NCBI RefSeq assembly: GCF_030818695.1
Contig: NZ_JAUTAR010000001.1
Location: 3,466,501-3,530,500 of the forward strand
From: Chryseobacterium sp. SORGH_AS_0447
GTDB lineage: Bacteria > Bacteroidota > Bacteroidia > Flavobacteriales > Weeksellaceae
DNA length: 64,000 nucleotides
Direction: 5' to 3'
In this document: one piece after another, positions 1 to 64,000 of the stretch
Position numbering within the stretch: the first letter of the stretch is position 1
How the letters are laid out: each line of letters opens with the position of its first letter
Notes under the pieces: model-generated
The model's database searches: none
Told to the model about the DNA's origin: nothing
Seen by the model: only the letters and a program-made list of their open reading frames with translations
Made by a program: the position numbers and the translations under genes

Positions 1-237
1 GGCTGCTGAGCAGGTAGATCCGCCACTGATCAGCACGTCTTTTACCAGCTGGGTGATGCTGAAGCCGGATTCCGGATATGCGGCGGTATTTACATCTATA
101 AAAGCTCCGGCTTTCATATTTTCCGCAGTTTTTTTACTGGCTACTCCTTTGCTGTCCCTGTTTTGGGCTGAAAGGAAGCCTGCTGCAAAAACTAAAAACA
201 AAGCCAAAAATAAATTTTCTGTCCTCCTATTTAACAT
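1..237 (-). CDS. Secreted choice-of-anchor-L type protein, N-terminal fragment (cut by window edge)
   Basis: Only the first 79 codons are present; the rest lies beyond the left edge. The start is the ATG at 237. Residues 1-24 form a signal peptide (basic MLNRR, hydrophobic core, cleavage near SAQ). The following GAFIDVN, QLVKDVLI and GGSTCS segments match almost word for word the same region of the gene at 409-3030 (GVFIDVN, QLVKNVLI, GGSTCS), so the two are tandem paralogues. By that relation it is probably an exported T9SS cargo protein with a choice-of-anchor L domain; its C-terminal sorting domain cannot be seen here. Confidence 0.8.
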   Translation of the reverse strand, partial: MLNRRTENLFLALFLVFAAGFLSAQNRDSKGVASKKTAENMKAGAFIDVNTAAYPESGFSITQLVKDVLISGGSTCSAA

Positions 238-253
238 TTTATATTATTTTAAA

Positions 254-285
254 CAAAAATACTATTTTTTTTAATTGTATTTCAA
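254..285 (-). promoter_or_regulatory. Flavobacterial promoter for the gene starting at 237
   Basis: On the minus strand there is TTG (283-285), 21 bases, then TATTTTTG (254-261), matching TTG-N17..23-TAnnTTTG. The box ends 16 bases before the ATG. Confidence 0.6.
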
Positions 286-360
286 TTCCAAGCAAATTGC
301 GTTGTCACTAATACAATTAAATTTATCGTAAAAAGATTAATTTTCATTCTTTTAAAACGA

Positions 361-391
361 AAAAAAGACCAACAAATTGTCGGCCTTTTTT
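361..391 (-). terminator. Rho-independent terminator of the 409-3030 gene
   Basis: Read on the minus strand: AAAAAAGGCCGACA, short ATT loop, then TGTTGGTC and a T run, pairing with two G-U wobbles. It lies 18 bases past the stop codon. Confidence 0.75.
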
Positions 392-408
392 AGATATATT
401 AAAAAATA

Positions 409-3030
409 TTATTCAAAATTTTTCAGCAAGATCCATCCGGTTTTTACGACCGGCTTTTTGCTGGCTGGATCCTCAAAACTTACCTGATACCAATAAGAAG
501 CGGTATTAAGACGTTTCCCCTGAAAATATCCATCCCAATAAGGCTGCAGTTTGCTTTCCCGGTACACTTCTTTTCCATAACGGTCGAAGATGGAAGCTTT
601 GAAATCTTTATTATCATTTACTCCTCTGAAGTCGATGATGTCATTTACATTATCTCCGTTCGGCGTGATAACGTTTTTAATTACAAAGGTGAAATATTCC
701 AGAAAACCTACACAACTTGTATTTTTTACCCTAACCCTAATGGAAACTACCGTATTTCTCGGTACATTGGTAAAGGTATTTGAATTCTGCCACGTTAATC
801 CGTTATCTATTGAATATTCAAGCGAACCGTTACTCGGATTACTCGCGGTAAGGATCATGGTTCCGTTCTCGTTATAATTTACGTTAATGATTTCAGGAAT
901 AATCGCCTGAATAACCTGTACTGTAAATGTTTTTGAACATACTCCATTATCAATAACTACGGTATATGTTCCCGGCGTTCCTACAGAAATGGTCTGTGTA
1001 GACGCTCCTGTATTCCAAAGATAAGTGTAATTCGGTCCCGATCCGGCGTCCAATGTAATTTTGTCTCCCTGACAGATATAACCACCCTTCACATTAGAAA
1101 CAATAGCAGGTACTACTTCTATGGTAACTGTTGCTGGAGTAGCAGACTGGCAGCCATTGGCAGCAATTCCATTTACAGTGTAAGTTGTTGTTACATTCGG
1201 AGTAACTGTTTTTACTGCTCCGTTCCCTGAAAGGCCGGACCATACATAGGTAAGTGCGCCTGCAGCAGTAAGCACTACCGATTCGCCCTGACAGATTTTA
1301 TATCTTGGTGCAGTAAGTGTTACCACGGGCTTTACAAGATCTTCTAACACATTTACAGAAGCAGTAACTGTACAGGTAGCACCAGGCTGATACACTTTTG
1401 TAATCGTCAAGGTATAAGTACCTCCTTTATTAATTACCGGATTTGATGTGGTAGCCCCTGAAACAATATTTCCACCTGCAGAAGCTACCCAATTAAAGGT
1501 AGAACCTGTAGGATATACTGATGCTCCGGCATCCAGTGTAGTCTGTGGAGCAGCACAGGTAAGTTTTTGAGGAGTCGCAATAGTAGCTGTCATTTGCGGA
1601 GCTTTTACCAGCTGCAGCTGGGCTACTTTTGAACAGAATCCTTTTGCTACATTCACATAAATCGTCTGTCCGCCTGCGCTTGAAAAAGTGGTAGGGGTTG
1701 CAATGTTGGAATTATTTCCTGCTACGGCATCTGCCTGGGTTAAGTAATATTTAAATGTTACGCCGGTTGTGGTTGTTAAATACGGTTCTGCCTGGGTAAG
1801 ATTAAAAGTAGCGTTTCCTGCAGCATAACAGGCCGTGAGTGTCGCATTCTGTACAGTGGGCGATGTTCCGCCGATAATGGTGACCGTCGCGGAAGCCGGA
1901 CATGTACTTCCGGGAACCATTACTTTTACTTCATAAACTCCCGGTGTGGTCGCAACATAAGTACCGCTGGTCGCACCGGCAATAGCAACTCCGTCTTTAT
2001 ACCATTGGTAAGTAAGCCCAGTAACATTTGAAACCTGCGCTACCAAAGTTTGAGGGGTATTGTCGCACATATTAAGCGAACTCGGCAAAACTGCTCCGGT
2101 TCCATCCACAAGCTGGATTCCTATATCGAAAGAGCCTCCTTCGATAAATACAGCAGAATCATATGCGGTATCCCTAAAATCGGAAAGAACCATTTTGAAA
2201 TGATATGAAACGCCTGGGGTTACACTGGCAATAGCCGTTAAAGGAACCGTTCTTCCTTCATAATTCGTTACAATATTAGATGCAGAATTATATCCCGCAA
2301 AATAAGTTTCATTAATCGCAGGACATACTCCTGAAATGGCCGGATGAATATTGGTCATTGATACAGGACCTGCTCCTCCCGGCAAAACCGCTACATTCAC
2401 ATAAGGTCCTCCTGCAGTAGGCTTGATCAGCAATGCGAAAGCATCCGAATACTGGCAAGGAAAAGAACCTGTATATTCTTCAGAAGCGAAAATATAGTTG
2501 AATTTAACTTGGCTGGAATTCGGCACAAAATCAAATTCCAACATAACATTATCTTTATAGTGATCATCAGGATTGGTGCTGGTATTAGGGACTGCTGCCA
2601 AAAGATCAGGATCGTCCTGCCCTGCCCCAGTTACCAATGTGCTTACACTGGAAGCTACGTTCCCTGCCTGCCTTGCATAACCGGTTGTTAAAACAATCCC
2701 ATCCGTAAAAGGGAAATTGGTAGTTCCTTTATGAAAATATCCCCAAAACCTGTCGTTATTGGAAGTCGGCTGGTTTGGCGTTACCGTCACGTTTGTTACG
2801 TTTGGAACCGAACAGGTAGATCCGCCGTTGATCAGTACATTTTTTACAAGCTGCTCCGCTGTATAGGTTGACGGTGTATAACCGGCAGCATTTACATCGA
2901 TGAAAACACCGGCTTTATTGTTTACCGAGGTTACAATATTTTTAGGTGGTTTTCTCTGGCCAAGTAATGACGCTGAGAGGGTTAGAAACACTAAGATAAA
3001 ATAGTAGTTTTTCAGTCTATAATTTAACAT
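409..3030 (-). CDS. T9SS type B cargo protein with choice-of-anchor L and Ig-like domains
   Basis: 873 residues. A signal peptide covers residues 1-24. Residues about 40-300 form a choice-of-anchor L domain (GGSTCS, then a FDFVPNSSQVKFNYIFASEEY segment typical of that family). Several Ig/PKD-like repeats follow (about 310-700), with phrases such as CQGESVVLTA and CQGDKITLDAG. The last about 85 residues are a gliding-motility-associated C-terminal domain (NVITPNGDNVND, FDRYGKEVY, YWYQVSFED), the type B signal recognised by the type IX secretion system. It is therefore expected to be exported across the outer membrane and kept on the surface or released. Function is probably adhesive; the ligand is unknown. 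The fragment at 1-237 is a paralogue. Confidence 0.88.
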   Translation of the reverse strand: MLNYRLKNYYFILVFLTLSASLLGQRKPPKNIVTSVNNKAGVFIDVNAAGYTPSTYTAEQLVKNVLINGGSTCSVPNVTNVTVTPNQPTSNNDRFWGYFHKGTTNFPFTDGIVLTTGYARQAGNVASSVSTLVTGAGQDDPDLLAAVPNTSTNPDDHYKDNVMLEFDFVPNSSQVKFNYIFASEEYTGSFPCQYSDAFALLIKPTAGGPYVNVAVLPGGAGPVSMTNIHPAISGVCPAINETYFAGYNSASNIVTNYEGRTVPLTAIASVTPGVSYHFKMVLSDFRDTAYDSAVFIEGGSFDIGIQLVDGTGAVLPSSLNMCDNTPQTLVAQVSNVTGLTYQWYKDGVAIAGATSGTYVATTPGVYEVKVMVPGSTCPASATVTIIGGTSPTVQNATLTACYAAGNATFNLTQAEPYLTTTTGVTFKYYLTQADAVAGNNSNIATPTTFSSAGGQTIYVNVAKGFCSKVAQLQLVKAPQMTATIATPQKLTCAAPQTTLDAGASVYPTGSTFNWVASAGGNIVSGATTSNPVINKGGTYTLTITKVYQPGATCTVTASVNVLEDLVKPVVTLTAPRYKICQGESVVLTAAGALTYVWSGLSGNGAVKTVTPNVTTTYTVNGIAANGCQSATPATVTIEVVPAIVSNVKGGYICQGDKITLDAGSGPNYTYLWNTGASTQTISVGTPGTYTVVIDNGVCSKTFTVQVIQAIIPEIINVNYNENGTMILTASNPSNGSLEYSIDNGLTWQNSNTFTNVPRNTVVSIRVRVKNTSCVGFLEYFTFVIKNVITPNGDNVNDIIDFRGVNDNKDFKASIFDRYGKEVYRESKLQPYWDGYFQGKRLNTASYWYQVSFEDPASKKPVVKTGWILLKNFE

Positions 3031-3046
3031 TTTATTGTTGTTTGTT

Positions 3047-3054
3047 CAAAATTA
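3047..3054 (-). promoter_or_regulatory. -7 box TAATTTTG for the 409-3030 gene
   Basis: An exact TAnnTTTG match lies 16 bases upstream of the ATG at 3030. A TTG exists 24 bases further upstream (3079-3081), slightly beyond the usual spacing. Confidence 0.45.
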
Positions 3055-3155
3055 ATGATTTTTTTATTAAAATATTACCAAAATGGCGCTCATTTTATTA
3101 AAAATTTAAATCACCTTAAAAAATATATTTGTAAAGATAATATATCTGTATAAAC

Positions 3156-3187
3156 GAAAAAGACTGATAAAAATTATCAGCCTTTTC
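3156..3187 (-). terminator. Terminator of the DUF1003-like gene
   Basis: Minus strand: AAAAGGCTGATAA, TTTT loop, TATCAGTCTTTTT. Strong stem with one G-U pair and a T tail, 26 bases past the stop at 3214. Confidence 0.75.
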
Positions 3188-3213
3188 ATATATTTTGAGT
3201 CGTTATAAAGTAT

Positions 3214-3744
3214 TTATTCCTTTTTAAGCTCGTCGATTTTATTCTGCAGTTCTTCGATTTTATCTTTCAAAGCTTTTATTTCGTTCTTATTAGAGCTTAC
3301 ATTGCTTTTGAGCATCACATTTTTAGCCCTTTCGCTGTGATCTTCGTCATCCTCCTCCTCATTAATTTCCTCAATATCTTCCTGGATATCTTCGATATCT
3401 TCGTTAATCTCTTCAATATCTTCACTGATTTCTTCAATGTCCTCGCTGATCTCCTCAATATCTTCCTGGATGTCCTCGATATCCTCCTGGATGTCTTCAA
3501 TCTTTTCGTGGCTCTTGTTTACCGACATCTGAATGAAGATAGCCAGATAAATAGCTTCCAGCGAAACCACCGTCGTCAGGATCAGCAGCATTTTATCAAA
3601 TTCCACCAGGTGCAGCACCGGTAAAAGGAAAGAAATAATAAAGAATAAAGTATGAGCGATGAGTGATGGTATAGAGCCTATCCACCAGGTGATGCCGTTT
3701 GCAATTTTTTCTAAAGCTTCTGTTTTTTCCTCGTACTTTTTCAT
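3214..3744 (-). CDS. DUF1003-like membrane protein with acidic heptad-repeat tail
   Basis: 176 residues. Two membrane helices (about 29-48 and 52-72) carry the pattern LILTTVVSLEAIYLAIFIQMSVN, close to the conserved DUF1003 segment (VSLEAIFLS..MISQNR). Residues 82-130 are seven near-perfect heptads of the form I-E-(D/E)-I-(Q/S/N)-E-D, followed by an acidic stretch and a second predicted coiled coil (residues 155-175). The tail should form a long, very acidic cytoplasmic coiled coil. The start lies 14 bases downstream of the stop of the TIGR02757 gene, so the two are probably co-transcribed. Function is unknown; family assignment rests on the membrane segment only. Confidence 0.7.
   Translation of the reverse strand: MKKYEEKTEALEKIANGITWWIGSIPSLIAHTLFFIISFLLPVLHLVEFDKMLLILTTVVSLEAIYLAIFIQMSVNKSHEKIEDIQEDIEDIQEDIEEISEDIEEISEDIEEINEDIEDIQEDIEEINEEEDDEDHSERAKNVMLKSNVSSNKNEIKALKDKIEELQNKIDELKKE
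3355..3501 (-). repeat. Seven tandem 21-bp units encoding heptads
   Basis: The 147 bp coding for residues 82-130 are seven imperfect 21-bp units, in phase with the protein heptad. Such a tract could gain or lose units by slippage without changing the reading frame. Confidence 0.75.
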
Positions 3745-3758
3745 TGTGTTCTGTTTTT

Positions 3759-4532
3759 TTATAACAATTCTTTGGTCACTCCCAAACCGAAAAGGGCAAA
3801 ATCATATTTTGCGGGATCTTTATCGTCAAACGTTCTGATCACTAGATCCAGTTCTTCGACGGTTTTCCAGTCGTTCTGTTTTCTGGAGATCAGTCCTAAT
3901 TTACGGGAAATATTCCCCGTATGCACATCAAGCGGAATCGACAAATACTTCGGATCAATTTTTTCCCAGATCCCAAAATCCACGCCGCGCTTGTCTTTAC
4001 GGACCATCCAGCGAAGAAACATAATGATTCTTTTCGTGGAAGAATTTTTATAAGGCGAACTTACGTGCTTATGGCTCCGATGTTTTTCAATTCCCAGAAA
4101 ACGCGCTCTGAACCGCTCGATAGCATGTCCGAAATTGGTCTCCGCATCCTGGACGGCAAATAGATCTTCCAGACTTTCATTTTTAGTATAGATCTTATTA
4201 AACTGCCTGATGAAATAAACAAAGTCTTCTCCGTTGAACGTCCTGTGAATGCTTTTATCCTCTATTCCTTTTAAATCTTTTTCCGAATGGTTCAGTATAA
4301 AATCATACGGTGAGTTTCCCATAATATCCAGCATCTTATCCGCTGATTTAATAATGGCTTTACGGTTTCCCCATGAGATGGTCGCTGCCAGAAATCCTGC
4401 AATTTCAATATCCTGCTGTAAGGAAAAACGGTGCGGGATCTGGATCGGATCATTCGCTATAAATTCCGGATGGTTGTACTGATCCGCCTTTTCATCTAAG
4501 AAGATTTTTAATTCTTCAAACTTCAACATCAT
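3759..4532 (-). CDS. TIGR02757 family protein (DUF2400)
   Basis: 257 residues, a normal length for the family. Recognisable segments include NDPIQIPHRF near the N terminus, the GFLAATISWGNRKAI helix, FRRWMVRKD-like text (LRWMVRKDKRGVDFG, about residue 173) and a C-terminal DVHTGNISRKLGL segment. The family is conserved in Bacteroidota and has no established biochemical role; remote similarity to HhH-GPD DNA glycosylases is sometimes proposed. The gene starts 4 bases after the stop of the tRNase Z gene, so it is very probably in the same operon. The start has two adjacent ATG codons; either is possible. Confidence 0.8.
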   Translation of the reverse strand: MMLKFEELKIFLDEKADQYNHPEFIANDPIQIPHRFSLQQDIEIAGFLAATISWGNRKAIIKSADKMLDIMGNSPYDFILNHSEKDLKGIEDKSIHRTFNGEDFVYFIRQFNKIYTKNESLEDLFAVQDAETNFGHAIERFRARFLGIEKHRSHKHVSSPYKNSSTKRIIMFLRWMVRKDKRGVDFGIWEKIDPKYLSIPLDVHTGNISRKLGLISRKQNDWKTVEELDLVIRTFDDKDPAKYDFALFGLGVTKELL

Positions 4533-4536
4533 TTTT

Positions 4537-5451
4537 TTAAATTTTTACGGGTTCCAACGCTTTCGGTAAAAAAGTATTCGGAAAAATGGTCCTCGCTTCG
4601 TCCGTAAACACCGTTAAATCTCCATACCTGTTGGAAAAATGTCCCAGTATAAGTTTACCGACCTCAGCTTTCTGTGCGATGACAGCAGCTTCACGGGCGG
4701 TTGTATGGCCTGTGTAATCGGCCATTTCTTTAAGATCGTGCAGAAAGGTAGCTTCATGATACAATACCGTCGCATTTTTTATAATCGGGATTACGCTTTC
4801 CAGGTACCGTGTATCGCTGCAGAAGGCATAAGAGACAGGCGGGGCAGGATCCACCGTCAGGATTTCATTTTTAAGGACATAACCGTCGCTCAGAACAAAA
4901 TCCTTCCCTGCTTTCAAATTATGATAGTCACAGGTCTCAATTTCATTGTATTTGGCGATTTCCTTCATGTTCAGATGGCGATCTTTGGTCTTTTCCTTAA
5001 ACAGATAACCGTTGCAGTAAATCCTGTGGTCCAAAGGAATGGTATAGACCTCTACCCGGTTGTCTTCATAAATTTTTTCCGAATAGTTTTTATCCAACTC
5101 GTGATACACCACTTCAAAACCGCGGTGGGTTTCCGTAATGGTGAAAATGGTTTCCAGCATTTTTTTAATGCCTTTCGGGCCGTAAACATGCAGCGGTGTT
5201 TCCCTTCCCAGCAGCCTGAAAGAGGCAATAAGCCCCGGTAAGCCAAAACAATGGTCGCCATGAAGATGGGAAATAAAAATATGATTGATCTTCGAAAATT
5301 TTGCCTTTGCTTTTCTCAGCTGCACCTGCGTTCCTTCCCCGCAATCGATCAGGAAAGACCGTTCTTCCATTTCCAGGAACTGGGCGGTCGGAGAAGAATT
5401 AACGGTAGGAATCGCCGAATTAAAGCCTAATATGGTTAAATAAGTACTCAA
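4537..5451 (-). CDS. rnz: Ribonuclease Z (tRNA 3' processing endonuclease), TTG start
   Basis: 304 residues, the usual length for a short-form tRNase Z. Metallo-beta-lactamase motif HLHGDH at residues 62-67 gives the zinc ligands; DCGEGTQVQL (36-45), the SDTRY segment and GHTTAREAA further on are typical of RNase Z. The enzyme cuts precursor tRNAs after the discriminator base so that CCA can be added. No ATG lies between the upstream in-frame stop (5461-5463) and the conserved MSTYLTILG start, so translation begins at the TTG at 5449-5451. First gene of a likely operon with the TIGR02757 and DUF1003-like genes downstream. Confidence 0.9.
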   Translation of the reverse strand: MSTYLTILGFNSAIPTVNSSPTAQFLEMEERSFLIDCGEGTQVQLRKAKAKFSKINHIFISHLHGDHCFGLPGLIASFRLLGRETPLHVYGPKGIKKMLETIFTITETHRGFEVVYHELDKNYSEKIYEDNRVEVYTIPLDHRIYCNGYLFKEKTKDRHLNMKEIAKYNEIETCDYHNLKAGKDFVLSDGYVLKNEILTVDPAPPVSYAFCSDTRYLESVIPIIKNATVLYHEATFLHDLKEMADYTGHTTAREAAVIAQKAEVGKLILGHFSNRYGDLTVFTDEARTIFPNTFLPKALEPVKI

Positions 5452-5472
5452 ATCGATAGTTTATTATATACA

Positions 5473-5480
5473 CAAATGTA
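5473..5480 (-). promoter_or_regulatory. -7 box TACATTTG for rnz
   Basis: Exact TAnnTTTG match, 21 bases upstream of the TTG start. No TTG element at the expected distance was seen. Confidence 0.45.
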
Positions 5481-5561
5481 CGGATTAAGGTTCAGATTAA
5501 GGTTGAGGCAAAAGCTGAAACTCAGATTAGAAGCCGAATATACATTACCTCAAGCTTTGCC

Positions 5562-6149
5562 TTAGCCTTTATTCTTCAGAAACTCTAGAAACAAATCCAG
5601 TGCCTGTTTTCTGTGGCTGATCTTATTTTTATCCTGAGGTTCCATTTCTGCAAACGTCATGTCATATCCTTCCGGAACAAAAATCGGGTCGTAACCAAAG
5701 CCCTTGAAACCTTTGTTTTCTTCCAGCAGATTGCCGTGAACCCTTCCGTCGAAATATTTGGCTCCGTTTTCATCATAATAACATAAAACGGTAATGAAAT
5801 AAGCTTTCCTGTTTTTAATGCCTTCCATTTCGCCGAGCACTTTTTCAATGTTTTTGGCAAAATCGTGGTCTCCCGCATACCGTGCAGAGAAAATCCCAGG
5901 TCTTCCATCCAAATATTCTACCACCAGGCCGCTGTCGTCTCCCAAGCTTGGAATACCTGTTTTTTCGAAGCAATATTTCGCTTTAATCAGCGCATTGGCA
6001 TTAAAGGAATCGCCATCTTCAACAATCTCCTCGTGAATATTGTAATCCGTAAGACTTTTAACAACAAAATCATCGCCTAAAATCTGTTGGATCTCCTCTT
6101 TTTTATGTATGTTGTGTGTAGCAACCAGTAATTCCATCTCCGTTTTCAT
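5562..6149 (-). CDS. rdgB: Non-canonical purine NTP pyrophosphatase (RdgB/HAM1)
   Basis: 195 residues. The N-terminal LVATHN-x-HK motif (8-16), EDGDSFNANALIKA (46-59), GDDSGLVVEYLDGRPGIFSARYAG (about 70-93) and the C-terminal GFGYDPIF and SHRKQAL segments are all diagnostic of Ham1 proteins. The enzyme hydrolyses dITP, XTP and similar deaminated purine nucleotides to monophosphates, keeping them out of DNA and RNA. The ATG at 6149 is used; a second Met at codon 5 would also fit. It lies just upstream of rnz in the same direction with a 110-bp gap containing a weak inverted repeat. Confidence 0.93.
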   Translation of the reverse strand: MKTEMELLVATHNIHKKEEIQQILGDDFVVKSLTDYNIHEEIVEDGDSFNANALIKAKYCFEKTGIPSLGDDSGLVVEYLDGRPGIFSARYAGDHDFAKNIEKVLGEMEGIKNRKAYFITVLCYYDENGAKYFDGRVHGNLLEENKGFKGFGYDPIFVPEGYDMTFAEMEPQDKNKISHRKQALDLFLEFLKNKG

Positions 6150-6252
6150 TTAATTTATATTTTATTTAAACACAAAATGCACCAATAATTTTCACAAAGA
6201 ACTCGAATATTAGAAGTGAAAGATGCAGCAAAAATTTATTAGTAATCAGATT

Positions 6253-7080
6253 TTACATTTCAGAATAGTGAATTTTATACCTTCTCATAAACAGGTAAAA
6301 GAATAAGCAAAAAAGGATAATTCCCATTCCCAATATCATCCATTCGGATATTTTAAAAGCATCCGCGAAGCTTTCATTTTTAGTATAGGTAATAAGTAAG
6401 GTAGAACATAAATTGTTGAAGCCATGAAGCAGCATCGGCAGCAACAGTGATTTTGTTTTGTAATAAACTACGCCCAAGATACAGCCCAACAGTACAGCTC
6501 CGACAAACTGCCACGGATTCCCGTGGATCACCCCAAAAATAACGGAAGCTGAAATGATGGCTTTCCAGGGCTCCATGCCCTTATTCATCAATCCTTTCTG
6601 GATAATCCCCCTGAAAATAATTTCTTCGAAAATCGGGGCACAGATCACCGCTGTAATAATCATAACCACCGGATCATCGGTGAGTTTATCCATCAGCTGG
6701 GTGAAAAACTCGTAATATTTCCCGAAAAAAGGTCCTGTTGTGGGAATCTGTGAGGTGATGAATTCCGAAATGAACATCATCCCGAGCATCATCGGAAAAA
6801 TGAGAAGATAAGTATAAAAGTTCGTCGGCGAAAAATTGAAATTAAGCTTTTTCCCCGTTGTCCTGCGTACGATAAAAAAATCAAAGAAAGCAATAGCCGA
6901 AACAAATCCTGCCGCATTGGTCAGCATAAAGAACCAATCCCTGTATTGAAGGTTTTCTTTAAAAGTAAACATCCAGAAGACATTGAAGAAAGAAGTAACC
7001 ATGGTTCCGGCGAATAATCCAGCCAGCAGCACCAGGCCTCCGATCCATGTAAAGGTATACTTCGGATATTTATTTTCCAT
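6253..7080 (-). CDS. CPBP family intramembrane glutamic endopeptidase
   Basis: 275 residues with six to seven hydrophobic segments. The CAAX/Abi protease motifs are present: EEIIFRG at residues 152-158 (E152, E153, R157), a histidine in VIHGNPW (H186) and a third motif LLPMLLHGFNN (H219). Members of this family cleave membrane-embedded or prenylated substrates; in bacteria some provide bacteriocin self-immunity, but the substrate here is unknown. Single gene, transcribed away from the MFS gene. Confidence 0.85.
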   Translation of the reverse strand: MENKYPKYTFTWIGGLVLLAGLFAGTMVTSFFNVFWMFTFKENLQYRDWFFMLTNAAGFVSAIAFFDFFIVRRTTGKKLNFNFSPTNFYTYLLIFPMMLGMMFISEFITSQIPTTGPFFGKYYEFFTQLMDKLTDDPVVMIITAVICAPIFEEIIFRGIIQKGLMNKGMEPWKAIISASVIFGVIHGNPWQFVGAVLLGCILGVVYYKTKSLLLPMLLHGFNNLCSTLLITYTKNESFADAFKISEWMILGMGIILFCLFFYLFMRRYKIHYSEM

Positions 7081-7106
7081 AGAGAATCGATGATTTTAAT
7101 TTCAAA

Positions 7107-7114
7107 CAAAGATA
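7107..7114 (-). promoter_or_regulatory. -7 box TATCTTTG for the CPBP protease gene
   Basis: Exact TAnnTTTG match, 26 bases upstream of the ATG at 7080; no well-spaced TTG element seen. Confidence 0.45.
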
Positions 7115-7213
7115 AATCAAATTATGGGAAAAGAGAATTCCGGCAAAAGAATTGCCTGTAAAACCTCATGCATTTTTTACACCACCATATCATGGAATCT
7201 GTTTTGTATAAAG

Positions 7214-7221
7214 TAACTTTG
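7214..7221 (+). promoter_or_regulatory. -7 box TAACTTTG for the MFS gene
   Basis: Exact TAnnTTTG match 17 bases upstream of the ATG at 7239. Confidence 0.5.
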
Positions 7222-7238
7222 CTGTTTAATTTTTTACC

Positions 7239-8426
7239 ATGGATAGATTAGTCAACCGGCCCGAAAGGGTTAACTTATCCTTACTTACCTATGTCTGTTT
7301 TACGTTCTTAGGGTATTTTGTTATAGGATTATCACTGTCTGTCCTTCCTATTTTTATCAATAAGAGTTTAGGATTCAGCCTTGTAGTTGCAGGACTGGTG
7401 ATCAGCCTACAGTATGTTTCCACTTTCTTCCTGAGGGCGTATTCCGGGAAGATTATTGACGGTAAAGGTCCAAAACCGGCCGTCCTTTACAGCATGCTTG
7501 GTTTTTCCCTTACCGGAATTTTCCTGATCGCGGCTTATTATTTTAAAGCTTCGCCTTACCTGAGCCTGATATTCCTGATCATTACACGGCTGCTTACCGG
7601 CTGTGCAGAAGGATTGGTCGGGGCAAGCCCCATCAACTGGGCGATTATGGCGGTCGGTGAAGAACATACGGCCAAAGTTATCTCTTATAACGGCGTGGCC
7701 TCTTATGGCGCTCTGGCTATCGGCGCATCTCTGGGAATTACCATTGAACAAGATTTTAGCCTGTACGGTATCGGGATTCTCTCGATTATTTTAGGAATTG
7801 CAGGATTTTTATATGCTCGGACAAAAGAAAATAAAACAAATATTCACGTTCAGGAAGCCCAGTCTTTCTGGAAAGTACTAAGGAAGGTCGCTCCTTTCGG
7901 TGCTTGTCTTGCGTTGGGCGGTCTCGGTTTTGCCAGTATATCGACATTCATTACACTGTATTATAATTATTTTCACTGGAACAATGGCGCACTGTGCCTA
8001 AGTGTTTTCGGCGGACTGTTCGTTATCGGCAGACTGGTATTCAGTAATGTTATTAAAAATTACGGCGGGATCAACGTAGCCATTGTTTGTCTCCTGGTGG
8101 AAACTATCGGCCTGCTGATCATCGCTTTCGGAACAGATCCTGAGATGGCTCTCGTCGGGGCAGGAATTACAGGCCTGGGATTTTCACTGATTTTCCCGGC
8201 ATTGGGTGTAGTAGCGATTAACAGCGTTCCGGCCTCTAACCAGGGATCTGCATTGGCAGGATACGGGCTTTTCATTGATCTGTCGTTAGGAGTTGCCGGT
8301 CCGCTGATCGGCGGAGTAGCGGATATTTACGGGATGGTTTATATTTTCCCATTTAGTGCCGGAATGGTGTTTATTGGTTTGGGGTTAGCTTTTCTACTGA
8401 AAAAGAGATCGAATTTGAAAATTTAA
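7239..8426 (+). CDS. MFS transporter (YfcJ/YhhS-like)
   Basis: 395 residues with about 12 hydrophobic segments, the normal size for the major facilitator superfamily. The cytoplasmic loop between helices 2 and 3 reads RAYSGKIIDGKGPKP, the MFS signature in the form seen in the YfcJ/YhhS arabinose-efflux-like group; LTGCAEGLVGASPINW follows in helix 4. It should be an inner-membrane proton-driven exporter of an unknown small molecule. No regulator or partner gene is adjacent. A -7 box lies at 7214-7221. Confidence 0.85.
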   Translation: MDRLVNRPERVNLSLLTYVCFTFLGYFVIGLSLSVLPIFINKSLGFSLVVAGLVISLQYVSTFFLRAYSGKIIDGKGPKPAVLYSMLGFSLTGIFLIAAYYFKASPYLSLIFLIITRLLTGCAEGLVGASPINWAIMAVGEEHTAKVISYNGVASYGALAIGASLGITIEQDFSLYGIGILSIILGIAGFLYARTKENKTNIHVQEAQSFWKVLRKVAPFGACLALGGLGFASISTFITLYYNYFHWNNGALCLSVFGGLFVIGRLVFSNVIKNYGGINVAIVCLLVETIGLLIIAFGTDPEMALVGAGITGLGFSLIFPALGVVAINSVPASNQGSALAGYGLFIDLSLGVAGPLIGGVADIYGMVYIFPFSAGMVFIGLGLAFLLKKRSNLKI

Positions 8427-8487
8427 GCAGAAATCAGGTTAATGGGCTGGAAGAGGGAGGCTGGAAGTTTTTTCTGTCAGAGCTAAC

Positions 8488-8556
8488 CACGAATGGTTTC
8501 ACGGATGTACACGATTATTTATTGTGAAAATCGTAAAAGAATTCGTGCCATTCGTG
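8488..8556. repeat. Intergenic inverted repeat CACGAATGG / CCATTCGTG
   Basis: Two 9-bp arms (8488-8496 and 8548-8556) pair perfectly across a 51-bp loop between the MFS gene and prfC. The local GGCTGGAAG words (8449-8468) recur at 13103-13130, which suggests short dispersed intergenic repeats rather than a gene-specific site. Confidence 0.4.
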
Positions 8557-8636
8557 TTTAGTTAAAAAAACTAAAGTTGGAAATCGATTTTCAGGATTCG
8601 ACAAAATTCACGATTTTTGCAACTTCAAAATACGAT

Positions 8637-10232
8637 ATGTCAGACTTAATCAAAGAAATAGAGAAGAGAAAAACCTTCGGGATTATCTCCCACCCCGATG
8701 CCGGGAAAACGACCCTTACGGAGAAGCTGCTGCTTTTCGGGGGCGCGATTCAGGAAGCCGGTGCGGTAAAATCCAACAAAATAAAAAAAGGAGCCACTTC
8801 CGACTTTATGGAAATCGAAAGGCAGAGAGGGATCTCGGTAGCGACTTCCGTATTGGCTTTTGAGTATAGAGATCATAAAATCAATATCCTGGATACACCG
8901 GGTCACAAAGACTTCGCGGAAGATACTTATCGAACACTAACTGCCGTTGATTCCGTAATCGTGGTGATCGACGTGGCAAAAGGGGTTGAGGAACAGACTG
9001 AAAAACTGGTTCAGGTATGCCGGATGCGGAATATTCCGATGCTGGTTTTCATCAATAAGCTGGACCGTGAGGGTAAGGATGCTTTCGATCTTTTGGATGA
9101 GGTGGAGCAGAAATTGGGATTAACGGTTTGTCCGCTTTCACTTCCGATCGGGATGGGAAGCGATTTCCAGGGAATTTACAACATCTGGGAAAACAACATC
9201 CAGTTGTTTTTGGAGGAGAAGAAGCAGAAAGTTGGAGAAGCGATTAAGTTTGACGACATCAATGATTCTTCAATAGACGAGGTGATCGGCGAAAAAGCAG
9301 CCAATACTTTAAGAGAAGAACTGGATCTGGTACAGTCGGTTTATCCGGAATTCAACCGTGAAGATTATATGAAAGGTGATCTGCAGCCGGTTTTCTTTGG
9401 TTCGGCTTTAAATAATTTCGGAGTACGCGAATTGCTGGATGCCTTCATCGACATTGCCCCCATGCCGCAGCCGAAAGAAAGTGATACCCGGGTGGTAAAG
9501 CCTGAGGAAAGCACTTTCACCGGATTTGTTTTCAAAATCCACGCAAATATGGATCCGAAACACAGGGACCGACTGGCTTTCGTAAAGATTGTTTCCGGAA
9601 CTTTTAAAAGAAATGAAAATTACCTGCTGGTAAGAGAAGGCAAAAAGATGAAATTTTCTTCGCCGAATGCTTTCTTTGCCGATAAGAAAGAGGTGGTGGA
9701 CGAAAGTTTCCCGGGAGATATCGTAGGTCTTCACGATACCGGAAGCTTTAGGATCGGTGATACCTTAACGGGTGGTGAAAAACTGAGCTTCAAAGGAATT
9801 CCAAGCTTCTCTCCTGAGCATTTCAGATATATCAATAATAATGATCCTCTTAAAGCCAAGCAACTGGCAAAAGGGATTGATCAGCTGATGGATGAAGGGG
9901 TTGCCCAGTTGTTTACCCTGGAAATGAACGGCCGGAAGATCATCGGAACGGTGGGCGCGCTTCAGTACGAAGTGATCCAGTATCGTCTGGAACATGAATA
10001 TGGAGCAAAATGTACCTATGAGCCGCTTTCGATGCATAAAGCCTGCTGGGTGGAAGCAGACGAAAAGTCTGAAGAATTCAGGGAATTTGCAAGATTGAAG
10101 CAGAGATTCTTAGCCAGGGATAAATACAATCAGCTGGTTTTCTTAGCAGATTCTTCCTTCACGATTCACATGACGCAGGAAAAATTCCCGAATGTGAAGC
10201 TGCATTTTATCAGTGAATTTAAAAATGCTTAA
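8637..10232 (+). CDS. prfC: Peptide chain release factor 3
   Basis: 531 residues from the ATG at 8637, which begins the conserved MSDLIKEIEKRKTFGIISHPDAGKTT; an earlier in-frame TTG at 8577 would add 20 residues not found in the family. The GTPase motifs are clear: G1 SHPDAGKTT, G2 region RQRGISV, G3 DTPGHKD, G4 NKLD. RF3 is the translational GTPase that removes RF1/RF2 from the ribosome after peptide release. Stand-alone gene; the IS element has inserted just downstream of its stop. Confidence 0.95.
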   Translation: MSDLIKEIEKRKTFGIISHPDAGKTTLTEKLLLFGGAIQEAGAVKSNKIKKGATSDFMEIERQRGISVATSVLAFEYRDHKINILDTPGHKDFAEDTYRTLTAVDSVIVVIDVAKGVEEQTEKLVQVCRMRNIPMLVFINKLDREGKDAFDLLDEVEQKLGLTVCPLSLPIGMGSDFQGIYNIWENNIQLFLEEKKQKVGEAIKFDDINDSSIDEVIGEKAANTLREELDLVQSVYPEFNREDYMKGDLQPVFFGSALNNFGVRELLDAFIDIAPMPQPKESDTRVVKPEESTFTGFVFKIHANMDPKHRDRLAFVKIVSGTFKRNENYLLVREGKKMKFSSPNAFFADKKEVVDESFPGDIVGLHDTGSFRIGDTLTGGEKLSFKGIPSFSPEHFRYINNNDPLKAKQLAKGIDQLMDEGVAQLFTLEMNGRKIIGTVGALQYEVIQYRLEHEYGAKCTYEPLSMHKACWVEADEKSEEFREFARLKQRFLARDKYNQLVFLADSSFTIHMTQEKFPNVKLHFISEFKNA

Positions 10233-10267
10233 TTAAAAGCTTATTTGATTATATAATCCGCGGAGTG

Positions 10268-10292
10268 TGGACTGCCCCCAAAAAGTTAGACA
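10268..10292 (+). repeat. Left terminal inverted repeat of the IS
   Basis: Starts TGGACTGCCCCCAAAAAG; matches the reverse complement of 11671-11695 at 20 of 25 positions. Confidence 0.8.
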
Positions 10293-10315
10293 CTTTTTAG
10301 GGGCATTTTTTATTT

Positions 10316-10840
10316 ATGGGAATATCAAAATATAGTTTATCATTTAAGTTGAGTTGCATAGAAAGAATTGGGAAACAAAATCTTTCGGTCCGCTCTTTAG
10401 CTCGGGAAATAGGTTTGGATGAGTCTATTATTCGCAAATGGAAAAGGTTTTATGATTTATACGGAATTCAGGGTTTACAACGCAGGAGCAACCGCTGTTA
10501 TGATGTAAAATTTAAGCTCAGGGTTTTGGAAACGATGGAGTCGCAAAACCTTTCTCTAAAGCAAGCTGCTGCCAGATTCAATATCGCTGCAGAATCCAGT
10601 ATTAGTACCTGGCGTGTTGCTTACGAAAAATATGGTATTTTAGGGTTAAAGAATAAACCCATAGGAAGAGCATCAATAATGAGCAATTACAAACAAAAAA
10701 AGAAAAAGTCCGGCAAACCACTGACTAGAGAAGAAGAACTGTTATTGGAAAATGAAAGACTTCGGGCCGAAATCGATTTTCTAAAAAAGTTAGACGCCTT
10801 AGCTCTCAAAAACAACAAGCAGAAGCCATCGAAGAGTTAA
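10316..10840 (+). CDS. IS3-family transposase OrfA (InsJ-like, two HTH domains)
   Basis: 174 residues. Two helix-turn-helix units are visible: residues about 8-50 (SVRSLAREIGLDESIIRKWK) and about 60-105 (SLKQAAARFNI..STISTW-like), followed by a leucine-zipper-like helix (EEELLLENERLRAEIDFLKKL, about 140-160) as in IS150 OrfA. It binds the IS ends and, when the ribosome shifts frame at 10783-10789, becomes the N-terminal part of the OrfAB transposase. The frame-0 product alone should act as a regulator of transposition. Confidence 0.9.
   Translation: MGISKYSLSFKLSCIERIGKQNLSVRSLAREIGLDESIIRKWKRFYDLYGIQGLQRRSNRCYDVKFKLRVLETMESQNLSLKQAAARFNIAAESSISTWRVAYEKYGILGLKNKPIGRASIMSNYKQKKKKSGKPLTREEELLLENERLRAEIDFLKKLDALALKNNKQKPSKS
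10783..10789 (+). other. Programmed -1 frameshift site A-AAA-AAG
   Basis: In frame 0 the codons are CTA AAA AAG, giving the canonical slippery heptamer. A -1 slip enters the OrfB frame, which stays open from there through 11667. This is the known expression mode of IS3-family OrfAB transposases. Confidence 0.85.
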
Positions 10841-10860
10841 GGCATCAATACAATCTCTCT

Positions 10861-11667
10861 GTGTTGCTGGATTGTGCAGGGATGGGCAGAAGCAGTTTTT
10901 ATTATCATCAGAACAGAGCTCAGAGCGACAAATATTCTGATGTAAAAGCAATGATAAAACAAATTTATCACAGGCACAAAGGAAGGTTCGGATACCGACG
11001 TATTACTTTAACAATGAAAGAAAAAGGTGTCATCATCAATCATAAAACAGTTTTGAGATTAATGAAAACGTTAGGACTGAAAAGTATTATACGGGTCAAA
11101 AGATACAAATCTTACCGGGGTGAACAAGGGAAAATAGCACCCAATATTTTAAAAAGAAACTTTAAAGCAGAGCAGCCGAACAAAAAATGGGCAACTGATG
11201 TAACTGAGTTTAATGTCTCGGGAAACAAGCTTTATCTGTCTCCGATCATCGATTTATTCAACGGTGAAATCATCAGCTATAATCTCTCAGAAAGACCTGT
11301 CTTCGCGCAGATTACAGATATGCTGAAAAAGAGCTTAAAGAAAATTAAAAATACAGAAAATATCATCTTACATTCAGATCAAGGTTGGCAATACCAGATG
11401 AAGGCATATCAAAATATCTTGAAAGAAAAAGGAATCATCCAGAGTATGTCCAGAAAAGGAAACTGTCTGGACAATGCCGTGATTGAAAACTTTTTCGGAA
11501 CACTGAAATCTGAGATGTTTTATACCAAAAAGTTTAAAACAATTGATGAGCTGAAAAAAGAGATAAAACAATACATCACTTATTACAATAATGACAGAAT
11601 ACGGTTAAATCTAAATGGAAAGAGCCCGGTACAGTACCGAACTCTTTTCTTTAATAATATTGTTTAA
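10861..11667 (+). CDS. IS3-family transposase OrfB (DDE catalytic domain)
   Basis: 268 residues from the first possible start (GTG), but the real product is probably the OrfAB fusion made by frameshifting; the frame is open upstream to the slippery site. An HTH_21 segment (YHRHKGRFGYRRITL) is followed by the rve integrase core with the DDE triad: Asp in ATDVTEF, Asp in LHSDQG, Glu in NAVIENFFGTLKSE. The C terminus ends with the usual YYNNDRIRLNLNGKSPVQYR. It is intact, so the element could still be mobile. Confidence 0.92.
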   Translation: MLLDCAGMGRSSFYYHQNRAQSDKYSDVKAMIKQIYHRHKGRFGYRRITLTMKEKGVIINHKTVLRLMKTLGLKSIIRVKRYKSYRGEQGKIAPNILKRNFKAEQPNKKWATDVTEFNVSGNKLYLSPIIDLFNGEIISYNLSERPVFAQITDMLKKSLKKIKNTENIILHSDQGWQYQMKAYQNILKEKGIIQSMSRKGNCLDNAVIENFFGTLKSEMFYTKKFKTIDELKKEIKQYITYYNNDRIRLNLNGKSPVQYRTLFFNNIV

Positions 11668-11670
11668 TTT

Positions 11671-11695
11671 TGTCCAAACTTTTGGGTGCAGTCTA
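11671..11695 (-). repeat. Right terminal inverted repeat of the IS
   Basis: Reverse complement starts TAGACTGCACCCAAAAG, pairing with the left end at 10268-10292. Confidence 0.8.
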
Positions 11696-12134
11696 AATGT
11701 TTCTGCGGATTTTTTTGTTGTTGGGAATACGCGAAGGCGCAAAAAAAATTTCCAATTACACTGCAAAAGGCGCAAGGATTTTATCTCCGAAAAAATTTGA
11801 CACCGCTGATTTGAAGAATATGCACTACATAGATTATTATTAACAAAATAAAAATTTGACACCGTTAAATTCTTTGCGTCTTAAAACACTGCCTTTTTCA
11901 TAAACTTCGCGATGTTGCGTTTTCCAACAGTGCATCAGTTTACAAAACACAAATTTCAGCAAATCAGCCTTAGGCAAATCTTATTTTCATCTAAAATCCT
12001 TGTAAAACTTTTTGTAAAATAATTTTAATAGAATGATTTATAATCGAATATTACTTTACCATACTCATACATTCCATTTACAATCTTTACAATAGTTCTG
12101 CTCCTAATTTTACCTCATCGAAAAAATTAATGTT
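11696..12134. other. Gene-free stretch right of the IS
   Basis: 439 bp with no credible coding frame. It holds a 15-bp direct repeat AAAAATTTGACACCG at 11791-11805 and 11850-11864, and degenerate GCGCAAAGG-type words. The final 130 bp are AT-rich and must contain the promoter of the DUF4349 gene, but I see no exact TAnnTTTG box. Confidence 0.6.
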
Positions 12135-13067
12135 ATGAAAAAATTCATTTTACTCGTGGCAGTATCAGGCACGTTCATTATGTGTAAAAAAGGAGAAACG
12201 ACAGCTGCCCATCTGGAAGATACCTTTCATTCGGCAGACAGTACGGTCTCAGCAGCCTCTGAACAATTGAGCAAAGTAAGTGATCAGGCAAACGCAGTTT
12301 TGGATTCTGCCAGTGTAAGGATCAAAGATTTTGAAAATGCAAAGAATGAGGTAAAGGACAACATTGAAAACACTTCAAAAATCGTCGATTCTTTATCGGA
12401 CAAGATTTCAAATGTAACCCTGGAATCAAAAACGGAAAAGAAAGATTCAGCTAAAAAAGACCGGAAGATCGTAGTGAATGTTCCGGCTCCGAAAATAATC
12501 CGGGAAACCAAAGTAATCTATAAAGAAAAGCCCCAAAAGGAGAACTTTGAATTGAATATTGCTAAAAATCAGCTGATGAAGACCGGTACATTAGAACTGA
12601 ATGTAAACGATGCCGAAACCGCGAAGGAAATTGTAAAAGATGAAGTATCCAAATACGACGGATTTATTAGAAGCGAAAACATTTCGGTAGGTAATGACGA
12701 CCGGAAAACCGCCTACCTGAAAATAAAGGTTCCGCTTCAGAAATTTGATTACCTGATGAGTGACCTGAGCTATAACTTGGGAGATGTGGAAAACAAAAGC
12801 ATCAATGTTACGGGAGAGGAAATCGTGAAAGGTACCTTATGCGAAATTGATATTACACTCTACGAAACGGAAGGAAGCAATACAGAAAAAGCAAAACCGG
12901 AAACTTTTGGGGAAAGATCTTTCGCTGCCGTCTCTTCCGGCTGGAATGTCATTACTTCGATCTTCCTGTTCATCCTCCCGCTCTGGCCTTTGTTCGTACT
13001 AGGAGGAATCGGCTACTATTTTTATAAAAAGAGGGGTAAAAACACAAATCACCATGATCCTCATTGA
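12135..13067 (+). CDS. DUF4349 domain lipoprotein
   Basis: 310 residues. A lipoprotein signal ends at Cys17 (FIMC). Residues 25-110 are a helical, probably coiled region; residues about 140-245 are the DUF4349 domain (MKTGTLELNVNDAETAKEIV, YLKIKVPLQKFDYLM, VEDKSINVTGEEI-like text); a membrane helix at about 272-297 is followed by a basic tail. DUF4349 proteins are envelope proteins of unknown role. The combination of a lipobox and a C-terminal membrane helix implies that both ends are anchored. Single gene with its own terminator. Confidence 0.82.
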   Translation: MKKFILLVAVSGTFIMCKKGETTAAHLEDTFHSADSTVSAASEQLSKVSDQANAVLDSASVRIKDFENAKNEVKDNIENTSKIVDSLSDKISNVTLESKTEKKDSAKKDRKIVVNVPAPKIIRETKVIYKEKPQKENFELNIAKNQLMKTGTLELNVNDAETAKEIVKDEVSKYDGFIRSENISVGNDDRKTAYLKIKVPLQKFDYLMSDLSYNLGDVENKSINVTGEEIVKGTLCEIDITLYETEGSNTEKAKPETFGERSFAAVSSGWNVITSIFLFILPLWPLFVLGGIGYYFYKKRGKNTNHHDPH

Positions 13068-13076
13068 TTTCGAAAG

Positions 13077-13100
13077 TCCATCTTTGTGATGGATTTTTTT
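13077..13100 (+). terminator. Terminator of the DUF4349 gene
   Basis: TCCATC, loop TTTGT, GATGGA, then seven T; 9 bases past the stop. Confidence 0.75.
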
Positions 13101-13501
13101 AGGCTGGAAGGACGGAAGCTGGAGGCTGGAAGTATTTCTTACCGGAACGACAACCAAAAGTTTTTAATGTCATATAGTAGTATTCATTATCCGGTTGAGG
13201 CTCAATTTAAAATTCCAAACTGCCTAAGTTATTTCTTTATGTTATATTAATAAAGACAAATTACATATTATCGAATTCACGCTAAATTACTTTCAGGATT
13301 TTTATTTTAATAATATTTTAATCAAAAATCCGTTTTCTGAAAAATTCTTATGTTTAAATTTACATCAGGATTAAAGGAAAATAATTTCATACAAAAAATT
13401 TAACCTTTGATCAAAATGACTATCCAATAGATAAAGCTGATCAATTTTAATTTTAAGATAAAAGATATATATATTATTAATATTTTGTGGTTCGTGTGAA
13501 G
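13101..13501. other. Gene-free AT-rich stretch
   Basis: About 400 bp between two convergent genes. It begins with GGCTGGAAG-type repeats (13103-13130) also found after the MFS gene; beyond that I see only AT-rich sequence. Confidence 0.6.
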
Positions 13502-13502
13502 T

Positions 13503-13531
13503 AAAAAGGCTCTCAAAACTGAGAGCCTTTT
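13503..13531 (-). terminator. Bidirectional terminator after the acyl-CoA dehydrogenase gene
   Basis: AAAAGGCTCTCA, loop AAAC, TGAGAGCCTTTT; A and T runs on both sides make it usable in both directions. Confidence 0.8.
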
Positions 13532-13554
13532 ACTATTTATGTATAATTAAGCAA

Positions 13555-14694
13555 TTATTTTGCAATGCTTCTTGAAATAACGATCTTTTGAATTTCGGAA
13601 GTTCCTTCGTAGATCTGGGTAATTTTCGCATCCCTCATCATTCTTTCTACGTGGTATTCTTTCACATATCCGTACCCTCCGTGGATCTGTACTGCTTCGA
13701 TAGTTGTATCCATAGCCACCTGAGAAGCGTAAAGTTTGGCCATCGCCCCGCTTTCTGAAATATCTTTTCCGGCATCTTTCTCTACAGCGGCTTTGTAGCA
13801 AAGCATTCTCGCTGCTGTAATCTGCGTCGCCATATCCGCCAGTTTAAATGCGATCGCCTGGTGGTTGATAATTTCAGTTTTGAACGCTTTTCTCGTTTTT
13901 GCATACTTCAATGCCAGTTCATAGGCTCCTGAAGCAATTCCCAACGCTTGTGAAGCGATCCCGATTCTACCGCCGTTCAACACTGCCATCGCAAAGTTGA
14001 ATCCGAATCCGTCTTCCCCGATTCTGTTCTCTTTCGGCACTTTTACGTTATTGAAGATCAGAGAATGCGTATCGCTTCCTCGAATTCCCAGTTTGTCTTC
14101 TTTCAGACCGATCTCAAAACCTTCCCAGCCTCTTTCTACAATAAAAGCGTTGATTCCTTTATGTTTTTTCTCCGGATCCGTCTGGGCGATCACGATATAA
14201 TAAGTTGCCGTTCCCCCATTGGTAATCCAGTTTTTGATCCCGTTTAGCAAATAATAGTCTCCTTTATCTTCGGCAGTCGTTTTCTGGGAAGTGGCATCGG
14301 AACCTGCTTCCGGCTCAGACAAAGCAAATGCACCGATGACCTGCCCGCTTGCAAGCGGCGTAAGATATTTTACTTTCTGCTCTTCGGAAGCGAATTTTTC
14401 AAGACCCGCACAAACCAATGAATTATTTACAGACATTACCACAGCAGCAGAAGCATCGATCTTGGCAATCTCTTCCATGGCCAAAACGTAGGAAACACTG
14501 TCCATCCCGGCACCTCCGTATTTAGGATCCACCATCATTCCCAAAAGACCCATTTCTCCCATTTTCTTTACCTGTTCTGCAGGAAACTTTTGGTCGCGGT
14601 CTCTCTCGATCACCTCCGGTAATAGTTCGTTCTGAGCAAAATCCCTTGCTGCCTGCTGAATCATCAGCTGTTCTTCTGATAAATTAAAGTCCAT
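13555..14694 (-). CDS. Acyl-CoA dehydrogenase (short-chain/butyryl type)
   Basis: 379 residues, the standard length. Family signatures are present: GAFALSEPEAGSDA (about 135-148) and QIHGGYGYVKEYHVERMMRDAKITQIYEGTSEIQK at the C terminus, where Glu363 of YEGT is in the position of the MCAD/SCAD catalytic base. The enzyme removes two hydrogens from short acyl-CoA in beta-oxidation or amino acid breakdown, passing electrons to ETF via FAD. The acyl-CoA synthetase gene is divergently placed 241 bp away, which fits a shared role in fatty acid use. Confidence 0.93.
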   Translation of the reverse strand: MDFNLSEEQLMIQQAARDFAQNELLPEVIERDRDQKFPAEQVKKMGEMGLLGMMVDPKYGGAGMDSVSYVLAMEEIAKIDASAAVVMSVNNSLVCAGLEKFASEEQKVKYLTPLASGQVIGAFALSEPEAGSDATSQKTTAEDKGDYYLLNGIKNWITNGGTATYYIVIAQTDPEKKHKGINAFIVERGWEGFEIGLKEDKLGIRGSDTHSLIFNNVKVPKENRIGEDGFGFNFAMAVLNGGRIGIASQALGIASGAYELALKYAKTRKAFKTEIINHQAIAFKLADMATQITAARMLCYKAAVEKDAGKDISESGAMAKLYASQVAMDTTIEAVQIHGGYGYVKEYHVERMMRDAKITQIYEGTSEIQKIVISRSIAK

Positions 14695-14935
14695 AAAAAA
14701 ATAATAATTAGATGGTCGCTAATTTACACTTTTTGGTCAAATCTGAAAATAGAATGATAAATTAGAGTATCGCAAACAAAAACAGGAATTTATAAATATT
14801 CATTATATAGAAATTAAGATTGAATTATTAAATATATTAGGCCGTACCTTTTATTAATTTCTAATTAACACCAATGATTTTCTCAATTAAAAAAAATTCT
14901 TATATTTAAAATTATTAAAACATACATCAACAATC

Positions 14936-16714
14936 ATGACCATCAAAAGATTATTCGATATACCCCACTATGCTTTAGCAACTTATCCAAAAACCGATAT
15001 GTTTGTTACAAAGTACCATGGAGAGTGGAAAAAGACTTCTACGCAGGAGTTTGTGAATCAGGCCAATAAAATCTCCAGGGGACTGCTGAAGCTGGGAATA
15101 AAGCCGGGTGATAAAATCGCTTTAATCACCACCAACTCCCGGACGGAGTGGGCCATTATGGATTTGGGGCTTTCGCAGATCGGGGTGGTTTCGGTTCCCG
15201 TATATCCGAACATTTCACCTGAAGATTATGAGTTTATCTTTAATAATGCGGAAATTAAGTACTGTTTTGTTTCCGACAAGGACCTTTTGGGGAAAGTTGT
15301 AAAGGTAAAACACAACATCCCATCTTTGCAGGGTATTTTTACATTCGATAATATTACGGGAGCGGCAAACTGGAAAGAGATCATTGATCTTGGAGAGGAC
15401 GATTCTACGCAGATTGAGGTGGAAGACCTTTCGAATACCATCAATTCTGAAGATCTGGCCACCATTATCTATACTTCGGGAACTACCGGAAAACCGAAAG
15501 GCGTTATGCTTACCCATCACAATATCGTTTCCAATGTATTGGGATCCGTACCGAGAATCCCAAAGAAAAAAAGCCTTGATTATAAAGACACCCGGGTATT
15601 AAGCTTCCTGCCGATCTGCCATATTTTTGAAAGAATGCTTTTTTACCTTTTCCAGTACAACGGTTTTTCCATCTACTTTGCAGAGAGCATCGACAAAATG
15701 GGTGAAAATGTAAAAGAAGTAAAGCCTCATTACATGAGTGTTGTTCCGAGACTCGTGGAAAAAGTATATGATAAAATTTATGCTACCGGCTCATCCGCAG
15801 GCGGCCTGAAGCAGAAAATATTTTTCTGGGCCCTGGATCTGATTTCCAAAAAGAAAACCGTTTCCAAGCCGTCAGGGTTAAAAGAAATTATTGCTGATAA
15901 GCTGGTCTTTAAAAAATGGCGAGAAGGGCTGGGCGGTGAAATTATCACGCTGGTATCAGGATCAGCCGCTTTATCGACCAGACTGAACCTAATGTTCCAG
16001 AATGCAGGCATCCCCATTCTCGAAGGTTACGGGCTTACGGAAACTTCACCGGTAATCTCCGTAAACAGCTTTGAAAAGATGAAAATCGGAACGGTTGGGC
16101 TTCCGCTTGATAATCTTGACGTTAAAATCCAGGAGGACGGAGAAATTACGGTAAAAGGGCCTTCCATTTTTAAGGGCTATTTCAAAAATGAAGAAATGTC
16201 GAAAGAAGCGTTTACGGATGAAGGTTATTTCAGGACCGGTGATATCGGCCACCTCGACAGCGACGGGTTTTTGCAGATCACCGACCGTAAAAAGGAGATG
16301 TTCAAAACATCAGGCGGAAAATACATCGCTCCTCAGACGATCGAAAACCAGGCAAAAGCTTCCAAGTTTATCGAGCAGATCATGGTGGTAGGCGATGGTG
16401 AAAAAATGCCATGTGCCCTGATCCAGCCCGATTTTGAATTTGCCAAGAGCTGGGCCATGAGAAATAACATCAGCCTCGGTTCTACTCCAAAGGAAATTGC
16501 ACAAAGCGCTGAACTGAAAGACCGGATCAAAAAAGAAATAGACGGCATCAACGAGCACTTAGGAAACTGGGAGCAGATCAAAAGAATCGAACTGACCCCG
16601 GAAATTTGGGCTATCGACACCGGTCTTCTCACTCCTACGCTGAAGCTGAAAAGAAAAGCCATTAAAGAAAGATTTATAGATCTTTACAATAAGATGTATG
16701 AGCATCACGAATAA
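14936..16714 (+). CDS. Long-chain fatty acid--CoA ligase (AMP-forming)
   Basis: 592 residues, typical of the FadD15-like long-chain synthetases. The P-loop-like motif YTSGTTGKPKG lies at about 180-190, the adenylate motif GYGLTETSPV at about 365-374, and the hinge TGDIGHLDSDGFLQITDRKKEMFKTSGGKYIAP at about 430-465. It activates free fatty acids to acyl-CoA at the inner face of the membrane. The gene diverges from the acyl-CoA dehydrogenase gene. A terminator follows directly. Confidence 0.93.
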   Translation: MTIKRLFDIPHYALATYPKTDMFVTKYHGEWKKTSTQEFVNQANKISRGLLKLGIKPGDKIALITTNSRTEWAIMDLGLSQIGVVSVPVYPNISPEDYEFIFNNAEIKYCFVSDKDLLGKVVKVKHNIPSLQGIFTFDNITGAANWKEIIDLGEDDSTQIEVEDLSNTINSEDLATIIYTSGTTGKPKGVMLTHHNIVSNVLGSVPRIPKKKSLDYKDTRVLSFLPICHIFERMLFYLFQYNGFSIYFAESIDKMGENVKEVKPHYMSVVPRLVEKVYDKIYATGSSAGGLKQKIFFWALDLISKKKTVSKPSGLKEIIADKLVFKKWREGLGGEIITLVSGSAALSTRLNLMFQNAGIPILEGYGLTETSPVISVNSFEKMKIGTVGLPLDNLDVKIQEDGEITVKGPSIFKGYFKNEEMSKEAFTDEGYFRTGDIGHLDSDGFLQITDRKKEMFKTSGGKYIAPQTIENQAKASKFIEQIMVVGDGEKMPCALIQPDFEFAKSWAMRNNISLGSTPKEIAQSAELKDRIKKEIDGINEHLGNWEQIKRIELTPEIWAIDTGLLTPTLKLKRKAIKERFIDLYNKMYEHHE

Positions 16715-16717
16715 AGT

Positions 16718-16746
16718 AAAACCGCTTCTTTGGAAGCGGTTTTTTG
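16718..16746 (+). terminator. Terminator of the acyl-CoA ligase gene
   Basis: AAAACCGCTTC, loop TTTG, GAAGCGGTTTTTT, 4 bases past the stop. Confidence 0.85.
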
Positions 16747-16800
16747 ATATGAGGAACTCAATTTTATTTTAAAAGCTTTTTAAAATGTAAATGCCCCGCA

Positions 16801-17080
16801 CTTGTCATTCCGGAGGAATCCCAATATCATATTAGAGAACCGCATGGAAAGATTTGTGTCTAGATTCCGGAATGACAACTATAGTGAATAGATAATACTT
16901 AATTTAAAGATTTAACGCCACAATTTTCATTTCGCAAGAATCCCAATATACTATTAGAGAACCACATGGAAAGATTGCGTTTAGATTCCTGTGGAATGAC
17001 AACTACGTCGCGAGATCATGAATTTTAAAATTTAGCATTATGCTTGTCATTCCGGAGGAATCCCAGCATAGTATTAGAGT
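16801..17080. repeat. Three copies of a palindromic intergenic repeat (REP/MITE-like)
   Basis: Copy A (16801-16881) begins CTTGTCATTCCGGAGGAATC and ends GATTCCGGAATGACAA, so the ends are inverted repeats of each other; the middle contains ATTAGAGAACCGCATGGAAAG. Copy B (16926-17006) has the same order with substitutions. Copy C (17043-17080) stops after ATTAGAG. There is no reading frame. The structure suggests a non-autonomous mobile palindromic unit that has spread between genes. Confidence 0.75.
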
Positions 17081-17140
17081 GTGGACCTTGGGATTATTCT
17101 AAAAAACAATTGTTTCAAAGTGATAAAATAGATGATGCTT

Positions 17141-17184
17141 AAAATACAGAAGCTGCTTCACTAGTGAAGCAGCTTCTGTATTTT
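17141..17184. terminator. 44-bp perfect palindrome, terminator for the convergent minus gene
   Basis: Two 22-base halves (AAAATACAGAAGCTGCTTC then ACT, and its exact reverse complement) with no loop base left over. It lies 15 bases past the stop of the 17199-17975 gene and probably acts as its terminator; the A/T ends would serve both strands. Confidence 0.7.
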
Positions 17185-17198
17185 AAATCGTAATTAAA

Positions 17199-17975
17199 TT
17201 AGAATTTAATCACAGCATTCATTCTTTCGTTTTCTTCCATTACCAATTCGTCGTCCACAAGGATTTTACCGGAATGTTCATCGATGATGATTTTCTTTCT
17301 CTGGGCAATTTCCATTTGCTTCTGAGGCGGAATGGTGAAGAAAGATCCTTTCGGAGCCCCTCTTTCAAGGCCTACTACGGCAAGACCGTTTGGAGAGTTG
17401 GTTCTGATTCTGTTGTAAGAAGCCAATAACCTTTCGTCGATTTTTGCAGCATATTCTTTAGACTGCTCGATCAGGTATTCTTCTTCTTTCTGCGTTTCAG
17501 CAATAAGCCCTTCAAGTTCTTCTTTTTTAAATTTAAGGTGATTCTTCAGATCATTGATTTTTGCATTCAATTCATCTAAAGTTTCGTTTTTGTGAGCAAT
17601 TTTAGCACCGAATTCCTTAATTCTTTTTTCAGCAAGCTGGATCTCAAGTTCCTGATATTCCATCTCCTTGCTCAATGCTTCAAATTCCTTATTGTTTCGT
17701 ACGCTGTCCTGCTGAGATTTGTATTTTTCAATTAAAGTCTTTGCATGGTTTATAACTTCATGCTTGGTCTTAATCTGGTCGTCCTGATCTTTAATATCTG
17801 CATGAAATTTTTCAGCTCTCTTCTCAAGACCTTCGATTTCAATTTCGAGATCCTCTACTTCGATTGGCAATTCTCCTCTTGTATTTCGGATTTCGTCCAA
17901 TCTAGAATCAATGATCTGCAAATCGTATAAAGCTCTTAACTTCTCTTCAACTGAAATATCGTTGGTTTTTGCCAT
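17199..17975 (-). CDS. C4-type zinc-ribbon family protein with all zinc cysteines replaced
   Basis: 258 residues. Residues about 10-185 are a long antiparallel coiled coil, rich in Glu and Lys, as in the CT398/DUF164 family (N-terminal DLQIIDSRLDEI, NKEFEALSKEMEYQELE). The C-terminal part that normally holds the zinc ribbon (family pattern GACGGC..IPPQ..CEHCGRIL) here reads RGAPKGSFFTIPPQ and IDEHSGKILVD, so Pro, Ser, Asp and Ser stand where four cysteines are expected. The fold is probably kept without metal. It follows the Nif3-like gene by 3 bases, a pairing common in Bacteroidota. The molecular role is unknown; a nucleic-acid or secretion-related function has been proposed for relatives. 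Confidence 0.85.
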   Translation of the reverse strand: MAKTNDISVEEKLRALYDLQIIDSRLDEIRNTRGELPIEVEDLEIEIEGLEKRAEKFHADIKDQDDQIKTKHEVINHAKTLIEKYKSQQDSVRNNKEFEALSKEMEYQELEIQLAEKRIKEFGAKIAHKNETLDELNAKINDLKNHLKFKKEELEGLIAETQKEEEYLIEQSKEYAAKIDERLLASYNRIRTNSPNGLAVVGLERGAPKGSFFTIPPQKQMEIAQRKKIIIDEHSGKILVDDELVMEENERMNAVIKF

Positions 17976-17978
17976 ATC

Positions 17979-19076
17979 TTAAATGAAATAATTTACCGGG
18001 TTTGTTCTCTCAATAGATTTTGAGATTGCAAAGGTACTAAATTTTTGTGATAAAATTTCAAATAATTGTTGAGTTACAAATTGTTCTGATTCAAAATGCC
18101 CGATATCGCAAATCAGCATTTTGGATTCGGCGAGGAAAAAATCATGGTATTTGACATCTCCTGTAAGATAAGCATCACATTTTTTGGAAATTGCAGACCG
18201 GATTCCGCTTGCGCCGGAGCCGCCAAGCACCCCAACCCTCTTTATTTTTTTGCTGTTGAAACCGGAATGTCTGATCATCTCCAGCCCGAATTTTTCTTTT
18301 ACAAATTTGAGAAAATCCCACTCCTCCATTGGCTCCTCCAGATCACCGTACATTCCAAGTCCGGAATACTGGTTGGTATTGTCCAGGCTGTAGATCTGAT
18401 GTGCCACTTCTTCATAAGGATGGGCGGTTTTCATGGCATTGATAATCTGTCCCTGCTTATAATCTTCAAAAATTACGGAGATCATGTCTTCATCTGCATT
18501 TTCCCTTACATTCTGCTGTCCCGAAAAAGGATTCGAGCCTTTCACAGGCCTGAAAGTCCCGTCTCCGTTAATGGTAAAACTGCATTCATCATAGAAGCCG
18601 ATGTTTCCGGCTCCCGCACTGAAAAGTGCCTCTCTTACTTTAGTGGAATATTCTTTCGGTACAAAAACCGTAAGTTGTTTGAGGTTATTTTTTTTAGGCT
18701 GAAGAATTTTCAGATTTTTTAATCCGAGCTGGCTGCAGATTCCCTGATTTACACCGAAGAAATCGTTATCGAAAGCTGTATGTACGGCGTAAATCGCTAT
18801 TTTGTTTTCGATGGCTTTAATAACTGTTCTTTCTACATAGTTTTTTCCGGTGAGCGATTTTAACCCCGAAAAAATAATCGGATGAAAACATACAATCAGG
18901 TTACAGTTCTTCAAGATCGCCTCTTCCACTACATTCTCCAGGGCATCGTGACAAACAAGGATTCCGCTTACATCGCGGTCCCACGAGCCGCATAGTAATC
19001 CCACATTGTCGAAATCTTCAGCCTGATTTATTTTGATTCGTTCTTCTATTTTTGAAATAACCGTTCTTAGTTTCAT
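17979..19076 (-). CDS. Nif3-like dinuclear metal center protein (YbgI/DUF34 family)
   Basis: 365 residues, the long form with an inserted CutA/PII-like domain at about 125-230 (LKQLTVFVPKEYSTKVREALF, HPYEEVAHQIYSL). The metal-binding halves are recognisable from DNVGLLCG and CFHPIIFSGLKSL at the N-terminal side and DAYLTGDVKYHDFF and DIGHFESEQF at the C-terminal side. Members form hexamers with two metals per subunit; proposed activities (GTP cyclohydrolase, phosphatase, cofactor repair) are not settled. Operon with the zinc-ribbon family gene downstream. Confidence 0.88.
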   Translation of the reverse strand: MKLRTVISKIEERIKINQAEDFDNVGLLCGSWDRDVSGILVCHDALENVVEEAILKNCNLIVCFHPIIFSGLKSLTGKNYVERTVIKAIENKIAIYAVHTAFDNDFFGVNQGICSQLGLKNLKILQPKKNNLKQLTVFVPKEYSTKVREALFSAGAGNIGFYDECSFTINGDGTFRPVKGSNPFSGQQNVRENADEDMISVIFEDYKQGQIINAMKTAHPYEEVAHQIYSLDNTNQYSGLGMYGDLEEPMEEWDFLKFVKEKFGLEMIRHSGFNSKKIKRVGVLGGSGASGIRSAISKKCDAYLTGDVKYHDFFLAESKMLICDIGHFESEQFVTQQLFEILSQKFSTFAISKSIERTNPVNYFI

Positions 19077-19228
19077 GATGTAAAATTTGTAGTATGGCGA
19101 AGATATTAATTTTTTACCGGGTACAATTGTGGTTATGGCAGGTTATTTTTAGCTAAAGAAAACAGACGGATTCAATAATCCCATCGGATTGCAGAAATTC
19201 AGGCTGAAAAATTAACAACCGTCTATTC

Positions 19229-20107
19229 ATGAAATTCAACATGAAAATGATTAACTTCGTTATGATAAACAATAATTCAATGGAAAGGGAGCATCAGCTG
19301 ATTCCCGGAGATCAGCTCTGGAAAAGACATTTATACAGGATCATTTATAGGTCCGATACCAAGCTCGGAAAGCTGTTTGATATTACGCTGCTGATACTGA
19401 TTCTTGTAAGTACCTCTATCATTATGATGGAAAGCATCCCGAAGCTTGATAAAAGGTTTCATTATACGTTCATTGTTTTGGAATGGATTATTTCCATATT
19501 TTTCTCCGCGGAATATTTCTCACGGATCGCTGTTGTTAAAAACAAAGGCTCTTATATTTTCAGCTTTTTCGGAATCATAGATTTCCTGGCCCTCGTGCCA
19601 TTTTATCTCAGCTTTGTGTTTCCTGTGACCAAGTATTTCCTGATTTTCAGAATGCTGAGAATGCTGAGGGTTTTCCGGGTATTTAATCTCCTGGATTTCA
19701 TGAATGACGGAACCGTTATTGTACGGGCTCTGCGAAACAGTTCCCGGAAAATATACATCTTCCTTTTGTTCCTGATTATATTCTCGGTGATTGTAGGCTC
19801 ACTTATGTTTATGGTAGAAGGCGGAAGGCCGGGATTTGAAACCATTCCGCAATCCATTTACTGGGCGGTGGTGACGGTAACCACGGTTGGATATGGTGAC
19901 GTATCTCCTATTACACCGATGGGAAAATTCTTTGCTGTGGTATTAATGCTCGCCGGTTATTCGATTATTGCTGTGCCTACGGGAATTGTAACGGCAGAAA
20001 TGCGGAATAAGAGACAGAATCTTGAGAAAGTATGCGAAAGATGCGGAAATGAAGATATTGATGACGATGCAAGGTACTGCAAGCAATGTGGCAAGAAATT
20101 AGCTTAG
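19229..20107 (+). CDS. Voltage-gated potassium channel-like protein with C-terminal zinc ribbon
   Basis: 292 residues as drawn from the first ATG; the ATG at 19280 (residue 18, MEREHQLIPG) is the more likely start because the preceding residues look like leader sequence, but no ribosome site decides it. Six membrane segments are visible. S4 is RMLRMLRVFRV (141-151) with regularly spaced arginines, and the selectivity filter is TVGYGD (219-224). After S6 a short helix leads to CERC...CKQC (Cys269, 272, 284, 287), a zinc ribbon that may control gating or assembly. It should be an inner-membrane potassium channel of the Kch/KvAP type. Confidence 0.88.
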   Translation: MKFNMKMINFVMINNNSMEREHQLIPGDQLWKRHLYRIIYRSDTKLGKLFDITLLILILVSTSIIMMESIPKLDKRFHYTFIVLEWIISIFFSAEYFSRIAVVKNKGSYIFSFFGIIDFLALVPFYLSFVFPVTKYFLIFRMLRMLRVFRVFNLLDFMNDGTVIVRALRNSSRKIYIFLLFLIIFSVIVGSLMFMVEGGRPGFETIPQSIYWAVVTVTTVGYGDVSPITPMGKFFAVVLMLAGYSIIAVPTGIVTAEMRNKRQNLEKVCERCGNEDIDDDARYCKQCGKKLA

Positions 20108-20150
20108 TAAAAAAATATCAGTAATCTATTAATTAAAATACTACGGAATC

Positions 20151-20309
20151 ATGGAACCTAAAAAGAAAAATAAGCCGAATATGCTGGTCGTTGTACTGTT
20201 TTCGGCAATTGTATTGATGATTGTTATCTACTTTATCCTTGTCACTTTCTTCCCTGCTGTTTTCTCAGGACTTAATACCGGAGATATCCAGCCGGTTCAA
20301 GACAAATAA
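20151..20309 (+). CDS. Small single-span membrane protein (52 residues)
   Basis: An ATG at 20151 opens a 52-codon frame encoding a basic start (MEPKKKNKPN), one strongly hydrophobic helix (residues 11-39) and a short polar tail ending TGDIQPVQDK. Composition is typical of a real membrane peptide rather than chance: all charge is at the ends. It begins 43 bases after the channel gene in the same direction, so it may be co-transcribed and could be a channel accessory peptide. I do not recognise a family. Confidence 0.6.
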   Translation: MEPKKKNKPNMLVVVLFSAIVLMIVIYFILVTFFPAVFSGLNTGDIQPVQDK

Positions 20310-20441
20310 AAACATTCGGTAACAGTTGATCATTTCGGACTTTATAACTGAAGTTCAATTGCGCCTATTAATCCGGAACTTTTCGAATGTAAAGAAACTA
20401 AGGTCCGGTATTATTTAACAATCTGAATATTTTAAGCATAA

Positions 20442-20470
20442 AAAAGGCGGCCAATTAAAGGCCGCCTTTA
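20442..20470. terminator. Bidirectional terminator
   Basis: AAAGGCGGCC, loop AATTAAA, GGCCGCCTTT between the small membrane protein gene (+) and the T9SS gene (-). Confidence 0.85.
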
Positions 20471-20487
20471 TATTTTAGTAACCGGAA

Positions 20488-22461
20488 TTACTTTTTAATG
20501 GCTTTAATGGTTTGTTTGGAACCGTCTTTCATCAAAAGAGTTACCATATACATTCCCTGCTTCAATTCTCCCAAATGGAGTTCAGAAGAAGGATTATCTA
20601 TTGTTTTCACCAATCTTCCGGAAGCATCCGAAACAGAAACAGACTTCACCTTAGCAATATCCGAGATATTCAGTACTTCACTAAAAGGGTTCGGGTAAAG
20701 TTTGATCGTGTTTTTAGAGTTTGCTTTTACATCAGATGTTCCCAATGTTCCTTTGCTGATGTTGATTGTAAATGCTCCTTCAGGCTCGTCAGTGTAATCG
20801 CTGTAGTATCCTACATTTACATAATACGTATTTCCTGTCAAAGTAGGAATAGAAATTATTTCACTACCTCCACTTCCTGCAATATCCATAGAGCCTTCAC
20901 AAACCAATGACGAACAGTTTCCGCTGAAAACACCGATTTTAGGATCAAAATCACTTCCTGCCGGCATCGTTACAGAAATATTAAATGTATCACCATCTCC
21001 TGTGAACTTAAACCAGGTTCCGTCATTCATTCCACTGGTGCTGCATGCTGTTATAAAGCCTCCATTATTGGTTGCTCCGCCACCATCATTCTGCACATAA
21101 GTATAAGGGAATGATGTCGCGGTAAGCGCTCCTGAACACTCATCATTTGCCGGAGGAGGAGGATAAGTTCCCACGCAAATATTGAAGCCCTGATTTTCTC
21201 CTGCTCCACCATAACTGTATACCCTCACCCAATAGGTTTGGCCCACTGTAAGCCCTGTTACCGTCCCGGAATTGGGATCTGAACACAACATGCTGGATAA
21301 TGCACCACATCCTCCGCTAAATACTTGAAAATATGTATCCGTACTATTAATAGTTCCGGCAGAAACAACATTTAGAAGAGAGATTTTATGTCTGGTGGCA
21401 GTTGCTGTAAATTTATACCATACATCATCGTCCGCTGTTCCATAGCAAGGAGCCGGATCTACATTGGAATCTGTCGCACCCAGGGTATAGCCTGAAGTTA
21501 CCGTTCCGCAGTTAAGGTCAGGATTTACCGTAAGTGCAACGGCCGCGGCACAATCATCATTAGCCGGTGGTGGTGGCACTGTGGTAAACATTACTTCACT
21601 ACATCCTGCAGATTCTCCTCCTGAGCCTACAGATGTTACTTTAAGATAATAATTGGTTGAGGCAGCCAACGGAGATGAAGGGGTATAACTGTTGGTTGTA
21701 ACCGATACCTGGTTCGCTACGTTAGTTCCTCCCAGAGTTGTTCCAATGGAAACTTTATAACTTGTTGCACCGGATACATTTCCCCACGTAATGGTTGGAC
21801 TTAAAGGTACATAGGTTGAATTATTAGAAGGATAAGTTACAAGAGGACAGGCAGGAACAGGATTCGGAGCAAGACCGTCAAATGTAATGACCGATTTGTA
21901 AGCAGCCCTGTTAGCTGTTGTCGGCGGAGAAGCCGGGCTAGGATCGGTATAGTCATTTCTGAACCAAAGTGTCGAATTCTGTGCACCCGGATAAACATAC
22001 ATCGCTTCATCGTAATCATTGTCATCATACCCTGCAGAATTTTCTTCTGCTGCTACCAAAAGATTGGAAACATTGTTATAAGCAAATGGTGTAGGGAAAG
22101 TAATGCTGATTACTCCGTTTGCATTCGTTACCGTTCCGGAAAACACCTGCGTAAGCTGAGAAGATGGAATCCAGTCTGAATCTGATACAAAAGACGATTT
22201 TGTCGTCATTCCCAAGTAAACTACCCATTGAGAAGAATTGGTGAGCGAAGCTGACGGGTTAAGATAAAATTTAAGTCCCGTAATGTTTCCTGCCGCATTG
22301 GCATTGATTTCCTGCTTGGTGAAGATCTGCTGTACATAAGAATACCCATAATAGGTACTTATGGGAGCCACTCCAACATTGGTGCTTCCTGTTCCCAGAT
22401 TGATCTGAGCGGGAAGACTCATACTTAGAAATAATAAGCATGAAAGTAGAAATTTTGTCAT
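20488..22461 (-). CDS. T9SS type A cargo protein with fibronectin III and PPC-like domains
   Basis: 657 residues. Signal peptide 1-19 (cleavage after LPAQ). Residues 20-200 form a jelly-roll-like domain, about 205-295 a fibronectin type III-like unit (PSNNSTYVPLSPTITWG), and two PPC-like beta domains follow (about 300-430, 440-570), each beginning ANDDC or ANDEC. Residues about 585-657 are a type A sorting domain: IKLYPNPFSEVLNI, DASGRLVKT, LKQGMYMVTL, then KQTIKAIKK. It should be exported by the type IX system and attached to the surface or released. No enzyme motif is visible; adhesion or binding is likely. Confidence 0.87.
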   Translation of the reverse strand: MTKFLLSCLLFLSMSLPAQINLGTGSTNVGVAPISTYYGYSYVQQIFTKQEINANAAGNITGLKFYLNPSASLTNSSQWVVYLGMTTKSSFVSDSDWIPSSQLTQVFSGTVTNANGVISITFPTPFAYNNVSNLLVAAEENSAGYDDNDYDEAMYVYPGAQNSTLWFRNDYTDPSPASPPTTANRAAYKSVITFDGLAPNPVPACPLVTYPSNNSTYVPLSPTITWGNVSGATSYKVSIGTTLGGTNVANQVSVTTNSYTPSSPLAASTNYYLKVTSVGSGGESAGCSEVMFTTVPPPPANDDCAAAVALTVNPDLNCGTVTSGYTLGATDSNVDPAPCYGTADDDVWYKFTATATRHKISLLNVVSAGTINSTDTYFQVFSGGCGALSSMLCSDPNSGTVTGLTVGQTYWVRVYSYGGAGENQGFNICVGTYPPPPANDECSGALTATSFPYTYVQNDGGGATNNGGFITACSTSGMNDGTWFKFTGDGDTFNISVTMPAGSDFDPKIGVFSGNCSSLVCEGSMDIAGSGGSEIISIPTLTGNTYYVNVGYYSDYTDEPEGAFTINISKGTLGTSDVKANSKNTIKLYPNPFSEVLNISDIAKVKSVSVSDASGRLVKTIDNPSSELHLGELKQGMYMVTLLMKDGSKQTIKAIKK

Positions 22462-22545
22462 AAACTATATAATATTTGTTGTAATGAGTACTAAATTAAT
22501 AATAATTATTCAATATATAAATGAATTTTTTGTTTTATTATAAAA

Positions 22546-22573
22546 AATCGCGACTAATTGATTAGCCGCGATT
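22546..22573 (-). terminator. Terminator of the 22600-25806 gene
   Basis: AATCGCG, CTAAT and their complement ATTAG, CGCGATT with one A/C mismatch; lies 27 bases past the stop. Confidence 0.7.
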
Positions 22574-22599
22574 CATTTACCTATAATTAATATTAAAAA

Positions 22600-25500
22600 T
22601 TATTTCTTAATGGTTTTTATGGTTTGCTTAGTACCATCTTTCATTTCTAAAGTTACCAAATACATTCCCTGTTGCAATTCTCCCAAATGAAGCTCAGAAG
22701 AAGGAGTACTGATGGTTTTAACCAGTCTTCCTGCAACATCGGTTACCAGAATGTTTTTCACATTGGAAATATCTGAGATATTCAACACGTCGGAGAATGG
22801 ATTAGGATACACTTTGATATTTTTATCTTTAGAAGCAATCTCAGCAGTGCCTAAAGTTCCTTGTGTTAAACTAAAGTCGTCAACACCCAAATACCAAGGA
22901 CTGAACGTTGAAGAAACATTTAATCCAAAACTATATGTTCCACTCACAGTCGGCGTAAAGCTAACGGTATATTGCGTGTAAGCAGTGGTTCCCTGAGTTG
23001 CAGAAATAAATGTTCCAAGATCTGTGGCACCTGTCATACTCTGAGTGGTATTTACTACTACATTACCTGTAAATCCTATATAACTGGATGTTGTACCATT
23101 TGTATTATAGTAGAATGAGAAGGTATATGGCGTGTTTGCTGTCAACTGGAAACGAGGTGTCCACAATTGACTTGGATTCGTTGATCCATATTCAAGCGTC
23201 ATATAATTTGGAGCAGACTTAGGGGCATTATATGTTGTCGAGGAAGCATTCATGGAAGTCCACGATTTTGTACCCGAATTAACTACCCAGCAAGATGGTG
23301 CTATTTGCGAACCTATTGTAGTTAAACTGTCAAAATTCTCAGTCCAAGGCAAACTCGTTATCGAGCTGCTACAAGCAGTGGTAAAGTTTCGAATTGTACA
23401 AGATGAAGATACGGTACCTCCTGCATAAGCGTTAACAACATAATAATATTTTGTATTTGCAGCCAATGGAGTCGTGAATGTATAAGAAGTTACATTTCCA
23501 AGATCTACATTATTCAGTACATCAGTTCCTCCTGAAGTTGTTCCTACGGTTAACCTATATCCTGCAGCATCCGTCATTGTATTCCATGTAATAGTAGGAG
23601 TTGTGGATAATCCCTGAGCAGAGGCTACAGGCGCTGTAACAACAGGACAGAACGAAGTTGTTGTGAAGGAAATAGATCCTGTCCACATACTTTTATCTGT
23701 TGAACTACAGTTTGATCTTACCCAAACATAATAGGTAGTTGAAGGTGAAAGCCCTGTGACATTGTAAGAGGTTGCAGCATTCGCACTAACTGTAGGGGTT
23801 GTAGTGGACACAGGAGCAGTATTGGTCGTACTATAATAAATATCATATCCATTAGCTGGTGCTGAAGCAGGTGCAGTCCAGCTGATAGTCGCCTGCAATG
23901 CAGAAACATTTGATGATGCTAAGCCGGAAACTTCTAAACATGAAGGGATAGGCTCAACGCTAATATCATCAAAACGAATGGATCTGTAAGTTCCACCTCC
24001 GGAATGTCTGAAGGCAATATATTGATTTGTTCCTGAAGGAATGTTCACAGCATATTGTGTAAATGTAGTTGTTAGAGCTATAGGGCTACCAATGGCTACA
24101 AATGTAGTAGCGTCGTTTGGATCAGACAGTGTACCTACTTCCATTGTATATCCGGAACCACCTGCATTTGCTTTGAAACGAACCCTGTTCGAACCGCTCA
24201 TTAAATTGGTAGTCAAAGGAGAAACAAGCATACCTCCACCTGTAGATGCAGCATCACTATAAATATAATAACCGTTAGGTGCTGAGGTGTAATATGAGCT
24301 TGACACATATCCATATCCTGCCCAACCAGAAGGTTCAAGATACTTCCAACATGTAGGTGCATTGGTATTTGTTGAAGATCCTGTAGAAGTAGTATCAAAA
24401 TTCTCTGAATATGGTACTTGGAAAGGATTACATGAGGTCGTAAATGTAGATGATCCTACCCACGAACCTTTATCGGTTCCGTTACAGTTTGTTCTTACCC
24501 AGAAGTAATATTGAGTAGCAGAAGTTAAACCTGATAAATTCGCTGAAACCACACCTGCAGCAGTTGATCCGGAAGCTGTTGTAGAGTTACCGGGAGCTGT
24601 AGATGAGGTACTATAATAATATTCATATCCATTAGCAGGTGGAGAAGAAGGAGCCGTCCACCCAATTGTTGCCGCGGTGGTGGAGACATTTGAGGAAGTC
24701 AGTGCTGTTACTACACTTGGGCAATTAGCTACAGTAGTAAAAGATCCTGCTGTCGCATATCCGTTACCTGTACCTGCCAGATTCGGTATATTGGAATATA
24801 TGGATTGTGCAGATCCGTTTAAAGCTTGTACCTGTACTTGGTAAGTCGTATTTTGCGCTAAACCTGTAAGTGTAGCCGTAGTTGCTGAAACAGGATTTCC
24901 GCTGAAATTTGTCCAGTCACAGCTTCCTAAAACTCTGTATTGGATATTGTAAGCCGTTGCGCCGGTAGGAGCCGTCCAGCTCAGGGTTGCCCCATTATTG
25001 GTAACTGCTGTAGTAGCAGCAAAAGTTCTTACAGGTAGCTGGGTTCCCGGAGTCCAGGTATATTTTAAGCCTGTTGGGATTTTAACATTAACATTAGTCG
25101 TTCCCGAAAAAAGCATGGTGCTTGAATTCGCATTACCGGTTACGGCTTTCGACCAATCACACGTTGTTCCGGCTGGCACATTACCAACCATGAGGTTATT
25201 TACGTTTGAAGCATACGTTACAGAATTCCCTCTTATACCTACTTGAGGTGTCGTGCTGCCGGTTGATGCAGTTCCCGGATTTGTATTGTTTCCATAAACA
25301 ATATTAATTTCCCCTGTTGCATATACTAGATGAATCTGAAAATTTAATTTTTCAGTAGATCTATTATAATAGTTAGCATGATCCTTATACTGAACCACAA
25401 ATTCAGTTCCCAGATCCTGGTATCTGATTTCAGGAGCAGCGGTTGTATTGGTTGTAGGATCCGTTCCTGCGTCTTGCCCGAAAGCAGAAACAGCACCTAA

Positions 25501-25806
25501 TGTACCGGTATCAAGTGTTGATAATGGTGTATAGGTGTAGTTTAACGGCGCAGCACCAAAAGTTATAAATCCATTCGTACTGATATAACAGGTTGTAACA
25601 GTAGTCCCACCAAATGGAAAAGGTGAGCTAAGTGTAATTGCAGAAGAAACAGTATTATCATAGGTTCCTGAAGCAAAAACGGTCCCACCCGTTATAGGAG
25701 TATACGTAGTGCCCGTACTCTTTGTAAAAGAATAACCAGCAATGTTAGTCTGTGCAGACAGCCCTACTCCTAAGGACATCATACACGTGAGTAGAAATTT
25801 CTTCAT
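22600..25806 (-). CDS. T9SS type A cargo protein, multi-fibronectin III (paralogue of 26116-29325)
   Basis: 1068 residues. Signal peptide 1-19 (GLSAQ). An N-terminal beta domain (about 20-250), then fibronectin III units near 260-355, 365-460, 630-720 and 720-815, separated by two jelly-roll regions of the cleaved-adhesin/MAM kind (about 460-625 and 815-985, each opening with ENFD). The type A sorting domain (IKVYPNPFSDVLNI...GMYLVTLEMKDG) is at 995-1068. The first about 350 residues are nearly identical to the next gene. Probably a large surface adhesin or binding protein exported by T9SS. Confidence 0.87.
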   Translation of the reverse strand: MKKFLLTCMMSLGVGLSAQTNIAGYSFTKSTGTTYTPITGGTVFASGTYDNTVSSAITLSSPFPFGGTTVTTCYISTNGFITFGAAPLNYTYTPLSTLDTGTLGAVSAFGQDAGTDPTTNTTAAPEIRYQDLGTEFVVQYKDHANYYNRSTEKLNFQIHLVYATGEINIVYGNNTNPGTASTGSTTPQVGIRGNSVTYASNVNNLMVGNVPAGTTCDWSKAVTGNANSSTMLFSGTTNVNVKIPTGLKYTWTPGTQLPVRTFAATTAVTNNGATLSWTAPTGATAYNIQYRVLGSCDWTNFSGNPVSATTATLTGLAQNTTYQVQVQALNGSAQSIYSNIPNLAGTGNGYATAGSFTTVANCPSVVTALTSSNVSTTAATIGWTAPSSPPANGYEYYYSTSSTAPGNSTTASGSTAAGVVSANLSGLTSATQYYFWVRTNCNGTDKGSWVGSSTFTTSCNPFQVPYSENFDTTSTGSSTNTNAPTCWKYLEPSGWAGYGYVSSSYYTSAPNGYYIYSDAASTGGGMLVSPLTTNLMSGSNRVRFKANAGGSGYTMEVGTLSDPNDATTFVAIGSPIALTTTFTQYAVNIPSGTNQYIAFRHSGGGTYRSIRFDDISVEPIPSCLEVSGLASSNVSALQATISWTAPASAPANGYDIYYSTTNTAPVSTTTPTVSANAATSYNVTGLSPSTTYYVWVRSNCSSTDKSMWTGSISFTTTSFCPVVTAPVASAQGLSTTPTITWNTMTDAAGYRLTVGTTSGGTDVLNNVDLGNVTSYTFTTPLAANTKYYYVVNAYAGGTVSSSCTIRNFTTACSSSITSLPWTENFDSLTTIGSQIAPSCWVVNSGTKSWTSMNASSTTYNAPKSAPNYMTLEYGSTNPSQLWTPRFQLTANTPYTFSFYYNTNGTTSSYIGFTGNVVVNTTQSMTGATDLGTFISATQGTTAYTQYTVSFTPTVSGTYSFGLNVSSTFSPWYLGVDDFSLTQGTLGTAEIASKDKNIKVYPNPFSDVLNISDISNVKNILVTDVAGRLVKTISTPSSELHLGELQQGMYLVTLEMKDGTKQTIKTIKK
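24735..25804 (-). repeat. Duplicated 5' coding block, copy 1
   Basis: Nearly identical at DNA level, including synonymous positions, to 28258-29324. It covers the signal peptide, N-terminal domain and first fibronectin III unit. Confidence 0.85.
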
Positions 25807-26115
25807 TCTAAGTAAATTAAATTAGTACGATAAAATTATTAAATAATATTTAAATAAAACACAATTAAAAACTCAAAAAATTAAATTTTAATTAATTTTA
25901 AAACATTTATTTTAATTAAAACATATTATTTTTCACTTAATGTTGAATATATAATAATTTTTACAAAAACATAACATATTGTAAATTAATCAGTTAAATA
26001 TTTATCACAAATTATTGATTTACAATTGATAAGAATTTCCTAGCACAAAATAACTCAAAAAAAATAGCGGCAAAACTGCCGCTATTTCTATTATTAAAAT
26101 AATCTATCAAAAAAA
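25807..26115. other. Gene-free AT-rich gap with terminator
   Basis: 309 bp, very AT-rich, holding the promoter region of the 22600-25806 gene (no exact TAnnTTTG box seen) and a hairpin at 26062-26087. Confidence 0.6.
26062..26087 (-). terminator. Terminator of the 26116-29325 gene
   Basis: AAATAGCGGC, loop AAAACT, GCCGCTATTT. Confidence 0.8.
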
Positions 26116-29100
26116 CTATTTTTTAATGGTTTTAATCATTTGTTTGGAACCATCCTTCATTTCTAAAATTACCAGATATATGCCTTTCTGCAATTCTCCA
26201 AGGTGAAGTTGAGCGGAAGGATTTGCTATGGTTTTTACCAATCTTCCTGCAACATCGGCTATAAGGATATTTTTGATATTAGAAACATCAGAAATGTTCA
26301 GCACATCGAAGAATGGGTTTGGATAAACCTTAATACCGTTATTTCTTACAGAAGTTTCAGAAGTTGCCAGAGAAGGATTCAGTTGATAAGTAATATCATC
26401 TATCAATACGCTGTTGGCAGGGGTCCCGGTATGTCTGAATACAAGCTTATTAACGCCCGCAGGCACTCCTGTAATATCAAGTGAATAATTATCTACAGCA
26501 GTCGTACTGGTGGAAGTATAGCTTCCTAATACTACAAAAGTAGAAGTATCAGCTGGATTTGTCAAATAACCGATCTGAACAATTCCTCCAGCAGTAAAGT
26601 TAGCTCTTCCTTTAAATTGGAGTGTATAGTTGCCCGATTGTAAATTGGAAAGCTCAGGCGTAGCAGCCATACCGGTAGAAGTACCGAAAGTATAGATATA
26701 CAAAGCATTTGGAGCACTTACTGCACTACTGGCAGTAACAGTAGCATAGGTTAAATTGGATCCTATACTGGTCCAACATACTGGAAGACTTCCTGTAGCA
26801 GTAGTGTCGAAATTCTCATTTAATGTAGTTACAGCAACACATGATGTATTGAAACTAATAGGACTTGACCAAGGACTTGTTGCTGCTGCACTACAAATGG
26901 ATCTTACCCAAACATAATACATCGTAGCAGGAGCCAGTCCGCTTATTGCCTGTGAATTTCCTGTAATACCCGTTATATTCGGAGCGGTAGTACTGGTAGG
27001 TGCTGTACTTGAAGTACTGTAGTACAACTCATATCCGTTACCCGGAGCAGTTGCCGGCGCAGTCCAGGAGATTGTAGCCCCGCTGGAAGTTATGCTGTTT
27101 GCCCCCAATGATGTAGGTTCCGCGCAAGCAGGAATTGCTTCTACTACAAAATCATCGATATGGAAATCTACATCAGGTGAAGTAGAGCTCGTACTTGCTA
27201 CGAAGGCAATTTTAACTGTTCCGCTATATCCGGTAAGATTTACTGTTTCGGTCTGACCCGTGTTTGAATAAGATCCTGCACCGGTATATGTTTTTAAAAT
27301 ATTGGTATTGCTCCAGGTTGTTCCACCATCAGTAGAAATAATCATACGTACCAAATGTGTCCCAAGCGTAGTCTGAGAAGTTGTACCCGAGTAATTTGTA
27401 ACAGCCATTTTGTATTTTACTCTGTAAACACCTGCGGTATTACCCAGATTAATCGGTTGAGAGATCAGCCAGTCGCCGGTATTGGTTCCATATAAATTGA
27501 TTTTAACGCCAGCATTGGTTCCCGCATTTCCGAAACCTGTAGCAGACGCCCATTTACTGGCACCATAAGTCAGCGTAGAATTGGCCGCCACAGCCCCTTT
27601 AGCTACGCTCCAGCATGTTGGTACAAAAGAAGAGAACGCCTGATTGGCAGTCGGTGCATTTTCCACACCGCAAACGGTAGTGAAAACCCTCTCGCTACAA
27701 GTTGCGGAAGGTGTATTTGCTGTATAGCCGCTTACTGAATAATAATATTTTGTCGCCAAGTTCAGCGGAGATGCAAAAGTATAGGAAGTAACATTTCCTA
27801 GATCAACATTATTAAGAACATCAGTACCTCCTGCAGTAGTACCAACTCGCAATTTGTAACCGGTTACCCCATTAATTGAGGTCCAAGTTATTGTTGGGGT
27901 AGAACTTACATCCAGAGCACCACTAGCAGGAGCCGATACGGTAGGACATAAAGAAGGAGTGGCAAAAGTACCGGAACTTGACCATACACCTTTGTCTGTT
28001 GCATTACAGTTTCCTCTAATCCAATAGTAATAAGTAGTACCTGGAGTAAGTCCTGACAGATTAGCTGTAACGATACCGGCACCTGTTGAACTGGAAGGTG
28101 TGGTAGTAATAGTAGGAGCAGTAGAAGAAGTACTATAGTAATACTCATACCCGTTGCCTGGAGGCGTAGTTGAAGCAGCCCAGCTGATCGTTGCTGCATC
28201 CGGGGTAACTGCAGATGAAGTAAGGCCCGTAACTGTGCTGGCACAGTTGAGTGATGTTGTAAAAGATCCAGCCGTCACATATCCGTTACCTGTACCTGCT
28301 AGATTCGGTATATTGGAATATATAGATTGTACAGATCCGTTTAAAGCTTGTACCTGTACTTGATAAGTCGTATTTTGCGCTAAACCTGTAAGTGTAGCCG
28401 TAGTTGCTGAAACAGGATTTCCGCTGAAATTTGTCCAGTCACAGCTTCCTAGAACTCTGTATTGGATATTGTAAGCTGTTGCGCCGGTAGGAGCCGTCCA
28501 GCTCAGGGTTGCAGCATTATTGGTAACTGCTGTAGTAGCAGCAAAAGTTCTTACGGGTAGCTGAGTCCCTGGAGTCCAAGTATATTTTAAGCCTGTTGGG
28601 ATTTTAACGTTAGCATTGGTAGTTCCTGAAAAAAGCATGGTGCTTGAATTCGCATTACCGGTTACGGCTTTAGACCAATCACATGTTGTTCCAGCTGGTA
28701 CATTACCTACCATCAGGTTATTTACGTTTGAAGCATACGTTACAGAATTCCCTCTTATACCAACCTGGGGTGTTGATCCGGAAGTTGAAGTTCCTGGATT
28801 TGTATTGTTTCCATAAATAATATTAATTTCCCCTGTTGCATATACTAGATGAATCTGAAAATTTAACTTTTCAGTAGATCTGTTAAAATAATTAGCATGA
28901 TCCTTATACTGAATTACAAATTCAGTTCCGAGATCCTGGTATCTGATTTCAGGAGCGGCGGTTGTATTGGTTGTAGGATCGGTTCCTGCGTCTTGCCCGA
29001 AAGCAGCAACAGCACCTAATGTACCGGTATCAAGCGTTGACAATGGTGTATAGTTTGTCGTTGACGGAGCAGCACCAAAAGTTATGAATCCATTCGTGCT

Positions 29101-29325
29101 GATATAACAGGTTGTAACAGTAGTCTCACCAAAAGGAAAAGGTGAACTCAGAGTAATTGCAGAAGAAACAGTATTATCATAGGTTCCTGAAGCAAAAACG
29201 GTCCCACCCGTTATAGGAGTATACGTAGCGCCCGTACTCTTGGCAAAAGAATAACCGGCGATGTTAGTCTGTGCAGAAAGCCCTACGCCCAAGGCCATCA
29301 CACCGGTGAGTAAAAATTTTTTCAT
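26116..29325 (-). CDS. T9SS type A cargo protein, multi-fibronectin III (paralogue of 22600-25806)
   Basis: 1069 residues from the ATG at 29325, which starts the signal peptide MKKFLLTGVMALGVGLSAQ; an earlier in-frame start at 29382 would put another hydrophobic stretch before it and is less likely. Order: N-terminal beta domain, fibronectin III units (about 260-355, 365-460, 460-560), a MAM/jelly-roll domain (about 565-745) with DWLISQPI and DVDFHIDDFVVE, another fibronectin III unit (about 750-840), a second jelly-roll, then the type A sorting domain (IKVYPNPFFDVLNI...GIYLVILEMKDG). Same expected role as its neighbour: T9SS-exported surface protein. Confidence 0.87.
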   Translation of the reverse strand: MKKFLLTGVMALGVGLSAQTNIAGYSFAKSTGATYTPITGGTVFASGTYDNTVSSAITLSSPFPFGETTVTTCYISTNGFITFGAAPSTTNYTPLSTLDTGTLGAVAAFGQDAGTDPTTNTTAAPEIRYQDLGTEFVIQYKDHANYFNRSTEKLNFQIHLVYATGEINIIYGNNTNPGTSTSGSTPQVGIRGNSVTYASNVNNLMVGNVPAGTTCDWSKAVTGNANSSTMLFSGTTNANVKIPTGLKYTWTPGTQLPVRTFAATTAVTNNAATLSWTAPTGATAYNIQYRVLGSCDWTNFSGNPVSATTATLTGLAQNTTYQVQVQALNGSVQSIYSNIPNLAGTGNGYVTAGSFTTSLNCASTVTGLTSSAVTPDAATISWAASTTPPGNGYEYYYSTSSTAPTITTTPSSSTGAGIVTANLSGLTPGTTYYYWIRGNCNATDKGVWSSSGTFATPSLCPTVSAPASGALDVSSTPTITWTSINGVTGYKLRVGTTAGGTDVLNNVDLGNVTSYTFASPLNLATKYYYSVSGYTANTPSATCSERVFTTVCGVENAPTANQAFSSFVPTCWSVAKGAVAANSTLTYGASKWASATGFGNAGTNAGVKINLYGTNTGDWLISQPINLGNTAGVYRVKYKMAVTNYSGTTSQTTLGTHLVRMIISTDGGTTWSNTNILKTYTGAGSYSNTGQTETVNLTGYSGTVKIAFVASTSSTSPDVDFHIDDFVVEAIPACAEPTSLGANSITSSGATISWTAPATAPGNGYELYYSTSSTAPTSTTAPNITGITGNSQAISGLAPATMYYVWVRSICSAAATSPWSSPISFNTSCVAVTTLNENFDTTATGSLPVCWTSIGSNLTYATVTASSAVSAPNALYIYTFGTSTGMAATPELSNLQSGNYTLQFKGRANFTAGGIVQIGYLTNPADTSTFVVLGSYTSTSTTAVDNYSLDITGVPAGVNKLVFRHTGTPANSVLIDDITYQLNPSLATSETSVRNNGIKVYPNPFFDVLNISDVSNIKNILIADVAGRLVKTIANPSAQLHLGELQKGIYLVILEMKDGSKQMIKTIKK
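28258..29324 (-). repeat. Duplicated 5' coding block, copy 2
   Basis: Counterpart of 24735-25804. The two genes diverge sharply downstream of this block, apart from shared fibronectin III and sorting-domain sequence. Confidence 0.85.
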
Positions 29326-29667
29326 TATATAGCAAATTAAAATTAGGGCTGCTAAGATATAAATAAACCATAAGTAATTCACTAAACCTTTACTTATTTT
29401 ATTAATTCACTAAACAAAGAAGAATATCAAGAGTAGAAAGATAAACAAACATTTAATTTTATTATCAAAATAACAACTTAAATAAATAATATAAAATACT
29501 GAAGCACAGTATTTTAAAATTACACATATATTAGCAAATTACTCTATTACTACATTTTTAAAAAATTATGCATCGCATTATTTTTCTTTACATAATTAAA
29601 TAAAAAATAGTGGCAATTTTTAGCCACTATTTAGATTTATGTTTAAAAATTAAAGTAAAATCGCTTT
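29326..29667. other. Gene-free AT-rich gap with terminator
   Basis: 342 bp, mostly A and T. The only structure seen is the hairpin at 29605-29632. Confidence 0.6.
29605..29632 (-). terminator. Terminator of dnaE
   Basis: AAATAGTGGC, loop AATTTTTA, GCCACTATTT; 35 bases past the dnaE stop. Confidence 0.75.
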
Positions 29668-32600
29668 TTAATTTAAATAAAACTCATATTTATTCAACAA
29701 TTGAATTTCCTTGATCAACTCACCACTCAGATTGACGGAATGCTTCATCGACTGTACTTCAAGGTGCTCCACTTTTGAATCCTCCTCGACATTTTTAATG
29801 TAAAATTTCAGCTTCTGATTTCCTTGATTTTTCTCAAGCACATTTCTGAAAAAATGCAGATCTTCGGGACGGAAATCCATCACGTCCATCACCAGCGAGA
29901 TGCTTTTCGCGAACCGTTCAAATGCTTCCTGAAGCTCAATAACCTCATTTACATTCACGAACACCCGGCCGTCCTTCACCTGGGCAAATTTAATTTTAAA
30001 AATAACGAACCGCTGAACTTCGAGCTTTTCTTTCAGTTTCATATAATCCCGGTCCCCTAAACGGAAAGAATACGATCCTGAATAATCTTCCAGGGTGACA
30101 AAAGCCACTTTCTCACCGCTTCTGAATCCGTCCTGTACACGGTATTCGGTAATAAGTCCGGCTACGGTATACTCTTTTCCTGCACCTCCGTTTTCTCTTT
30201 CTTTCTGCAAGGTTTTCCAGTCTTTTTTCTTTTCTTCAAACAGTTCTTCCTGCTTATTGGCAAAAGCCTGCTCTTTGTAGGCATCCACCTCATCAAGATT
30301 CAGAAAATGGAAAACCCCTTTCGGTTCTGCTTTTTTGGTGATTTCTTCTATAATTTCCTCTTCGCCGGTAAGCAGTTCGTCGGAAACGATTTCCACGAGG
30401 CTGGCAACATCTTCAGGCGCTTCCTGCTCCAGAATCGGAACCTCATCTACCACCAACTTTACTTCTTCATCTTTTTCCAAGACCGCTTTTTTGGAAAGCT
30501 GCCCCTGCATAAACTGGAACTGATATTTAAATTCATCCAGCGGGTGCGCAGAGAGGTAGAAGCCTATGGTTTCTTTTTCTTTATTCAGCTTATGCATGTT
30601 TGGCCATTCCGGGCACGGCGCAAGCTTGGGCTGTTCAATCTGGACTTCCTCGGCAAAATCTGCAAACAGGGAAAATTCCATTTCGTTCTTGCTTTCCTGG
30701 AAGCTCTGTCCGTAGCGGATCAGCCGTTCCAGGTTAGTTTTTCCTGCCATATCAATATCGAAATATTGTCCGCGGTGGAATGAATCCAATTCATCGAAAG
30801 CTCCGGCAAGCACCAAACTTTCCGCTACCCTCTTGTTCATCTGGGAAGGCACGATTCTCTCGAAAAAATCATAAATATTTTTAAATCTTCCATTCGTCCT
30901 TTCCTTGGTGATCGCCTCACTCGGCCCCTCCCCGATTCCTTTGATGGCTCCGAGACCGAAGCGGATCTGCCCTTTCTCGTTTACTGAAAATTTATACTGC
31001 GATTCATTTACGTCCGGCCCCAATACATCAACCCCCATACTCTTACAATCTTCCATGAACATGGTAATCGATTCGGTATTGTTAATGTTGTTGCTCATCA
31101 CACTCGCCATGTACTCTGCCGGATAATTGGCTTTAAGAAAAGCCGTCTGGTAAGCAACAAAGGCATAACAGGTGGAGTGGGATTTGTTGAAAGCGTATTC
31201 GGCAAAAGCCTTCCAGTCGTTCCAGATCTTTTCCAGACGGGTCTCGTCCAGATTGTTCTTTCTTCCGCCCTCAATAAATTTAGGGTACATTTTATTCAGA
31301 ACGTCGATCTGCTTTTTACCCATGGCTTTTCTCAGCGTATCGGCTTCACCTTTTGTAAAGTTGGCCAGCTTCTGAGACAGCAGCATTACCTGCTCCTGAT
31401 ATACGGTAATTCCGTAAGTTTCCTTTAAATATTCTTCAGTTTCCGGTAAATCGTAAACAATTTCTTCAATCCCATGCTTCCGGTTGATGAAATTCGGGAT
31501 ATATTTAATAGGCCCTGGACGGTATAAGGCGTTCATGGCGATAAGGTCGGCAAAAACCGTCGGTTTCAGTTCCCTCATATACTTTTGCATCCCGGGACTT
31601 TCGTACTGGAAAATCCCGATCGTTCTTCCTTCTTTAAACAGCTGATAAGTTTTGGTATCATCCAGAGGAATCTCATCAGGGTCGATATCTACCCCATGTC
31701 TTTCTTTTACCAGCTTCAAAGCATCTTTAATGATAGTCAGTGTTCTGAGCCCCAGGAAGTCCATTTTCAGAAGGCCGGCACTTTCTGCCACCGAGTTATC
31801 GAACTGAGAGACCAAAATATCGGCATCTTTTGCCGCAATGGTTACAGGCACCAGGTTACTTACATCTTCAGGCGTAATTATAACCCCACATGCGTGAATC
31901 CCGGTATTCCGGATACAGCCTTCCATCTTTTTCGCACTGGCCAAAACACTGTGCCGCGGATCGGAAGAACTGTCGAGCACCAGCCTCATCTCATCAACAA
32001 GCATCTGGTCTTCCGGTCTTAATTTATCATATTTAGACAAAGCCTTCGCGATATTCATTCCGGGAACGGAAGGAATAAGCTTGGCAATGTTGTTGGTATC
32101 GGGAATCGGGAGATCCAAGACCCTTCCGGCATCTTTAATGGCCGATTTACCCCCCAGAACAGAGTAGGTAATGATCTGCGCCACCTGATTCTGACCGTAT
32201 TTATCGATTACCCATTTGATAATCCTGTCACGGCCTTCGTCATCGAAATCGATATCGATATCCGGCATCGAAACCCTTTCCGGATTCAGGAACCTTTCAA
32301 AAAGGAGATCGTATTTAATCGGGTCCACATTCGTAATTCCGATACAGTAAGCCACCGCAGAACCTGCTGCAGAACCCCTGCCCGGTCCTACCCAGACACC
32401 CATATTCCGGGCTTCGTTACAGAAATCCTGTACGATCAGGAAGTAGCCGGGATATCCCGTGTTGGCAATAACCTCAAGTTCGAAATCGAGACGCTCTTTA
32501 ATTTCGTCGGTGATTTCAGCATATCGTTTTTTTGCACCTTCATAAGTTAAATAGGTAAGATAAGCCATCTCTCCTCTTTTTCCGCCGTCAACATCATCTT

Positions 32601-33039
32601 CCGGATGAATGAATTCCTGTGGAATATCGAACTTCGGAAGTAAAACGTCGCGCTTTAGGGTATAAGGTTTAAATTTGGCAAAAAACTCCTCATAAGCATC
32701 GAAAGCATCCGGATAAGCCAGAAAAGCCTCTTTTATCTCATCGGAATTTTTGATGTAATATTCTTCCGTTGCAAGCCCCCTTCTTTTTCCAAAACCTTTT
32801 CCTACCGGAGTCGAAAGCTTTTCACCGTCTTTGATACAGCTTACGATATCCTGAATATTCGAGTCGTCTTTATTGGTATAAAACGTTTCGTTCTGGGCTA
32901 AGATCTTAACGTTGTACTTATCGGCAAAATGCAGCAATACATCATTCAAGTGCTCTTCTTCAGGCAGCTTGTGATTCTGAAGCTGAACGTAGAAATCATC
33001 TCCGAAGGTATCCTTCCACCAATTTGAAAAGCTCCTCAC
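29668..33039 (-). CDS. dnaE: DNA polymerase III alpha subunit, C-terminal part (polymerase core), frameshifted from 32996-34339
   Basis: 1123 residues from a GTG at 33039, but the family relation shows it is the continuation of the gene upstream in another frame. It carries the end of the PHP domain, the polymerase core with GPGRGSAAGS and the catalytic PDIDIDFDDEGRDR segment, the HhH region, and an OB-fold near the C terminus (YTVAGLITEYRV). This is the replicative polymerase catalytic subunit. If translation restarts, the GTG overlaps the upstream frame by 44 bases. The family normally has one polypeptide of about 1,560 residues in this lineage. Confidence 0.85.
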   Translation of the reverse strand: MRSFSNWWKDTFGDDFYVQLQNHKLPEEEHLNDVLLHFADKYNVKILAQNETFYTNKDDSNIQDIVSCIKDGEKLSTPVGKGFGKRRGLATEEYYIKNSDEIKEAFLAYPDAFDAYEEFFAKFKPYTLKRDVLLPKFDIPQEFIHPEDDVDGGKRGEMAYLTYLTYEGAKKRYAEITDEIKERLDFELEVIANTGYPGYFLIVQDFCNEARNMGVWVGPGRGSAAGSAVAYCIGITNVDPIKYDLLFERFLNPERVSMPDIDIDFDDEGRDRIIKWVIDKYGQNQVAQIITYSVLGGKSAIKDAGRVLDLPIPDTNNIAKLIPSVPGMNIAKALSKYDKLRPEDQMLVDEMRLVLDSSSDPRHSVLASAKKMEGCIRNTGIHACGVIITPEDVSNLVPVTIAAKDADILVSQFDNSVAESAGLLKMDFLGLRTLTIIKDALKLVKERHGVDIDPDEIPLDDTKTYQLFKEGRTIGIFQYESPGMQKYMRELKPTVFADLIAMNALYRPGPIKYIPNFINRKHGIEEIVYDLPETEEYLKETYGITVYQEQVMLLSQKLANFTKGEADTLRKAMGKKQIDVLNKMYPKFIEGGRKNNLDETRLEKIWNDWKAFAEYAFNKSHSTCYAFVAYQTAFLKANYPAEYMASVMSNNINNTESITMFMEDCKSMGVDVLGPDVNESQYKFSVNEKGQIRFGLGAIKGIGEGPSEAITKERTNGRFKNIYDFFERIVPSQMNKRVAESLVLAGAFDELDSFHRGQYFDIDMAGKTNLERLIRYGQSFQESKNEMEFSLFADFAEEVQIEQPKLAPCPEWPNMHKLNKEKETIGFYLSAHPLDEFKYQFQFMQGQLSKKAVLEKDEEVKLVVDEVPILEQEAPEDVASLVEIVSDELLTGEEEIIEEITKKAEPKGVFHFLNLDEVDAYKEQAFANKQEELFEEKKKDWKTLQKERENGGAGKEYTVAGLITEYRVQDGFRSGEKVAFVTLEDYSGSYSFRLGDRDYMKLKEKLEVQRFVIFKIKFAQVKDGRVFVNVNEVIELQEAFERFAKSISLVMDVMDFRPEDLHFFRNVLEKNQGNQKLKFYIKNVEEDSKVEHLEVQSMKHSVNLSGELIKEIQLLNKYEFYLN

Positions 33040-34339
33040 CTTTCTGTTCTCCGGTATTTAAGATCGCATCAGGAATATCTCCGTGGATCCCGGAAGTCAG
33101 CGCAATAATTCCTTCTTTATACTGCGCGATAAGGTCACGGCTCACCCTCGGCACCCCGAAATAGAAACCTTTCAGGAAACCGATACTGGAAAGCTTCGCT
33201 AAGTTTTTATACCCGTTAAAATCTTTCGCAAGAAGAACAACCTGTGTTCTCCTATCCGGATCATCTTTGGTAAACTGCTTCTGCTCGTAACGGTCTGAAA
33301 TGTAAAATTCGCAGCCCACCACGGGGATCAACGGTTCTGAAACCGGCTCGGGATCGTTGAATTCCGTTCCGTTTTCTTCCGCTTCCTGTTTTTTGGCTAA
33401 ATATTCCTTATGTTTTTTTGCGCGGTCGCCATTTGCCCCTTCCACGGCAGAAACAAATTTAAATGCTCCCATCATATTTCCAAGGTCCACCATACCGACG
33501 GCCGGGAAATTATTATCGGTTGCTTTTTTAATTAAATCGTTAATGCTTGAAGTAGCGGTAAGGGTAGAGAAAACACTGTGGTTATCGAAATTGAAATATT
33601 TCCCCAGATCGATCTCATCAATGCTTCCGAAATCCTGCTGCTTCTTTTTATTGTTGAAATCCGCAACCTGCCTTCTGATGACAATATTGAAGGGTTTGAT
33701 CGGATCCGGATGCAGTGTTTTGAAATAGGTCAGCTGATCCTCGGAAACCTTTAATATTTCGGCAGGAATAATCCCGATCCTCATCATTTCAAAGAACACC
33801 TGCGCCGTCGCATTTACGTCGGCTGCCGCGTTGTGGGCTTCGTCAAACTTATGCCCGTACAGTTTTTCGTAGAGCTCCTCCAGCTTCGGAGATTTGTATC
33901 TGCCGCCTTTTCCTCCGCCAAGCTTGCAGAAATCGGTTCCCAGAAGCATCGTATCTGCTTTCGGCTTTTCCTGGAGATTGTCTTTTATATTTTTCCTGTA
34001 AAATTCGGCACCGACAATATTGTAATCGAATTCAACATTGTGTCCGGAAACTACTCTTACCTTTTCAAGTACTTTAGAAAATTCGTGCAGTATTTCTTCA
34101 AGATCACGCCCCTCGTCGTTGGCGATTTTTGTTGTGATCCCGTGAATTCGCGCCGCGTTGAAGGGAATATCATATCCTTCCGGCTTTATAATATAATCCT
34201 GATTTTCTATTAACGTCCCGTTATCATCATGCAACTGCCATGCAATCTGAACCATTCTTGGCCAGTTGTCTGAGTCTGAAAGCGGAGCGTTGAAATTCTT
34301 TGGTAAACCTGTGGTTTCTGTATCAAAAACTAAATACAT
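32996..34339 (-). CDS. dnaE: DNA polymerase III alpha subunit, N-terminal part (DnaQ-like exonuclease plus PHP start), truncated by frameshift
   Basis: 447 residues. Residues 1-185 are a DEDDh 3'-5' exonuclease (FDTETTG with D6/E8, GHNVEFD, and HNAAADVNAT), fused to the beginning of the PHP and polymerase chain (about 245-430: DFGSIDEIDLGKYFNFDNHS, GCEFYISDRYE). The exonuclease-DnaE fusion is normal for Flavobacteriia. The frame ends with VEGYLRR and a stop; the sequence that should follow EELFK (WWKDTFGDDFYVQL) is in the next frame. See the frameshift entry at 33020-33025. Confidence 0.85.
   Translation of the reverse strand: MYLVFDTETTGLPKNFNAPLSDSDNWPRMVQIAWQLHDDNGTLIENQDYIIKPEGYDIPFNAARIHGITTKIANDEGRDLEEILHEFSKVLEKVRVVSGHNVEFDYNIVGAEFYRKNIKDNLQEKPKADTMLLGTDFCKLGGGKGGRYKSPKLEELYEKLYGHKFDEAHNAAADVNATAQVFFEMMRIGIIPAEILKVSEDQLTYFKTLHPDPIKPFNIVIRRQVADFNNKKKQQDFGSIDEIDLGKYFNFDNHSVFSTLTATSSINDLIKKATDNNFPAVGMVDLGNMMGAFKFVSAVEGANGDRAKKHKEYLAKKQEAEENGTEFNDPEPVSEPLIPVVGCEFYISDRYEQKQFTKDDPDRRTQVVLLAKDFNGYKNLAKLSSIGFLKGFYFGVPRVSRDLIAQYKEGIIALTSGIHGDIPDAILNTGEQKGEELFKLVEGYLRR
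33020..33025 (-). other. dnaE: Single-base frame change inside dnaE
   Basis: Minus strand reads GAG CTT TTC AAA T TGG TGG AAG GAT. Reading straight gives EELFKLVEGYLRR-stop; dropping the T at 33022 gives EELFKWWKDTFGDDF, which matches the expected continuation. It is either a real one-base insertion, a sequencing or assembly error at TT, or an unusual +1 frameshift site. Confidence 0.8.
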
Positions 34340-34580
34340 GTATTATTTCAGCTTTTATTTAAAAAGAGAATGTAAAGTTACTTCATTTTTTTGACGTTAC
34401 AGACAAAATTCACTTGTTTTTAAGGGTTTTGGAATCTCCATTTTAAGTATTGGTAAAAGCATCAGCTGACACATAAGATCAGCTTTTAAAATTAATAAAG
34501 AAATCATTAAGATTAATTAAAATTTAATTAAGATCTGTGGTATACAGCCTGTTTCGTTATCGATAATTCTGAATCTTCTC

Positions 34581-34588
34581 TACATTTG
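34581..34588 (+). promoter_or_regulatory. -7 box TACATTTG for the S8 protease gene
   Basis: Exact TAnnTTTG match, 30 bases upstream of the ATG at 34619. Confidence 0.5.
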
Positions 34589-34618
34589 TAATGAAATATC
34601 TACATAATCGCTAACGGC

Positions 34619-36730
34619 ATGAAAAAACATCTAATTCTGGCAGGTACCTTGTTCTGCCTTTCCATGTATGCACAAAAAGGCAACGAGAATTTAAGAAGAG
34701 AATTTGAAAAGCAGAAAGTAGAAAATGAAAAAAAGTTTGATGCTTATGCTGCAAAAGTTTACGGTAAAAACCCGGACAATACAACACAGAAAAAAATAGA
34801 TTCGTTAAAATCCCGTCTTGGCGGCTTTCACTTTGATATTCCTTATTTTCTTCAGGAACAGGATACCCGCCAGCTGATGAATTCCAATTCGGACCAGCTC
34901 AACACGGCCGGGAATGTTTCAGGACTTGCCGGCTCTTTTAACGGAGAAAATATTAAATACACCATCTTCGACGGTGGGAGGATCTACGAAGCCCATACGG
35001 CATTCAATAATGCACCAGGAAGGGTTACGAACAAGGAAGACAGCTCGCAAAGCTACTCTGATCATTCTACGGGAGTCGGGAGTTTTGTAGGTGGAAAAAG
35101 TGTGCCTCTATCCAACAGCAGCGGAGTCTCGGTAGGAAATGCCAAGGGAGTCGCCAGCAGCTCTACCATGGACAGTTATATGTTCAGTACCACTACCCTG
35201 CCGGGCGATACTTCAACCAGCACGGTCTATCAGAAAATACAGACCTCCCAACCCAATATCTCGAACCACTCGTACGGAATTAATGCCGGCTGGAATGAAA
35301 ATTACGACAGCAATGGAAATATTTCTTCGTACGTCTACAACGGTTCCAAAAGCGGAGGCTCTTTTTATGATTTTCAAGGGACCTACGATTCAAACGATTA
35401 CAATTATGATGCGCTGGTATACACCAATCCTTCATTTATTATCGTAAAATCTGCCGGAAATTATTTCGGAATGGGGCCTAACGGAACAGGCTCTACTGCT
35501 CCTAAATATTATAAAACGTCCAGCGGGCAAACTGCCTTCAGTTCCAGTGATACACTCCCAGCCAATAACTGCTCCCTTGGCTATGACTGTATCGGTCCCG
35601 GATCACTGGCAAAAAATATTATTGTAGTGGGCGCTACGGATATCATCAGTACCAATAATTACCGTTATACAGCATCTTCCGATGTGGTGCATTCGGACTA
35701 CAGCAGTGCAGGCCCGCGGGATGACGGCGGTATAAAGCCGGATATTTCTACGGTAGGAACTGATGTTCTGTATGCTTCAAGTTCTGCCACCGGGAGCAGC
35801 GCCTGGGCACAGGGAAGCGGAACCTCCTTTTCTGCACCGGTGGTGACAGGAATTATCGGACTCTGGACTCAGATTTACAAGCAGCTGTTCAATAATGCCT
35901 TGCTGAATGCCGCTTCTGCAAAAGTTCTTACCGTCCATTCAGCATCTGAAGCAGGAAATATAGGACCGGACCCGTTGTTTGGATGGGGTTTTATTAACGC
36001 GAAAAAAGGAGCAGAATTATTGGTAGGAAAAGCAAACAATACAGTCGTTTTTAACAATGAAACACTCATCAGCGGGGTTAAAAACAATAAAATTATTACG
36101 GCAACCGGCAGTGAACCGCTAAAGGTGACCGTTAGCTGGACTGACCCTGAATACACTCCCAATTATCAGTATGTCTCAGACGTTTATAACAACAGAACTT
36201 CAAAGCTGATCAACGATCTCGATATAAGAATCATTGACACGACGAACAATACGATATATTATCCCTGGAAGCTCAATGCCACCAGCCCGATGACGCCTGC
36301 AACCAAAGCAGACAACACCGTGGATAATGTAGAACAGGTAGTACTCGACAACCCGGTAGCGGGAAGAATCTACCGGGTGGAAGTCGGCAACAAAGGAACA
36401 TTGGTTGATGACTCCGGGAATCCTGCACCGCAAAATTATTCGATCATGGTGACAGGCCTGACGCAGCAGTCTGTTTTAGGAACCGGTGAAGTAGTAAAAG
36501 ACAACGGCATCATCATCGCGCCAACCATCACCAAAGACTATGTGAAAGTACTGAAAGCTCCTGCCCGATCTGCATTTACCGTGTATGACCTGTCCGGTAA
36601 AAAACTGCAGACCGGCACGGTAAAAGGCAGCGAGGAAAGCATCGATCTTTCTTCTTACGTTAAAGGAATATACATCATCGAAGTGAAAACCGGCAGCAAT
36701 ATCATTTCCAAGAAAGTAATTAAAGAATAG
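34619..36730 (+). CDS. Secreted S8 (subtilisin-like) serine protease, T9SS type A
   Basis: 703 residues. Signal peptide 1-19. A short helical propeptide-like stretch (20-70) precedes the peptidase S8 domain, whose triad is Asp118 (TIFDGG), His149 (SDHSTGVGSFVGG) and Ser403 (GTSFSAPVV); the oxyanion Asn is probably in the VKSAGNYFG segment. A beta-sandwich domain follows (about 470-615, SWTDPEY). The C terminus (about 630-703: APTITKDYVKV, FTVYDLSGKKLQTG, YVKGIYIIEVKTGS) is a type A sorting domain. It should be an exported protease acting on the cell surface or in the medium. Single gene with its own terminator. Confidence 0.9.
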   Translation: MKKHLILAGTLFCLSMYAQKGNENLRREFEKQKVENEKKFDAYAAKVYGKNPDNTTQKKIDSLKSRLGGFHFDIPYFLQEQDTRQLMNSNSDQLNTAGNVSGLAGSFNGENIKYTIFDGGRIYEAHTAFNNAPGRVTNKEDSSQSYSDHSTGVGSFVGGKSVPLSNSSGVSVGNAKGVASSSTMDSYMFSTTTLPGDTSTSTVYQKIQTSQPNISNHSYGINAGWNENYDSNGNISSYVYNGSKSGGSFYDFQGTYDSNDYNYDALVYTNPSFIIVKSAGNYFGMGPNGTGSTAPKYYKTSSGQTAFSSSDTLPANNCSLGYDCIGPGSLAKNIIVVGATDIISTNNYRYTASSDVVHSDYSSAGPRDDGGIKPDISTVGTDVLYASSSATGSSAWAQGSGTSFSAPVVTGIIGLWTQIYKQLFNNALLNAASAKVLTVHSASEAGNIGPDPLFGWGFINAKKGAELLVGKANNTVVFNNETLISGVKNNKIITATGSEPLKVTVSWTDPEYTPNYQYVSDVYNNRTSKLINDLDIRIIDTTNNTIYYPWKLNATSPMTPATKADNTVDNVEQVVLDNPVAGRIYRVEVGNKGTLVDDSGNPAPQNYSIMVTGLTQQSVLGTGEVVKDNGIIIAPTITKDYVKVLKAPARSAFTVYDLSGKKLQTGTVKGSEESIDLSSYVKGIYIIEVKTGSNIISKKVIKE

Positions 36731-36761
36731 ATAATTAATCACTTACAGCTTTACAATCCAT

Positions 36762-36796
36762 AAAACACTAACGACTGTTAGTGTTTTATTTTTTTG
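36762..36796 (+). terminator. Terminator of the S8 protease gene
   Basis: AAAACACTAAC, loop GACT, GTTAGTGTTTT, then a T run. It ends 17 bases before the next start codon. Confidence 0.85.
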
Positions 36797-36798
36797 TT

Positions 36799-36806
36799 TA
36801 TCTTTG
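36799..36806 (+). promoter_or_regulatory. -7 box TATCTTTG, 6 bases before the E1 dehydrogenase ATG
   Basis: Exact TAnnTTTG match directly after the terminator T run. Transcription would begin at about the ATG at 36813, so the mRNA should be nearly leaderless. Confidence 0.55.
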
Positions 36807-36812
36807 CCTTCT

Positions 36813-38885
36813 ATGGAAAATACACTTCACGAAAAAGTTTCTCAGGATATTTTGCTAAAGGCTTACAATCACATGATGCTTGCCAAAGCGATGGCAGATA
36901 TCTACGAAGAAAACAGAAATGTTACCAAATACGTCCACAGTACTTCAAGAGGGCATGAAGCCATCCAGCTGGCCACCGCCTATCAGCTTAAAAAGGAAGA
37001 CTGGGTATCTCCTTATTACAGAGACGAAAGTATTCTGCTGGGAATCGGTTTCGAGCCGTATCAGCTTATGCTGCAGCTGTTGGCAAAAGCTGACGATCCT
37101 TTTTCAGGAGGAAGATCCTATTATGCCCACCCTTCAAGCAGGGACGAAGACAAACCGAAAATCATCCATCAAAGTTCGGCAACGGGAATGCAGACGATCC
37201 CAACCGCAGGGGTTGCCCAGGGGATCAAATATATCCAGGATTTTAATTTACAGCAGTTTGAAAACAATCCGGTAGTTGTCTGCAGCCTTGGTGACAATTC
37301 CGTAACGGAAGGTGAAGTGAGTGAAGCACTTCAGTTTTCCGCATTGCACCAGCTTCCGATTATTTTCCTGGTACAGGACAATGAATGGGGTATTTCCGTA
37401 ACCAAAGATGAAGCAAGAACCTGCGATGCCTATGAATTTGTAGCAGGATTCACCGGATTAAGCAGAATGCGAGTAGACGGAACCGATTTCATTGAAAGCT
37501 TTGAGGTGATGAAAAAAGCGGTGGATTTTGTACGTACCGAAAGAAAACCGTTGGTTGTATGTGCCAAAACCGTACTGATCGGTCACCATACTTCAGGAGT
37601 GAGAAGAGAATTCTACCGGGATGAAGAGGATTTGACCAAACACCGTGCTAAGGATCCGGGAGAAATCCTCAGAAACCATCTGATTGAATCTGGAGTTGAC
37701 GAAGAATTATTAAAACAGATTACCAAAAAAGCCCGTCTTGAAGCGGAAGAAGCTTTTGAAAAGGCTAAGAAAGCAGAAGATCCAAAGCCTGAAACGGTGA
37801 TGGAGCATGTTTTTGCACCGACACCAATAACCGAAGAAACAGGAACCCGCGAACCTCAGGGCGGAGAGAAAATCGTAATGGTAGATGCTGCCATTCATGC
37901 CATTCAGGAGCTGATGTGGAAACATCCGGAAGCTTTGCTGTACGGGCAGGACGTCGGCGAAAGAATCGGCGGGGTTTTCCGTGAAACAGTAACGCTGGGA
38001 AAGAAGTTCGGAAGCAAAAGGGTTTTCAATACGGCGATCCAGGAAGCCTACATCATCGGCTCTACAACAGGGATGAGTGCCGTTGGGCTAAAACCGATTG
38101 TGGAAGTACAGTTTGCCGATTATATTTATCCGGGAATCAACCAGCTGATTACGGAGATTTCAAAATCAAGTTATCTGAGCCAGGGGAAATTCCCTGTGAG
38201 CAATATCATCCGTGTTCCGATCGGAGCTTACGGCGGCGGCGGACCTTACCACAGCGGAAGCGTGGAAAGCATCTTAGCCAATATCAAAGGGATTAAAATC
38301 GCCTATCCAAGCAATGCAGCCGATTTTAAGGGCTTATTGAAAGCAGCTTATTATGATCCGAACCCGGTGATCATGCTGGAGCATAAAGGTCTCTACTGGA
38401 GCAAAGTTCCGGGAACCGAAGATGCTAAAACCATCGAACCGGCAGAAGATTATATCCTGCCTTTCGGAAAAGGAAAAGTTATTATCGAGGCGGAGAAAGA
38501 TGAAACCGAAAAAGGAAGGACCATATTGGTCGTGACCTACGGAATGGGCGTGTACTGGGCAAAAGAAGCCGTGAAAAACTTTAATGGAAGAGTTGAAGTC
38601 ATCGATCTGAGAACATTAATTCCTTTGGATGAAGAATTGGTTTTCGAGCGGGTAAAAGCCCACGGGAAATGTATTGTCCTAACGGAAGAGCAGCTGAACA
38701 ATTCTTTTGCAGAAGCTTTCGCCCATCGGATTTCTAAAAACTGTTTCCGCTACCTTGACGCTCCGGTAGAAACTATGGGATCGCTGGATGTTCCGGCAGT
38801 GCCCATCAATCTGGTGCTGGAAAAGGAAATGCTGCCGAACGCAGAAAAGCTGAGCGCAAAAATAGAAGAAATGATGAACTATTAA
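36813..38885 (+). CDS. Fused 2-oxoacid dehydrogenase E1 (alpha plus beta)
   Basis: 690 residues from the ATG at 36813; an upstream in-frame TTG at 36804 overlaps the promoter box and is not favoured. Residues about 10-320 are the E1 alpha part with the thiamine diphosphate motif GDNSVTEGEVSEA (usually GDG..NEG) and DNEWGISV; residues about 350-690 are the E1 beta (transketolase-like) part with GQDVGERIGGVFRET, TAIQEAYIIGSTTGMS and PIGAYGGGGPYHSGS. The protein decarboxylates a branched-chain 2-oxoacid or pyruvate and passes the acyl group to the E2 lipoyl domain; sequence alone does not decide the substrate, though branched-chain is more likely. No E2/E3 gene is adjacent. Confidence 0.88.
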   Translation: MENTLHEKVSQDILLKAYNHMMLAKAMADIYEENRNVTKYVHSTSRGHEAIQLATAYQLKKEDWVSPYYRDESILLGIGFEPYQLMLQLLAKADDPFSGGRSYYAHPSSRDEDKPKIIHQSSATGMQTIPTAGVAQGIKYIQDFNLQQFENNPVVVCSLGDNSVTEGEVSEALQFSALHQLPIIFLVQDNEWGISVTKDEARTCDAYEFVAGFTGLSRMRVDGTDFIESFEVMKKAVDFVRTERKPLVVCAKTVLIGHHTSGVRREFYRDEEDLTKHRAKDPGEILRNHLIESGVDEELLKQITKKARLEAEEAFEKAKKAEDPKPETVMEHVFAPTPITEETGTREPQGGEKIVMVDAAIHAIQELMWKHPEALLYGQDVGERIGGVFRETVTLGKKFGSKRVFNTAIQEAYIIGSTTGMSAVGLKPIVEVQFADYIYPGINQLITEISKSSYLSQGKFPVSNIIRVPIGAYGGGGPYHSGSVESILANIKGIKIAYPSNAADFKGLLKAAYYDPNPVIMLEHKGLYWSKVPGTEDAKTIEPAEDYILPFGKGKVIIEAEKDETEKGRTILVVTYGMGVYWAKEAVKNFNGRVEVIDLRTLIPLDEELVFERVKAHGKCIVLTEEQLNNSFAEAFAHRISKNCFRYLDAPVETMGSLDVPAVPINLVLEKEMLPNAEKLSAKIEEMMNY

Positions 38886-38903
38886 TTCAGATAAAAATAA
38901 TGC

Positions 38904-38928
38904 AACCTCCGAATCCGGAGGTTTTTTT
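38904..38928 (+). terminator. Terminator of the E1 dehydrogenase gene
   Basis: AACCTCCG, short loop, CGGAGGTT and a T run. Confidence 0.85.
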
Positions 38929-39129
38929 GTACCCGGCTTTTAGCTATATGTAAAAGTAAGCTGCAGACAGTGATGTTAAAAGGAAAACTTCCTGCCTATC
39001 CTATTCCCTATTCCAATTTGTCAACCCAAATTCTATCGCAGAATTATTAAATAAAATCAATCTATAACTCTGCACCTACCACAAAAACATGGTATCTATT
39101 TTGCTTATTGTTTCGCTAGTTTACAGCTT

Positions 39130-40161
39130 ATGATTACAACAAAATACGTCAACTACAAGCAGATTCTCAATTTATCAGGATTCCACATGATTTTGATTTC
39201 GGCCTGGTGTACACTGATTGCCATTCTTTTTCACTTTTTTCACTGGGACTGGATGATTATTCCCTGGGTTCCCGTAGCGCTGATCGGTACTGCTGAGGCT
39301 TTTTTGGTAGGTTTTAAAAACAACCAGGCCTACGACAGATTATGGGAAGCAAGAAAGATATGGGGCGGAATCGTTAATTCCAGCAGGATGCTCGGATCTA
39401 TGGTGTACGCGTTTCAAACGGACAATGAAGAAATAGGAAAATTTAATTTGGAAGACCGCCGTAAGAAAATCGTATGCCGCCATATTGCATGGTTGTATCA
39501 GTTGCGTGAACAGCTTTTGATTCCTACCGAATGGGAACACATTAAAGTGGAAGAAGATCAGTTTAAAAATATCGATCATAAACGAAACCGGCTGATTAAA
39601 GCAGGATTTCCGGATTACGGAAGAACACCCATTTTTCTCAATAAATATTTATCTGAAGAAGAAGTAAGCTTACAGTCCCATTACAAGAATTTTGCAACTT
39701 ATCTGATAGCCCAGCAGTCAAAAGATGTAAATGAGCTTAAGAATATGAATGTTATTTCAGATTTCAATCAGAAGCAGCTGCAGGATTGTCTGAATGAATT
39801 TTACACCCTTCAGGGACAGGCCGAAAGAATTAAGAAGTTTCCGTTGCCCAGACAGTTTGCGAGTACGGCTTTTGTTTTCAATATCATCTTTATCATGCTG
39901 CTTCCTTTAGGTTTAGTTAGTGAATTTGCTAAACTGGGAGATTGGGGAATCTGGGCATCCATCCCGTTCTGTATTACCATCGGCTGGATCTATATTATTA
40001 TGGAACTGGTGGGCGATTACTCGGAAAACCCTTTTGAAGGGCTTATGTTCGATATCCCGATGCTTTCAATCTGCCGTACCATCGAAATCGATCTTCTGCA
40101 AATGACGGGAGAAACAGAGCTGCCGGATCCGATTGCTTCGAAAAACGGAGTTTTAGTTTAA
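39130..40161 (+). CDS. Bestrophin family channel protein
   Basis: 343 residues, normal for bacterial bestrophins. Four hydrophobic segments (about 17-35, 40-58, 235-258, 262-285). The family segment GFKNNQAYDRLWEARKIWGGIVNSSR (about 61-86) and the C-terminal DYSENPFEGLMFDIPMLSICRTIEIDLLQM (about 295-324) are clear. Bacterial members form pentameric anion or cation channels in the inner membrane. Single gene; no exact promoter box was seen upstream. Confidence 0.9.
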   Translation: MITTKYVNYKQILNLSGFHMILISAWCTLIAILFHFFHWDWMIIPWVPVALIGTAEAFLVGFKNNQAYDRLWEARKIWGGIVNSSRMLGSMVYAFQTDNEEIGKFNLEDRRKKIVCRHIAWLYQLREQLLIPTEWEHIKVEEDQFKNIDHKRNRLIKAGFPDYGRTPIFLNKYLSEEEVSLQSHYKNFATYLIAQQSKDVNELKNMNVISDFNQKQLQDCLNEFYTLQGQAERIKKFPLPRQFASTAFVFNIIFIMLLPLGLVSEFAKLGDWGIWASIPFCITIGWIYIIMELVGDYSENPFEGLMFDIPMLSICRTIEIDLLQMTGETELPDPIASKNGVLV

Positions 40162-40194
40162 ATTTAATTTAATAATATTATCTTAAAACCATTG

Positions 40195-40219
40195 AGATTT
40201 CAGTAATCTTAATGGTTTT
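40195..40219 (+). terminator. Terminator of the bestrophin gene
   Basis: AAAACCATT and AATGGTTTT arms with an inner AGATT/AATCT stem. Confidence 0.7.
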
Positions 40220-40264
40220 ATAGTTTTTTAGCCGCTAAATATCTAAAATTAAATCCTGACCGCA

Positions 40265-40723
40265 TTACAATATAATAGCCGTAGTATTTTTTACTTCAGA
40301 GATCATAAACGAGCTATGGGTACTCGCAATATGCTGCAAAGTAGTAAGTTTGGAAAGCATAAAATTGCGGTAATCTTCCATATCTTTTACACCGATTTTT
40401 AAAATATAATCGTAATCTCCGCTCACGTGAAAACACTCGGTGACTTCCTGCAGGTTCATGACTTCTTTTTCAAATTGGAGAACGTATTCCTTTTTATGCT
40501 GGGTGAGTTTGATATGGCAGAGCACAATAAAATCTTTGTTGATTTTATGCCGGTCCAACAAGGCTACGTATCTGGAAATCACCCCTGTATTTTCCATTTT
40601 TCTGATGCGTTCATACACTGCGGTAACCGACAATCCGAGCTTGTGGGACAGCTCTTTGGTGGTCTGTTTGGCATCTTCCTGCAAAAAAAGAAGCAATTTT
40701 TTATCGGTTTCATCAAAATTCAT
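40265..40723 (-). CDS. Lrp/AsnC family transcriptional regulator
   Basis: 152 residues, the family's usual length. An N-terminal winged HTH (about 5-60: DETDKKLLLFLQEDAKQTTKELSHKLGLSVTAVYERIRKMENTGVI) is followed by the RAM/AsnC ligand-binding domain (about 65-145: VTECFHVSGDYDYILKI). Such proteins bind amino acids and control their metabolism as octamers. The gene diverges from the methionine gamma-lyase-like gene 153 bp away, which suggests that it controls that gene and itself. Confidence 0.93.
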   Translation of the reverse strand: MNFDETDKKLLLFLQEDAKQTTKELSHKLGLSVTAVYERIRKMENTGVISRYVALLDRHKINKDFIVLCHIKLTQHKKEYVLQFEKEVMNLQEVTECFHVSGDYDYILKIGVKDMEDYRNFMLSKLTTLQHIASTHSSFMISEVKNTTAIIL

Positions 40724-40754
40724 AGATGATTTTTTGGTAATTTTTTATTTAAAT

Positions 40755-40782
40755 CAAATATAATAAACTTTTTTTCTATCAA
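40755..40782 (-). promoter_or_regulatory. Consensus promoter of the Lrp-family gene
   Basis: Minus strand TTG (40780-40782), 17 bases, TATATTTG (40755-40762): a full match to TTG-N17-TAnnTTTG, 31 bases upstream of the ATG. Confidence 0.65.
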
Positions 40783-40786
40783 TTTA

Positions 40787-40806
40787 AATATAAATAGATT
40801 TATATT
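40787..40806. promoter_or_regulatory. 20-bp palindrome, possible Lrp operator
   Basis: AATATAAAT-AG-ATTTATATT, perfect arms of nine, directly beside the -33 element of the regulator promoter and between the two divergent genes. AT-rich palindromes suit Lrp proteins, but in such AT-rich DNA chance cannot be excluded. Confidence 0.4.
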
Positions 40807-40876
40807 CTAATAATTCAAAATTATATTGTAATAATTCCAGAGGTTGATCATATTTACAGCATAAAATCGATGCGAT

Positions 40877-42103
40877 ATGAAAGACTTTAATGCCGCCAAT
40901 GAAATCCAGGACTTGCAGTATTTCGGAGAATTCGGAGGAGTGAATCCTTCTATTTCAGACAGTTCGACTTATACCTTCCTGTCTGCCAAAACAATGTTTG
41001 ATACTTTCGAAGGAAATGCCGAAGGATGTTATCTGTACTCCAGGCACTCTTCCCCGATGAACCTGTATCTTTCTCAGGCACTGGCAAAACTTGAAAATAC
41101 CGAAGCAGCCAACGTCACCGCTTCAGGAATGGGAGCCATTACTTCGGTACTGATGCAGGTCTGCAAAAGCGGCGACCATATTGTTTCGAGCCGGACGATT
41201 TATGGAGGAACCTACGCTTTCCTGAAAAACTTTTTGCCGCCTTTCAGCATCAATACCACATTTGTCGACATCAGCAATTTTGAGTCTGTAGAAAACGCTA
41301 TTAACGAAAACACCAAAATTATATATTGTGAGAGTGTAAGCAACCCGCTTCTGGAAGTTGCTGATCTGAGAAAATTATCCGAAATCTGTAAAAGGTACAA
41401 CCTGAAACTGATTGTAGACAATACATTTTCCCCACTTTCCATTTCTCCCAAATTGCTTGGTGCAGACATCGTGATTCATTCCCTGACGAAATTCATCAAC
41501 GGAAGCAGCGATACGGTAGGCGGCGTGTACTGCGGAACCCAGGAATTTATCAACGATACCAAAAATGTAAACAGCGGCGCCTGTATGCTGCTGGGCCCCA
41601 CTATGGACAGCTTCCGTTCGGCAAGTATCCTGAAAAACCTGAGGACGCTCCATATCCGGATGAAGCAACATAGCTACAATGCGATGTATCTGGCAAGAAA
41701 ATTTGAGGAAGACGGACTGCGGGTCGTATATCCCGGCCTGAAATCCCATAAAAACCACGAACTCATGAAAAGCATGATGCACGAGGAATACGGGTTTGGC
41801 GGACTATTGACTTTGGATGCGGGAGCTACGGAAAAAGCCAACGAACTGATGGAACTGATGCAGCAGGAAAACCTGGGCTATCTTGCCGTAAGCTTGGGCT
41901 TTTATAAAACCTTATTCTCCTGCTCCGGAAGCTCTACCTCCTCCGAAATTCCGGAAGAAGAACGGGCAGCCATGGGAATTTCCGACGGACTGATCCGGTT
42001 CTCTATAGGACTCGACCACGATATCGAACGAACTTACGAAAAAATGAGAGAATGCATGCTGAAAACAGGTGTTCTCAACCATGAGACCATCTCCATATCC
42101 TAA
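40877..42103 (+). CDS. Cys/Met metabolism PLP enzyme, methionine gamma-lyase-like
   Basis: 408 residues. The fold-type I trans-sulfuration signature is present: YSRHSSPMNLYLSQALAKLE near 55-75, ASGMGAITSVLM (about 82-93), VDNTFSPL (about 180) and the PLP lysine in HSLTKFINGSSD (about 207). The C terminus carries SLGFYKTLFSCSGSSTSSE, related to the family SLG..E/SL..HPA region but changed. It probably removes the sulfur group of methionine or a related amino acid; exact substrate is uncertain. The divergent Lrp gene is the obvious regulator. Confidence 0.87.
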   Translation: MKDFNAANEIQDLQYFGEFGGVNPSISDSSTYTFLSAKTMFDTFEGNAEGCYLYSRHSSPMNLYLSQALAKLENTEAANVTASGMGAITSVLMQVCKSGDHIVSSRTIYGGTYAFLKNFLPPFSINTTFVDISNFESVENAINENTKIIYCESVSNPLLEVADLRKLSEICKRYNLKLIVDNTFSPLSISPKLLGADIVIHSLTKFINGSSDTVGGVYCGTQEFINDTKNVNSGACMLLGPTMDSFRSASILKNLRTLHIRMKQHSYNAMYLARKFEEDGLRVVYPGLKSHKNHELMKSMMHEEYGFGGLLTLDAGATEKANELMELMQQENLGYLAVSLGFYKTLFSCSGSSTSSEIPEEERAAMGISDGLIRFSIGLDHDIERTYEKMRECMLKTGVLNHETISIS

Positions 42104-42111
42104 CTATTGTA

Positions 42112-42147
42112 AAAAGCTGTTGTTGATTCGACAGCTTTTGTTTTTTA
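42112..42147 (+). terminator. Terminator of the PLP enzyme gene
   Basis: AAAAGCTGT, loop TGTTGATTCG, ACAGCTTTT, then a T run. Confidence 0.75.
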
Positions 42148-42313
42148 GATCTGAACACGGAGTGCACTAAGTTTTTTGGGATACTGACTGTTTTTGAGGT
42201 TCACAAAACCGTTTCACTTAAAGAAGCCTAAATGAGTTTCAACGCAGTCTAAATTTTAAAATGAAATAATTAAGTTGTTTTTAAAATTGGCAAAATCATT
42301 TGAAAATAAACGA

Positions 42314-43363
42314 TCAATTTTTATGGAAATGGCTTGGGAAAGCCTCTTCCGGCTTCATTTTGAAAATATTAAGCAGCACCCATGATTTCAAAAACCCGTA
42401 ACCATACGAAAACATCTGGATATAGGTGGCAATAACGGCCATTCCGGTGATGCTGATGTTTTTGGTAACCAGTAAAGCATGGAAGACAACCATAAACGTA
42501 TAAAGCCCGTAAAATGCCAGGATGATGCCTTTCCCCATGATGAAATATTCCAAAAAGCCCATGATATATCCGATCAGGAATAAAGTGGGGAATGCGAAAG
42601 AAATTTTCACATAATTTGGATGCCGCTGGTTAAGGATCGGACGGGCACAGCCAAACTGATAAACCTGTTTTGAAAACTTTCCGAAATCTACCCTGCGCTT
42701 ATGATATACCGCAATATCATCAAAGAAAGCCGTGGTAAAACCGTTTTCCCAAAGGGTCATGGATAAATCCGGATCCTCGCCGATGCGCATTTCGGAAAAT
42801 CCACCTACTTTTTCAAATACTTCTTTTTTAACACCCATATTGAAGCTTCTCGGCTGAAATTTTGAAACCGCTTTTTTATTCCCCCGGATTCCGCCTGTGG
42901 TAAAAACTGAGGTCATGGAATAGGAAATGGCTTTCTGCATCAAGTTAAATCCTTTATGCGCCTTATCCGCACCTCCAAAAGCATCGCACGGAATTTCGAG
43001 GATGTCTTTTTTAATATTTTCAATATAATCCTTCTCAACGATCACATCGCTGTCCACAAAAACCAGCCATTCGTTTTCGGCTCTCCCGGAACCGTAATTT
43101 CTCGATAAACCGGGACCCGAATTGTCTTTCCTAAAATATTTAATCTTTAAAAATTCTGTAAAATTTTCAACAGTAGGTTTCAGATCGATCATGGAGCCGT
43201 CATCTACAATAATGATCTCAAATTCCCTGTCTGTCTGTGCAGTAAGAGAATTCAGCAGTTCAAAAAGTTCGTCCCGACGGTTAAAAATGGCAACAACAAT
43301 GGAAATGGTAGGCTTCAAATCTGAAAATTTTTCAAAATTACTTATTAAAGGGAGAATGCGCAA
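42314..43363 (-). CDS. Family 2 glycosyltransferase, non-ATG start
   Basis: 349 residues as drawn. GT-A signatures: ISIVVAIFNRRDEL (about 20-33), IIIVDDGS (about 50-57), NYGSGRAENEWLVFVDSDVIVEKDYI with the DxD-like VDSD, and GEDPDLSMTLWENG (about 195-208). Three hydrophobic helices near 255-330 suggest membrane association. It should transfer a sugar onto a lipid or polysaccharide. No in-frame ATG exists between the upstream stop (43379-43381) and the conserved part, so the start is the TTG at 43363 or, more naturally, the TTG at 43318 just before KPTISIVVA. Confidence 0.85.
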   Translation of the reverse strand: MRILPLISNFEKFSDLKPTISIVVAIFNRRDELFELLNSLTAQTDREFEIIIVDDGSMIDLKPTVENFTEFLKIKYFRKDNSGPGLSRNYGSGRAENEWLVFVDSDVIVEKDYIENIKKDILEIPCDAFGGADKAHKGFNLMQKAISYSMTSVFTTGGIRGNKKAVSKFQPRSFNMGVKKEVFEKVGGFSEMRIGEDPDLSMTLWENGFTTAFFDDIAVYHKRRVDFGKFSKQVYQFGCARPILNQRHPNYVKISFAFPTLFLIGYIMGFLEYFIMGKGIILAFYGLYTFMVVFHALLVTKNISITGMAVIATYIQMFSYGYGFLKSWVLLNIFKMKPEEAFPSHFHKN

Positions 43364-43480
43364 AGCATTTATGATAATTTATAAACAGGAAATTTCTTCA
43401 GATCGTATCCAATGTGAAAATTATTAGATAGTAATTGGTTTTGAATTTAGAACTCCTGTTAATTTCGGCTGAACTAAAAT

Positions 43481-43830
43481 ATACGCACTGTCAGGCTGAG
43501 GCTCTCGAAGCCTTTACTGACGGACGCAAAGATCCTTCTAGAGCCTCAGGATGACACAACGCAAATACGATCTGAATTATATTATGTTGAAATAAAATAA
43601 CATTTGAATTCAAACCAAAATGTACATACGCACTGTCAGGCTGAGGATCGCGAAGCCTTTACTGACGACGCACAAAGATCCTTCGAGAACCTCAGGATGA
43701 CATAACGCTAATACTATCTGAATTATATGCTGTTGAAATAAAATAGCATTTTGACTCAAACAAAAATGCATGTGTGAAACTATTAGGCTGAGGCTCGAAG
43801 CCTATCCGAAGCAAGTGACCTTCAGAAAAT
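43481..43830. repeat. Tandem 145-bp palindromic intergenic repeats
   Basis: Unit 1 (43481-43625) and unit 2 (43626-43770) both start ATACGCACTGTCAGGCTGAG and include CTCAGGATGACA and a GTTGAAATAAAATA linker; unit 3 (43771-about 43830) is degenerate (TTAGGCTGAGGCTCGAAGCC). CTGTCAGGCTGAG and CTCAGGATGACA are near-complementary, so each unit can fold. No coding potential. This is the main content of the 566-bp gap between the glycosyltransferase and methyltransferase genes. Confidence 0.75.
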
Positions 43831-43893
43831 CATCTTTATTTCTTCCACACATCACTTTGCTGACATCAAATTGAAAGATGTATACATTTAATA

Positions 43894-43920
43894 AAAAACC
43901 TCCCGCAATGCGAAAGGTTT
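43894..43920 (-). terminator. Terminator of the RNA methyltransferase gene
   Basis: Minus strand AAACCT, CGC, ATT loop, GCG, AGGTTTTTT with a small internal mismatch. Confidence 0.65.
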
Positions 43921-43929
43921 GTATTATAA

Positions 43930-45090
43930 TTAATTTTCCAGCTTATGCACTTTTTTCGTGCCTTCATACATTTCGTACTGTAAAAACCGGGTTTCCAGTT
44001 TCCCGTTGAAAAGCTTGATCTTTCTCGACGGGCGGAGACCGATTTTCTTCACCGCCTCCAGGTCGGATGAGATCAGCCAGGCTAATGTATTCGGGTAATG
44101 GGTTTTAAAAGTATCCCCTATTTTCTTGTAGAAATCATCATCATTAATGGAGATTCTCTCATCATATGGCGGGTTGAATACCATCAGCAACGGGAAAAGT
44201 TCTTTTTTGGAATCGAAGAAATTCTGCTTTTTCACTTCGATCACGTCTTCCATTTCAGCAGCCTCAATATTCATTCGGGCAGCATTCAGCATACGGGCAT
44301 CAATGTCGTATCCGACAATCTTTCCGGTGAATTCTTTTACCCGGTTGATGCGGAATTCCTTGATTTTCTTGAACAGGTCGGCATCATAATTTTTCCAGTT
44401 CTGAAATGCAAATCCTCTTCTGAAAATCTGGGCCGGCAGATCCAGGGCAATCATGGCTGCCTCGATAAGAAGGGTTCCCGAACCGCACATCGGATCAAGG
44501 AAGTTTCCTTTCCCGTCCCATCCTGCCAATTGCAGCATACCGCTGGCCAGTACTTCGTTAATCGGCGCTTCCCCCTGTTCCCTGCGATATCCTCTTTTAA
44601 ATAAAGGATCGCCTGAAGAATCCAATGAAATGGTAATCAGTTCACGGTCGATATGAAGGTGGAATTTGATATCCGGATTCCTAGTCTCCACATTTGGACG
44701 CCTTTTGAATTTATCCTGAAAATAATCCACGATCGCATCTTTCATCTTTAGGGTCACAAACTGCGAATGTTTGAATGTTTCAGAGTTTACCGTAGCGTCA
44801 ATCGCAAACGACTGGTCCACGTCCATAAATTCTTCCCAGTTGAATTTAAAAAGACGGTCATAAAACTGATGCTGGTTGAAAGCCTTAAATTCATGGATCG
44901 GAACCAAAATTTTCAGTGCGGTCCTGGCAGAATAATTAATTTTATATAAAAAGCCCAAATCGCCCTCACAATTTACGGCACGGTTTTTCATTTCCACCTT
45001 TCGCCCGCCCAGCTTTTTGATTTCTTCGGCAAGAATCTGCTCCAATCCGAAGAATGTTTTTATCTGGATCTGTATATTTTCTGTATTCAT
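43930..45090 (-). CDS. THUMP-domain class I RNA methyltransferase (RlmL N-part/YpsC-like)
   Basis: 386 residues from the ATG at 45090 (MNTENIQIQIKTFFGLEQ); a start 15 bases upstream would lie across the promoter box. A THUMP domain fills residues about 45-155, then the linker HIDRELITISLDSSGDPLFKRGYR, then a Rossmann methyltransferase with DPMCGSGTLLIEAA (about 195-208), GYDIDARMLNAAR (about 260) and the catalytic NPPYDER (about 308-314), the motif of N2-guanine RNA methyltransferases. In E. coli the equivalent part of RlmL makes m2G2445 in 23S rRNA; the same target is likely here. Confidence 0.9.
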   Translation of the reverse strand: MNTENIQIQIKTFFGLEQILAEEIKKLGGRKVEMKNRAVNCEGDLGFLYKINYSARTALKILVPIHEFKAFNQHQFYDRLFKFNWEEFMDVDQSFAIDATVNSETFKHSQFVTLKMKDAIVDYFQDKFKRRPNVETRNPDIKFHLHIDRELITISLDSSGDPLFKRGYRREQGEAPINEVLASGMLQLAGWDGKGNFLDPMCGSGTLLIEAAMIALDLPAQIFRRGFAFQNWKNYDADLFKKIKEFRINRVKEFTGKIVGYDIDARMLNAARMNIEAAEMEDVIEVKKQNFFDSKKELFPLLMVFNPPYDERISINDDDFYKKIGDTFKTHYPNTLAWLISSDLEAVKKIGLRPSRKIKLFNGKLETRFLQYEMYEGTKKVHKLEN

Positions 45091-45094
45091 GATG

Positions 45095-45102
45095 CAAAAA
45101 TA
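45095..45102 (-). promoter_or_regulatory. -7 box TATTTTTG, 4 bases before the RNA methyltransferase ATG
   Basis: Exact TAnnTTTG match; only CATC separates it from the ATG at 45090, so the mRNA should be leaderless. Confidence 0.55.
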
Positions 45103-45200
45103 CAATTTTAGTTGTTGGTTATCAGCTTACCGATGAGAGAAATCGCTGCAAGCTTTGAAAACCGTGGGTTAACCGCTATGGACAGTCGGCCAAAAAACAC

Positions 45201-45208
45201 TATTTTTG
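45201..45208 (+). promoter_or_regulatory. -7 box TATTTTTG, 4 bases before the SAM methyltransferase ATG
   Basis: Exact TAnnTTTG match; only CAGC separates it from the ATG at 45213. Mirrors the box of the divergent gene at 45095-45102. Confidence 0.55.
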
Positions 45209-45212
45209 CAGC

Positions 45213-45941
45213 ATGGAATGGTTTGAATCTTGGTTTGATACCCCTTATTATCATCTGCTGTACAGCAATAGAGACTACACGGAAGCAGAAAACTTCATCA
45301 CGAAGCTTACATCGGATCTGCAGCTTCCTCCAAATTCCAGGATCATCGATCTGGCCTGCGGCAAAGGAAGGCACTCTGTTTTTCTCAATAAACTTGGATA
45401 TGATGTTTTGGGACTGGATCTTTCCAGGCAAAGCATCGAATTCGACAAGCAGTTTGAAAACCAGACCCTGCTTTTTGATGTGCATGACATGAGAAACCCG
45501 ATTGATGCCGATCCTATGGATGCGGTTTTCAACCTGTTTACAAGCTTTGGGTATTTTGATAATGAAAATGATGATAAAAAAGTATTCCAGTCGGTTTATA
45601 ATGTATTAAAACCTGGTGGTTTTTTTGTGCTGGATTACCTGAATGAGGAATTTGTACGAAAAAGTATCGTTCCGGAGTCTACCGTTACCCGCGGAAATAT
45701 CGAATTTAAAATCCTGAAGAAAATAGAAGGACGCCATATCGTAAAAGATATCAGGTTCGAAGCAGACGGTAAGCCTTTTCATTTCTTCGAAAAGGTAAAG
45801 CTGCATACGCTGGAAGCGATCAATTCATACGCTACGGATTGCGGTTTTGAAAGAATAAAAATCTGGGGCGACTATCAGCTCAACGGGTTTAATAAGGAAA
45901 CTTCAGCCCGTTGCATTAATCTATTCAGAAAAAAATCATGA
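45213..45941 (+). CDS. Class I SAM-dependent methyltransferase (methyltransferase type 11/25-like)
   Basis: 242 residues. An N-terminal WFESWFDTPYYHLLY segment precedes a Rossmann core: motif I IDLACGKGRHSVFL (about 44-57), motif II LGLDLS (about 65), AVFNLFTSFGYF (about 107) and LKPGGFFVLDYLN (about 130). The C-terminal beta part may bind substrate. The WF-W-FDT-YYH start is typical of a small-molecule methyltransferase group common in Bacteroidota; substrate unknown. The stop overlaps the ZIP start (ATGA), so the two are translationally coupled. Confidence 0.85.
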   Translation: MEWFESWFDTPYYHLLYSNRDYTEAENFITKLTSDLQLPPNSRIIDLACGKGRHSVFLNKLGYDVLGLDLSRQSIEFDKQFENQTLLFDVHDMRNPIDADPMDAVFNLFTSFGYFDNENDDKKVFQSVYNVLKPGGFFVLDYLNEEFVRKSIVPESTVTRGNIEFKILKKIEGRHIVKDIRFEADGKPFHFFEKVKLHTLEAINSYATDCGFERIKIWGDYQLNGFNKETSARCINLFRKKS

Positions 45942-46651
45942 TTACGGTACTTTTACTGATCGCCAGTGTGATTGCAGGGGTATTTCTGGGAAAGTATTTC
46001 GGTAAAAAAGAAAAACTGGCCAAAAATTTACTCATCCTGAGTGCCGGCTTTCTGATTACAGTCTGCCTAAACGAAGTATTTCCTCAGGTTTATACTTCCG
46101 GAACGGGCAAGAGCTTAGGAATTTTTGTGATCGGCGGTGTCCTGTTACAGATGATTCTTGAAGCTTTAACAAAAGGTTTTGAGCACGGCCATTTCCATCA
46201 TCACAGCGAGCATAACATTTTGCCGGTGGCCTTGATGGTGGGACTTTTCATTCATGCTTTTATCGAAGGGATCCCTTTAGCCAATGAAGAGCATGATTTT
46301 TCCCCTTATCTGTTGGGAATTGTTTTTCATAATTTGCCGATATCATTTATCCTGGGTGCTTTTCTTTTTAACAGAACTCATAAACCGAAATCTGTTCCTT
46401 CATATCCTTCCCTGCTGATCGTTGCTTTATTTGCTTTAGCTTCACCGATGGGTATGCTGCTGGGAAATTATTTCAACCCGGATCTGCAGCCGTATTTCCT
46501 GGCGATTGTCGGTGGGATTTTCCTGCATATATCTTCGGTAATTATTTTTGAAAGCAATAAGAACCATAACATCGACTGGGTAAAGATTGGACTGGTTATC
46601 TTAGGGGTTTCCCTAGCACTTATCATGCATTTGTTCCACACTCATCCATAG
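45938..46651 (+). CDS. ZIP family metal transporter
   Basis: 237 residues with about eight hydrophobic segments. Histidine-rich loop HGHFHHHSEHN (about 87-97), then the metal-binding helices: ALMVGLFIHAFIEGIPLA (helix 4, H-x-x-x-EG) and LLGIVFHNLPISFILG (helix 5, H-N-x-P). Members import zinc or other divalent metals. Second gene of a two-gene unit with the methyltransferase, overlapping by 4 bases. Confidence 0.9.
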   Translation: MITVLLLIASVIAGVFLGKYFGKKEKLAKNLLILSAGFLITVCLNEVFPQVYTSGTGKSLGIFVIGGVLLQMILEALTKGFEHGHFHHHSEHNILPVALMVGLFIHAFIEGIPLANEEHDFSPYLLGIVFHNLPISFILGAFLFNRTHKPKSVPSYPSLLIVALFALASPMGMLLGNYFNPDLQPYFLAIVGGIFLHISSVIIFESNKNHNIDWVKIGLVILGVSLALIMHLFHTHP

Positions 46652-46686
46652 ATTTGACAATATTATTTATTTAACAATAAAGCATA

Positions 46687-46720
46687 AAAAAGGCTCTGAT
46701 TTTACTCAGAGCCTTTTTTT
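46687..46720. terminator. Bidirectional terminator
   Basis: AAAAAGGCTCTGA, loop TTTTAC, TCAGAGCCTTTTT between the convergent ZIP and outer-membrane protein genes. Confidence 0.85.
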
Positions 46721-46742
46721 ATATTCAGAATGATCTTTTATA

Positions 46743-48146
46743 TTAGAATTTCCATCCAAAAGTAAGGAAGAAATTATTTCTGATATTCTTCACGTCTGAT
46801 ACCGCATAAGCATCGCTGGAGATCAAACGGTTTGGAGAGTAATATCCTGCTTCATAATTACTGTCTACATTACCGTATAAGAACGGATTACTGTATTTGG
46901 AAGATATATTCTGATAAGACGCATCGATATAGAATGATCTGAAATCATATCCCAAACCAAAAGATAAAGCATTTCTGTCATTTAAGATCAGGTTGCTGTA
47001 AGACTGGTTTTCGGAAACACTTCCGTCATTATTATATCTGTCGATTGTCAGCGCATCGAAAGGGCTGGATGCATATGAATATCCTCCTCTCAATCTAAAC
47101 TGCTTGATTCTGTACTCTGCACCGATCTTTAATTCGGATAAGTTTTTATAATTATCCTTAAAGAAGTCGTTCATTTCGGTTTCAGCATCTCCGTACACTT
47201 TGTATTTCGGCTTTGTCAGACCCAATGTGTAATCTACGTTTAAAGCAAAGCTTTTGCTGGCAATAAATGCCGCACTTACCGTAGCTTTCATCGGAGTGGT
47301 CAGCCTTCTGTTTTCAGCAGCAAAATCATCTCCTGTGATCGGATCGTTGTAATAATTGTAACCTCTGTCGATATTCCAGAAAGTCGGAGTTTCCAACGCT
47401 GCCCCTAATCTGAAGTTCGAGCTTAGTTTTCCGATAACCCCTAAGGAAGCAGAAAAACCGTTTGCTTTTTCAGTAAATGGCGTATTCTGCTTACTGAAGT
47501 ACTCGGAATTTCCATTAGACAGAGAGTTGAAGATTGCCGTATCCGACTGGTCAACAGATGAATTTAAAAAATTCAATCCGGCTCCCAGGTATAAATTATT
47601 GTTATAGTTTGCTCCTACCCCGAAACTTGTTTTGGATAAATACCCGTAACGGTCATAAGCATGTCTTCCGAATGACGAACTTCCGCCATCAGGAAAATCA
47701 TAAACCAGGTTATTATTTCCGGGAGTTTCTATATAGTTTTCTACAGACTGATTGGAATAATTTACCCCGATATTAATAAATTTCCATGCACTTTCAGTCA
47801 TCAGCTGAAATGTCATTACTGCTCCCAAATTCCCCAGGTCTCCTTTATTGATGCTGTATCCGTAAGACGAACCTGCATAAGACGAAGTATTCTTATTGTT
47901 GGTAAGAGAAAGCGTTCCTGAAATCTCTCCCGAAATAGCGACTCCCAAACCTGCCGGGTTGGTCAGAAGCGAATTGGCATCGCCTCCTAAGGCTCCGTTG
48001 GAACCACCCATTGCGTTAAACTTAGCAGAACCTACATTCGGTGCATTGGAGTATACATCCACCGTATTTCTAATTATAGAGACATCCTGAGCCTGCGCAA
48101 AAAATGCGGCAGAGATGCTCATTATTGCTAAAGATTTTTTTAACAT
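46743..48146 (-). CDS. OmpP1/FadL-family outer-membrane transport protein
   Basis: 467 residues. Signal peptide 1-19 (FFAQAQ). The NTVDVYSNAPNVGSAKFNAMGGSNGALGGDANSLLTNPAGLG region (about 27-70) is the FadL-type N-terminal hatch; the rest alternates aromatic beta strands and ends with Phe (FLTFGWKF), the typical outer-membrane barrel end. Expected to take up fatty acids or other hydrophobic compounds. It begins 27 bases after the Gly/Trp-rich lipoprotein gene in the same direction, so both are probably co-transcribed. Confidence 0.88.
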   Translation of the reverse strand: MLKKSLAIMSISAAFFAQAQDVSIIRNTVDVYSNAPNVGSAKFNAMGGSNGALGGDANSLLTNPAGLGVAISGEISGTLSLTNNKNTSSYAGSSYGYSINKGDLGNLGAVMTFQLMTESAWKFINIGVNYSNQSVENYIETPGNNNLVYDFPDGGSSSFGRHAYDRYGYLSKTSFGVGANYNNNLYLGAGLNFLNSSVDQSDTAIFNSLSNGNSEYFSKQNTPFTEKANGFSASLGVIGKLSSNFRLGAALETPTFWNIDRGYNYYNDPITGDDFAAENRRLTTPMKATVSAAFIASKSFALNVDYTLGLTKPKYKVYGDAETEMNDFFKDNYKNLSELKIGAEYRIKQFRLRGGYSYASSPFDALTIDRYNNDGSVSENQSYSNLILNDRNALSFGLGYDFRSFYIDASYQNISSKYSNPFLYGNVDSNYEAGYYSPNRLISSDAYAVSDVKNIRNNFFLTFGWKF

Positions 48147-48173
48147 TATTTTTTTGAATAGTTATAATTTTAA

Positions 48174-49253
48174 TTATCTGCCACCTCGGAAGCCTCCGCC
48201 TCCACCGCCACCGGATCTGAAGCCGCCACCGCCGCTTCCACCACCGAAGCCACCGCCTCCTGATCTGAAGCCGCCGCCGCTGTTGGAATTGTTGAATCCG
48301 CCGTTGTTTCGGAATCCGCCGTCATATCGAGGCTGAGATTGCTGTGGATAATTGTAGCTTGGTCTTGGCTGACCCTGGTTACGGAAACCTCCCTGAGGTC
48401 TCATCCCGCTTTGGCCGTTTCTAAATCCACCATTGGCATTTCCTTGTCTGAATCCTCCGCTGTTACCTCTGAATCCACCATTGTTCATATTGGATCCGGA
48501 ATTTCTGAAACCTCCCGTGTTGGTATTGCTTCTTCTCATTCCTCCGGAAGTCACGCCGTATTTATTGCCAAAGCTTCCGTTGTAGGTATTAAATCCTCTT
48601 CCGTTAGCGCCGCTTCTTCTATAGTTCGGTGCATAGTAGCCTCCGCCCCAATAGCTTCCGTAGCCCCATCCGTATGGAGAACCCCATCCCCAGTATGGGT
48701 TATAAGCGCCGTACCAGCCGCCCCAAGGGTATCCCCAGCCGGCATTCCATCCGCCCCAACCCCAGGAACCACCCCAGCCCCAGGAAAGGCCAAGTCCCCA
48801 GCCGTAACCGCCATAGCCGCCCCATCCCCAGTAAGGGTTATAGCCGCCGTACATACCGCCCCAACCCCAAGGACCTCCCCAGCCCCAGGAATTGTCGTAG
48901 TAATTCGTCTGGCTTCCGGCATAGCTGCCCCAATCTGAATCGGTAGCTGTACTGTTCCATGCGTAATTGTTCCATGCGTCATATTTTCCTTCTCTGGAAT
49001 TCATTTCTGCATTCTGAACCACATTGGTATCATCCTGATAATAGTTATAATCTTCCCCTACCCTGTTTCCTCTGTCATTGATAATTACGCCTTCAGGAAG
49101 CGTGTCTTTATTCGGGTCGTAGTAAACGCCGTCGGTCTCGCTGTAGCCTCCCATCTGGGCGCCGCAGGACATGAGAATCAATCCGCCGGCAATGCTAAGA
49201 ATCCCTTTGGATTTTAGCACGCCAAGCAAATTTTTATGTATATTTTTTTTCAT
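48174..49253 (-). CDS. Gly/Trp/Tyr-rich low-complexity lipoprotein
   Basis: 359 residues. Lipoprotein signal ending at Cys30 (ILMSC). Residues 31-115 are ordinary polar sequence. Residues about 116-210 are almost only Gly, Trp, Tyr, Asn, Pro and Ser in WGWGG and YNPYWGWG-type units; residues about 210-359 are Gly/Asn/Arg-rich with recurring GGFR(N/S/G) units and an RGG-like end. No known domain. It should be anchored by lipid in the outer membrane with a disordered, sticky, aromatic tail. Likely first gene of a unit with the FadL-like gene. Confidence 0.85.
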   Translation of the reverse strand: MKKNIHKNLLGVLKSKGILSIAGGLILMSCGAQMGGYSETDGVYYDPNKDTLPEGVIINDRGNRVGEDYNYYQDDTNVVQNAEMNSREGKYDAWNNYAWNSTATDSDWGSYAGSQTNYYDNSWGWGGPWGWGGMYGGYNPYWGWGGYGGYGWGLGLSWGWGGSWGWGGWNAGWGYPWGGWYGAYNPYWGWGSPYGWGYGSYWGGGYYAPNYRRSGANGRGFNTYNGSFGNKYGVTSGGMRRSNTNTGGFRNSGSNMNNGGFRGNSGGFRQGNANGGFRNGQSGMRPQGGFRNQGQPRPSYNYPQQSQPRYDGGFRNNGGFNNSNSGGGFRSGGGGFGGGSGGGGFRSGGGGGGGFRGGR

Positions 49254-49400
49254 GATAACGTAAAGATTTTTAATTTAAATTATATTTGCAATCTGTACCA
49301 AAAATGTACCATGAGCACCGGTACAAAAATCTATCAAAAATAGATTTTTATTTTTAGATAACAATAATTGGAATAAGTTAAAAATATTAAAAAAAAATTA

Positions 49401-50876
49401 ATGGCAAAATTAACCTCAAGAAGCGAAGATTACAGCAAATGGTATAATGAGTTGGTGGTAAAAGCCGACTTAGCTGAAAACTCAGGAGTGCGAGGGTGTA
49501 TGGTGATTAAACCGTACGGCTATGCAATCTGGGAGAAAATGCGTGACGAAATGGATAAGAAATTCAAAGAAACAGGTCACGTAAATGCTTATTTCCCGCT
49601 GTTTGTGCCCAAAAGCTTGTTTGAGGCTGAAGAAAAAAATGCAGAAGGTTTTGCCAAAGAATGCGCCGTAGTTACCCACTACCGTTTAAAAACCGACCCG
49701 GATAATCCGTCTAAATTAATCGTGGACCCGGATGCAAAACTGGAGGAGGAACTTATTGTACGTCCTACTTCTGAAGCGATCATCTGGAATACCTATAAAA
49801 ACTGGATTCAATCATACAGGGATCTTCCCATCCTGATCAACCAATGGGCCAATGTGGTGCGTTGGGAAATGAGGACCCGTCTTTTCCTGAGAACTGCAGA
49901 ATTTTTATGGCAGGAAGGCCATACGGCACACGCTACGAAGGATGAGGCCGTAGAAGAAGCCGAGAAGATGAATAAGGTATATGCCGATTTTGCCGAAAAC
50001 TTTATGGCGATGCCGGTAATCCAGGGATTGAAAACCCCTTCGGAAAGATTTGCAGGAGCTGATGAAACATATTGTATTGAAGCTTTGATGCAGGACGGGA
50101 AAGCTTTACAGGCGGGAACTTCCCACTTCCTCGGACAGAATTTCGCAAAGGCCTTCGACGTTAAATTCACCAACAAAGAAGGAAAAATCGAGCATGCGTG
50201 GGCTACATCATGGGGAACCTCAACCCGTCTGATGGGGGCTTTGATTATGACCCATTCCGATGATTTTGGATTGGTACTTCCTCCAACGCTGGCTCCGATC
50301 CAGGTAGTGATTGTTCCTATTTTCAAAGGCGAAGAGCAGCTGGCACAGATCAGCGAGGTAGCACTGGATATCCAGGCCAAATTGAGAGCAAAAGGAATTT
50401 CCGTGAAATTTGATGACGACACCCAGAACAAACCGGGATGGAAGTTTGCAGAATATGAACTGAAAGGGGTACCGGTAAGAATTGCGATGGGTCCTAGAGA
50501 CCTGGAGAACAAATCTGTGGAAATTGCCAGAAGGGATAATTTAACGAAAGAAGTACGCGCGATTGAAGGTATTGATTCCTATATTGAAGAATTACTTCAA
50601 ACCATCCAGAAAGATATTTATACCAAAGCTTTTGAATTCAGAAAAAACAACATTACCAAAGTAGATACCTACGAAGAATTCAAAAAGGTACTGGAAGAAA
50701 AAGGCGGGTTTATCTATGCCCACTGGGACGGAACTGCTGAAGAAGAAGAGCAGATTAAAGATGAAACCAAAGCAACCATAAGATGTATCCCTCTGGATGA
50801 TGATATTGAAGAAGGCATCTCCCTGATTTCCGGAAAGCCATCCCAGAGAAGGGTTTTGTTTGCAAAAGCTTACTAA
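49401..50876 (+). CDS. proS: Prolyl-tRNA synthetase (eukaryote/archaea-like type)
   Basis: 491 residues, short form without the bacterial editing insertion. Class II motifs are visible: motif 1 [16 protein letters not shown] (about 31-46), motif 2 [29 protein letters not shown] (about 149-177), motif 3 [28 protein letters not shown] (about 270-297), followed by the anticodon-binding domain and a C-terminal extension ending AKAY, a hallmark of the eukaryote-like type. It charges tRNA-Pro. Confidence 0.95.
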
Positions 50877-50964
50877 TAATAATGATTGATGATCGATAAA
50901 TGATGATTGATAAATTATCATGACAAAAAAACCAGCGTTTACTAATTAAACTGCTTAAATAATG

Positions 50965-51004
50965 AATCTGCAAAAATTCCGGGAATTTTTGCAGATTTTT
51001 TTTG
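50965..51004 (+). terminator. Terminator after proS
   Basis: AATCTGCAAAAATTCC, G, GGAATTTTTGCAGATT: 16-bp perfect stem with a T run. Confidence 0.85.
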
Positions 51005-51068
51005 TGGGAGGTATTTGGACTATTTTTTGTTACCATTACTACCAACATTAATCTCAAAATATTTTATT

Positions 51069-52394
51069 ATGTCTTTAAACGTTATTGATCTAATTAAAGG
51101 GCAGTTGGGCCCGGCACTGGTATCCCAGACGGCCGCTCAGCTCGGAGAAAGTGAAAGCTCAGTCTCCAAAGCAATCCAGGGTCTCTTACCGGCAGTAGTC
51201 GGCGGTTTGGCAAACAATGCCGATAATCCTGAAGTATTGGATACGATTTCAAATGCATCTTCCAGCGGGATCTTAGGAAACCTTTTGGGAGGCTCGTCCA
51301 ACGATTCTGCTATTTCGCGGTTGTTATCGGTTCTTTTTGGCGACAGACTGAATGGACTGATCGAAACCATCGCCGGATATGCAGGAATCAGCAATAATTC
51401 ATCCAGCTCACTGCTGAATATGGTTACCGGTGCTACGGTAGGATCTTTAGGAAAGTATGCCGCAGACAATAATCTCGATCATGCCGGAATTTCAAACTTG
51501 CTGAATGACCAGAAAGGAATTGTTTCCACCTTACTGCCTGCCGGTCTTTCTTTAGCCGCATTAAATGAAAGCGGAGACTGGGATGCCAGATATAAATTTG
51601 ACAATGACAAAGATGCGATAAAGATGCCGGCTCAGGAAGAACCGAAATCCGTAGAACCTAAAATTGAGGTAACGAGAAGTACGGCTCCCGAAGGGACATT
51701 CCCGGACAGGCCAACCCATACCGACAGCGGTTCCATCTGGAAATGGCTGCTACCTCTTCTTCTTTTACTAGCTGTAGGGTTTTTCGTTTGGAAACAATGC
51801 GATAAAAAAGAAACCACTACCACAACCACAGTAAACGATTCAGGAAATGTCGTAACTGATACCACCGTTGCAACCACTGCAGTAACAACCGATACGGCAG
51901 GAATGGCAGCAACTACAAAGGTTGATGAAGACATTGACCTTAACGGTACTGCATTAAAAGGCTACAAAGGCGGAATGGAAGACCAGATGATTGCCTTCCT
52001 TAAATCCGGAGGCTATCAAAGTGCTGCAGATGATAATGCCCTGAAGAATCAATGGTATAATTTTGACCATGTGAATTTCAAATTGGGAAGCGCTACCGAA
52101 TTGGAAGCCGGTTCAGAAGGTCAGCTGCAAAACCTGGTAGCTATTCTTAAAGCTTATCCTGAAGCAAAAATAAAGATCGGAGGTTATACCGACAAAACAG
52201 GAAATGAAGCAACAAATTTAAAATTATCTGCCGACCGGGCCAATTTTATCAAGTCATGGCTTGGGAAAAACGGTGTAGGTTCACAGGTAACCGGAGCGGA
52301 TGGATACGGAAGCCAGTTTGCGACCGTAGATGCCAAAGCTTCGGATGCAGAAAGAGCAATCGACAGAAAAATGGCAGTAAGATTCTCAAAATAA
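51069..52394 (+). CDS. DUF937 domain protein with C-terminal OmpA-like domain
   Basis: 441 residues from the ATG at 51069 (MSLNVIDLIKGQLG); an earlier in-frame start at 51015 would run over the previous terminator. Residues 1-175 are a DUF937/YidB-like domain (ALVSQTAAQLGESESSVSKAIQGLLPAVVGGLAN). Residues about 228-246 are one membrane helix (WLLPLLLLLAVGFFVW), then a Thr-rich linker (250-300), then an OmpA-like peptidoglycan-binding domain (about 330-441: AYPEAKIKIGGYTDKTGNEATNLKLSADRA). The arrangement suggests an inner-membrane protein with a cytoplasmic DUF937 part and a periplasmic wall-binding part. Role unknown. Confidence 0.87.
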   Translation: MSLNVIDLIKGQLGPALVSQTAAQLGESESSVSKAIQGLLPAVVGGLANNADNPEVLDTISNASSSGILGNLLGGSSNDSAISRLLSVLFGDRLNGLIETIAGYAGISNNSSSSLLNMVTGATVGSLGKYAADNNLDHAGISNLLNDQKGIVSTLLPAGLSLAALNESGDWDARYKFDNDKDAIKMPAQEEPKSVEPKIEVTRSTAPEGTFPDRPTHTDSGSIWKWLLPLLLLLAVGFFVWKQCDKKETTTTTTVNDSGNVVTDTTVATTAVTTDTAGMAATTKVDEDIDLNGTALKGYKGGMEDQMIAFLKSGGYQSAADDNALKNQWYNFDHVNFKLGSATELEAGSEGQLQNLVAILKAYPEAKIKIGGYTDKTGNEATNLKLSADRANFIKSWLGKNGVGSQVTGADGYGSQFATVDAKASDAERAIDRKMAVRFSK

Positions 52395-52414
52395 TCTCTT
52401 ATTCAATATGATAT

Positions 52415-52446
52415 AAAATCCCGGAATATTTCGGGATTTTCTTTTG
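52415..52446 (+). terminator. Terminator of the DUF937-OmpA gene
   Basis: AAAATCCCG, loop, CGGGATTTT, then TCTTTT. Confidence 0.75.
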
Positions 52447-52450
52447 TTCT

Positions 52451-52480
52451 TTGTAGTATTCATTAATTTAATTATATTTG
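52451..52480 (+). promoter_or_regulatory. Consensus promoter of mntH
   Basis: TTG (52451-52453), 19 bases, TATATTTG (52473-52480): a full match to the flavobacterial consensus, 21 bases upstream of the ATG. Confidence 0.7.
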
Positions 52481-52496
52481 TTAGTCATTCCTAACA
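52479..52496 (+). promoter_or_regulatory. MntR/DtxR-like operator overlapping the mntH promoter
   Basis: TGTTAG-TCATTC-CTAACA, perfect 6-bp arms. It begins on the last two bases of the -7 box and covers the expected transcription start, the ideal place for repression. TTAG/CTAA half-sites resemble those of manganese- and iron-sensing DtxR-family repressors; the regulator gene is not in this window. Confidence 0.6.
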
Positions 52497-52501
52497 TTTT
52501 T

Positions 52502-53842
52502 ATGAGCTCGAATTTAAAAAACGCCTGGCGAAAAGATAAAACATCCCATTCCCTGTCAGAAGCCTATTCTTCGGTAAAAATCCCCAAAAATGCGAGTTTC
52601 TGGCGGAAATACCTTGCTTTTGCAGGACCTGGTCTAATGGTGGCCGTAGGATATATGGATCCCGGAAACTGGGCAACGGATATTGCAGGAGGGGCACAAT
52701 TCGGCTATACATTATTATCCGTTATCCTGATTTCCAACATTTTTGCAATGGTATTGCAGCATCTCTCCGTAAAATTAGGCATTGTAGCGGAAAGAGATCT
52801 GGCACAGGCCTGCAGGGACCATTTCAGTCCAACAACGAATTTTATCCTCTGGATATTTTGTGAGATTGCTATTGCAGCCTGCGACCTTGCGGAAGTCATC
52901 GGATCTGCCATTGCCCTGAATCTCCTTTTTCATATTCCGCTGACCTGGGGAATCGTGATTACCACAGTGGATGTACTGTTCATACTTCTTCTTCAGTCGA
53001 AAGGTTTCCGCTGGATCGAAAGTATTGTCGGCGGATTGATCTTTATTATTCTTGCCTGTTTCATTTATGAACTGGTCATTTCTAAACCGGCCATTAATGA
53101 AATTCTGGGAGGCCTAGTTCCGCAAAAAGAGATTATTCAGAATCCGGCAATGCTGTATATAGCCATTGGAATCCTGGGAGCTACGGTGATGCCCCATAAT
53201 TTATACCTTCACAGCAGCATTGTCCAGACAAGGGATTATTCGCGTGATACGGAAGGAAAAAAAGAAGCCATTAAATTCGCTACTCTGGACAGTACCGTTT
53301 CTCTGATGCTGGCCTTTTTTATAAACGGAGCAATACTAATCCTGGCAGCCGCCACCTTTCACATTACCGGAAATAAACACGTTGCCGATATTCATGACGC
53401 TTACAAGATGCTGACGCCAATTTTGGGAGCCTCAATGGCAAGTATTGTATTCGCCGTGGCTTTGCTGGCTTCCGGACAGAATTCTACCCTTACCGGAACC
53501 CTTGCCGGACAGATCGTCATGGAAGGATTTTTAAATATTAAATTGAAACCCTGGCTCAGACGTTTGATTACCCGATTGATTGCGGTAATCCCGGCCTTGA
53601 TTGTTTCAATTCTATATGGTGAAAATGGTACTACGGAACTGCTGGTTCTGAGCCAGGTTATTCTATCGATGCAGCTGAGCTTTGCGGTAGTTCCCCTGGT
53701 GATGTTTACAAGCGATAAAGCCAAAATGGGTGAATTCGTCAACAAGCCTTTTTTAAAAATCTGTGTCTGGATCATTTCATTTATTATCATTATTCTGAAC
53801 CTTTATCTTTTGTATCAGACGTTTTTCGGGGAAGGAGTTTAA
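52502..53842 (+). CDS. mntH: Nramp-family manganese/divalent metal transporter
   Basis: 446 residues from the ATG at 52502; an upstream in-frame TTG at 52478 lies inside the promoter and operator and is rejected. Eleven hydrophobic segments. The Nramp metal site is present: MDPGNWATD (helix 1, about 54-62) and GATVMPHNLYLHSS (helix 6, about 228-241, with the M-P-H motif). It imports Mn2+ (and possibly Fe2+) with protons across the inner membrane. Single gene controlled by the palindrome at 52479-52496. Confidence 0.94.
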   Translation: MSSNLKNAWRKDKTSHSLSEAYSSVKIPKNASFWRKYLAFAGPGLMVAVGYMDPGNWATDIAGGAQFGYTLLSVILISNIFAMVLQHLSVKLGIVAERDLAQACRDHFSPTTNFILWIFCEIAIAACDLAEVIGSAIALNLLFHIPLTWGIVITTVDVLFILLLQSKGFRWIESIVGGLIFIILACFIYELVISKPAINEILGGLVPQKEIIQNPAMLYIAIGILGATVMPHNLYLHSSIVQTRDYSRDTEGKKEAIKFATLDSTVSLMLAFFINGAILILAAATFHITGNKHVADIHDAYKMLTPILGASMASIVFAVALLASGQNSTLTGTLAGQIVMEGFLNIKLKPWLRRLITRLIAVIPALIVSILYGENGTTELLVLSQVILSMQLSFAVVPLVMFTSDKAKMGEFVNKPFLKICVWIISFIIIILNLYLLYQTFFGEGV

Positions 53843-54264
53843 TGAGGATTGATAACTGCTGGTTGATGGTTGATTGTTAATAGTTATTGGTTTATGGTTG
53901 TTAGATAATCATTGAGAGTTTTTGGTTGAATTTATTTTGTTGACAGTTTTAATTTTTTTGAAATTAAATGGTGGATGTCACGAATCAATCATGATATTAT
54001 GATCTCTATAGGAGTATGAATAATTGTTGTTTCTTATGTATCAAACCCGTCTAAATTTCCTTCGAAAATTATCCATCTTTCCAAAGAAGAAAAGTTCAAG
54101 AGATTGAATTCATTAAATTATTTCACTACTCACTATTAACCATTAACTACAAGCCATCAACTAAAATCATCATCTACCACCCTCTTCACCATAATCTGAC
54201 GAAATGTCACGCTTTTTTCTTTGGCAGAATGTTTGCGAATAAAAAGGAAAATAAAGATTGAATT
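53843..54264. other. Gene-free stretch with self-complementary word repeats
   Basis: 422 bp without a credible frame. The left part (53850-53910) is built of TTGATGGTT, GTTAATAGTT and similar words, and the right part (54122-54165) of CACTATTAACCATTAAC, so the ends can pair. The same kind of sequence occurs at 50877-50920. The grpE promoter must lie near 54200; no exact box was found. Confidence 0.5.
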
Positions 54265-54801
54265 ATGGAAAACCAGGATATTAACGAAGAAAGCATCAAC
54301 AATCAGGAAGATACGACTGTTCAGAATGAAGCGGCAAATGAAGAAAATGTGACAGCAAAACCGACGGCAGAGGAACTTTTGGCAGAAGAAAAAGACCGTT
54401 ACATCAGATTGTACGCTGAATTCGAAAACTATAAAAAAAGAACATCCAAAGAAAAAATGGAGTTCTTCCAATACGCTAATCAGGACATGATGATCTCTAT
54501 GCTGGGGGTTTTAGACGATTTCGAAAGAGCCATCAAGGAAATTGCAAAAAATGGGAATCCGGCAGATTTACAGGGCGTTGAACTGATCTACAACAAATTC
54601 AAAAACAAACTTACCGAAAAAGGACTGAAAGCGATGGAAGTAAAAGCCGGGGACAGCTTTAATGTGGATTTCCATGAAGCGATCACCCAGATTCCTGCGC
54701 CATCCGAAGACCTTAAGGGGAAAATCGTAGATGTTATCGAAACGGGATATACGTTAGGAGAGAAAGTGATCCGTTTCGCAAAAGTAGTAACCGGAAATTA
54801 A
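54265..54801 (+). CDS. grpE: Nucleotide exchange factor GrpE
   Basis: 178 residues. Acidic, disordered start (1-40), then the long dimerisation helix with DRYIRLYAEFENYKKRTSKEK (about 45-66), and a C-terminal beta wing with DFHEAITQIPAP and VIETGYTLGEKVIRFAKVVTGN, the GrpE signature. It releases ADP from DnaK. dnaJ follows 76 bases downstream with no terminator, so the two form an operon. Confidence 0.94.
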   Translation: MENQDINEESINNQEDTTVQNEAANEENVTAKPTAEELLAEEKDRYIRLYAEFENYKKRTSKEKMEFFQYANQDMMISMLGVLDDFERAIKEIAKNGNPADLQGVELIYNKFKNKLTEKGLKAMEVKAGDSFNVDFHEAITQIPAPSEDLKGKIVDVIETGYTLGEKVIRFAKVVTGN

Positions 54802-54877
54802 AACATAAGCAATAAGTAATGGGTAATAAGCAATTGAATATTACTCATTATTCATTACTAATTACTCATATATAAAG
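54802..54877 (+). repeat. grpE-dnaJ spacer with inverted word repeats
   Basis: GTAATGGGTAAT near the start and ATTACTCATT...CATTAC near the end are complementary, so the mRNA spacer can fold just before the dnaJ start. Confidence 0.45.
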
Positions 54878-55999
54878 ATGTCAAAAAGAGATTATTACGA
54901 GGTTCTTGAGATCAGCAAATCTGCCTCAGCCGACGAAATAAAAAAAGCATACCGTAAAATGGCGATTAAATATCACCCGGACAAGAACCCGGGAGATAAG
55001 GATGCCGAGGAAAAATTTAAAGAAGCTGCAGAAGCTTATGAAGTGCTGAGCGATGAGCAGAAGCGCGCAAGATACGACCAATTCGGCCACGCAGGGATGG
55101 GTGGAAACGGAGGATTCGGCGGCGGCGGTTTCGGCGGCGGAATGAATATGGAAGATATTTTCAGCCAGTTCGGCGATATCTTCGGTGGCGGTTTCGGAGG
55201 ATTCGGAGGCGGTGGCGGCGGAGGCCGTCAGCAGATAAAAGGTTCCAACTTGAGAATCAGGATCAAGCTGAACCTTGAGGAAATGGTGAACGGTACCCAG
55301 AAAACCATTAAGGTAAAAAAAATGAAGCTGGCTGAAGGTGCCACTTCAAAAACCTGTCCTACCTGTAACGGTACCGGTGTTCAGCTGAAGGTAATGAACA
55401 CCATGTTCGGCCAGATGCAAACGCAGACGACCTGCGGAACGTGCCAGGGAATCGGTAAAGTAGCAGATAAGATCCCTGCAGGAGCCAATGCACAGGGTCT
55501 TGTGAAAGATGAAGAGGAAGTAACCATTAATATTCCGGCAGGAGCCAGAGACGGCATCCAGCTAAATGTAAGAGGAAAAGGAAACGATGCACCTTTCGGG
55601 GGTATTCCGGGAGATCTATTGGTGATTATTGAAGAAGAAGTCGACAAAGTCATTAAAAGAGAAGGCGACAATCTTCATCAGGAACTGTATATTTCTTTTG
55701 CAGAGGCAGCGCTGGGAACAAAAAAAGAAGTCCCGACCGTCGGCGGAAAAGTAAAGATAACGATCGATGCAGGAACCCAATCGGGGAAAATCCTCCGACT
55801 GGCCGGAAAAGGGTTGCCAAGCATCGACAGCTATGGAAAAGGCGATATGTTTATCCACATCAATGTCTGGACGCCGCAGAAGCTTACCAAAGAACAGAAA
55901 GATTTCTTTGAGCAGCAGATGAATAGCGGTGAAATGGTCGCCGAACCGTCCGGAAAGGAGAAGACATTTTTCGATAAAGTAAAAGATTTATTCAATTAA
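54878..55999 (+). CDS. dnaJ: Chaperone DnaJ lacking zinc site I
   Basis: 373 residues. J domain at 1-70 with HPD in YHPDKNPGD; Gly/Phe-rich region 72-115; then the cysteine region, which has only two CxxCxGxG motifs (CPTCNGTG about 161-168 and CGTCQGIG about 187-194). These match motifs 2 and 3 of standard DnaJ (zinc site II). Motif 1 is replaced by [11 protein letters not shown] and motif 4 by [11 protein letters not shown], so zinc site I is gone. The C-terminal substrate-binding beta domains are complete. It delivers substrates to DnaK and stimulates its ATPase; operon with grpE. Confidence 0.93.
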
Positions 56000-56011
56000 G
56001 AAAAATTATTT

Positions 56012-56044
56012 GAAAGAGGCTTATTTTTTGTAGGTCTCTTTTTT
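56012..56044 (+). terminator. Terminator of grpE-dnaJ
   Basis: AAAGAGGCTTA paired with TGTAGGTCTCTTT (with G-U pairs), followed by T residues. Confidence 0.7.
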
Positions 56045-56124
56045 CACATTATCTACTGAGTAACAATAAGACCCAATCATTAAATTAAAAATACATGCGT
56101 TTTATACGCTAATGCAAATTTCAC

Positions 56125-56475
56125 ATGAATTACAAGCTTCAACTCCGTACACCAGATTCAACTCCAAATCTTGTTTTTAACACGATTTTTTTCGATGCAT
56201 TTAAGATAAATATCGTAGAGCGATATTTCGGCCGTGTGCCAAAATCATGTGAGGTTTTATTTAAAGTAAGAACCTTGGATGATGTACTTGTTCAGAGAAA
56301 AGACGGGAATACCAGAGTAAAAATTAAAGATGCAGATCTTGAAACGTATATGAGACTGATCAAAGTATTAGGATCATACGAATACCGTAACCATCTGATC
56401 AACCGTAATGAGGCAGAGCAGGATCTGGTTCACTTTATTCTGAGACTGGTGATTATGAATTATGATTTGAATTAA
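56125..56475 (+). CDS. Conserved hypothetical protein, 116 residues
   Basis: I do not recognise a characterised family. The sequence has a normal amino acid mix, begins MNYKLQLRTPDSTPN, contains FDAFKINIVERYFGRVPKSCEVLFKVRTLDD (about 25-55) and ends with a helical VHFILRLVIMNYDLN. No signal peptide or membrane helix. It is flanked by terminators on both sides, so it is a single-gene unit, and its own terminator at 56497 supports it being real. Confidence 0.7.
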   Translation: MNYKLQLRTPDSTPNLVFNTIFFDAFKINIVERYFGRVPKSCEVLFKVRTLDDVLVQRKDGNTRVKIKDADLETYMRLIKVLGSYEYRNHLINRNEAEQDLVHFILRLVIMNYDLN

Positions 56476-56496
56476 TCATATATTGATAACAGGATT

Positions 56497-56525
56497 AAAA
56501 GAGGCTTAATATTAAGTCTCTTTTT
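56497..56525. terminator. Terminator between convergent genes
   Basis: AAAAGAGGCTTAAT and ATTAAGTCTCTTTT with one G-U pair; serves the 56125 gene and probably also the convergent acyltransferase gene. Confidence 0.8.
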
Positions 56526-56561
56526 GTTTTTATATAAGATTTTTAATTCTATACAGCCTAT

Positions 56562-57485
56562 TTACAGGACGTATTTCAGCTTCCGGTTCAGGAATACCAA
56601 AAGAAGGCTCGCAGCCAGTAAAATACCGATAAAAATCACATCCTTAAAAGATGTAAAGTAGTTAGATTTATATACCAGTTCCATGACCAACGGATGAATA
56701 AGATAAATCGCCGTTGAAATGCTTGCCAGGATCTTGGAATCCGTTTTTACCTGTATACTTTTGCAGTACAGAAAAATCAGCGGACAGGCGATCAGCAGTG
56801 AAAACAGAAGGTCGATGCTTTCTTTTTTGTGCAGATGCAGTACTTTTTCATTTAGAAACGCTTCTGCCACTACCAATCCGGCAGAAAGGATGACTATCCA
56901 GAGCGGAGGTTTCCGCTTTACCTCTACTTCCAGTTTTTTTATTAAAAATCCTATTCCCAAAAACGGAAAGCAGACAAACAGGAAATTCCGGTACAGAGGG
57001 AAAAGATTCAGTATAACATCGGTTTCGCCTCTAAAATAATGCGCGTTGCCCAAATACTGAAGGACATACCCGCAGCCGAAACCTATCAGTAGAACAGCAA
57101 GTAGCTTCTTAGGAGAAAGATTTCTTAAACAATACAGAAGCAGCCCGGCAAAGAGGGTTCCAATAAGATACCATAAATGATGGTAGCCGAAAAGAATATT
57201 CAGCATATAGCGATCATCTTCCTTCCAAAACGGAATATAAATAACCGACCAGATAATGTACAACAGAAACAGCCTGAAAGACCATTTTTTAAGCCGTGAA
57301 AGATCATTCACAAAGAAAAAGAAATAGCCTGAGATCATCAGGAATACCGGGACACCGATCCTGAAAAGCCCATTCACCAACACATAGCTCAGGGAAGGAT
57401 AAGAATCCCTTAGAAAGTGCATGTGCAGGCCAACTACAAAAAATGCCAGTACAATTTTTAAAATATCGATCGATAAACTTCTCAT
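56562..57485 (-). CDS. Acyltransferase 3 family membrane protein
   Basis: 307 residues, about ten hydrophobic segments. The N-terminal SIDILKIVLAFFVVGLHMHFL (about 5-25, with the catalytic His of the family) and IGVPVFLMISGYFFF (about 42-56) are typical of acyltransferase 3 (OafA/YrhL-like) proteins, which acetylate or otherwise acylate surface sugars. No glycan cluster is nearby, so the substrate is unknown. A terminator T run ends only 8 bases upstream of the ATG, so its promoter must overlap that hairpin. Confidence 0.87.
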   Translation of the reverse strand: MRSLSIDILKIVLAFFVVGLHMHFLRDSYPSLSYVLVNGLFRIGVPVFLMISGYFFFFVNDLSRLKKWSFRLFLLYIIWSVIYIPFWKEDDRYMLNILFGYHHLWYLIGTLFAGLLLYCLRNLSPKKLLAVLLIGFGCGYVLQYLGNAHYFRGETDVILNLFPLYRNFLFVCFPFLGIGFLIKKLEVEVKRKPPLWIVILSAGLVVAEAFLNEKVLHLHKKESIDLLFSLLIACPLIFLYCKSIQVKTDSKILASISTAIYLIHPLVMELVYKSNYFTSFKDVIFIGILLAASLLLVFLNRKLKYVL

Positions 57486-57493
57486 GAATGATC

Positions 57494-57524
57494 AAAAAAA
57501 GCTTACGGTGTTACTCATAAGCTT
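57494..57524 (-). terminator. Terminator of the DUF808 gene
   Basis: Minus strand AAGCTTA, 12-base loop, TAAGCTT and a run of T. Confidence 0.7.
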
Positions 57525-57548
57525 GATATTTTCAAAGGTAAGATTAAA

Positions 57549-58451
57549 TTATTTACTTTTTACCAGCGATACGATTCCTTTTCCCATAGTAAAAAGAATT
57601 ACCGCCAGGATTCCACCTGCAAGTCCGAGAATGACCTCTTTCAGAATGGTAAGAATTTCACTGGATGACCAGCCGGGTAAAAAGTGGTGAAAATAATCGA
57701 TCCGGTGGGCAAAAATTCCTCCGGCTACCATAATCAGAGCAATGGTCCCGATAACGCCTAATGCTTTAATCACGATCGGCAATGCTTTTACAAGCAAGTG
57801 CCCAAGCGTTCCGAAAAATCCTTTATCGTTACTTTTTTTGATGAGTTTAAATCCGGCATCGTCCATTCTTACGATCAGGGCAACAATTCCATATACCCCA
57901 ACCGTAGCAATAAATGCAACAAGGGTAGTTACCAGAATCTGGGTAATGAATGGATGGCTTTCTTCCAATACGGTGCCCAATGCAATGATAACAATCTCGA
58001 TCGACAGGATAAAATCCGTGGTAACGGCCGATTTTATTTTTGCCTTCTCTACTTCTTCGGGGCTCTGTTCCTGAGTTGCCTCAATTTCCTCCTCTACTTC
58101 GTGCCCTTTCTTATCCCGGTGAAAAAGAAATTCTATAATTTTCTCTACACCTTCAAAAGCAAGGTAAAGCCCACCCAATATCAATACATAATTGATGGCC
58201 GGCGCGTACAGCCAGTTGAGCAGGAATACAACAGGCAGGATAATCAGCTTGTTGATGAAAGAACCTTTTGTAATCGCCCACAGCACGGGAAGTTCTCTTG
58301 AGGAAAGGAAGCCCGTTGCCTTTTCAGCATTTACTGCCAAATCGTCTCCCAGGATGCCCGCTGTCTTCTGAGTTGCTATTTTACTCGTCACTGCCACATC
58401 ATCCATCAGTGCTCCGATATCGTCCAAAATCGCGAAAAAACCAGATGCCAT
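57549..58451 (-). CDS. DUF808 family membrane protein (YedI-like)
   Basis: 300 residues, the usual length. The start MASGFFAILDDIGALMDDVAVTSKIATQKTAGILGDDLAVNAEKATGF is the family signature. Six to seven hydrophobic segments follow, with a charged cytoplasmic loop (about 112-140, EEEIEATQEQSPEEVEKAKIK) and TDFILSIEIVIIALG after it. Inner-membrane protein; function is not established. Confidence 0.88.
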   Translation of the reverse strand: MASGFFAILDDIGALMDDVAVTSKIATQKTAGILGDDLAVNAEKATGFLSSRELPVLWAITKGSFINKLIILPVVFLLNWLYAPAINYVLILGGLYLAFEGVEKIIEFLFHRDKKGHEVEEEIEATQEQSPEEVEKAKIKSAVTTDFILSIEIVIIALGTVLEESHPFITQILVTTLVAFIATVGVYGIVALIVRMDDAGFKLIKKSNDKGFFGTLGHLLVKALPIVIKALGVIGTIALIMVAGGIFAHRIDYFHHFLPGWSSSEILTILKEVILGLAGGILAVILFTMGKGIVSLVKSK

Positions 58452-58777
58452 AGTGTTTTAATATTTTTTTAATAATTGTTAAAGCGCAAAATTAATTATT
58501 TAATTCGGTTTTCCGTATGAGCCGGTATTAATTTCCTGCATAAAGTTTACAAAGAATACACCATTTATAAAGCAGTGTGGGTAAGTATAAAATTTATTCT
58601 GAAAAAGAAAGAATTTTTTCTGAAATCATTAGCGAAAATAGGCTAGATTTATATACCTTACATTATATCGAATATCGGCTTTTATTGAACAAAATATTTA
58701 AAATTAATTTCATTTTACAGGATAAAACTTATCTCTCAGCAATGCTTAATTTGCTTTAATTTCCATACCTTTATTCT
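58452..58777. other. Gene-free stretch
   Basis: 326 bp, AT-rich, between divergent genes. It holds the -7 box at 58487-58494. A 60-codon frame (58577-58759, GTG start) has no family look and is not called. Confidence 0.55.
58487..58494 (-). promoter_or_regulatory. -7 box TAATTTTG for the DUF808 gene
   Basis: Exact TAnnTTTG match 35 bases upstream of the ATG at 58451; no spaced TTG seen. Confidence 0.4.
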
Positions 58778-59650
58778 ATGAAAAAGCTGATTCTTAATTA
58801 CCATTTCTTCGTTTTAGGACTGATTGGCTTGGTACTGAATTCATGCAACACGCGAAAATTTAAAGTCTGGGTGGGAACGGATAACGAACAAAAAATATAT
58901 AATCTTAAGTACGGTGAGCACAAAAGGCAGAAAATGGATGTTTTTCTTCCGTCCGGTTACGCTTCAGGCAGTCCGGTTGTTTTGCTGATCCATGGCGGAG
59001 GCTGGACCTTGGGTAAAAAGGAGCACATGATCCAAATCCAGAAGATGCTTTTTAAGAATCATATTCCGACCATCAATATGAACTACAGGCTTGTTTCGAA
59101 GTCGAAAAAAATTACCTACCGGGAACAGCTGGAAGATATTGGGTCTGCCATTACAAAATTCAATTCACTGGCTGAAAAAGCAGAGCTTCAACCGGATAAT
59201 TATATACTTCTCGGGGAAAGTGCAGGCGGCCATCTGGCATTGCTCTATGGTTATCAACATCCGGATCATGTGAAAAAGATTATTTCCTTGAGCGGACCTA
59301 CCGATTTTTACTCCCCGGAATATCTGCATTCATTTTATTCAAAATATTCATCACCAACCATTCAGAAGGTGGTAGGTACGAAATTCGACCGAAAAAACCT
59401 ATCTGAAGAATTCAGAAAAGCAAGTCCGATCGCCAATATTTCCCATGTTCCTACCCTTCTCTTTCAGGGAAACCAGGATTTTCTTGTCAACCAAAAACAG
59501 GGAATGGCACTGGATTCAGCACTGACGGCGCAAAATGTGCCCCATAAATTAATCTATATGGAAAGAACCGGACACGTTCCGAGATTTTTCAACAGACAAA
59601 AAAGAGACAGCCTGATCTACCCGAATATCCTGGAGTGGATCAAAGACTGA
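58778..59650 (+). CDS. Lipoprotein alpha/beta hydrolase (HSL/BD-FAE-like esterase)
   Basis: 290 residues. Lipobox ending at Cys23 (VLNSC). Oxyanion motif HGGGW (72-76), nucleophile Ser148 in GESAGGH, acid Asp234 in GNQDFLV, and His266 in RTGHVPRF complete the triad. The YGEHKRQKMDVFLPSG start and HGGGW place it with carboxylesterases of the hormone-sensitive-lipase type. It should act on the outer face of a membrane, removing acyl or acetyl groups from an unknown substrate. The nearby acyltransferase 3 gene is suggestive but not linked by operon. Confidence 0.88.
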   Translation: MKKLILNYHFFVLGLIGLVLNSCNTRKFKVWVGTDNEQKIYNLKYGEHKRQKMDVFLPSGYASGSPVVLLIHGGGWTLGKKEHMIQIQKMLFKNHIPTINMNYRLVSKSKKITYREQLEDIGSAITKFNSLAEKAELQPDNYILLGESAGGHLALLYGYQHPDHVKKIISLSGPTDFYSPEYLHSFYSKYSSPTIQKVVGTKFDRKNLSEEFRKASPIANISHVPTLLFQGNQDFLVNQKQGMALDSALTAQNVPHKLIYMERTGHVPRFFNRQKRDSLIYPNILEWIKD

Positions 59651-59723
59651 TTTCTCCGGTTGGAATGAAATAGCAAAATAGATTACTGCAACATCAGGAT
59701 AAACTCTACTTCTTCACTGTCGA

Positions 59724-59745
59724 AAAAAGCGGACTCAAGTCCGCT
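59724..59745 (-). terminator. Terminator of the switch-controlled surface-protein operon
   Basis: Minus strand GCGGACT, TG loop, AGTCCGC, then six T. It lies about 75 bases past the last gene of the operon (59818). Confidence 0.75.
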
Positions 59746-59817
59746 CGTGTTAAGTTTTGATGTCTATATATGTGTCTTACACCTAATATGCAGTATCAAC
59801 ATTTGATATAATTTCCG

Positions 59818-60150
59818 CTATAAAATCTTTTTGAATTTATAGCGGACTCTTATTACCTGATCCTCCCTGAAATCAAAAACAAGGTAATATTTCATTTTCT
59901 GACGGGTTTCTATATAATAACTCCAGCGACAGGCAAGAAGCTTCCCGGATTCATCCGCTCCGAAAAACGATTCTATTTCATATCTGCTTTTGCCCAGCCA
60001 GTTGTTGTTTTTGATCAGCTTATGAACGTAATATTTTCTTAATTTAGGATGATGTTTCCAATTGATATCCTGTAAGCTATTACGAAACAGAAACTTTATC
60101 ATTTTAAATAGCAATATTAAAAATATGATTTCCTGATAAGAATGACTCAA
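59818..60150 (-). CDS. Hypothetical protein, last gene of the surface-protein operon
   Basis: 110 residues from the ATG at 60150; a second Met at residue 17 (60102) is possible. No family recognised with confidence. A hydrophobic stretch at 8-21 could be a membrane anchor, and the rest (WLGKSRYEIESFFG, ACRWSYYI, KYYLVFDFREDQVIRVRYKFKKIL) has the length and strand order of small SmpA/BamE-like domains, though this is only a resemblance. The start lies 1 base after the stop of the preceding HTH gene, so they are surely co-transcribed. Confidence 0.65.
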   Translation of the reverse strand: MSHSYQEIIFLILLFKMIKFLFRNSLQDINWKHHPKLRKYYVHKLIKNNNWLGKSRYEIESFFGADESGKLLACRWSYYIETRQKMKYYLVFDFREDQVIRVRYKFKKIL

Positions 60151-60151
60151 A

Positions 60152-60469
60152 TTAGAGAAAGAGCTTTTTCCACTTGGTTACGGTATTGCGGCTCAGTTTA
60201 AAATGTCCTGCCAGCTGGGTGTTGTTCAGCCTGTGCTTTTTTTGGTAGTCCAGAATCTGTAAAATCGTTCTCTTGTCATAGGATTTGAGCTTCTGGTTTT
60301 CCTGGCTTCTTTCCCTGTCCGGCTGCCCTGCAATAAGGGTATTGAGCCGGATAATGTCCAGAAAACCAATTTCGCTTTTGTCCAGAATCCGGCTGCAGAC
60401 CGCTTCTTTGTCGGGATATTTGATCCGGATCATATCTCGGTATATTTTAAGGTAATCAGGCGTTCTCAT
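60152..60469 (-). CDS. Small HTH protein (transposase-OrfA-like HTH), second of a pair
   Basis: 105 residues. A polar N-terminal half (YPDKEAVCSRILDKSEIGFLDIIRLNTLI) is followed by a C-terminal helix-turn-helix at about 70-103 (TILQILDYQKKHRLNNTQLAGHFKLSRNTVTKWKKLF), the type found in OrfA of insertion sequences. There is no catalytic domain and no IS ends around it, so it is better read as a DNA-binding regulator than a transposase. It overlaps the preceding HTH gene by 14 bases and is followed by the 59818 gene with a 1-base gap. Confidence 0.7.
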   Translation of the reverse strand: MRTPDYLKIYRDMIRIKYPDKEAVCSRILDKSEIGFLDIIRLNTLIAGQPDRERSQENQKLKSYDKRTILQILDYQKKHRLNNTQLAGHFKLSRNTVTKWKKLFL

Positions 60470-60911
60470 ATTCGTTCGGGTTTGCGGTCGTTTCTTTGGT
60501 GATCCATTTGTAAAGCGTTGTTTTGGGAATACGGTATTCGCGGATGATTTCCGCCTTTGTTTTTACTCCTTTATGCAGCAGGTCCATCATAAAATCAATG
60601 ATTTCCTTGGTGTAGATGTTCTTGCGGAATACAGGAAGCTGGGATTTCTTTTCCGTTTCCTTATTGTGCTGATTCATGCTGCCGGGCGGGGCATAAAGGA
60701 TCAGATGCTGGGTATAGAGCCTGAAAAAATCGTACTCAAGAAGTTTGCTCCACCGCAGGAGATGGTTGGTGGAAAGGTCATGAGATCGGTACATGATGTT
60801 CACCTGGTCTTCATTGCATTTCATAAAGTTGCAGATGCGGGAGATTTCGATCCCGCTTTCTGCTGCTTTTTTTTCAATGAGGCTTCCGATATGGATGTTT
60901 TTGAAATTCAT
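60456..60911 (-). CDS. HTH protein with two DNA-binding regions, first of a pair
   Basis: 151 residues. The N-terminal part (about 5-60: IGSLIEKKAAESGIEISRICNFMKCNEDQVNIMYRS, then LLRWSKLLEYDFFRLYTQHLILYAPP) looks like a Cro/C1-type HTH domain. The C-terminal part (about 100-140: EIIDFMMDLLHKGVKTKAEIIREYRIPKTTLYKWITK) is a transposase-like HTH. No nuclease or integrase residues. It lies 73 bases downstream of the surface-protein gene in the same direction and overlaps the next HTH gene by 14 bases, so it should be expressed only when the invertible promoter faces this way, unless it has its own promoter. Confidence 0.7.
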   Translation of the reverse strand: MNFKNIHIGSLIEKKAAESGIEISRICNFMKCNEDQVNIMYRSHDLSTNHLLRWSKLLEYDFFRLYTQHLILYAPPGSMNQHNKETEKKSQLPVFRKNIYTKEIIDFMMDLLHKGVKTKAEIIREYRIPKTTLYKWITKETTANPNEYENA

Positions 60912-60984
60912 GGGTAATGTAATGTTATTGAGAGTTCGTGTAACCAGTTTACATTTGAAAATAAAATAAATCGGATGCTAGCTA

Positions 60985-62079
60985 TCAGTTTACCGGTAAT
61001 CCATACATTTGGTTTTCTCCTGCATTACCTCCAAACTTGTAGATATCTCCTGTGTACCCGTTATTATCTACATCTCCGGCCCAGTAATAATAGGTTTTAG
61101 CATTGGATGATGTATTATTGATAGTTACAGTACCTGAAACAAGTGCATATTTTGCGGATGGGCACCATGATCCACTCATTAATGTTGACCCTACAATATC
61201 AGGCGATGTAGAAAATGATGTTGAGCTGTCAGAAAAAGAACTCCTCAACCAGATAGCCTGCCCGGTTGGCATAGCATTGTTATTAGCAGCTGTCATTAAT
61301 TGAGTCGTATTAATAAGATATTTGCTGTTTGCAGGCAAAGTAATGTAAGTTCCGGTATAATTGAAATTTCCCCAATTGGAACTGGTAAGCGTAACCCCAG
61401 ATGTGGAAAGAGTGGCAAGAATAACAGGTGCAGAAGCCGTAGGCAGGGCCTGTTTCCTGATTACCCCGTCATTATCTGCGGTAAGCATAACCGTCCCTCC
61501 TGATGAAGGAATAGTACGCAGCCGGGCAGTGCCGCTCACATCCAACTGCTGTGTTGGAGAGGAGGTGCCAATACCAATTCTGCTATTGTCTGCATCTACA
61601 CTTAGGGTATTGCTGCCAAAGTTAATCGCATCCACACCAGAACCGGTAAATGTCAGTTTATTATTAGCTGATATACCCGAGATAGATGTGGTCTTGGTTA
61701 TAGCTCCACCCAGTTGAATGTTATTGCCAGTTTTGGTAAGACCATTGTTAGCCGTCGCAGCAGCTATTCTCTGCCAAATGTTTCCATCAAAATAATAGTA
61801 GCCTTCCTCCGTGATAGCGGCTGTTTTGGTACTGGCTGAACCGACAGCAGCAGTAGCATAGATGACCGTACTTTTCTGATCGGAGGTGTACTGCAAATCG
61901 GCAGATTTAATCTGATCTCCCGTAAGACGCGGAATGATAATTCCCTCTGGTTTACTACCGTCTGTTGTTTTTGCCGTAATGTCTAAAGTGGCTTTAGGAC
62001 TTTGGTTGTTGATACCCACCTGGGAATACATCACCGCTGAAAATAAGAGTAAAGCTGCGGCAGATAAGTGTTTTTCCAT
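60985..62079 (-). CDS. Secreted surface protein with tail-fibre-like repeats, under the invertible promoter
   Basis: 364 residues. Signal peptide 1-20 (LLLFSAVMYSQ). The NNQSPKATLDITAKTTDGSKPEGIIIPRLTGDQI start (about 23-56) and YYYFDGNIWQRI (about 102-113) are common in Bacteroidota cell-surface proteins; the middle has GIGTSSPTQQLDVSGTARLRTIPSSGGTVMLTADNDGVI (about 167-207), the stalk or head-linker pattern shared with phage tail-fibre-like proteins. A beta-rich C-terminal domain (about 225-364) has no recognised family and no T9SS sorting motif. The start is 69 bases from the left inverted repeat of the switch. Likely surface antigen or adhesin; in this orientation it has no visible promoter. 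Confidence 0.8.
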   Translation of the reverse strand: MEKHLSAAALLLFSAVMYSQVGINNQSPKATLDITAKTTDGSKPEGIIIPRLTGDQIKSADLQYTSDQKSTVIYATAAVGSASTKTAAITEEGYYYFDGNIWQRIAAATANNGLTKTGNNIQLGGAITKTTSISGISANNKLTFTGSGVDAINFGSNTLSVDADNSRIGIGTSSPTQQLDVSGTARLRTIPSSGGTVMLTADNDGVIRKQALPTASAPVILATLSTSGVTLTSSNWGNFNYTGTYITLPANSKYLINTTQLMTAANNNAMPTGQAIWLRSSFSDSSTSFSTSPDIVGSTLMSGSWCPSAKYALVSGTVTINNTSSNAKTYYYWAGDVDNNGYTGDIYKFGGNAGENQMYGLPVN

Positions 62080-62147
62080 ACCTGTAATTTTTTTGTATTT
62101 GTTAAATTAAATTAAGCCTGAAATTTTTTATTTCGGACTATCTTATC

Positions 62148-62172
62148 ATATTAGTCTTTCATAGACTAATGT
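62148..62172 (+). repeat. Left inverted repeat (recombination site) of the switch
   Basis: The core is ATTAGTC-TTTCATA-GACTAAT: 7-bp palindromic arms around an asymmetric 7-bp spacer, extended by AT and GT at the ends. Its reverse complement equals 62366-62390. Confidence 0.9.
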
Positions 62173-62333
62173 GAATTTTATTGATCTTTAAATGAATATT
62201 TTACAAAAAAAACTTTCTTACAAAATACATAACACTGACCCTACGTGAACACTTCTTATTATTTATATTTTCACCTATTTTATTTAACATAATATTGCAA
62301 TTGATTAAAATGCAATATTTTACATATATATAT

Positions 62334-62363
62334 TTGAACATTAAAAATTAAATATTATCTTTG
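62334..62363 (+). promoter_or_regulatory. Promoter inside the invertible segment, now facing the recombinase gene
   Basis: TTG (62334-62336), 19 bases, TATCTTTG (62356-62363): full consensus. The box ends 2 bases before the right repeat, so transcription would begin inside the repeat. A second box TATATTTG (62329-62336) lacks a spaced TTG. No TAnnTTTG box is found on the other strand of the segment. Confidence 0.75.
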
Positions 62364-62365
62364 CA

Positions 62366-62390
62366 ACATTAGTCTATGAAAGACTAATAT
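62366..62390 (-). repeat. Right inverted repeat (recombination site) of the switch
   Basis: Core ATTAGTC-TATGAAA-GACTAAT; exact inverse of the left repeat over 25 bp, with the spacer in the opposite orientation, as needed for inversion rather than deletion. Confidence 0.9.
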
Positions 62391-62437
62391 TTGAACTAAT
62401 TTTGGGGGAAGTTTTAATCATTTTTAATCTCTCACCT

Positions 62438-63667
62438 ATGACCTTATCATATATTTTATCCCATAAAACTTCTGGTTCTAAACATCAAATCTGTTTTATT
62501 CTTTCTTCGAATATTTTTGAAAAGCCGGTTAAAAAGTTCTGCCTGCCTTTTTTTATTTCTAAAGAAGACTGGGATTTTCAAAAAAATAGACCATTAAGTA
62601 TTTACTGCAAACCATACAAAAAACTTAACACTATTTTGAATGCTATTAAAGTCAAAATCGCTGAAGTTATCGCAGAAAATCCTCATGTTTCTATAAAAGC
62701 CATTTCGGCAGTGATCAGAAAAACCTTTTCTGATGAAAGTCCGGCATTTGTTGAAGGCTCATTTCTTTCTCTGATGAAAGATTATCTAGAGGATAAAAAA
62801 AAGTTGGTTTGCCTCTCTACCTACCGCCGTTACCAGGTTTTTATGCGGCTGATGGAAAAGTTTGAAGGCTTTCTCTGTCGGCGCATTTTCCCGGAAGAGA
62901 TCGACAGTACCTTTATTGCTGACTTTTACGCATTCGGAAGACAGGAAGAATATACCGAAAGCACCCTCAACCGATCGGCAGAATTCATCAAAACCATCCT
63001 GAATTTCGCCGAAAAAAAGGGAATACGAACCCAGGTGCGGCAACTGGAAATACCTAAATACAGGGAAGTACGAAAAGTAATGATCTTAGAGGAAAAGGAA
63101 ATTAAAAAAATTAAAAAATCGAGGGTTCCCAAAGACTTACAACAGGCCAAAGACTGGCTGATTATCAGCTGCTATACCGGACAGCGCATCTCGGATTTCA
63201 TGAGGTTCAATATCAATCAATTGCTTACCATAGACGGGAAACAATGTATTTCTTTTGTTCAGCAGAAAACAAGGAAAGAGATCGTTTTGCCGCTTCATCC
63301 TGTCGTGCTTAAAATCATGAACCGGTATGGGAATGCTTTTCCTGAACCGCTGGATCAGGGTCTCTACAACGAACAGATTAAAAAGATAGCAGCGCTTTCC
63401 AAAATCGATACTCCTGTAAAGATCAGAAAGAGAGTTGGATTCCGCGGCAAAGAGATGGATGCAGAGAAGTGGCAGAATATTAGCAGCCACATCGGGAGAC
63501 GGAGCTTTGCTTCGAATTTTTACGGTAAAATCCCAACGCCTTTACTCATGCAGGCTACCGGGCACAGCACCGAGCAGATGTTTTTAAACTATATCAATCC
63601 GGTAAACCACGCACGGGTTATCAGCCTGGGAAATTATTTTGAAAAGATCTATGCGGAAGGTGCTTAA
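62438..63667 (+). CDS. Tyrosine recombinase (invertase-type site-specific recombinase)
   Basis: 409 residues from the ATG at 62438; an upstream in-frame TTG at 62402 would add 12 residues and is not favoured. An arm-type DNA-binding region (1-75), a SAM-like core-binding domain (about 108-205) and the catalytic domain (about 215-405) are in the order usual for Bacteroidota integrases of the Tsr type. The catalytic set is complete: Arg250 (TGQRISD), Lys277 (QQKTRKE), His351 and Arg354 (HIGRR), His376 (TGHS) and Tyr385 (FLNYI). It most likely acts on the two repeats 48 bases upstream. No excisionase, att site at a tRNA, or phage genes are nearby. Confidence 0.92.
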   Translation: MTLSYILSHKTSGSKHQICFILSSNIFEKPVKKFCLPFFISKEDWDFQKNRPLSIYCKPYKKLNTILNAIKVKIAEVIAENPHVSIKAISAVIRKTFSDESPAFVEGSFLSLMKDYLEDKKKLVCLSTYRRYQVFMRLMEKFEGFLCRRIFPEEIDSTFIADFYAFGRQEEYTESTLNRSAEFIKTILNFAEKKGIRTQVRQLEIPKYREVRKVMILEEKEIKKIKKSRVPKDLQQAKDWLIISCYTGQRISDFMRFNINQLLTIDGKQCISFVQQKTRKEIVLPLHPVVLKIMNRYGNAFPEPLDQGLYNEQIKKIAALSKIDTPVKIRKRVGFRGKEMDAEKWQNISSHIGRRSFASNFYGKIPTPLLMQATGHSTEQMFLNYINPVNHARVISLGNYFEKIYAEGA

Positions 63668-63747
63668 TGATTTCGTGACGGCTTCATGCTGATGATTTTC
63701 TGGATGGCTAATGCATAGATCAGGTTTGGGCTAAATTCCCTATTGCT

Positions 63748-63769
63748 AAAAAAGTGGACCAAAGTCCGC
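63748..63769 (-). terminator. Minus-strand hairpin resembling the terminator at 59724-59745
   Basis: Minus strand GCGGAC, TTTG loop, GTCCAC, then six T. Core and T run match the terminator at the other end of the switch locus. Confidence 0.55.
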
Positions 63770-63913
63770 TCCTATTGATCTGTTGTTACTTTGAACTGAC
63801 AAACAGATGGGAGAAGGTAGGTCCAGAAATATTTATATTCAGAATTTCGATATCAGGTTTGTACGGTCAGCATGATCTGTGCGATATTATCTGTTGAAAA
63901 TTTTAAATCCGCT

Positions 63914-63946
63914 CAAAAAAATAACCCGCTCAGATGAGCAGGTTAT
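63914..63946 (-). terminator. Terminator of the gene entering from the right edge
   Basis: Minus strand ATAACC, A/C mismatch, TGCTCA/TGAGC stem, GGTTAT, then a run of seven T; 23 bases past the stop at 63969. Confidence 0.75.
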
Positions 63947-63968
63947 CCTGTATTTAAAAAGTAAATTC

Positions 63969-64000
63969 TTATTTTTCGTCGTCATCGAAATTATGGTTTT
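63969..64000 (-). CDS. C-terminal end of a gene running off the right edge
   Basis: Only ten codons are visible: NHNFDDDEK then TAA. The acidic tail and the strong terminator just downstream suggest a real gene end; the product cannot be named. Confidence 0.5.
   Translation of the reverse strand, partial: NHNFDDDEK

Follow-up and report, generated by a model that had tools for sequence, protein, structure and literature searches.

Invertible promoters are already well known in gut Bacteroides. Tyrosine recombinases also stand beside an invertible surface-product promoter at fimS, with FimB and FimE, and the fim promoter is not known to drive its recombinase from the 5' end. Within the parts of the published account that treat it, Tsr19/BF2766 of Bacteroides fragilis is the nearest known system in behaviour to the locus considered here: this tyrosine recombinase serves local and distant invertible promoters with surface products, and its local promoter is OFF-biased in the wild type, a bias that is gone on plasmid complementation (PMC4747536). 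In the same species, a single serine recombinase, Mpi, serves 13 regions (PMC4747536). A PhaseFinderDC survey of invertons from the gut describes nearby invertases as generally not open to regulation by the inverton promoter, with group 145 as a potential exception (PMC11892184). In Escherichia coli, inversion in the ipuS/IpuA system changes the C-terminus of the recombinase itself, and the ipuS promoter, situated inside the end of ipuA, has been mapped in just one direction, toward ipuR/upaE, in the sections that report it (PMC6083910).

The locus that we describe lies in a 64-kb stretch of Chryseobacterium DNA (the window, by which we mean that whole stretch). It shares with Tsr19 a tyrosine recombinase, a local promoter for a surface product and an OFF bias, while action at a distance, which is described there, is something that we infer here; the Tsr19 promoter, however, lies immediately downstream of its recombinase gene, whereas ours lies upstream and points at the recombinase start (PMC4747536). 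On our reading of the relevant parts of two papers, which is not a formal definition, a Tsr-type recombinase stands outside the promoter that it inverts (PMC4747536, PMC11892184), and this trait is absent here. As far as those accounts describe the Tsr system, the window switch works like a Tsr switch and is wired differently. Like our loci, the surveyed gut invertons (PMC11892184) are invertible promoters of short length with tyrosine recombinases and surface genes nearby, but in ours 58 of the 61 loci that could be called have the promoter directed at the recombinase. Mpi provides a single enzyme for many surface loci, as one of our genomes also suggests, but it belongs to the serine family, and the system here includes a local module that faces its own recombinase (PMC4747536). 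The ipuS/IpuA system likewise places a tyrosine recombinase beside the invertible promoter of a surface product; there the promoter sits in the end of the recombinase gene, whereas here it is upstream and faces the recombinase (PMC6083910). Searches of the open literature that paired invertible promoters or phase variation with Chryseobacterium, Flavobacterium, Flavobacteriia or Weeksellaceae gave no such system among the matches listed. Compared with the familiar gut promoters, the relatives reported here have the opposite wiring, which is conserved and comes with 40 spacer variants.

Parts of the window locus

Two inverted repeats of 25 nt each, at 62148..62172 (+ strand) and 62366..62390 (- strand), are 100% complementary and enclose an interval of 193 nt. 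They form the longest perfect inverted repeat at a spacing of ≤600 bp across the window, and because the longest inverted repeat in 25 dinucleotide shuffles of the window was only 11-16 nt, the observed pair is above chance. The repeats contain the site structure ATTAGTC-TTTCATA-GACTAAT and its inverse, in which a nonpalindromic 7-bp spacer runs in opposite directions in the two copies. The site cores, TAGTC-TTTCATA-GACTA, occupy 62152-62168 and 62370-62386, and this class of site is conserved among relatives. A sequence-only reading of the window had proposed these perfect repeats, had described recombinase-site structure in them and had placed a complete promoter between them, and each of these proposals proved exact.

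The promoter, TTG-N19-TATCTTTG, is located at 62334..62363 on the + strand (TTG at 62334-62336, then 19 nt, then TATCTTTG at 62356-62363), and we take it to be of the Bacteroidota type. It faces the recombinase from inside the putatively invertible segment, the interior between both site cores (62169..62369), which stands in the inverse orientation in four relatives (L095, L113, L112 and G293). The arrangement is that of an inverton, with a promoter between inverted repeats upstream of a gene. A second match to TAnnTTTG, a motif that is common near the site among relatives, begins on the + strand at 62329 and overlaps the TTG, and a motif scan of the segment found none on the opposite strand. 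A degenerate copy of the palindrome ATTGATTTGTAAATCAAT, with three mismatches, lies at 62180..62197 (coordinates by eye; the window locus is L103 in our set), and this palindrome marks the cargo-side end of the segment in many relatives.

To the right, the ATG of a tyrosine recombinase gene (62438..63667, + strand, 409 aa) lies at 62438, 48 bases from the right repeat. Its product matches Pfam Phage_int_SAM_5 (PF13102) and Phage_integrase (PF00589) above cut-off, and the residues R250, K277, H351, R354, H376 and Y385, which we take to be the catalytic R-K-H-R-H-Y set, are invariant across 22 aligned relatives. The window protein has both marks of a tyrosine recombinase, the integrase family and this residue set. 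To the left, the gene for a predicted secreted protein (60985..62079, - strand, 364 aa) has its ATG at 62079, 69 bases from the left repeat; both distances are those given in the sequence-only reading. This protein has a signal-peptide-like start followed by SQVGINNQSPKATLDI and matches no Pfam or NCBIfam family. Solved structures offered no useful relative for it or for the recombinase, and its single-sequence AlphaFold model, with a mean pLDDT of 34, was not used. Farther along the - strand are a 151-aa protein of the MNFKNIHIG family (60456..60911), co-directional with the surface gene and with a sub-threshold helix-turn-helix match, and, at the cassette end, a 105-aa protein (60152..60469) that is helix-turn-helix-like by eye only and has no Pfam match.

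We consider it highly probable that this locus is a phase-variation switch in which the cargo is OFF by default and the recombinase is under the control of the promoter that it flips. The adjacent tyrosine recombinase would cut and rejoin the two TAGTC-N7-GACTA sites, inverting about 200 bp with one promoter. In the present orientation, the promoter would drive the recombinase and the secreted-protein operon would be OFF; after a flip, the promoter would drive the operon, and in this ON state the recombinase would lose its invertible promoter. Comparison among relatives shows a conserved module, inversion in some of its copies, spacers private to each locus and an OFF majority, as far as aligned sequences can speak to these points, and we infer that inversion also occurs in the window strain and is done by the adjacent recombinase.

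Relatives, spacers and orientation

The same 4.37-Mb genome carries two further modules, at C1:3559723-3559962 and C1:3336011-3336237, whose recombinases are 76% and 51-52% identical to that of the window, respectively. In all three modules the promoter points toward the recombinase (cargo OFF), and the strict pair pattern gave no fourth module in this genome. Named relatives come mostly from Chryseobacterium. Searches returned at least 52 matches in 34 of 173 genomes of the genus and, beyond the genus, at least 22 in 14 further genomes (320 genomes of the family were searched); these totals are lower bounds because genomes with many candidates were only partly scored. Our set of 72 loci comprises 49 of the 52 genus matches (including the three of the window genome), 20 of the 22 family matches, and L017, L020 and L023; five matches were left out, four of them partial and the fifth 36% identical.

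In 64 of these 72 loci, the recombinase is preceded by a strict pair of TAGTC-N7-GACTA sites, which in most cases stand about 200 bp from each other. The eight unpaired loci have a single site (L062, L111), end with the contig (L066, L123, L124), carry a base change in one arm (L067, L118) or have differing spacers (L112). At L111, the single site is left between the recombinase and oppositely directed sequence, and the segment seems to have been lost. Upstream of the distant recombinases L021 and L133-L139 (32-42% identical), no site pair was found within 1 kb; the same scan gave no match at L024 and left out L022 and L025. The wiring is conserved across recombinases down to about 45% identity, and a spacing of 6 nt between promoter and site (14 loci) is confined to one well-supported recombinase clade of 16. 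By genome, the strict pair is present in 36 of the 320 in the family, with a count of 0 for a reversed-pattern control. When we compared the lists, the pair was present in 35 of the 48 genomes with the recombinase versus 1 of the 272 without it, and that sole exception, G293, retains a recombinase remnant.

Two Sphingobacterium loci (L017 and L023) have the recombinase, site pair and promoter, and the cargo of L017 includes an AraC-type regulator. The occurrence in Sphingobacterium suggests transfer between families. Taken with the dispersed cassettes (12 in one genome), it also means that the module moves over evolutionary time, as might be expected if the repeats bounded a small mobile element, as its ends or attachment sites, and were no part of a regulatory switch. 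That explanation seems to us very improbable, given a geneless interval of about 200 bp whose promoter keeps a fixed spacing to one of the sites and which is reversed in some relatives. A reading frame in the cargo direction within 35 nt of the site core, found in 21 of 64 loci, also fits a switch rather than an element end. Furthermore, one scan of viral contigs gave no relative, and plasmids yielded nine records whose integrases are just 22-29% identical.

For the comparison of spacers, sites were picked by their arms alone, and two sites were found in 65 loci. Within a locus, the spacers are identical (inverted) in 63 of the 65, with one difference in L092 and two in L112, while between loci they are identical in only 50 of 2080 comparisons, and 40 distinct spacers occur. 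By this comparison, spacers are private to their locus, and the two sites of a locus have the same one. Strand exchange by tyrosine recombinases needs matching spacers. Because the recombinase adjoins its site, the spacers of a locus are identical, and recombinases and site pairs co-occur among genomes, the window recombinase probably inverts the site beside it. For the design of synthetic switches, the relatives offer a natural collection of recombinases and of sites coded by their spacers.

Of the 64 pairs, 57 have TAnnTTTG at a distance of 6-13 nt from one of the sites, and in 35 of those the TTG stands at exactly N19; the strict motif is absent from the other seven (L084, L085, L115, L119, L126, L127 and L128). 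By this motif, 55 promoters point toward the recombinase and two (L095 and L113) toward the surface gene, and by eye three more (L066, L067 and L118) point toward the recombinase and L112 toward the surface gene. The total is 58 versus 3 among 61 callable loci, 11 of the 72 being uncallable, and these counts are not independent because many of the loci are close relatives. A fourth surface-facing case is G293, where the recombinase is broken and its first ~190 residues remain. Both orientations that an inverton should display exist among the relatives. The sequence-only reading had named a fixed orientation in all relatives as evidence that would count against it, and orientation instead varies; its further claim, that the recombinase sits at the switch and shares its promoter, describes a conserved arrangement.

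The clearest flipped copy is L095, whose segment aligns with that of its tree sister L083 at a score of 60 when reversed and 29 forward, and with that of L090 at 65 and 25. This segment lies backwards relative to its nearest relatives; therefore, inversion occurs in nature. Over all comparisons, reversed alignments win over forward ones by 35 versus 25 for L095, 46 versus 15 for L113 and 41 versus 20 for L112, a weak signal in that six loci not called as flipped (L081, L084, L115, L121, L126 and L127) also lean toward reversed. The end-marker palindrome, a motif derived from the same loci on which it was scored, marks the cargo end of 21 of 64 loci at ≤4 mismatches, where shuffles predict 0.7, and the recombinase end of L113 alone; it is less distinct at five mismatches (25 cargo-side versus 13 recombinase-side). 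On the recombinase tree, the surface-facing label needs two changes, of which the well-supported branches force just one.

Decayed copies of the module do exist, namely L112 with mismatched spacers, L062 and L111 with one site, and G293 with its recombinase fragment. The window locus might be such a relic, locked OFF while the module functions in relatives, but its sites, spacer pair, promoter and six catalytic residues are all intact, and we regard this possibility as quite unlikely.

Recombinase supply and the OFF majority

Outside the segment, ahead of the recombinase, lies a putative fixed promoter-like box, TAATTTTG (62397..62404, + strand), of the conserved form TAnnTTnG. Such a box is present 9-16 nt past the recombinase-side site in 57 of the 64 paired loci, in the strict form TAnnTTTG in 24 of them and merely degenerate in the other 33, and by eye it has no TTG at the proper (-33) distance. 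It looks like a second -7 element for the recombinase, in which case the recombination site itself would be the -33 region. Since the box is conserved, the recombinase may have a source of expression besides the invertible promoter. In a scan of 17 further cassettes, the box was absent from every cargo side; on the side that the promoter faces, it was present in the two that adjoin a recombinase (the third of L208, and L209) and in 0 of the 15 that have none. The exception is the second cassette of L210, which also has no recombinase, falls outside that count and has the box as TAAATTCG.

The fixed box invites a simpler explanation, that the segment is an ordinary invertible promoter of a surface operon, that the recombinase is expressed mainly from the box at 62397-62404, and that the promoter faces the recombinase in the OFF state only incidentally. 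Consistent with this notion, the box is absent from the cargo side of all 64 paired loci, and all 17 cassettes without a recombinase (11 in G161, 3 in G204 and 3 in G215) have their promoter directed away from the cargo, so OFF needs no recombinase ahead of the promoter. However, the recombinase ATG lies 28-57 nt past the site in 59 of the 64 paired loci (the other five have no ATG at the usual place), and transcripts from the invertible promoter must thus enter the recombinase directly. The missing -33 TTG and the frequent degeneracy of the box also weigh against it, and on balance we find this explanation rather unlikely.

In 62397-62437 and the same interval of relatives, a dyad often extends from the fixed box as far as the ATG of the recombinase, with letters that covary between loci (for example L116, L089 and L113); it could form an RNA hairpin that covers the start, or serve as an operator. 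Leaders ahead of the recombinase ATG fold with a mean z of -1.33 (n = 59), 29 of them below -1.5, and folding of the window's own transcript start region is unremarkable (z -1.22), which makes the hairpin a minor point.

A promoter that drives its own inversion raises the question of what keeps such a self-driven switch OFF, a feedback question that these loci make testable. In simulations without bias or cost, a naive self-driven toggle was 0.87-1.00 ON at k ≥ 1e-4. We rejected this toggle as a full account because it predicts mostly ON unless switching is very slow or the ON state costly, and the genomes are mostly OFF. Returning to a recombinase that is under the promoter it flips, the start point of that promoter would lie at or in the site, and bound recombinase could repress its own transcription. 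The fixed box may give a basal, orientation-independent supply of recombinase that allows the return from ON to OFF, and ON may be rare because it is costly or because switching is slow. The combination that we favour would be low switching, a cost of the ON state and site-bound recombinase that represses both of its promoters.

Cassettes without a recombinase and their cargo

One genome, G161, has 12 site pairs and one recombinase of the switch-linked kind; it also encodes a complete 441-aa recombinase, 35% identical, whose 6.5-kb locus contains no site, and a partial match at 29%. Eleven of its 12 cassettes have no adjoining recombinase. By the site in these stands a signal-peptide-like protein of 182-199 aa (the L178 frame is shorter), followed by a QVGIN-type protein in 8 of the 11, while the other three are at or near a contig end. 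In L198, L202 and L204, an unrelated-looking gene lies 133-481 nt ahead in the direction of the promoter, so that OFF is to be read with respect to the cargo. The two spacers of each pair are the same, and two spacers recur in G161. Because G161 has 12 cassettes and one recombinase of that kind, it suggests that this recombinase may act in trans on many cassettes. The window genome, with three modules and three recombinases, is unlike this one-enzyme-many-sites layout. Elsewhere, the switches that meet a contig end (the third of L208, L209 and the first of L210) run into, and face, a recombinase start. By eye, the spacer appears reversed relative to promoter and cargo in four of the 12 G161 loci L170 and L176-L186 (L179, L180, L181 and L184).

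It is possible, and we propose it tentatively, that these loci form a self-gated, OFF-default family in which the site serves as operator of two recombinase promoters and a master recombinase acts in trans on a whole array of surface cassettes; the second complete, more distant recombinase of G161 makes this slightly less probable. The invertible promoter would start at the site and the fixed promoter would use the site as its -33 region, while matching within pairs and mostly cassette-specific spacers would limit cross-recombination. If this is true, cassettes could flip independently under one enzyme, and the state of that enzyme's own switch would set the flipping rate across the array.

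Relatives of the window secreted protein occur in 24 of the 64 paired loci, and 39 have a protein with a QVGIN-like start. The label of surface protein given by the sequence-only reading stands as a prediction, resting on signal-peptide-like N-termini and on the Pfam matches of nine hand-picked cargo proteins from relatives, among which two have an L-type lectin domain and two GEVED (one protein has both), one is the Sphingobacterium AraC-type regulator and five have no Pfam family. Such loci suggest that secreted proteins of Chryseobacterium and related bacteria may be phase-variable. Homologues of the 151-aa and 105-aa proteins are found in 41 and 39 of the 64 paired loci, respectively, and in L058-L060 no surface gene intervenes between the switch and the MNFKNIHIG protein, which is the first frame of ≥80 aa there. 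We considered the 151-aa protein as a component exclusive to the switch, an idea weakened because four of its nine matches in the window genome (one of the nine a short fragment) sit far from all three switches.

Tandem arrays occur at L208, L120, L210 and L211 (in G204 and G215), with two or three units of switch and surface gene, all OFF. Their spacers match within a unit and differ within an array, and the flanks of units without a recombinase resemble a recombinase leader, as if the recombinase had been lost.
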